Position numbers and translations under genes: made by a program. 20,304 bases of DNA, from positions 1 through 20,304 of IMG/VR virus record IMGVR_UViG_3300025889_001208. One strand, written 5' to 3'. The stretch is from a virus. This document shows positions 1-20,304 of the stretch, piece after piece (within the stretch, counting starts at the first letter, position 1; each line of letters starts with the position of its first letter). Under the pieces are notes generated by a model that saw nothing but the letters and a program-made list of their open reading frames with translations, was not told where the DNA came from and did not search any database.

Positions 1-12
1 GATTATATAATT

Positions 13-234
13 ATGGGATCAATCTTTTCACCAAAAATGCCATCGCTACCACCCGTTCAACCTTTGCCGACACCACCATCAACTGAAGTGTCTCAAGAAG
101 AGAAAGATAGAATTGCAGCGGAACAAGCAGCGCTAGAAAGAAAAAGAAAAGGTAGAAAATCAACTATCTTAACTGGACCTTTAGGTATTGAGGAAGAAGC
201 GGAAGTGCAAAAGAAAACTTTATTAGGATCATAA
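13..234 (+). CDS. small virion-module protein upstream of portal, copy 1
   Basis: This 73-aa protein has a proline-rich N-terminus (KMPSLPPVQPLPTPPST), a charged middle with a basic cluster (ERKRKGRKS), and a C-terminal motif, STILTGPLGIE followed by KKTLLGS. Short proteins with this kind of 'GR.ST.LTGP.G ... KTLLG' ending are common just upstream of portal genes in podoviruses. Their function is not established; a head-completion or portal-associated role is inferred from position only. It is a paralog of the next gene. The reading frame is open to the left edge of the window, so an earlier start outside cannot be excluded, but MGSIFSPKMP looks like a natural start. Its conserved Leu-Leu-Gly codons (TTA TTA GGA) provide the AGGA ribosome site at 225-228 for the next gene. 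Confidence 0.8.
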   Translation: MGSIFSPKMPSLPPVQPLPTPPSTEVSQEEKDRIAAEQAALERKRKGRKSTILTGPLGIEEEAEVQKKTLLGS

Positions 235-235
235 T

Positions 236-475
236 ATGGGAGGAAGTCCAGCAAGAGCAATTACAAGAATAGTTAAACCATCTCGACCTGCACCAGCACC
301 CGTAACAGCAGCTCCAACACAAGCAGAAGTATCTCAAGTAACAGCGACTAGCATGGATGGATATGATTCAAGAAAAACAAAAGCAAGAGGAAGATCAATG
401 ACGATTATGACAGGACCTGGCGGAGTAGAAGATCAAACATTAACATTAGGTAGAAAGAGTTTATTAGGACAATAA
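236..475 (+). CDS. small virion-module protein upstream of portal, copy 2
   Basis: This 79-aa paralog of the preceding gene has the same plan: a proline/alanine-rich N-terminus (RIVKPSRPAPAPVTAAP), a basic linker (SRKTKARGRS) and a C-terminal motif, MTIMTGPGGVE ... GRKSLLGQ. The start lies 1 base after the previous stop. AGGA at 225-228, inside the previous gene's last codons, is the likely ribosome site with a 7-nt spacer. The stop overlaps the portal start by one base (TAATG at 473-477). Function is unknown. Position suggests a portal- or head-associated role; this is inference. Similarity to copy 1 is clear in the C-terminal 30 residues and weak in the N-terminal half. Confidence 0.8.
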   Translation: MGGSPARAITRIVKPSRPAPAPVTAAPTQAEVSQVTATSMDGYDSRKTKARGRSMTIMTGPGGVEDQTLTLGRKSLLGQ

Positions 476-2103
476 TGGCAAAAACAGATTTAACAAAAAA
501 ACTATTAACAAGATTTAGCAGACTAGCAGGTCAAAGACAAAACTGGGAAACGCATTGGCAAGAAGTAGCAGATTACATGATGCCAAGAAAATCAGATGTC
601 ACTAAAAAAAGAACACGTGGCGATAAAAGAATGGAACTCATCTTTGATAGTTCTCCTTTACAAGCCTTAGAATTATTAGCAGCATCATTACATGGTATGC
701 TTACAAACCCATCTACACCTTGGTTTACGTTAAGATTTAAACAAGACAATGTTGAAAATGAAGATGAAGCTAAACTGTGGTTGGAGTCTGCAACAGATGC
801 AATGTACACAGCATTTAATAGATCAAACTTTCAACAAGAAATATTTGAATTGTATCATGATCTGATTACCTTTGGTACGGCAGCAATGTTTATCGAAGAA
901 GATGAAGAAGATTTTATAAAATTTTCTACAAGACACATCGATGAAGTTTACATTGCGGAAAATGATAAAGGTAGAATTGATACCATCTATAGAAGATTTA
1001 ATTTATCAGCACGAGCTGTGGTGCAAAAATTTGGCACAGCAGTATCACAAGATATATTAATATTAGAAAAAAAAGACCCCTACAAAGAAGTTGAGATTGT
1101 ACACGCAGTTTATCCAAGAGCAGATTTTAATCCTGCAAAAAAAGATAAAAAGAATATGCCATTTGAATCTGTATATATGGAATATAAAAATGGTAATGAA
1201 TTATCCGTATCAGGATTTAAAGAGTTCCCTTTTGTTGTACCAAGATACCTCAAGGCTTCACATGAAATTTATGGAAGATCACCTGCCATGACAGCTTTAC
1301 CAGATGTAAAGATGTTAAATGAAATGGTTAAGACAACAATCAAAGCTGCACAGAAACAAGTAGACCCACCTTTATTAGTTCCTGATGATGGTTTCTTATT
1401 ACCAGTAAGAACTGTACCAGGTGGATTAAATTTTTATAGATCAGGTACAAGAGATAGAATTGAACCTTTAAACATTGGTGCAAACAATCCATTAGGATTA
1501 AACATGGAAGAGCAAAGACGAGATGCCATTAGAGCTGTGTTCTATGTAAACCAACTGATGATGCAACAAGGTCCACAAATGACAGCAACAGAAGTTATTC
1601 AACGTAACGAAGAGAAGATGAGATTACTAGGACCAGTATTAGGAAGATTACAATCTGAATTATTGAAACCATTAATTGATAGAGTATTTAATATTCTATT
1701 AAGAAACAATCAATTACCTGAAGCACCAGAATTTTTATCTGGTCAGGATATAGAAATTGAATACGTTTCACCATTAGCTAAAGCACAGAAATCCACAGAG
1801 TTACAATCTATTATGAGAGCTATTGAAATTCTTGGAAGCATGGCTAATGTAGCTCCTGTATTTGATTATGTTAATTTTGATAATCTTGTTAAACACTTAG
1901 CTGATATAGTGGGTGTGCCACAGAAGATATTAAAATCACAAAGTCAAGTTAATGCAGAACGACAACAAGCACAACAACAACAACAGGAGCAAATGCAGAT
2001 GCAACAAGTTCAACAGTTAGCGAAAGCTGGAGGAGATATAGCTCCACTAGCCAAAGCCTTACCTGAAGAAGCACGAGCCGTTGCAAATGCTGAAGAAGAA
2101 TAA
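475..2103 (+). CDS. portal protein (head-tail connector, T7 gp8-like)
   Basis: This 542-aa protein matches the expected length of podovirus connectors (T7 gp8 is about 535 aa). It forms the dodecameric ring at one capsid vertex through which DNA is packaged and ejected. Visible signatures include an N-terminal helical segment with NWETHWQEVADYMMPRK, then ELLAASLHGMLTNPSTPWFTL, and later RSPAMTALPDVKMLNEMVKT and MTATEVIQRNEEKMRLLGPVLGRLQSE split across the core. These are typical of the head-to-tail connecting protein family (Head-tail_con). The C-terminus from about residue 490 is glutamine-rich (QQAQQQQQEQMQMQQ) and probably helical or disordered. The start overlaps the previous stop (TAATG), with AGGA at 466-469. 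The stop overlaps the next start in the same way. Identification is firm from motifs, length and position. Confidence 0.96.
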   Translation: MAKTDLTKKLLTRFSRLAGQRQNWETHWQEVADYMMPRKSDVTKKRTRGDKRMELIFDSSPLQALELLAASLHGMLTNPSTPWFTLRFKQDNVENEDEAKLWLESATDAMYTAFNRSNFQQEIFELYHDLITFGTAAMFIEEDEEDFIKFSTRHIDEVYIAENDKGRIDTIYRRFNLSARAVVQKFGTAVSQDILILEKKDPYKEVEIVHAVYPRADFNPAKKDKKNMPFESVYMEYKNGNELSVSGFKEFPFVVPRYLKASHEIYGRSPAMTALPDVKMLNEMVKTTIKAAQKQVDPPLLVPDDGFLLPVRTVPGGLNFYRSGTRDRIEPLNIGANNPLGLNMEEQRRDAIRAVFYVNQLMMQQGPQMTATEVIQRNEEKMRLLGPVLGRLQSELLKPLIDRVFNILLRNNQLPEAPEFLSGQDIEIEYVSPLAKAQKSTELQSIMRAIEILGSMANVAPVFDYVNFDNLVKHLADIVGVPQKILKSQSQVNAERQQAQQQQQEQMQMQQVQQLAKAGGDIAPLAKALPEEARAVANAEEE

Positions 2104-2351
2104 TGGGTCAAGCAAAAGATAAAGAAAAAAACTTTGAAAAGTATGTTGAGAGTTTAAAGAAGAACTACAATTATATATTCAATACAGACGAAGGCAAACA
2201 AGTCATGTCTGATTTAGAAAAGAGATGCCACCATCATACGACTACCAATGTAAAAGGTGATAGTCATGAGAGTGCATACATGGAAGGACAACGTAGCATC
2301 CTTCTATTTATAAAAGCAATGCTACAAAACGATAATGAAAAAGGAAAATAA
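2103..2351 (+). CDS. Bbp19-like small phage protein
   Basis: This 82-aa, charged protein reads FEKYVESLKKNYNYIFNT, then GKQVMSDLEKRC, a short histidine/threonine stretch, and an ending YMEGQRSILLFIKAML. The arrangement 'F...F.t..G..VL.DL ... EGQR..+L.I...L' resembles the small family typified by Bordetella phage Bbp19, which is usually found next to portal or capsid genes. The molecular role is not known to me. Its place between portal and scaffold suggests a head-assembly or virion-associated function, but that is inference. The start overlaps the portal stop (TAATG at 2101-2105), suggesting translational coupling. The scaffold start follows the stop by 2 bases. Confidence 0.8.
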   Translation: MGQAKDKEKNFEKYVESLKKNYNYIFNTDEGKQVMSDLEKRCHHHTTTNVKGDSHESAYMEGQRSILLFIKAMLQNDNEKGK

Positions 2352-2353
2352 AT

Positions 2354-3238
2354 ATGTCATCAGAACAGATAACACAGGAAACTGTGCCTGTAGAAACGAC
2401 AACAACTACAGAACCAACCGCAACACCAAGTAATGTTGCTAAGTCCGATACACCTGTATCACCAACAACAGAGACACAACCCGTAGCTAAAACTTGGAAA
2501 GAAGCAATATCCGAAGAGTTTAGAAACGATCCAAACATAGAAAAGTTTACAGAGATAGATGCACTTGCAAAGTCATATATCAATGCAACACAAATGATTG
2601 GTAAAGATAAAGTTGCTGTACCTAATAAAAACTCAACTGAAGATCAATGGAATGAAGTCTACGATAAACTTGGTAGACCTGAGTCTGCAGATAAATATAG
2701 TTTAAATGCAAAATCAGAAGTTGTCCCTATTGATGATAATGCAATCAAACAATTTGCTGAGAACGCACATCAGTTAGGTTTAAATAATAAACAAGCTCAA
2801 GGTATCTTAGAGTTCTATAAAAATAATATGGAAGGCATGGCTCAACAAGCCAAAGTAGATACTGAAACTGCTCAAGTTCAATCTGAACAACAGTTAAGAC
2901 AAGAGTGGGGTCGAGAGTTTGAATCTAATGTTAAGAAAGCTGGAGCATTAGCTAAAGCTAACATGAACCCAGAGATATTAGATATGCAACTTAAAGATGG
3001 AATGAGACTTGGAGATCATCCTGAAATTATTAAAGGCTTCGCAAAGATAGCTGGAATGATGTCAGAAGATAAAATAGTTTCTACAGAAAGTGAAAACGTA
3101 AGTTCAAACACCGATGTTGAAACAGAAATATCTGATATTATGAATAATAAAGATGGACCTTATTGGAATAAATCACATCCTGACCATGATAAAATGGTAC
3201 AACAAGTTTATACTTTAAGAGAAATGCTAACTAAATAA
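2354..3238 (+). CDS. scaffolding / capsid assembly protein (T7 gp9-like)
   Basis: This 294-aa protein lies directly before the capsid gene and is close in length to T7 gp9 (about 307 aa). The first 45 residues are a disordered threonine/proline/glutamate-rich tail. From about residue 47 comes a conserved block: KTWKEAISEEFRNDPNIEKF, LAKSYINATQMIGKDK, then VPNKNSTEDQWNEVYDKLGRP and KYSL. This block is typical of phage scaffold proteins of this type. The middle is helical and rich in Q, K and E (about residues 130-215). The C-terminus (YWNKSHPDHDKMVQQVYTLRE) is mixed-charge and could contact the capsid. The protein should assemble the procapsid shell and leave before or during packaging. Assignment rests on motif, composition and position. 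Confidence 0.9.
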   Translation: MSSEQITQETVPVETTTTTEPTATPSNVAKSDTPVSPTTETQPVAKTWKEAISEEFRNDPNIEKFTEIDALAKSYINATQMIGKDKVAVPNKNSTEDQWNEVYDKLGRPESADKYSLNAKSEVVPIDDNAIKQFAENAHQLGLNNKQAQGILEFYKNNMEGMAQQAKVDTETAQVQSEQQLRQEWGREFESNVKKAGALAKANMNPEILDMQLKDGMRLGDHPEIIKGFAKIAGMMSEDKIVSTESENVSSNTDVETEISDIMNNKDGPYWNKSHPDHDKMVQQVYTLREMLTK

Positions 3239-3242
3239 TTTT

Positions 3243-3282
3243 TAACCCCTTGTATTTTTTTAAAAATTAATGTAAGGGGTTA
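3243..3282 (+). terminator. terminator-like hairpin after scaffold gene
   Basis: A 9-bp perfect inverted repeat, TAACCCCTT (3243-3251) and AAGGGGTTA (3274-3282), encloses a 22-nt A/T-rich loop whose first bases can extend the stem with G-U and A-U pairs. It begins 5 bases after the scaffold stop. No U-run follows it, so it is not a standard intrinsic terminator. It may be a weak terminator, an mRNA-stabilising end or an RNase III site separating scaffold and capsid messages. Confidence 0.45.
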
Positions 3283-3387
3283 TTAGTGAGACAATTCGAA
3301 AGAACCTTACTGACAGTAGGAAAGACTGCGGTCTAACAGACTTTAAATGCAAGAATTGCCTGTCAATTTGACGGAGAACCTTTCTGT

Positions 3388-3415
3388 TTAACTTAACAAT
3401 AACAATAAAATGGAG
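3388..3415 (+). promoter_or_regulatory. capsid translation-initiation region with T7 gene 10-like leader
   Basis: TTAACTTAA at 3388-3396 matches 8 of 9 bases of the TTAACTTTA translational enhancer described in the phage T7 gene 10 leader. An A-rich unstructured stretch follows, then the GGAG ribosome site at 3412-3415 with an 8-nt spacer to the capsid ATG at 3424. This is consistent with very strong translation of the capsid gene. Enhancer function is inferred from resemblance only. Confidence 0.5.
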
Positions 3416-3423
3416 AGACAATT

Positions 3424-4287
3424 ATGTCATCACAAATAACTACAGCTTTTGTACAGCAGTATTCTGCTAACATACAAATGCTATCTCAACAAATGGGATC
3501 GTTATTAAGAGACAAAGTCAGACTTGAAAGCGTTACAGGAAAAAATGCTTTCTTCGATCAGGTTGGCTCAGTAACTGCAGTTGTAAAAACTAGCAGACAT
3601 TCAGACACTCCGCAAATTGATACACCTCACGCAAGAAGAAGAGTATCATTAGCTGATTATGAATTTGCTGATTTAATCGATCAACAAGACAAAGTTAGAC
3701 TCTTAATAGACCCGACTTCATCTTATGCTCAAGCCGCTGCTATGGCAATGGGAAGAGCTATGGATGATGTAGTAATCAGTGCTGCTCTAGGTACTGCGTT
3801 TACTGGCGAAACAGGATCAACATCAACTGCTTTACCTTCAACTCAGAAAATTACTGAGTCAGGTACTGATGGTTTGACGATTGCAAAATTAAGAACTGCA
3901 AAAGAAAAGTTCGATTTAGCAAGTGTAGACCCGTCTATCGCTAGACATATCATAGTGTCACCTAGACAAATCACTGACCTATTAGGTACAACTGAAGTAA
4001 CAAGTTCAGATTTTAACACAGTCAAAGCATTGGCTAATGGTGAAATCAACTCGTTCTTAGGTTTTAACTTTATAGTATCAAACAGACTATCTATCGCATC
4101 TTCTAAAAGATCATGTATTGCTTTCGCACAAGACGGCATTGCATTGGGAGTTGGTAAAGATGTTAATGCAAGAATAGACGAAAGAGCAGACAAATCGTAT
4201 GCGACTCAAGTTTACTACTGCATGAGCATTGGAGCAACAAGAATGGAAGAAGAAAAAGTGGTAGAAGTTCAAGCACACGAAGCATAA
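3424..4287 (+). CDS. major capsid protein
   Basis: This 287-aa protein is the main shell subunit, directly after the scaffold gene. It shows the features of the short HK97-fold capsid family found in many marine and enteric podoviruses: an N-terminal helix (FVQQYSANIQMLSQQMGSLL) followed by a DKVRLESVTGKNAFFDQVG-type strand, then HSDTPQIDTPHARRRVSLAD and FADLIDQQDKVRLLIDP, which form the extended-loop region. A long core then contains RHIIVSPRQITDLLGT and GEINSFLGFNFIVSNRL, and the C-terminus has the MSIGATRMEEEKVVEVQ pattern. It is shorter than T7 gp10A (about 345 aa). Translation starts from a strong GGAG site with a T7 gene 10-like leader. No frameshifted longer form is evident; tandem stops TAA TAG close the frame. 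Confidence 0.94.
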   Translation: MSSQITTAFVQQYSANIQMLSQQMGSLLRDKVRLESVTGKNAFFDQVGSVTAVVKTSRHSDTPQIDTPHARRRVSLADYEFADLIDQQDKVRLLIDPTSSYAQAAAMAMGRAMDDVVISAALGTAFTGETGSTSTALPSTQKITESGTDGLTIAKLRTAKEKFDLASVDPSIARHIIVSPRQITDLLGTTEVTSSDFNTVKALANGEINSFLGFNFIVSNRLSIASSKRSCIAFAQDGIALGVGKDVNARIDERADKSYATQVYYCMSIGATRMEEEKVVEVQAHEA

Positions 4288-4305
4288 TAGGAAGGATAAA
4301 TAATT

Positions 4306-4755
4306 ATGGCAAACTCAATACAACAAGCGAAGATTGCATCGACTCCTTCTGAAAAAGTAAAAACTAACGAACTCGCAGGTAGAGTGAGAATAGCTTTTGC
4401 TGAATATGAAGCGAGTGCAGAACAATCAACAATACATATGTTTAGCATACCAAATGGTGCGAGACTTTTATCAGGAACAGTAGCATACGATGCCTTAGGT
4501 TCGTCTACTACAATTTCTGTAGGTTACGCAGCACACAATAAAGCAGATGGTACAACTGAAGCAGCAGACGTAGATCAATACAAAGCTGCAGCAGCATCAA
4601 CATCAGCAGAAAGTGTAGCTGTGTTAGACACAATCGCATTAGACAAAAATGCAGTAACAGATGCCGACAAAGATGGTGTTCCAGTTACAGTTACATTAGC
4701 AGGTGCTAATGGTACTGGTACTATTCAGTTGCAAATGTTATATGCTATTGACTAA
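4306..4755 (+). CDS. probable capsid decoration / minor head protein
   Basis: This 149-aa protein immediately follows the capsid gene and precedes a strong terminator, so it is likely co-expressed with the capsid at high level. The ribosome site AGGAAGGA at 4289-4296 is strong. The sequence has an N-terminal acidic/basic segment, then a beta-rich region with a repeated small-residue style: IHMFSIPNGARLLSGTVAYD, TISVGYAAHNKADGT, an alanine/serine-rich loop (YKAAAASTSAESVAV), and VPVTVTLAGANGTGTIQLQM. Proteins of this kind after the capsid gene are often decoration or head-surface proteins. The role is inferred from position and expression signals, since I do not recognise a catalytic or binding motif. 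A head-tail junction role cannot be excluded. Confidence 0.75.
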   Translation: MANSIQQAKIASTPSEKVKTNELAGRVRIAFAEYEASAEQSTIHMFSIPNGARLLSGTVAYDALGSSTTISVGYAAHNKADGTTEAADVDQYKAAAASTSAESVAVLDTIALDKNAVTDADKDGVPVTVTLAGANGTGTIQLQMLYAID

Positions 4756-4766
4756 TCAATAATTTA

Positions 4767-4796
4767 GGTGGGGGAGAAATCCCCCATCTTTCTTTC
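4767..4796 (+). terminator. strong intrinsic terminator after capsid and decoration genes
   Basis: An 8-bp stem (GGTGGGGG at 4767-4774 with CCCCCATC at 4781-4788, one G-U pair) has a 6-nt loop AGAAAT, and the pyrimidine-rich tail TTTCTTTC follows immediately. It stands about 12 nt after the decoration gene stop. This is the same place where T7 has its late terminator after gene 10, and it should limit read-through so that capsid mRNA is in excess over tail-gene mRNA. Confidence 0.88.
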
Positions 4797-5021
4797 ATGA
4801 CAAGAGCAAGATTTGATCCAAGACTCATCAACATTTACAAAGATCCTAAACTTTTGTTGCATTTTGAATGGGGAACGGATAATAAGATTTATAGATATGC
4901 TTTAGTTGAAAAAATTGATATAGGTAATATCAACGAATTAACTAAAAATAAGAAAGATGAAGTTAATCTTTCTCATAAAGAAATTTGGAAAAAATATGGC
5001 ATCAGTAGTAGATATTTGTAA
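4797..5021 (+). CDS. small hypothetical protein between capsid and tail tube
   Basis: This 74-aa ORF begins right after the terminator tail and reads MTRARFDPRLINIYKDPKLL, then HFEWGTDNKIYRYALVEKID, ending in a lysine-rich segment. Composition and codon use match neighbouring genes, and the protein has no low-complexity shadow character, so it is probably real. It has no visible Shine-Dalgarno sequence: the ATG is 8 nt downstream of the terminator stem. It overlaps the tail tube A start by 26 nt in another frame. I do not recognise its family. The main doubt is the missing ribosome site. An ORF of this sort at this position would normally be a minor head-tail joining or regulatory protein, but that is a guess. 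Confidence 0.55.
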   Translation: MTRARFDPRLINIYKDPKLLLHFEWGTDNKIYRYALVEKIDIGNINELTKNKKDEVNLSHKEIWKKYGISSRYL

Positions 5022-5577
5022 CGGAGCATTAAATCAATTAGGAGCAACTACTATCCTATCACTTACAGAAGATTCAAAGAACGCAAGGTTGTGCAATTCA
5101 AGATACACACAAGTTAGAGATTCATTATTCAGATCACATCCTTGGAACTGTTTACAGAAGAGAGTAGAACTAGCAGCAGATACAGATAAACCTGCTTGGG
5201 GTTTTTCAAGTCAATATACCTTACCTGCAGACTGTTTAAGATTATTAAGAATATTAGATTATGATTTAGATCACAAAGTAGAAGGTAGAAAGATTTTAAG
5301 TAATGCTTCTTCTATGAAAATTTTATACATCGCAAGAATTACAGATCCTAATGAATACGATGAACTATTAAGAGAAACTTTATCTGCAGCATTAGGAGCA
5401 GATATTGCTTATGGAGTTACATCATCTAATCCTGTAACTCAAAATATGTATCAACTATTTCAAGATAAATTAAGGGATGCTAGGTTTGTAGATGCAACTG
5501 AAGGTCAAAACAATTCACCTGATCTTGGAATGACAGACGCAATAGAAGCTAGTACCTTTATTAACTCAAGGTATTAA
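4996..5577 (+). CDS. tail tubular protein A (T7 gp11-like)
   Basis: This 193-aa protein (T7 gp11 is about 196 aa) forms the adaptor ring between portal and tail nozzle. The N-terminus MASVVDICNGALNQLGATTI is the hallmark of this family, followed by SKNARLCNSRYTQVRDSLFR, SHPWNCLQKRVELA and YTLPADCLRLLRILD. The frame is open further upstream to an ATG at 4957, but the family start is clearly the ATG at 4996, and the 13 extra residues (MKLIFLIKKFGKN) do not look native. GGA at 4987-4989 gives a weak ribosome site with a 6-nt spacer. The C-terminal region (LLRETLSAALGADIAYGVT, MYQLFQDKLRDARFVDATE) is the usual helical part. The identification is secure. Confidence 0.93.
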   Translation: MASVVDICNGALNQLGATTILSLTEDSKNARLCNSRYTQVRDSLFRSHPWNCLQKRVELAADTDKPAWGFSSQYTLPADCLRLLRILDYDLDHKVEGRKILSNASSMKILYIARITDPNEYDELLRETLSAALGADIAYGVTSSNPVTQNMYQLFQDKLRDARFVDATEGQNNSPDLGMTDAIEASTFINSRY

Positions 5578-5580
5578 ACT

Positions 5581-7839
5581 ATGGCACGAGTTGCTGCACA
5601 GCTTACAAACTTTACAGGCGGAGAGTTATCACCACGTTTAGATGGTCGAAACGATTTAACTAAGTATGCTTCAGGATGTAAAACATTAGAGAACTTTGTT
5701 GTTTATCCTCATGGTGCGGCAGCTAGAAGACCAGGTACAACTTTTGTAGCTGAAGTAGCGAATAGTGCTAACAAAACAAGATTAATCCCTTTTGAATTTT
5801 CTACAACTCAAACGTATATGCTTGAGTTTTCTAATTTAAAAATGAGAGTATATAAAGATCGTGGTTCTGTATTAGAGGGAGATAAAACTATTTCTGCAAT
5901 TACTAAAGCTAATCCAGCTGTGGTAACAGCAACAGGTCATGGTTATGAAAATGGCGATGAAGTTGTTATTAGTGGTGTAGTTGGCATGACAGAAGTTAAT
6001 GGCAAAAGATTTTTAGTGGCTAACAAAGCAACTAATACATTTGAACTTACAGATAAAGATGGAACGAATATTAATAGTTCTTCATTTACGACTTATACTT
6101 CTGGTGGTGTAGCCAATAAAGTTTTTGAAATCACAACACCTTACACAACTGCACAACTCTTTGATTTAAAATTCGCACAATCAGCAGATGTCATGTACAT
6201 CACGCATCCTGAACACGAAGTAGAAAAATTATCTCGTACTGCTCATACCGCTTGGACATTAACTGATGTTGATTTTACTAATGGTCCTTATATGGATGCT
6301 AACATTACAACAACAACTTTAAACCCTGGATCACATACAGTAGGTACAGGAGTGGCAGTTGTAGCAAGTGCAGTTACAGGTATTAATAGTGGTAGTGGTT
6401 TTTTATCTACTGATGTAGGTCGATTACTTCAGTTTGGAACTGGCTATGGTAAAATTACAGCAGTTGCAGATACATTAAATATTACGATTACTATTATAGA
6501 AGATTTAGGATCAGCTACTGCATCCGCAAATTGGTCTCTTGGTTCTTTTTCAGATACCACAGGACATCCATCTTGTGTTACTTTCTTTGAACAACGATTA
6601 GTATTTGCAGGTACAACTTCTCAACCTCAAACTATATTCTTTTCTAAATCTGGTGATTATGAAAACATGGATGCAAACATTGGTGGTACTGTAGCTGATG
6701 ACGATGCTATTATTTATACCATTGCATCTAACCAAGTTAATGCCATTAGATTTATGACAGCGACAAGAACTTTAATTATTGGTACAGCAGGTGGTGAGTT
6801 TACAGTATCAGGAGGTGGAGTAGATAGTGCTGTTACACCAACTAACATATTAATTAAAAAACAATCTAATCATGGTGCAGCAAATGTAGATGCTATAGCT
6901 GTAGGTAACGCAACATTATTTTTACAAAGAGCTAAAAGAAAAATTAGAGAGTTAGCTTATAACTTTGATGTTGATGGTTACATTGCACCTGACATGACGA
7001 TACTTGCTGAACATATTAGTGAAGGTGGACTAACACAAATGGCGTATCAACAAGAACCTAATCAAGTTATTTATGCTGTAAGAGGTGATGGTGAACTTAT
7101 CGGTTTAACCTATCAAAGAGAACAACAAGTTACAGCTTGGCATCGACATATCTTTGGTGGTGCTTTTGGATCAGGTAAAGCCGTATGTGAAAGTGTAGCT
7201 GTTATACCGACAGATGATACAGAGTATGAAGTTTATGTTATTGTTAAAAGAACTATTAATGGTGCTACAAGAAGATTTGTAGAGTACATTAATAACTTTG
7301 ATTTTACAGAAACCGATAACACAACATTTAATTTTTTAGATAGTGCTTTAGCTTATAGTGGTTCGGCAGTTACAACGATTTCAGGCTTAGATCATCTTGA
7401 AGGACAAACAGTTTCAATCTTAGCAAATGGTGCAACACATCCTGACAAAACAGTATCGAATGGATCGATAACATTAGATCGTTCTTCGACTAATGTGAAA
7501 GTGGGTTTAAGTTACAGCTCAATCTTACAAACCATGAGACTTGATGCTGGTTCACAGAATGGTACATCACAAGGTAAGACAAAAAGAATATACGAAATTA
7601 CTATAAGACTCTATGAGTCTGTTGGTGTAGAGGTAGGTGAATCTTTAGATAACATGGAACGAATACCTTTTAGAACATCAGCTGATCCTATGGATCAAGG
7701 TATACCACCATTTACAGGAGATAAAGCTGTGGAGTTTAGAGGTAATTATGATACTGATGGTTTTATTTTTGTTAGACAAACTCAACCTTTACCTTTAACA
7801 ATATTATCTTTATACCCAGAACTACAAACCAATGACTAA
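5581..7839 (+). CDS. tail tubular protein B / tail nozzle (T7 gp12-like)
   Basis: This 752-aa protein (T7 gp12 is about 794 aa) forms the conical tail nozzle. Family signs are the N-terminus LTNFTGGELSPRLDGRNDL, then CKTLENFVVYPHGAAARRPG and IPFEFSTTQTYMLEF, and the mid-protein PSCVTFFEQRLVFAGT with FFSKSGDYENM and IIGTAGGEFTVSGGG. Residues about 103-160 (VTATGHGYENGDEVVISGV, GKRFLVANKATNTFELT) form a small beta module. It resembles the FCCH-like domain inserted in many podovirus tail proteins, which databases often mislabel with an E1-ubiquitin name. The C-terminus ends RQTQPLPLTILSLYPEL, typical of the family. It starts 3 bases after tail tube A, with AAGG at 5568-5571, and its end overlaps the next gene by 8 bases. 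Confidence 0.92.
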   Translation: MARVAAQLTNFTGGELSPRLDGRNDLTKYASGCKTLENFVVYPHGAAARRPGTTFVAEVANSANKTRLIPFEFSTTQTYMLEFSNLKMRVYKDRGSVLEGDKTISAITKANPAVVTATGHGYENGDEVVISGVVGMTEVNGKRFLVANKATNTFELTDKDGTNINSSSFTTYTSGGVANKVFEITTPYTTAQLFDLKFAQSADVMYITHPEHEVEKLSRTAHTAWTLTDVDFTNGPYMDANITTTTLNPGSHTVGTGVAVVASAVTGINSGSGFLSTDVGRLLQFGTGYGKITAVADTLNITITIIEDLGSATASANWSLGSFSDTTGHPSCVTFFEQRLVFAGTTSQPQTIFFSKSGDYENMDANIGGTVADDDAIIYTIASNQVNAIRFMTATRTLIIGTAGGEFTVSGGGVDSAVTPTNILIKKQSNHGAANVDAIAVGNATLFLQRAKRKIRELAYNFDVDGYIAPDMTILAEHISEGGLTQMAYQQEPNQVIYAVRGDGELIGLTYQREQQVTAWHRHIFGGAFGSGKAVCESVAVIPTDDTEYEVYVIVKRTINGATRRFVEYINNFDFTETDNTTFNFLDSALAYSGSAVTTISGLDHLEGQTVSILANGATHPDKTVSNGSITLDRSSTNVKVGLSYSSILQTMRLDAGSQNGTSQGKTKRIYEITIRLYESVGVEVGESLDNMERIPFRTSADPMDQGIPPFTGDKAVEFRGNYDTDGFIFVRQTQPLPLTILSLYPELQTND

Positions 7840-8287
7840 AAATTTATTACAAATAGTGCCTTATATCTCAACTCATGGTAAGATCATTCTTGCTAATCAA
7901 ATGAACCACGTTCTTATGGATAAAGATGCACAATACGAAGGCGATGCTATGCAATTAGAACAGAATGGTTTAGCTTATACTTGTATTATTAATGATGAAC
8001 CTATTGCATCTGCAGGTATGAAAATCATTTGGGATGGTGTGGCAGAAGGTTGGGTATTAGCTACAGGTAAAGTTTGGAATCACCCGCTAGTTATTGCTAG
8101 AGCTATTAAGAAAAATTTTGCAAGACTAGCAAAAGAAAATAATATAAAAAGAGTACAAACAGCTGTAAGAGCTGACTTTAAAATAGGTTTAAAGTTTGCT
8201 TCATGGCTTGGTTTACAAAACGAAGGATTGATGAAACATTATGGTTTTGATGGTTCAGATCACTTCAGATATGCGAGGATTTTTTAA
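7832..8287 (+). CDS. internal virion protein, GNAT-fold-like (T7 gp13-like, DUF2833 type)
   Basis: This 151-aa protein overlaps the tail tube B stop by 8 bases. The pattern EPIASAGMKIIWDGVAEGWV (about residues 50-69), then VIARAIKKNFARLAKENNIK, RVQTAVRADFKIGLKFASWL and LGLQNEGLMKHYGFDGSDHF matches the family of T7 gp13. That family has an acetyltransferase-like (GNAT) fold and sits between tail tube B and the internal core genes. T7 gp13 is about 138 aa. In T7 it is needed for proper virion morphogenesis and is not known as an active enzyme. No clear acetyl-CoA-binding signature is visible here, so a structural or chaperone-like role is more likely than catalysis. The stop is immediately followed by the next ATG. 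Confidence 0.85.
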   Translation: MTKNLLQIVPYISTHGKIILANQMNHVLMDKDAQYEGDAMQLEQNGLAYTCIINDEPIASAGMKIIWDGVAEGWVLATGKVWNHPLVIARAIKKNFARLAKENNIKRVQTAVRADFKIGLKFASWLGLQNEGLMKHYGFDGSDHFRYARIF

Positions 8288-8782
8288 ATGGGTTGGCAAG
8301 GAGCAGTAGTAGCAGCATTAGGTGCAGCACAATATCAACAACAAGGTGCTATAGGTAAATATAATCAAAGAGTACAAAATCGTAATGCTCAAGTAGCAGA
8401 ACAAGAAGCTGAACTTATACAGCAACAAGCTGAATTTGATATAGCACAATTTGATAAAGAATTTAGAAAAGTTGAAGGAGAAACAAAAGTTAATCTTGCA
8501 AAATCTGGTGTTGTGCAAGGATCAGGAACTGCATATAGAATTGAACAAGCTAATGCTTTAGAAGCAGAACTACAAAAAAATGTTATAAAATATAATGCTA
8601 ATGTAAATGCTTCTCGAAGAATGGAAGAAGCTAACTTTGCTAGAATATCTGGTGAAGTTGCTAGACAATCTGCAAGACTAGCACAAATAGGAACTTTAAC
8701 TCAAACAGGCACAAGTTTATTAACTATGTCACAAGGATCTTTTGGTACTAAAAAAGATCCAGGATTGGTGGTAGCTCCGTAA
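8288..8782 (+). CDS. internal virion protein (T7 gp14-like)
   Basis: This 164-aa protein sits between gp13-like and gp15-like genes, as in T7 (gp14 about 196 aa). The N-terminal 20 residues are hydrophobic (GWQGAVVAALGAAQY). They are followed by a long alanine/glutamine-rich helical region (NQRVQNRNAQVAEQEAELIQ, EANFARISGEVARQSARLAQ) with the conserved turn KSGVVQGSGTAYRIE, typical of this family. In T7, gp14 is ejected and inserts into the outer membrane to form a channel for DNA entry. The same role is inferred here from position and pattern. The gene starts directly at the previous stop and ends in a TAATG overlap with the next gene. Confidence 0.85.
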   Translation: MGWQGAVVAALGAAQYQQQGAIGKYNQRVQNRNAQVAEQEAELIQQQAEFDIAQFDKEFRKVEGETKVNLAKSGVVQGSGTAYRIEQANALEAELQKNVIKYNANVNASRRMEEANFARISGEVARQSARLAQIGTLTQTGTSLLTMSQGSFGTKKDPGLVVAP

Positions 8783-10959
8783 TGCCAAAGATACCTACAT
8801 TTACATCGAAAGCAAGAATTACAGAACAAGCTGCATCTGTTAAATCAAACATACAAATACCTTTATCTCAAACTATTGGCACTGCTTTAGCTCCTGTTAC
8901 AAAAGCTGTTGTCGCACATGGTATTAGAGAAAAAAATTTAGAAAATAAATCTGAAACATTACAACTAGAAAATCAATCAATTATGGAATTAAATGATGTT
9001 ATTGAACGAGCATCAAGATTAAATAATAAAGATCAAGCCTACAATTTAATTCAAACAGAATCAAAAAGTATAGGAGAAAAATATGCTAATCAAGCATCTA
9101 ATAATTTTGTTAAAAATTCATTTAATGCTAATTTTTTAGGAGAAGTTCAAAAAGGAATATTTAAAACTAATACTAGAGTATCAAAAAATATATTAGATAC
9201 TTTAGATAATGAAGTTTCCATAAAACAAAATAGATTATTAACTGCAGCTTATGTCAGTAAAGACCCTATGGCTTTAAGATTAATAACAACAGATTTAGAA
9301 AAATTATATGAAGATAGTTACAAAGGCAGAATTGATGTTGATGAATATGATAAATTAACTCAAAGTATACCAAGTGTTATTGAAGGGTTTGAAGTGACTC
9401 AAGAAATATCTTCTAATCCTAAACAAGCCTATCTTAATTTAATGGATAAAAATAAATATACTAATATTACTTTAGATAAAAGAATCAAATTTATTAATGA
9501 AGTAGAAACTATTATTACTCCAGAATTAAAAAAAGAATTTAATAATGTTCTTTTTTCTTTACAAACCAAAGGAACAGAACAACCTTTTGATTTTAATTTT
9601 GCAAAACAAATTTTAAAACCACAAGAATATAATGATTTAAGAACAAATTATGATTTAGCTAAAACTAATGCTGAAGATGTTAGATTAATTAACACACTAC
9701 CTTTAAGTGAAGTTAATAATGTTTTGGAAAGTAAAAAATTTAATACTGATTTATATGTAGGACCAGCAGATCCTATAACACAAGCTAAATTACAACAAGG
9801 TTTAATTAAAGCCATAGCTAACAGAACTAAACAAATGAAATCCGACCCTGTTAAATTTATAACAGAAACCAATCCTGAAATAGCAGAATTAACTAATAAT
9901 TATCAAAATGAAACTAATGAAAGTGTAAAATTAAAAAATAGAGAATTGTTAAGCAACGCATTAATAGATGTTCAGACTAAAATGGAAGTTAGTCCATCTA
10001 ATATTAAAATATTAACTAAAGCAGAAGTTACATCAATTAAATCAACTCTTACGAATCCCGACACTCCTTGGGAAGAAAAACAATCTTTTATAAATAGTTT
10101 ACCAGCTATTTACGGCACAGATAATATGGGAAAAGTTTTAAATCATTTACAATTTGAAAAATTACCAAATGAATATGCGGTTGCTATGAGTACAAATAAT
10201 AAAGATTTAAGTAGAGATATTTTAATTGGTAGTTCAACTAAAGATTTAGAAAAAGTAGTCGCAGCAAGATTGAAAGGAAGTATGACACCTAGTTTAGTTT
10301 TGAAATATGTTGGTACTGCTATGAAAGATTCTGGATATGAAGATGTCATTTACAATCAAGGTTCAGGATCTGTTGATAAAACTGTATTTATTGGTTCTAT
10401 TCAAGACACTTTATATAATGCTACATTAGAAAGAATTAATAAAGGTGTAGAACCAAAAGAAGCTGCAAAATCAGCTGTTAGTGATTTTATATCAGATTAC
10501 AAAATTGATCCTTCTTTAACATACATGATACCAACAGATATAAATGGTAAAACTGTTAATCAAGGATTTGTTACAGTTGTTAATGATAATATTTTATTAG
10601 GCATACAAGATACTGCAGAAGGAAATTATTTAGATCGTTTTCATGGAGAAGATGGTTATATACATTATGCTCAATTTTCAAACGCAGAAGGTGTAACTGA
10701 AGAAATGGCGAAAGAAAAAATTACTTCAACTATTAGAAATAATGCTAAATGGTTATTAAATGCTGATGGAACTGGTGCAATTTTATATGCTGAATTTTCA
10801 GATGGAACATATCCTATAACAAATGCTAAAGGTCAAAAAATAGAAACTTCTTTTTTAAATCCTACTTCTACATATCCTGTTACTGGAGATGAATTACCAT
10901 TAATTGATTACGTTGATCCTTATGGTGCAGTTGAATATGAAGAGGTTGTTAATGATTAA
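8782..10959 (+). CDS. internal virion core protein (T7 gp15-like)
   Basis: This 725-aa protein (T7 gp15 is about 747 aa) lies between gp14- and gp16-like genes. It is strongly helical and rich in K, N, E and T, without signal peptide or convincing membrane segments. It starts MPKIPTFTSKARITEQAASV, a common opening in this family ('IP...t.....t...g.'), and continues with a heptad-like region of about 200 residues (LENKSETLQLENQSIMELND and onward). The C-terminal third is more beta-rich (YMIPTDINGKTVNQGFVTVV, NAKWLLNADGTGAILYAEFS). In T7, gp15 is part of the internal core and is ejected to form part of the trans-envelope tunnel. The assignment rests on gene order, length and composition; pairwise motifs to T7 gp15 are weak by eye. 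Confidence 0.8.
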   Translation: MPKIPTFTSKARITEQAASVKSNIQIPLSQTIGTALAPVTKAVVAHGIREKNLENKSETLQLENQSIMELNDVIERASRLNNKDQAYNLIQTESKSIGEKYANQASNNFVKNSFNANFLGEVQKGIFKTNTRVSKNILDTLDNEVSIKQNRLLTAAYVSKDPMALRLITTDLEKLYEDSYKGRIDVDEYDKLTQSIPSVIEGFEVTQEISSNPKQAYLNLMDKNKYTNITLDKRIKFINEVETIITPELKKEFNNVLFSLQTKGTEQPFDFNFAKQILKPQEYNDLRTNYDLAKTNAEDVRLINTLPLSEVNNVLESKKFNTDLYVGPADPITQAKLQQGLIKAIANRTKQMKSDPVKFITETNPEIAELTNNYQNETNESVKLKNRELLSNALIDVQTKMEVSPSNIKILTKAEVTSIKSTLTNPDTPWEEKQSFINSLPAIYGTDNMGKVLNHLQFEKLPNEYAVAMSTNNKDLSRDILIGSSTKDLEKVVAARLKGSMTPSLVLKYVGTAMKDSGYEDVIYNQGSGSVDKTVFIGSIQDTLYNATLERINKGVEPKEAAKSAVSDFISDYKIDPSLTYMIPTDINGKTVNQGFVTVVNDNILLGIQDTAEGNYLDRFHGEDGYIHYAQFSNAEGVTEEMAKEKITSTIRNNAKWLLNADGTGAILYAEFSDGTYPITNAKGQKIETSFLNPTSTYPVTGDELPLIDYVDPYGAVEYEEVVND

Positions 10960-12232
10960 CAATCTTGGATTAGGAACATTTGAAACTTCAGAAGAAACTC
11001 TTGGCTCTTTATACGATCAAACTAAAACTGGTTTTTTTGAAGCTGTTGGTGCTACATTTCAAAATGCTTGGAACTACAATCCTACCTCTTCTTTGTTTAG
11101 AGTTAAAGAACAAGTACAAGCATATCGATCTAGCAATACTTATCTAAATAGAGATGAGTTAAATAAACAATATGGTCATCTAGGTTTAGTTTTTAAAGAA
11201 GATACTAGAGAAGGTGTAGTTGATTATTTGGTTAAAAGAAAAGAAATAGAAATAGAAAGAAATAATACTATTGCTAGAGGACCAGATGGAAAATTAGCTA
11301 AAAGTTTTTTCTTTTTAGAATCTATTGGAACAAGTTTTTTAGATCCTATAAATATTGCGGCATCTTTTGTTCCTGTTGTGGGTCAAGCAAGATTTGCAAA
11401 CATGGTGGCTCGTTCTGGTAAAAATATTGCTAGAATGAAAAAAGGTTTTGTTGAAGGTTTAGTGGGTAATGCTGCTGTTGAACCTTTAGTATTTGGTGTA
11501 GCAAAATCAGAACAAGCAGACTACACAGGTTATGATGCTTTTTTTAATATAGCAGCTGGTGGTTTTCTTGGTTCTGCATTTCACACTGGTATTGGTAGAC
11601 TAGGTGATTACATTGCTGACATAAGAGGTAAACCTAATATTTATCAAAAATTAGCTGCAATATCTCCAGAGAATCAAACTGCTTTATTAAAATATTCTGT
11701 TGGTCGTGTACTTAATGGAGAAAAAGTAGATACAGGAAATGTTATTGTTGAAAAAACTAGAATTGGAGATGACCAATTAAATAAATTAGATAGTCAAGTA
11801 AAAGAATTTAGAGGTTTATATCAAGATGCTTTAAGTAAAGGAGATAGAAGTTCTGCTAAAATTTATTTGCAAAATATGCGAAACTTACAAAAAACAGAAA
11901 GACAAATTTTTGAAGCTAAGAAAAAAGCTAATGATGATGCTAGATTACAAACTGAACGTGATCTTCGTTTAAGAAATTCATCAGAAACTTTAATAGAAAC
12001 AGAAATAAGTGTAGCAGAAAAAAATACTGCTGAAATAGAATTAGAAGCAGAAAATTTATCTTTAAGAAATACTTTTCATCAACAACAATTAAATATTAAA
12101 GATGAAGATTTAATTCCAGAGATTAGACAAGACAAAGCTGAAATTACAAAAATAGATAATTCTATAAAAAATAAAACTAAAATTAGAGATGCTATAGAAG
12201 CAGGAACTAATTGCACTAAAAGGAACAGTTAA
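10952..12232 (+). CDS. large internal virion protein, N-terminal part (T7 gp16-like, split)
   Basis: This 426-aa ORF starts at the ATG at 10952 (MINNLGLGTFETSEETLGSL). An in-frame upstream ATG at 10904 gives an unnatural extension inside the gp15-like gene, and AGAGG at 10941-10945 supports the later start. It contains a hydrophobic segment (SIGTSFLDPINIAASFVPVV, about residues 121-140) and a motif typical of phage large internal proteins (NAAVEPLVFGVAKSEQADYT, then FNIAAGGFLGSAFHTGIGRL). From residue 270 there is a long charged coiled-coil-like region. No lytic transglycosylase motif like that at the start of T7 gp16 is visible. The ORF ends abruptly after EAGTNCTKRNS. That ending looks out of frame, because the neighbouring frame from 12201 reads as a better continuation, so this may be half of one broken gene. 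Confidence 0.82.
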   Translation: MINNLGLGTFETSEETLGSLYDQTKTGFFEAVGATFQNAWNYNPTSSLFRVKEQVQAYRSSNTYLNRDELNKQYGHLGLVFKEDTREGVVDYLVKRKEIEIERNNTIARGPDGKLAKSFFFLESIGTSFLDPINIAASFVPVVGQARFANMVARSGKNIARMKKGFVEGLVGNAAVEPLVFGVAKSEQADYTGYDAFFNIAAGGFLGSAFHTGIGRLGDYIADIRGKPNIYQKLAAISPENQTALLKYSVGRVLNGEKVDTGNVIVEKTRIGDDQLNKLDSQVKEFRGLYQDALSKGDRSSAKIYLQNMRNLQKTERQIFEAKKKANDDARLQTERDLRLRNSSETLIETEISVAEKNTAEIELEAENLSLRNTFHQQQLNIKDEDLIPEIRQDKAEITKIDNSIKNKTKIRDAIEAGTNCTKRNS

Positions 12233-12266
12233 TGGTAACAATAAAAACAATATCAAAATGTTTTAA
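12198..12266 (+). pseudogene. apparent double +1 frameshift joining the two gp16-like ORFs
   Basis: Between the two gp16-like ORFs the third frame is open from 12198 to 12263. It reads QELIALKGTVNG (12201-12236) followed by NNKNNIKMF up to 12263. Removing one base near 12200 and one T from the TTTT run at 12261-12264 would link ...KIRDAIE to QELIALKGTVNG and then to FKEIKRLTGDLLSDD in one continuous, natural-looking helical protein. This could be two single-base insertions (real or from sequencing) or a genuinely split gene that drifted. Confidence 0.5.
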
Positions 12267-14706
12267 AGAAATTAAAAGATTAACTGGTGATTTATTATCT
12301 GATGATCAAGTTAATCAAATTTTAGATGAAGCTAAAATTAAACTTAATGAAAATGCTTTTCAACAACAACAAGGTAAAACTGATAAAATACTTGCTCAAG
12401 AAATTATTAATAATTTTGAATATGAACAAGCTCTTAAAAAAAGAAATTTAGCAGAAAATAATATTAAAGCATTAGACACATATCAAAAAATTATTGATGC
12501 TGTAGATATGTCTGAAGGTAAAATGAACGCAGTAGAAGGTGTGGAAGCTATATTAGTTGGTATTCAAAAGTTTTCAAAAATTACTAGAGATTCTATTGGT
12601 GCAAAACAAGACACAATAGAAGTTGTTGAAGTCAATAGATTAATAACTGAAATAAATAAATTAGGAGATAATGCGTGGAGAGATTTTAGTGAAGGTCAGA
12701 TGGATATAGAGATTATGCAAGAAATGGTTGGTATTACAACAGGAGTAAAACAAGCTAAAGACATTGCGATGATTTTAAAAAAATATCAAAATAGTTGGAG
12801 AAATAGATTAAATGATTTAGGTGCAAACATAGGTTTGCTAGATGATTGGATTACCAGAACTACACACAATACAGAAAAAATGGCTAATGCTAGTAAAATA
12901 TCAAAAATTATTGGAGATAATAGAACAGCTTGGGTAGAATTTATAAAAGGAAGATTAGATATACCTAGGACTTTTGCTAATGTCAGCGATCCTGCTCAAA
13001 TTGATAATATTTTAGGTGATATTTATAACAGTATCATGTCTGGAGATCATTTAAAACATGGTGGTACAAATAGTGTTTATGGAACAAGAAATGTTACTAA
13101 TCGATTAAACGCATCAAGAGTTTTACATTTTAAAGATGTACAAGCTAGGCAAGAATATAATGTTGCATTTGGCGAACCTTCTTTAAAAGAAAGTGTAATG
13201 GGTGTTTTAAGTAATAGTGCAAGAAATATTGCTATTATGCAGGAGTTAGGAACTAATCCTAAAGATACATTAAATAAAATTTTAGCTTTATTAAGAAAAA
13301 AATATAAAGATCAAGATTCTAAAATTACTAGACAATTAAATTTAAAAACTTTTGAAAATCAATTTAAAGAAATAGATGGAAGTATTAATGGTATTGGTAA
13401 TCAAACTTTAGCTACTATCAGTATGGGTGTAAGAACATTGCAGAATACAGGTAAGTTAGGTTTAGCTACTATAACATCATTTGGTGATTTAGCTCAATAT
13501 ATGGGAACAACAAGTTTTCAAGGAAGAGGATTATTCAGCGGTTTATTTGAAGCTCTTAATGGATTATTTAAAACTAATGATAGAGCTGCAATGGAAGTAT
13601 TGCAAACCACAAGTAATTCTATTCATTCTTTTATGGGTAATAAATATGGTGCTGCTAATGATACTTGGGGTACAATGGGTAAAATACAAAATACATTTTT
13701 TAAATGGAATACTTTAAATGGTTGGATTTCAAGTTTAAAAAGTTCTATGGCAGTAGGACTTTCCAGACATTATGGTATGCAAACTGAATTAAAATTTTCT
13801 GATTTAAGTATAAGAGAAAGAAATTTTTTAACATTGTATGGTATTGATGATGGTAAATGGAATATGCTTCGTTCTATCAAAACTTTAGATGTTGAGGGAA
13901 AAAGATATATGACTGCAGAGGGTGTTAATGAATTATCTGACAGTGTAATTAATGCTTATGTAGGTAAAAAATTAAGTCAAAGAGAAATAAGAAACTTTAA
14001 ACAAGACTTAGAAATTACATGGAGAAATGTTTTAGTAGATCAAACTATGCATGGCACACCAGAACCAGATGCAGCTATTAGAGCTATTACTAATCAAGGC
14101 TTAGAAAAAGGTACTCCAATGGGAGAAACAATTAGATTTGTTATGCAATTTAAAAGTTTTCCTATTAGTATATGGAAAAAAATTATTGGTAGAGAATTAT
14201 ATTCTTATGGACCAGATGATTCAAGATTAGCAAAAGTATCAGGTTTAGCAAGTTTACTTATGTTAAGCACCTTTTGGGGTTACATAGCTATGAGTGTAAA
14301 AGATATGATTAAAGGAAGATCACCAAGAGATCCAAATAAAAAATCTACTCTAGTTCAAGCATTTGCTCAAGGTGGAGGTGCTGGTATTTATGGTGATTTT
14401 TTAATTAATGAATTGCAAAATGAATATGGTAATGGTATTTTTGAAACTGCTTTAGGACCAACTGCTTCTGATATAAAGAAAATTTTTGATATAGTTCAAA
14501 GTATGAATGATCCAAAAAAAGCAGGAAAAAAATTTGTACAGTTAGCAGAAGGTAATGTACCTTTTTTAAACTTATATTATACAAAAACAGCTTATGATTA
14601 CTTAATTGGCTATCAAGTAAAAGAATATTTAGACCCAGGGTTCTTTAGAAGAATGAGGGATAAACATGAACAACAAAGAGGTCAAAGTTATTATTTAAAA
14701 CCATAG
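12232..14706 (+). CDS. large internal virion protein, C-terminal part (T7 gp16-like, split)
   Basis: This 824-aa ORF, added to the previous 426 aa, gives about 1,250 residues, close to T7 gp16 (1,318). It is mostly helical. Visible hallmarks of the C-terminal half of large ejection proteins are LLDDWITRTTHN, TLQNTGKLGLATITSFGDLA, FVMQFKSFPISIWKKIIGRE (about residues 636-655), one membrane-like segment (SGLASLLMLSTFWGYIAMSV, about 670-689) and the conserved end DPGFFRRMRDKHEQQRGQSY with the terminal YLKP. The first codons overlap the previous stop (TAATG at 12230-12234), and AAAAGGA at 12218-12224 could serve as a ribosome site. However, the first 10 residues (MVTIKTISKC) may be a frameshift artefact, and the native frame may be entered only at about 12262. 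The role in DNA ejection across the envelope is inferred from the family. Confidence 0.85.
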   Translation: MVTIKTISKCFKEIKRLTGDLLSDDQVNQILDEAKIKLNENAFQQQQGKTDKILAQEIINNFEYEQALKKRNLAENNIKALDTYQKIIDAVDMSEGKMNAVEGVEAILVGIQKFSKITRDSIGAKQDTIEVVEVNRLITEINKLGDNAWRDFSEGQMDIEIMQEMVGITTGVKQAKDIAMILKKYQNSWRNRLNDLGANIGLLDDWITRTTHNTEKMANASKISKIIGDNRTAWVEFIKGRLDIPRTFANVSDPAQIDNILGDIYNSIMSGDHLKHGGTNSVYGTRNVTNRLNASRVLHFKDVQARQEYNVAFGEPSLKESVMGVLSNSARNIAIMQELGTNPKDTLNKILALLRKKYKDQDSKITRQLNLKTFENQFKEIDGSINGIGNQTLATISMGVRTLQNTGKLGLATITSFGDLAQYMGTTSFQGRGLFSGLFEALNGLFKTNDRAAMEVLQTTSNSIHSFMGNKYGAANDTWGTMGKIQNTFFKWNTLNGWISSLKSSMAVGLSRHYGMQTELKFSDLSIRERNFLTLYGIDDGKWNMLRSIKTLDVEGKRYMTAEGVNELSDSVINAYVGKKLSQREIRNFKQDLEITWRNVLVDQTMHGTPEPDAAIRAITNQGLEKGTPMGETIRFVMQFKSFPISIWKKIIGRELYSYGPDDSRLAKVSGLASLLMLSTFWGYIAMSVKDMIKGRSPRDPNKKSTLVQAFAQGGGAGIYGDFLINELQNEYGNGIFETALGPTASDIKKIFDIVQSMNDPKKAGKKFVQLAEGNVPFLNLYYTKTAYDYLIGYQVKEYLDPGFFRRMRDKHEQQRGQSYYLKP

Positions 14707-14740
14707 ACAAAAGGCACATAATTCAATATAGAGAAACATT

Positions 14741-15949
14741 ATGACAATATCTTCAACAACAGTAAAAAATTCATATTCAGGCAATGGTAGTAATGACACC
14801 TTTGTTTATGGTTTTAAGATATTTGCCAATACAGATTTACAAGTTATCATTAGGTCTGCTGCAGGAACAGAGACAACCAAAACTTTAACAACTCATTATA
14901 CAGTCACAGGTGTAGGTAGTGCTTCAGGAGGTAATGTCGTATTTACTGCAGGCAATATTCCTACTGCCACAGAGACAGTTGTTTTAATTAGGAATGTCCC
15001 GCAAACTCAAGCGATAGATTATATCGCTAATGATCCATTCCCTGCGGAGACACACGAAGAGGGTTTGGATCGTGCAACCATGACAACTCAACAAGTTCAA
15101 GAAGAACTTAATCGATCCATAAAACTTTCAAGAACGAACACCATGACCTCTACAGAATTTACTGTGGGTGCAACAGAAAGAGCTAATAAAGTTTTAGCTT
15201 TTGATTCTTCAGGAGAACTTTCAGTTACTCAAGAACTAGGAACTTTCAAAGGAACTGATGCTACTGTAACTACTGCAGCTTATGTACAAAGAGATATTAT
15301 TAAATCAACAACTACAGCTCAACTTAACAATATTTATATTTGTGTAGCTGATTCTGTTGTTGGAGATAGTTTAACAGACACAGATCATTTTCAATTATTA
15401 GTCGATGCTGTATCAGCAGCAACTTCGGCTACCGCTGCAGCGACAAGTGCAACAGCTTCTGCTAATTCAGCTACTGCTTCTGCTTCATCTGCATCAACAG
15501 CTTCTACACAAGCATCTAATGCTTCTACATCTGCATCTACTGCATCAACACAAGCAACCAACGCAGCTAATTCTGCTACTGCCGCAGCATCAAGTGCTTC
15601 AGATGCCGCTGCATCTTTTGATAGTTTTGATGATACTTATTTAGGAGCTAAATCTTCAGCTCCATCAACAGACAACGATGGAAATGCTTTAGCAACGGGT
15701 GCATTATATTTCAATTCATCTACAGGAGCTTTAAATGTTTGGTCAGGGTCTGCATGGGTAGCAATACAAGCAGATACAGATGTCAAAGTTTCAGTATCAG
15801 CGAATGATACAACACCTAACTTCTTACTTGCTAAATTAACTGCTGGAACAAATATTAGTTTAACAGAAACTAATGATGGCGGTAACGAAACAATAACAAT
15901 AACTAATACAGGGGAAGATCCAACAGCTCTTGCAATAGCATTAGGATAA
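14741..15949 (+). CDS. tail fibre protein with T7 gp17-like N-terminus
   Basis: This 402-aa protein (T7 gp17 is about 553 aa) follows the internal proteins. Residues about 8-135 form the virion-attachment domain of the T7 tail-fibre family: KNSYSGNGSNDTFVYGFKIF, ETVVLIRNVPQTQAIDYIAN, DPFPAETHEEGLDRATMTTQ, QVQEELNRSIKLS. Residues 225-292 are an Ala/Ser/Thr repeat (see separate entry) that probably forms a helical rod. It is followed by FDDTYLGAKSSAPSTDNDG and ALYFNSSTGALNVWSGSAWV, a module common in phage fibres. The C-terminus ends with a short beta segment (GTNISLTETNDGGNETITIT) and no large receptor-binding head. The following fibre-like genes probably supply the tip. The spacer from 14707 to 14740 holds only a weak ribosome site (AGAGAAAC). 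Confidence 0.9.
   Translation: MTISSTTVKNSYSGNGSNDTFVYGFKIFANTDLQVIIRSAAGTETTKTLTTHYTVTGVGSASGGNVVFTAGNIPTATETVVLIRNVPQTQAIDYIANDPFPAETHEEGLDRATMTTQQVQEELNRSIKLSRTNTMTSTEFTVGATERANKVLAFDSSGELSVTQELGTFKGTDATVTTAAYVQRDIIKSTTTAQLNNIYICVADSVVGDSLTDTDHFQLLVDAVSAATSATAAATSATASANSATASASSASTASTQASNASTSASTASTQATNAANSATAAASSASDAAASFDSFDDTYLGAKSSAPSTDNDGNALATGALYFNSSTGALNVWSGSAWVAIQADTDVKVSVSANDTTPNFLLAKLTAGTNISLTETNDGGNETITITNTGEDPTALAIALG
15413..15616 (+). repeat. Ala/Ser/Thr-rich repeat coding segment in tail fibre
   Basis: About 68 consecutive codons are almost only Ala, Ser and Thr with spaced Asn and Gln (units such as ASTASTQASNAS and ASTASTQATNAA). At DNA level this is a degenerate repeat of GCATCTACTGCTTC-like units. 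Such segments form the rod of many phage fibres and are prone to length change by slippage. The other frames show low-complexity Leu/Gln/His shadows that are not genes. Confidence 0.85.
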
Positions 15950-15974
15950 GTATAAAAGAAAAAAGGAGATATAA

Positions 15975-16340
15975 ATGGCAAACACTTTTAAAGCAATCAA
16001 CTTCGCAGCAGAACCCGCTTCAGCAGGTACACCTTATGTTATGTATACAGCAGCAGGAAGTACAACAACTGTAGTTCTTGGTCTTGTGTTAGCTAACATT
16101 CATACAACAGCAGTAACAGTTGAAGTAGAACACGTTAGTACAACATCAAACAGAGGTGGAGCAAACAATGTTGCTAATGGTACATCGTTTTTAGTTAAAG
16201 ATGTAACGATACCAACAGGAAGCTCATTAGAAGTTTTATCAGGTTCTAAAGTAATTTTAGAAGCTGGAGATAAAATTCAAATTGATTGTTCAGTTGCTGA
16301 TAAAGTATCAGGAACATTATCAGTCATGGAAATAACATAG
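15975..16340 (+). CDS. small beta-rich virion-associated protein
   Basis: This 121-aa protein has a very strong ribosome site (AGGAG at 15964-15968, 6-nt spacer, with GGAGATATA also found in the T7 gene 10 leader), so it is likely produced in high amounts. It reads MANTFKAINFAAEPASAGTP, TTTVVLGLVLANIHTTAVTV, then GTSFLVKDVTIPTGSSLEVL and ILEAGDKIQIDCSVADKVSG, alternating short strands with glycine and threonine turns. Small proteins with 'L.LAN....V.V.V.......L...+.+P.GSSLE+L.G.K..L..GD.I.' are common among marine phage structural genes. Their exact role is unsettled to me; a fibre accessory or capsid-surface protein is likely. It stands between the tail fibre and further fibre-like genes. 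Confidence 0.78.
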   Translation: MANTFKAINFAAEPASAGTPYVMYTAAGSTTTVVLGLVLANIHTTAVTVEVEHVSTTSNRGGANNVANGTSFLVKDVTIPTGSSLEVLSGSKVILEAGDKIQIDCSVADKVSGTLSVMEIT

Positions 16341-16349
16341 GAGTTTTAA

Positions 16350-17093
16350 TTGGCTTACATTGGAAAAGTACCTGCTAATGCACCCTTAACATCAAGCGAT
16401 ATTGCTGATGGTATTATCTCTACTGCTGATTTAGCTAACACAGCTGTAACAGGAGCAAAGGTAAATACAGATGTTATTTCTGCACAGACAGCACTAGCGA
16501 CAGAACCAGCTGATACAGATGAATTTCTAGTTTCAGATGCTGGAGTAATTAAAAGAATTGATTACAGTTTAATTAAAGGTGGTGGTACTCACGTTTTATT
16601 ATCCACTACAACAGTTAGTATCAGTGCAACAGTAGATATTACATCAAACATAGATAGCACATATAAAACTTATATGTTTCAATTTATTAATTTACACCCA
16701 TATAATAATAATGTTAATTTACAATTACTATTTTTTACAGGTGGTTCAATTGAAACTTCGTCTATTTATGATTACTCTTATCGTAGGATTACATCTGATA
16801 GTGCAACTAATTTTGGTAATGCACAAAATGCAGCACAAATAGATATGACAAATGCTCAATCTAATAATAATGATGGTGGTTTAAGTGGTAGGCTTTTTTT
16901 ACACGATCCTAGCAATACAAGTTTTGATACGATTGCGAATTGGACTTTTGCTTATCAACACGATGGAAATAAAGTTTCTGAAGTTGCAGGTTCAGGTAGA
17001 ATAGAAGATAATACAGCAGTAACAGGCGTACGATTTAAAATGTCTGGCGGAGAGATTGAAAGTGGAATTATAAAATTATATGGAATTACATAG
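16350..17093 (+). CDS. tail fibre / adhesin-like protein, MAYIG type, with C-terminal 'FINLHP' domain
   Basis: This 247-aa protein is read from a TTG start at 16350 with TAGGAG at 16338-16343, which gives the expected MAYIGKVPANAPLTSSDIAD. Residues 1-78 carry the standard fibre stalk motifs (GIISTADLANTAVTGAKV; ATEPADTDEFLVSDAGVIKR; IDYSLI). Residues about 82-247 form a beta-rich domain with IDSTYKTYMFQFINLHP, GGLSGRLFLHDPSNTSFDTI and a C-terminus RFKMSGGEIESGIIKLYGIT. The same domain makes up the whole of the three proteins encoded at 18269-20086, so this is a stalk-domain fusion of that family. It probably contributes to host binding; the function is inferred. The TTG start is unusual here, as nearly all neighbours use ATG. 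Confidence 0.82.
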   Translation: MAYIGKVPANAPLTSSDIADGIISTADLANTAVTGAKVNTDVISAQTALATEPADTDEFLVSDAGVIKRIDYSLIKGGGTHVLLSTTTVSISATVDITSNIDSTYKTYMFQFINLHPYNNNVNLQLLFFTGGSIETSSIYDYSYRRITSDSATNFGNAQNAAQIDMTNAQSNNNDGGLSGRLFLHDPSNTSFDTIANWTFAYQHDGNKVSEVAGSGRIEDNTAVTGVRFKMSGGEIESGIIKLYGIT

Positions 17094-17102
17094 GAGTAAA
17101 AC

Positions 17103-17948
17103 ATGGCATATATAGGACAATCACCATCAATAGGAAACTTTCAAGTCTGCGATGCTATTAGTGTAGTTAATGGTCAAGCTGCATATACGATGCAAGTATC
17201 ATCTGTTAATGTAGTACCTGAAACAGCTAATCATATGTTGGTTAGTTTAAATGGTGTAATTCAAGCACCTGGTAGTTCTTATACTGTATCAGGTTCAACG
17301 ATTACATTTGCATCGAACCTTGTAACAGGTGATGTTATAGACTTTATTCATATACTAGGATCAGTTCTTGATCTTGGAGTACCATCTGACAGTACAGTAT
17401 CTCTTGCTAAACTAACAGCAACAGGAACTAAAGATGCTACAACTTTTTTAAGAGGTGATAATACATTTGCAGCACCTAGCGGTGGAAAAATTGCACAAGT
17501 TGTTTCAACAACTTTATCAACTGTAACATCAACAACATCAGATTCATTTAGTGATATTAGTGGTTTAGCAGTATCTATAACTCCAAGTGCTACCAGTTCT
17601 AAAGTGTTAGTTTTTGTTAATTTATCTTTAGGATCACAAGGAACTTATTCTTGTCAATTAAGATTAATGAGAGATAGTACAGCTATTTGTATTGGAACTG
17701 ATAGTGGAATTGGTGGAAGCCAACCACAAGCAACTTTTCATCAAAAAGGTTGGAGTGATACTGCTATTGTTAATCAAGGAATGAATTTTTTAGATAGTCC
17801 AAGTTCAACATCTTCAATAAGTTATAATGTAGAGTGGAGAGAAACAGAAAACACAACTTTATATTTAAACAGAATGTACACAACTAGCAACAATGTAAGT
17901 TATCCTTGGGTTGCAAGTACAATTACAGCAATGGAGGTATTAACTTAA
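17103..17948 (+). CDS. tail fibre-like protein, MAYIG type
   Basis: This 281-aa protein has the ribosome site TAGGAG at 17092-17097 and starts at the ATG at 17103. Residues 1-95 are a widespread fibre module: MAYIGQSPSIGNFQV, NMLVSLNGVIQAPG-type text (here HMLVSLNGVIQAPGSSYTVS) and TITFASNLVTGDVIDFIHIL. A linker with STVSLAKLTATGTKDATTFL and RGDNTFAAPSGG follows. The C-terminal domain (about 130-281) begins KIAQVVSTTLSTVTSTTSDS and continues GLAVSITPSATSSKVLVFVN. It is a beta-rich tip module seen in many marine phage proteins. It shares the N-terminal MAYIG start with the previous gene but has an unrelated C-terminal domain. It is likely part of the fibre complex. The stop overlaps the next start (TAATG). 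Confidence 0.82.
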   Translation: MAYIGQSPSIGNFQVCDAISVVNGQAAYTMQVSSVNVVPETANHMLVSLNGVIQAPGSSYTVSGSTITFASNLVTGDVIDFIHILGSVLDLGVPSDSTVSLAKLTATGTKDATTFLRGDNTFAAPSGGKIAQVVSTTLSTVTSTTSDSFSDISGLAVSITPSATSSKVLVFVNLSLGSQGTYSCQLRLMRDSTAICIGTDSGIGGSQPQATFHQKGWSDTAIVNQGMNFLDSPSSTSSISYNVEWRETENTTLYLNRMYTTSNNVSYPWVASTITAMEVLT

Positions 17949-18265
17949 TGGATATAATTCAATCAATCGTAGCCATTAGAAAAGAACAAGATGGTGTTCA
18001 TGCTAAAGTAAGTGTAGATCAAAATGATATAAATAAAATTACTTGGCATGATGGTAATCCAACTAATATTACAAATGAACAAATTTTAGCAAAACAAGAA
18101 GAATTACAAGCTGACTATGATGCTAAACAATATCAAAGAGATAGAGAAGTTGCTTATCCTACAATTCAAGAACAACTTGATATGCAGTATTGGGATAATG
18201 TTAATGGTACTACAACTTGGAAAGACGCAATAGCTAAAGTAAAATCAGACAATCCAAAGGAGTAA
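17948..18265 (+). CDS. small tail-assembly-like protein (YPTIQEQLDMQYWD motif)
   Basis: This 105-aa protein is read from the ATG at 17948, which overlaps the previous stop (TAATG at 17946-17950); GGAGG at 17933-17937 is the ribosome site. An in-frame ATG at 17906 lies inside the previous gene and is not favoured. The N-terminal half is polar (MDIIQSIVAIRKEQDGVHAK), the middle is helical (EQILAKQEELQADYDAKQYQ), and the C-terminus carries AYPTIQEQLDMQYWDNVNG, then TTWKDAIAKVKSDNPKE. The pattern 'YP.I.EQLDM.Y.D......W..AI..VK...PK' recurs in small proteins near fibre genes of many phages, often labelled tail or tail fibre assembly proteins. The function is unproven; a fibre chaperone is a reasonable inference. 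Confidence 0.78.
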   Translation: MDIIQSIVAIRKEQDGVHAKVSVDQNDINKITWHDGNPTNITNEQILAKQEELQADYDAKQYQRDREVAYPTIQEQLDMQYWDNVNGTTTWKDAIAKVKSDNPKE

Positions 18266-18268
18266 TCA

Positions 18269-18874
18269 ATGGCTCTTAACTTTGCTAACAACAATTCCTT
18301 ATCATCAATTACATCTTTACCAGCTAGTATTAGTGGTGGTGGATTAAATTTAATATCTACACAGACAGCTAGTGGTAGTTCTTCATTATCTTTTACAAGT
18401 GGAATAGATAGTACCTATAAAGAGTATGTATTTAAGTTTATAAACATTCACCCAGCTAGTGATGGTGTAAATTTTTCATTTCAAGCAAGTACAAATGGTG
18501 GAAGTAGTTATGGTGTAACAGCAACAACTACTACTTTTGTAGCTAATCATAAAGAAGATGGAAGTGATAGCAACTTTTATTACAATACAGGAATTGATTT
18601 AGCACAATCAACAAATTATGCGATCATAAATGATTATTATGTAAATGATAATGATGCTTCAGGAAGTGGAACTTTACACTTGTTTGAACCATCAAGCGAT
18701 ACGTTCGTAAAGCATTTTATAGCAGATTTCAACAATCTATATAAACCAACATATACTAATAGAACATTGTCAGCTGGTTATTTTAATTCTACGTCAGTTA
18801 TTGATGCAGTAGATTTTAAATTTAGTAGTGGCAACATAGATAGTGGAGTTATAAAATTATATGGCATTAGTTAA
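18269..18874 (+). CDS. fibre/adhesin-like paralog 1 ('FINIHPASD' family)
   Basis: This 201-aa protein is the first of three tandem paralogs. It consists of a short N-terminus (MALNFANNNSLSSITSLP) and one beta-rich domain that is also found at the C-terminus of the protein encoded at 16350. Conserved blocks are FTSGIDSTYKEYVFKFINIH, PASDGVNFSF, NDASGSGTLHLFEPSSDT, FVKHFI, AGYFNSTSVIDAVDFKF and SSGNIDSGVIKLYGIS. AAAGGAG at 18257-18263 is the ribosome site. The last 14 bases overlap the start of paralog 2 in another frame. The family is frequent in marine phages as an unclassified structural protein. A receptor-contacting fibre component is inferred from its position in the fibre cluster. No catalytic motif is visible. 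Confidence 0.8.
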   Translation: MALNFANNNSLSSITSLPASISGGGLNLISTQTASGSSSLSFTSGIDSTYKEYVFKFINIHPASDGVNFSFQASTNGGSSYGVTATTTTFVANHKEDGSDSNFYYNTGIDLAQSTNYAIINDYYVNDNDASGSGTLHLFEPSSDTFVKHFIADFNNLYKPTYTNRTLSAGYFNSTSVIDAVDFKFSSGNIDSGVIKLYGIS

Positions 18875-19060
18875 ATACAATAACAATTCAATTTCAAGTG
18901 TAACTGCTTTAGATAGTATAGCAAGTGGTTCATTAGTTTTACTTGCTACAAACACTATTACATCAGGAGTATCGTCATCATCTTTTACTTCTAATATTGA
19001 TAGCACTTATGATACTTATTTATTTAAATTTATAAGTATGCACCCAGCTAGTGATGGTGT
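18449..19060 (+). repeat. 20-nt exact repeat shared by paralogs 1 and 2
   Basis: CACCCAGCTAGTGATGGTGT occurs at 18449-18468 and again at 19041-19060, 592 nt apart in the same codon phase, encoding the conserved HPASDG core. This is the longest exact identity I noticed between the tandem paralogs. It is a natural site for recombination that would delete or hybridise copies. Confidence 0.8.
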
Positions 19061-19472
19061 TAGCTTAACTTTTAATGGTTCAAGTGATGGAGGTTCAAAT
19101 TATAATGTTACAAAAACAACAACTTACTTTGAAGCTATACATAATGAGAGTGACTCATCAACAGGTTTAAATTATCAAGCTAGTTTAGATATTGCACAAG
19201 GTACAGGTTATCAAGAACTATTAAGATTAATTGGAAACGATAATGATCAATCAGGAAGCGGAAAATTATTTTTATTTTCACCGTCTAATACAACTTTTGT
19301 TAAGCATTTTATATACACAGGTTCTAGTGTTACAAGTAGTGACTATGAAAATAATAATTTTGTAGCTGGTTATTTTAACACTACGTCTGCTATTAATGCA
19401 ATAGATTTTAAGATGTCGTCAGGAAACATTGATAGCGGTGTTATCAAAATGTATGGATTAAGCAAATCATGA
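18861..19472 (+). CDS. fibre/adhesin-like paralog 2
   Basis: This 203-aa protein aligns end to end with paralog 1: MALVKYNNNSISSVTALDSI, FTSNIDSTYDTYLFKFISMH, PASDGVSLTFNGSSDGGSNY, QSGSGKLFLFSPSNTT, FVKHFI and AGYFNTTSAINAIDFKM, with the end SSGNIDSGVIKMYGLSKS. The start codon at 18861 lies inside the final codons of paralog 1, and the terminal Leu-Tyr-Gly-Ile-Ser codons of that gene also encode its MALVK start. No separate ribosome site is visible, so translation is probably coupled. The central region (about 65-115) differs more from its sister genes than the flanks do. That suggests variable surface loops between conserved framework blocks. Confidence 0.8.
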   Translation: MALVKYNNNSISSVTALDSIASGSLVLLATNTITSGVSSSSFTSNIDSTYDTYLFKFISMHPASDGVSLTFNGSSDGGSNYNVTKTTTYFEAIHNESDSSTGLNYQASLDIAQGTGYQELLRLIGNDNDQSGSGKLFLFSPSNTTFVKHFIYTGSSVTSSDYENNNFVAGYFNTTSAINAIDFKMSSGNIDSGVIKMYGLSKS

Positions 19473-20086
19473 GCATAATTAAATTAAATAACAGAGCAGT
19501 AAAAGATGCAACAGCAGTAGGTAGCATAACAGGACTTGGTAATTTAATATTAATTAAAACACAAACTGCTAGTAGCTCAGCATCTATATCTTTTGTTGAT
19601 GGTGCTAGTTCAGTAGTGCTAGATAATACTTACAAAGAATACATATTTACATTTAATAATATTCACCCAGCTTCAGATGCTAATCTTACTTTTAATGCCT
19701 CAGCTGATACTGGTTCTAATTATAATATAGCAGCTACAACAACTCTTTTTGAAGCATATCATAATGAAGCTGATAGTTCTGCTGCTCTTGCTTATTCAAC
19801 ATCAAACGATCATGCACAAGACACAGGTTTTAAAAAACTTGCTATTTCTATTGGAAATGGAAATGATGAATGTGCTAGTGGTTATTTACATTTATTTGAA
19901 CCAAGTAGCACTACCTTTGTAAAAAATTACATGGGGGTAATACAAAATTATCAATCTGATAATTATTCACAAGCTGAACATTTTGCTGGTTATTATAATA
20001 CAACATCAGCAATAGATGCTATTCAGTTTAAAATGAGTTCAGGCAATATAGATGCTGGAACAATCTCACTTTACGGAGTGGTTTAA
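19469..20086 (+). CDS. fibre/adhesin-like paralog 3
   Basis: This 205-aa protein is the third tandem copy: MSIIKLNNRAVKDATAVGSI, then LDNTYKEYIFTFNNIHPASD, FNASADTGSNYNIAATTTLF, ECASGYLHLFEPSSTTFVKN and AGYYNTTSAIDAIQFKMSSG, ending NIDAGTISLYGVV. The start overlaps the previous stop (ATGA at 19469-19472). It is the most diverged of the three and has a few extra residues near position 45 (SFVDGASSVV). As in paralog 2, the N-terminus is short and no stalk is present. The protein probably assembles on another fibre protein or acts as an interchangeable tip, which is inference. The gap to the next gene (20087-20120) contains only its ribosome site. Confidence 0.78.
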   Translation: MSIIKLNNRAVKDATAVGSITGLGNLILIKTQTASSSASISFVDGASSVVLDNTYKEYIFTFNNIHPASDANLTFNASADTGSNYNIAATTTLFEAYHNEADSSAALAYSTSNDHAQDTGFKKLAISIGNGNDECASGYLHLFEPSSTTFVKNYMGVIQNYQSDNYSQAEHFAGYYNTTSAIDAIQFKMSSGNIDAGTISLYGVV

Positions 20087-20120
20087 TTAGTATACAACAA
20101 CAACAAACAGGAGAAAAAAT

Positions 20121-20304
20121 ATGGCAAGATATAAAATGGTGAATGGAGAAAGAATCCAATTCACATCAGCAGAAGAAACAGCAAGAGACGCAGAAGAAGC
20201 AGCTTGGGAATCTGGTGCTTTTGATAGAGCAATGGCAGACCTAAGACAAAGAAGAAATGCTTTGTTAGCAGCGACTGACTTAAATGCTTTGTCAGATGTA
20301 ACAA
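20121..20304 (+). CDS. small tail-assembly chaperone-like protein (partial, cut by window end)
   Basis: The first 61 codons are visible. They read MARYKMVNGERIQFTSAEET, then ARDAEEAAWESGAFDRAMAD and LRQRRNALLAATDLNALSDV, and continue past the window. The clear ribosome site is CAGGAG at 20108-20113. The combination of an NGE...T..EE..AR.AEE.AW start with 'LR..RN.LLA.TD..ALSDV' is typical of the short phage tail assembly chaperone-like family (similar to Phage_tail_APC). These genes often sit beside fibre genes. Function is inferred from the family pattern. It is unrelated in sequence to the other small assembly-like protein encoded at 17948. The C-terminus and true length cannot be judged here. 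Confidence 0.75.
   Translation, partial: MARYKMVNGERIQFTSAEETARDAEEAAWESGAFDRAMADLRQRRNALLAATDLNALSDVT

Follow-up and report, generated by a model that had tools for sequence, protein, structure and literature searches.

Three consecutive pelagiphage genes may encode a heterotrimeric receptor-binding tip with interchangeable heads

Three short, overlapping genes in the host-recognition module of a pelagiphage genome fragment probably encode the chains of a receptor-binding tip that is an obligate heterotrimer (1:1:1) and whose heads are interchangeable, a reading to which we assign a probability of about 0.75. Receptor-binding tips of tailed phages are homotrimers as a rule, and a literature search on heterotrimeric tails and fibres turned up a virophage case alone. 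The window, i.e., the whole stretch of 20,304 nucleotides that was analysed (IMG/VR record IMGVR_UViG_3300025889_001208), encodes a portal protein 89% identical to that of HTVC010P, and both portal and module synteny match HTVC010P-type pelagiphages; on these sequence grounds it is a fragment of a genome of that type. The virus infects SAR11 bacteria and is very abundant in the ocean. A triplet of short genes is present also in HTVC010P and HTVC034P, and we refer to the products of the three genes in the window, in gene order, as the alpha, beta, and gamma chains (Table 1).

Table 1. Features of the host-recognition module in the window
Feature	Position	Strand	Remarks
Main tail fibre gene, 402 aa	14741..15949	+	PHROG 13893 / 1640 tail protein, residues 1-160
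Small virion-structural-type gene, 121 aa	15975..16340	+	Positional equivalent in HTVC010P, HTVC034P
Stalked member, TTG start, 247 aa	16350..17093	+	MAYIG stalk (~1-78) + PHROG 14820 head (~80-246)
Second MAYIG stalk gene, 281 aa, different head	17103..17948	+	PHROG 18673 (1-146), 6942 (118-279)
Conserved small gene, 105 aa, PHROG 9114	17948..18265	+	Upstream of triplet
Alpha chain, 201 aa	18269..18874	+	Class A N-terminal peptide MALNFANNNSLSSIT...
Alpha exchangeable head cassette, ~residues 61-185, bounds approximate	18449..18823	+	Position signal near chance
Beta chain, 203 aa	18861..19472	+	N-terminal peptide MALVKYNNNSISSVT...
Beta exchangeable head cassette, ~61-185, ~151-168 most variable	19041..19415	+	
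Gamma chain, 205 aa	19469..20086	+	N-terminal peptide MSIIKLNNRAVKDAT...
Gamma exchangeable head cassette, bounds approximate	19664..20032	+	
Tail fibre assembly chaperone gene, 5' part, ends at window edge	20121..20304	+	Directly after triplet

The host-recognition module begins with the main tail fibre gene, whose product resembles phage tail proteins at its N-terminus and is variable in the remainder. The genes of HTVC010P and HTVC034P equivalent in position to the small gene that follows are annotated as "virion structural protein," and the PHROG 9114 gene occurs in the modules of HTVC010P and HTVC019P as well. The putative chaperone gene at the window edge matches PHROG 4912 (tail fibre assembly) weakly (3e-4), and its positional counterparts in HTVC010P and HTVC019P have Pfam Phage_tail_APC hits (2.8e-13 and 2e-9, respectively). 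The fibre/adhesin-type role predicted for this module is supported.

All three short genes match PHROG 14820, a family with no function annotation and no mention of triplets or subunit types, from end to end (E = 1.5e-79, 3.4e-78, and 9e-89 for alpha, beta, and gamma), and residues 75-246 of the stalked protein match it as well (E = 1.3e-23). These values are far beyond chance, which bears out the first-pass annotation in assigning one domain to the three short genes and the C-terminal half of the stalked product. The beta chain is 56% identical to alpha and 52% identical to gamma, and the stalked protein is ~30-36% identical to the short proteins. The interlocking starts and stops noticed in that annotation are real, with overlaps of 14 nt between alpha and beta (18861-18874) and 4 nt between beta and gamma (19469-19472), and each junction overlaps in 146 of 173 triplets. 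The tandem array that it described holds for the three consecutive short ORFs but does not extend to the stalked gene, which is set apart by two genes outside the family, the second MAYIG stalk gene and the PHROG 9114 gene.

Alpha, beta, and gamma are ancient, distinct subunit types and not recent duplicates. Gene position changes 23 times on a 318-leaf tree, compared with 150.6 times after shuffling (minimum, 134), and 66 times on a 621-leaf tree, compared with 294.5 times (minimum, 267). The nearest tree relative sits in another phage for 316 of the 318 genes and in the gene's own triplet for only 2, on which basis recent local duplication is rejected. Whole-protein profiles recover the type correctly in only 84% of cases (520/621) in cross-validation.

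The short genes occur almost exclusively in threes or multiples thereof. A set of 53 complete arrays contains three short genes in 43 cases, six in 9, and one in 1. Across 235 non-redundant loci, an enlarged set to which loci from a motif scan were added independently of similarity rank, 136 whole runs comprise three genes and 14 comprise six (15 once a stalked gene is set aside), the exceptions being isolated. Complete loci (n = 96) carry one triplet in 84 cases, two in 11, and three in 1. Random copy-number variation is thus rejected in favour of arrays of three, six, or nine, and free change in copy number is not supported. None of 323 loci contains a natural fusion that joins two or three family members.

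The identity of each type lies in the N-terminus and in one sheet face formed by the first and last strands. When nearest neighbours were computed in 20-residue windows, they came from the same gene position in 97-99% of cases within residues 1-40, 77-95% within 31-70, and 89% for 181-200, versus 39-64% within 61-190 (chance, 33%). The N-terminal peptides fall into at least six unrelated classes, and none of 207 triplets mixes classes, although trees built from the remainder of the domain show 40, 61, and 53 switches of class for positions 1, 2, and 3, respectively. On the face, type-specific residues occupy alternating positions of adjacent strands, and the predicted interface residues in the window are K51, E52, K56, I58, and K196 in alpha; D51, T52, K56, I58, and K196 in beta; and K51, E52, T56, N58, and S196 (beta numbering) in gamma.

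The face also types triplets of other classes. A classifier that reads 14 columns of the face was trained on class A alone; applied to the other N-terminal classes, it found one alpha, one beta, and one gamma in 62 of 86 non-A triplets (expected, 19.2; maximum of 2,000 shuffles, 34), a test that is held out for residue frequencies and not fully for column choice, as the columns were picked on all classes together. Multiples of three with each type present once are what an obligate heterotrimer predicts, and both the run counts and these 62 triplets show this pattern. The gene orders recovered were permuted, being beta-alpha-gamma in classes D and E and gamma-beta-alpha in classes C and F. When the same typing test was run on the remainder of the domain, there was little signal, with 27 (expected, 19.2) and 21 (expected, 18.5). 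In the other 24 held-out triplets, the classifier did not recover all three types, and the fit to the types is poor for some members of classes B and E.

Covariation between chains is concentrated in the same two regions. Between alpha and beta, 42 of the top 100 pairs join N-terminus to N-terminus (expected, 1.3), and when the N-terminus was left out for class A, alpha52-beta56 was the top alpha-beta pair and beta52-gamma196 was among the top beta-gamma pairs. Inheritance of the N-terminus and face as linked blocks may likewise yield such covariation. A rule pairing an acid at residue 51/52 with a base at residue 196 is satisfied by 91% of class A contacts in ring order, 42% in reversed order, and 35% in homotrimers, values to be read in light of the rule having been picked after the data were seen and of the type order of classes B to F itself being read from the face. 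The beta chain of the window, with D51 and T52 facing S196 of gamma, breaks this rule. Stronger in-register coupling of the class A N-terminal peptides was not seen consistently in all three chain pairs, and we claim no stem geometry.

The centre of the domain (~61-185, with ~151-168 the most variable) has been exchanged freely among types and phages. The conserved framework and variable centre of the first-pass annotation are a true but incomplete description, as the centre is exchanged and the N-terminus and face carry gene identity. The suggestion that heads were recombined onto the MAYIG stalk is in agreement with our survey: among 107 relatives with this stalk, 40 carry the PHROG 14820 head, 13 carry the other head found in the window, and 54 carry other or unrecognised heads. 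Heads at least 70% identical within a triplet, as gene conversion might leave, occurred in 0 of 621, a result that is not significant given the few pairs.

The AF2 model of the beta chain (mean pLDDT, 90) is predicted to be a galectin/ConA-like sandwich, and the model of the stalked protein (pLDDT, 86) combines a helical, low-confidence stalk with a strand-rich head of the same strand order. The fold match is weak (Foldseek E of 6e-3, probability of 0.95; VIA Z of ~7, with matches at Z of ~7-8 being in the range of common arrangements), and at ~10% identity the likeness to galectins and ConA-like lectins may reflect a common sandwich arrangement alone. The structural matches include predicted phage tail fibre proteins. 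Sequence relatives were not found in the PDB; Pfam collar and gp37 gave no match at E ≤ 1, and gp37 was absent among the fold matches listed, which does not exclude it.

We propose that the alpha, beta, and gamma chains would together make up either a short fibre or a tip with which the pelagiphage binds its receptor. The N-terminal peptides (~1-24) would dock as a matched set, probably forming a short trimeric stem and also the plug into the virion, and a sheet face comprising strand ~51-58, the C-terminal strand 190-200, and strand ~25-33 would pack onto the next chain, giving a fixed cyclic alpha-beta-gamma order around the ring. The outer sandwich (~61-185, with 151-168 the most variable) would be the receptor-contact head. 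Because the chain-sorting contacts would lie outside the head, heads could be swapped between phages and positions without loss of assembly, and therefore one tip could show three different heads. The gene overlaps may couple translation of the three chains, and the chaperone encoded just downstream may assist in assembly of the fibre. As a generalization, which we hold with somewhat less confidence, tailed phages of abundant marine bacteria may use an asymmetric three-chain tip in which sorting residues are kept apart from cartridge-like heads, so that each virion has three specificities and some phages have two or three such tips under different N-terminal docking codes.

An unlikely alternative is that each gene encodes a homotrimer of its own and that the three homotrimers are stacked in fixed order on a fibre or sit at three virion sites. 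Constant gene number and ancient types would fit three fixed places, matched N-terminal classes would fit if all three docked to one kind of partner, and single-copy relatives, presumably homotrimers, exist; the neck fibre of cyanophage A-1(L), built of homotrimeric beads, is a precedent (PMC10966104). However, type-specific residues alternate on adjacent strands as in a packing face, residue 52 covaries with residues 56 and 196 of the next chain, acid-base matching is poor for self-contacts, and the gene order is permuted among classes while the composition is still one of each.

The first-pass annotation had left it open whether the tips were alternative or co-assembled, and the sequence patterns favour co-assembly. 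If the genes were local duplicates in competition for a single attachment site, with a broader or altered host range as the result, the great variability of the heads and their demonstrated exchange from phage to phage would fit, and host-recognition genes of the same module are located in metaviromic islands of related phages (Mizuno et al. 2014, PMC3909814). Yet gene number would then be expected to vary and is three, six, or nine, only 2 of 318 genes are closest to a copy in their own triplet, and the retention of one of each type largely refutes this reading, which we consider very improbable. We give just as little credence to secreted or intracellular lectin-like proteins acting outside the virion, e.g., in particle release or the exclusion of superinfecting phages. 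Such a role would accommodate the lack of an assigned function for PHROG 14820 and of any proteomic proof found for a location in the virion, but the genes lie inside the tail-fibre module upstream of a fibre chaperone gene, the same head is fused to a stalk, and the structural matches are to predicted phage tail fibre proteins.

The putative heterotrimer resembles in general plan complement C1q, in which related but different A, B, and C chains carry beta-sandwich heads joined by N-terminal segments. The phage family differs in its origin, in having no collagen stem, and in its best fold matches, and none of the three proteins matched Pfam C1q or TNF at E ≤ 1. A closer parallel in gene organization is the tripartite tail of the Dishui Lake virophage 2 (DSLV2)/Aquatic Virophage 1 lineage, which is reported to be a heterotrimer by co-purification and native PAGE and is encoded by three consecutive paralogous fibre genes that cluster by position and are supposed to bind receptors (PMC12724248). 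The window shares this row of three paralogs, which in its family likewise form clades by position. In contrast, the DSLV2 tail is described as T4 gp37-tip-like with a collar domain, and the window family has a predicted galectin/ConA-like sandwich, matched switches of N-terminal class, heads exchanged between positions, permuted gene order, and whole triplets present twice or three times; it also belongs to tailed phages and not to a virophage. Mizuno et al. 2014 described host-recognition genes resembling C1q and lectins in the metaviromic islands of HTVC010P-type phages, i.e., variable heads beside the tail fibre in the same phage group and module; the part of that paper drawn on here names single C1q and lectin-like genes, and triplets, subunit types, and heterotrimers were not found in it (PMC3909814).

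If the mixed trimer is real, hosts may need to escape three heads simultaneously and phages can exchange heads singly, which would provide a concrete mechanism behind the variability of host-recognition islands in phages that rank among the most abundant in the sea. The N-terminal classes resemble naturally occurring assembly codes that exclude one another. The proposal is testable in the cultured isolates HTVC010P, HTVC034P, and HTVC019P (strain HTCC1062).

Several apparent exceptions to the copy-number pattern were inspected individually. Locus L224 holds a triplet in which the first ORF is extended upstream, and L029 consists of a stalked gene plus six short genes. In L147, bacterial sequence runs directly into a beta gene, and this locus is probably an assembly chimera; L034, with four genes of mixed N-terminal classes, is either real or chimeric. 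The weakly scoring single genes in L275, L291, L225, and L171 are divergent relatives. True singletons are found in L300 and in Lederberg (L085), and since these and the stalked genes exist as single-copy members, two partners are not a requirement for the domain to work.

The window, a virus record of 20,304 bases, encodes a portal protein 89% identical to that of the SAR11 phage HTVC010P and comes from an HTVC010P-type pelagiphage. The first-pass annotation had described one domain shared by three short genes and a neighboring stalked gene, with interlocking starts and stops. That pattern is real and stronger than stated. Each of the four proteins matches PHROG 14820, with the match spanning the entire length of the three short ones, and the short genes overlap by 14 and 4 nt. 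We call a run of three short genes a triplet, its subunit types alpha, beta, and gamma, and the central part of each chain (residues ~61 to 185, beta numbering) the head. Among cultured phages, the same run of three occurs in HTVC010P, HTVC034P, and HTVC019P, the last a member of another family, Autographiviridae; Lederberg has only one, distant copy. Triplets at two further loci (L148 and L150) sit on contigs labeled Pelagibacteraceae or Candidatus Pelagibacter, with names resembling those of single-cell genomes, and these labels support a SAR11 host for such phages.

Gene order of the host-recognition module in the window
Feature	Coordinates	Remark
Main tail fibre gene	14741-15949	Triplet sited in host-recognition module downstream of it
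Small structural-type gene		Between main tail fibre gene and 16350
MAYIG-stalked gene	16350-17093	Head common to triplet
Second MAYIG stalk	17103-17948	Other head
Small conserved gene	17948-18265	Followed by three short genes
Three short genes	starts 18269, 18861, 19469	Alpha, beta, gamma
Fibre-assembly chaperone gene		Start only; directly after three short genes

The three-gene number is not accidental. Complete arrays in the first locus set (n = 53) held three short genes in 43 cases, six in 9, and one in 1, and the enlarged set of 235 non-redundant loci, with additions found by short-motif scan rather than ranked similarity, contained 136 whole runs of three, 14 of six, and a single seven-gene run consisting of a stalked gene and then six. 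Counted as triplets, 84 of 96 complete loci carry one, 11 carry two, and 1 carries three; genuine departures from this pattern are limited to two single-gene loci, a four-gene locus, and what is probably a chimeric contig. At each junction, the genes overlap in 146 of the 173 triplets. A tree built from 106 triplets (318 proteins) required 23 changes of position, versus 150.6 when positions were permuted inside triplets (minimum, 134), and the nearest relative lay in another locus for 316 proteins; with 621 proteins, the values were 66 and 294.5 (minimum, 267). These trees show that the three copies are ancient, distinct types. Both triplets of six-gene arrays hold the same three types, indicating that the triplet is the duplicated unit.

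The N-terminal ~24 residues fall into at least six unrelated classes (A to F), which were never mixed within a triplet (0/207). Fully typed triplets were AAA (92), BBB (39), DDD (10), EEE (8), CCC (3), and FFF (3), and partly typed ones showed no conflict. On trees of the remaining domain, class changed 40, 61, and 53 times at positions 1, 2, and 3, respectively, so that the N-termini switch jointly while the heads move independently. A type classifier built from residue frequencies at 14 face columns, trained on class A triplets alone, was applied to 86 non-class-A triplets with gene order left unused, and it typed 62 of them as holding a single chain each of alpha, beta, and gamma (expected, 19.2; highest of 2,000 shuffles, 34); two controls drawn from the remainder of the domain scored 27 and 21, against 19.2 and 18.5 expected. 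By this typing, class B triplets mostly ran alpha-beta-gamma, those of D and E beta-alpha-gamma, and those of C and F gamma-beta-alpha. Thus composition is kept but order varies, a combination difficult to account for unless the three chains act jointly.

Type is distinguished by the N-terminal peptide, by alternating strand residues 52, 54, 56, 58, 194, 196, and 200, and by columns 27 to 31 and 135 to 137. Sliding windows over class A proteins showed that a gene's closest relative in another locus occupied the same position in 97 to 99% of cases within residues 1 to 40 and 89% at 181 to 200, versus 39 to 64% within 61 to 190 (chance, 33%). Because pairs 52/200, 54/198, 56/196, and 58/194 have antiparallel-partner spacing and 56-196 and 58-196 covary inside gamma chains, we infer that residues 52 to 58 and 194 to 200 lie side by side on one face. 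Covariation between chains, which linked inheritance may raise, is enriched in the N-terminus and this face and depleted in the center, also in class A alone. With class A only and the N-terminus excluded, alpha52-beta56 is the top alpha-beta pair, beta52-gamma196 and beta52-gamma194 are among the top beta-gamma pairs, and gamma-alpha covariation is weak, gamma 51/52 being nearly invariant there. An acid (51/52)-to-base (196) rule, picked post hoc with the data already seen, fits 91% of class A contacts in an alpha-beta-gamma ring and 42% in the reverse ring; the window's own beta-gamma contact breaks it. Given these limits, the chain-to-chain signal is supporting rather than decisive.

We hypothesize, with a probability of roughly 0.75, that the three chains form a heterotrimeric tip. 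They would be made from overlapping genes and then assembled, perhaps aided by the adjoining chaperone, with N-termini and face residues sorting them into a mixed trimer whose outward-facing heads would bind the SAR11 surface; virion location and receptor binding are themselves inferred. Ancient, distinct types could also form three homotrimers sited at fixed places, which we consider unlikely: homotrimers fit the acid-base rule at 35% of contacts, and the one-of-each composition points to joint action. The same composition leaves very little room for alternative tips, which the first-pass annotation had offered beside co-assembled ones, and a role outside the virion seems equally improbable for genes placed in a host-recognition module.

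For a heterotrimeric tip, the closest precedent comes from virophage DSLV2, whose three-gene tail has the same plan: the proteins act as a heterotrimer when co-expressed, and the positions form clades (PMC12724248). The virophage domain is described as T4 gp37-like (PMC12724248), and, judged from that description, we saw no sign of a sequence family common to both systems. No further heterotrimeric tail or fibre was found in the literature searched, which lay mostly outside subscription journals.

Sorting and binding would lie apart in sequence, making heads replaceable. Heads are exchanged between genes: in 45 cross-locus, cross-position gene pairs, the central head is at least 70% shared and the ends are only ~49% identical. 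The head of HTVC034P triplet gene 1 is 93% identical to that of a second-position gene with a different N-terminal class, the identity block beginning near FKFINIH and stopping near SGNID. In relatives, the stalk of the 17103 gene carries a 14820 head in 40 cases, the head it bears in the window in 13, and different or unrecognized heads in 54; the MAYIG stalk (PHROG 18673) adjoining the triplet is a general head-swapping platform, with many heads across phages. Host-recognition genes of this module fall in variable islands in related phages, according to a 2014 study (PMC3909814).

Three loci were unusual. L046 (11-6358), with nine short members, holds three triplets, and at least two N-terminal classes coexist in this one phage. 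L034 (2053-4601) has four genes, two with class E N-termini and then a class A beta and gamma, and is either a recombinant caught mid-exchange or an assembly chimera. In L147 (6816-8558), on a Roseovarius MAG contig, bacterial-looking sequence passes directly into a phage beta gene; the contig is probably chimeric, and host assignment from it is therefore unsafe.

The predicted model of the 18861 product, folded alone, is a beta-strand domain with a mean pLDDT of 90 and a low-confidence N-terminus. Its PDB matches were weak (galectins and GH32 sandwich domains), and predicted viral proteins yielded 102 hits with E ≤ 0.001, including several annotated as tail fibre proteins. The viral hits of this model (18861-19472) also take in a protein from Prochlorococcus phage Syn1 and, at E = 1e-8, a collagen-repeat protein from the giant virus Solumvirus, so the fold of the head may occur widely outside pelagiphages.
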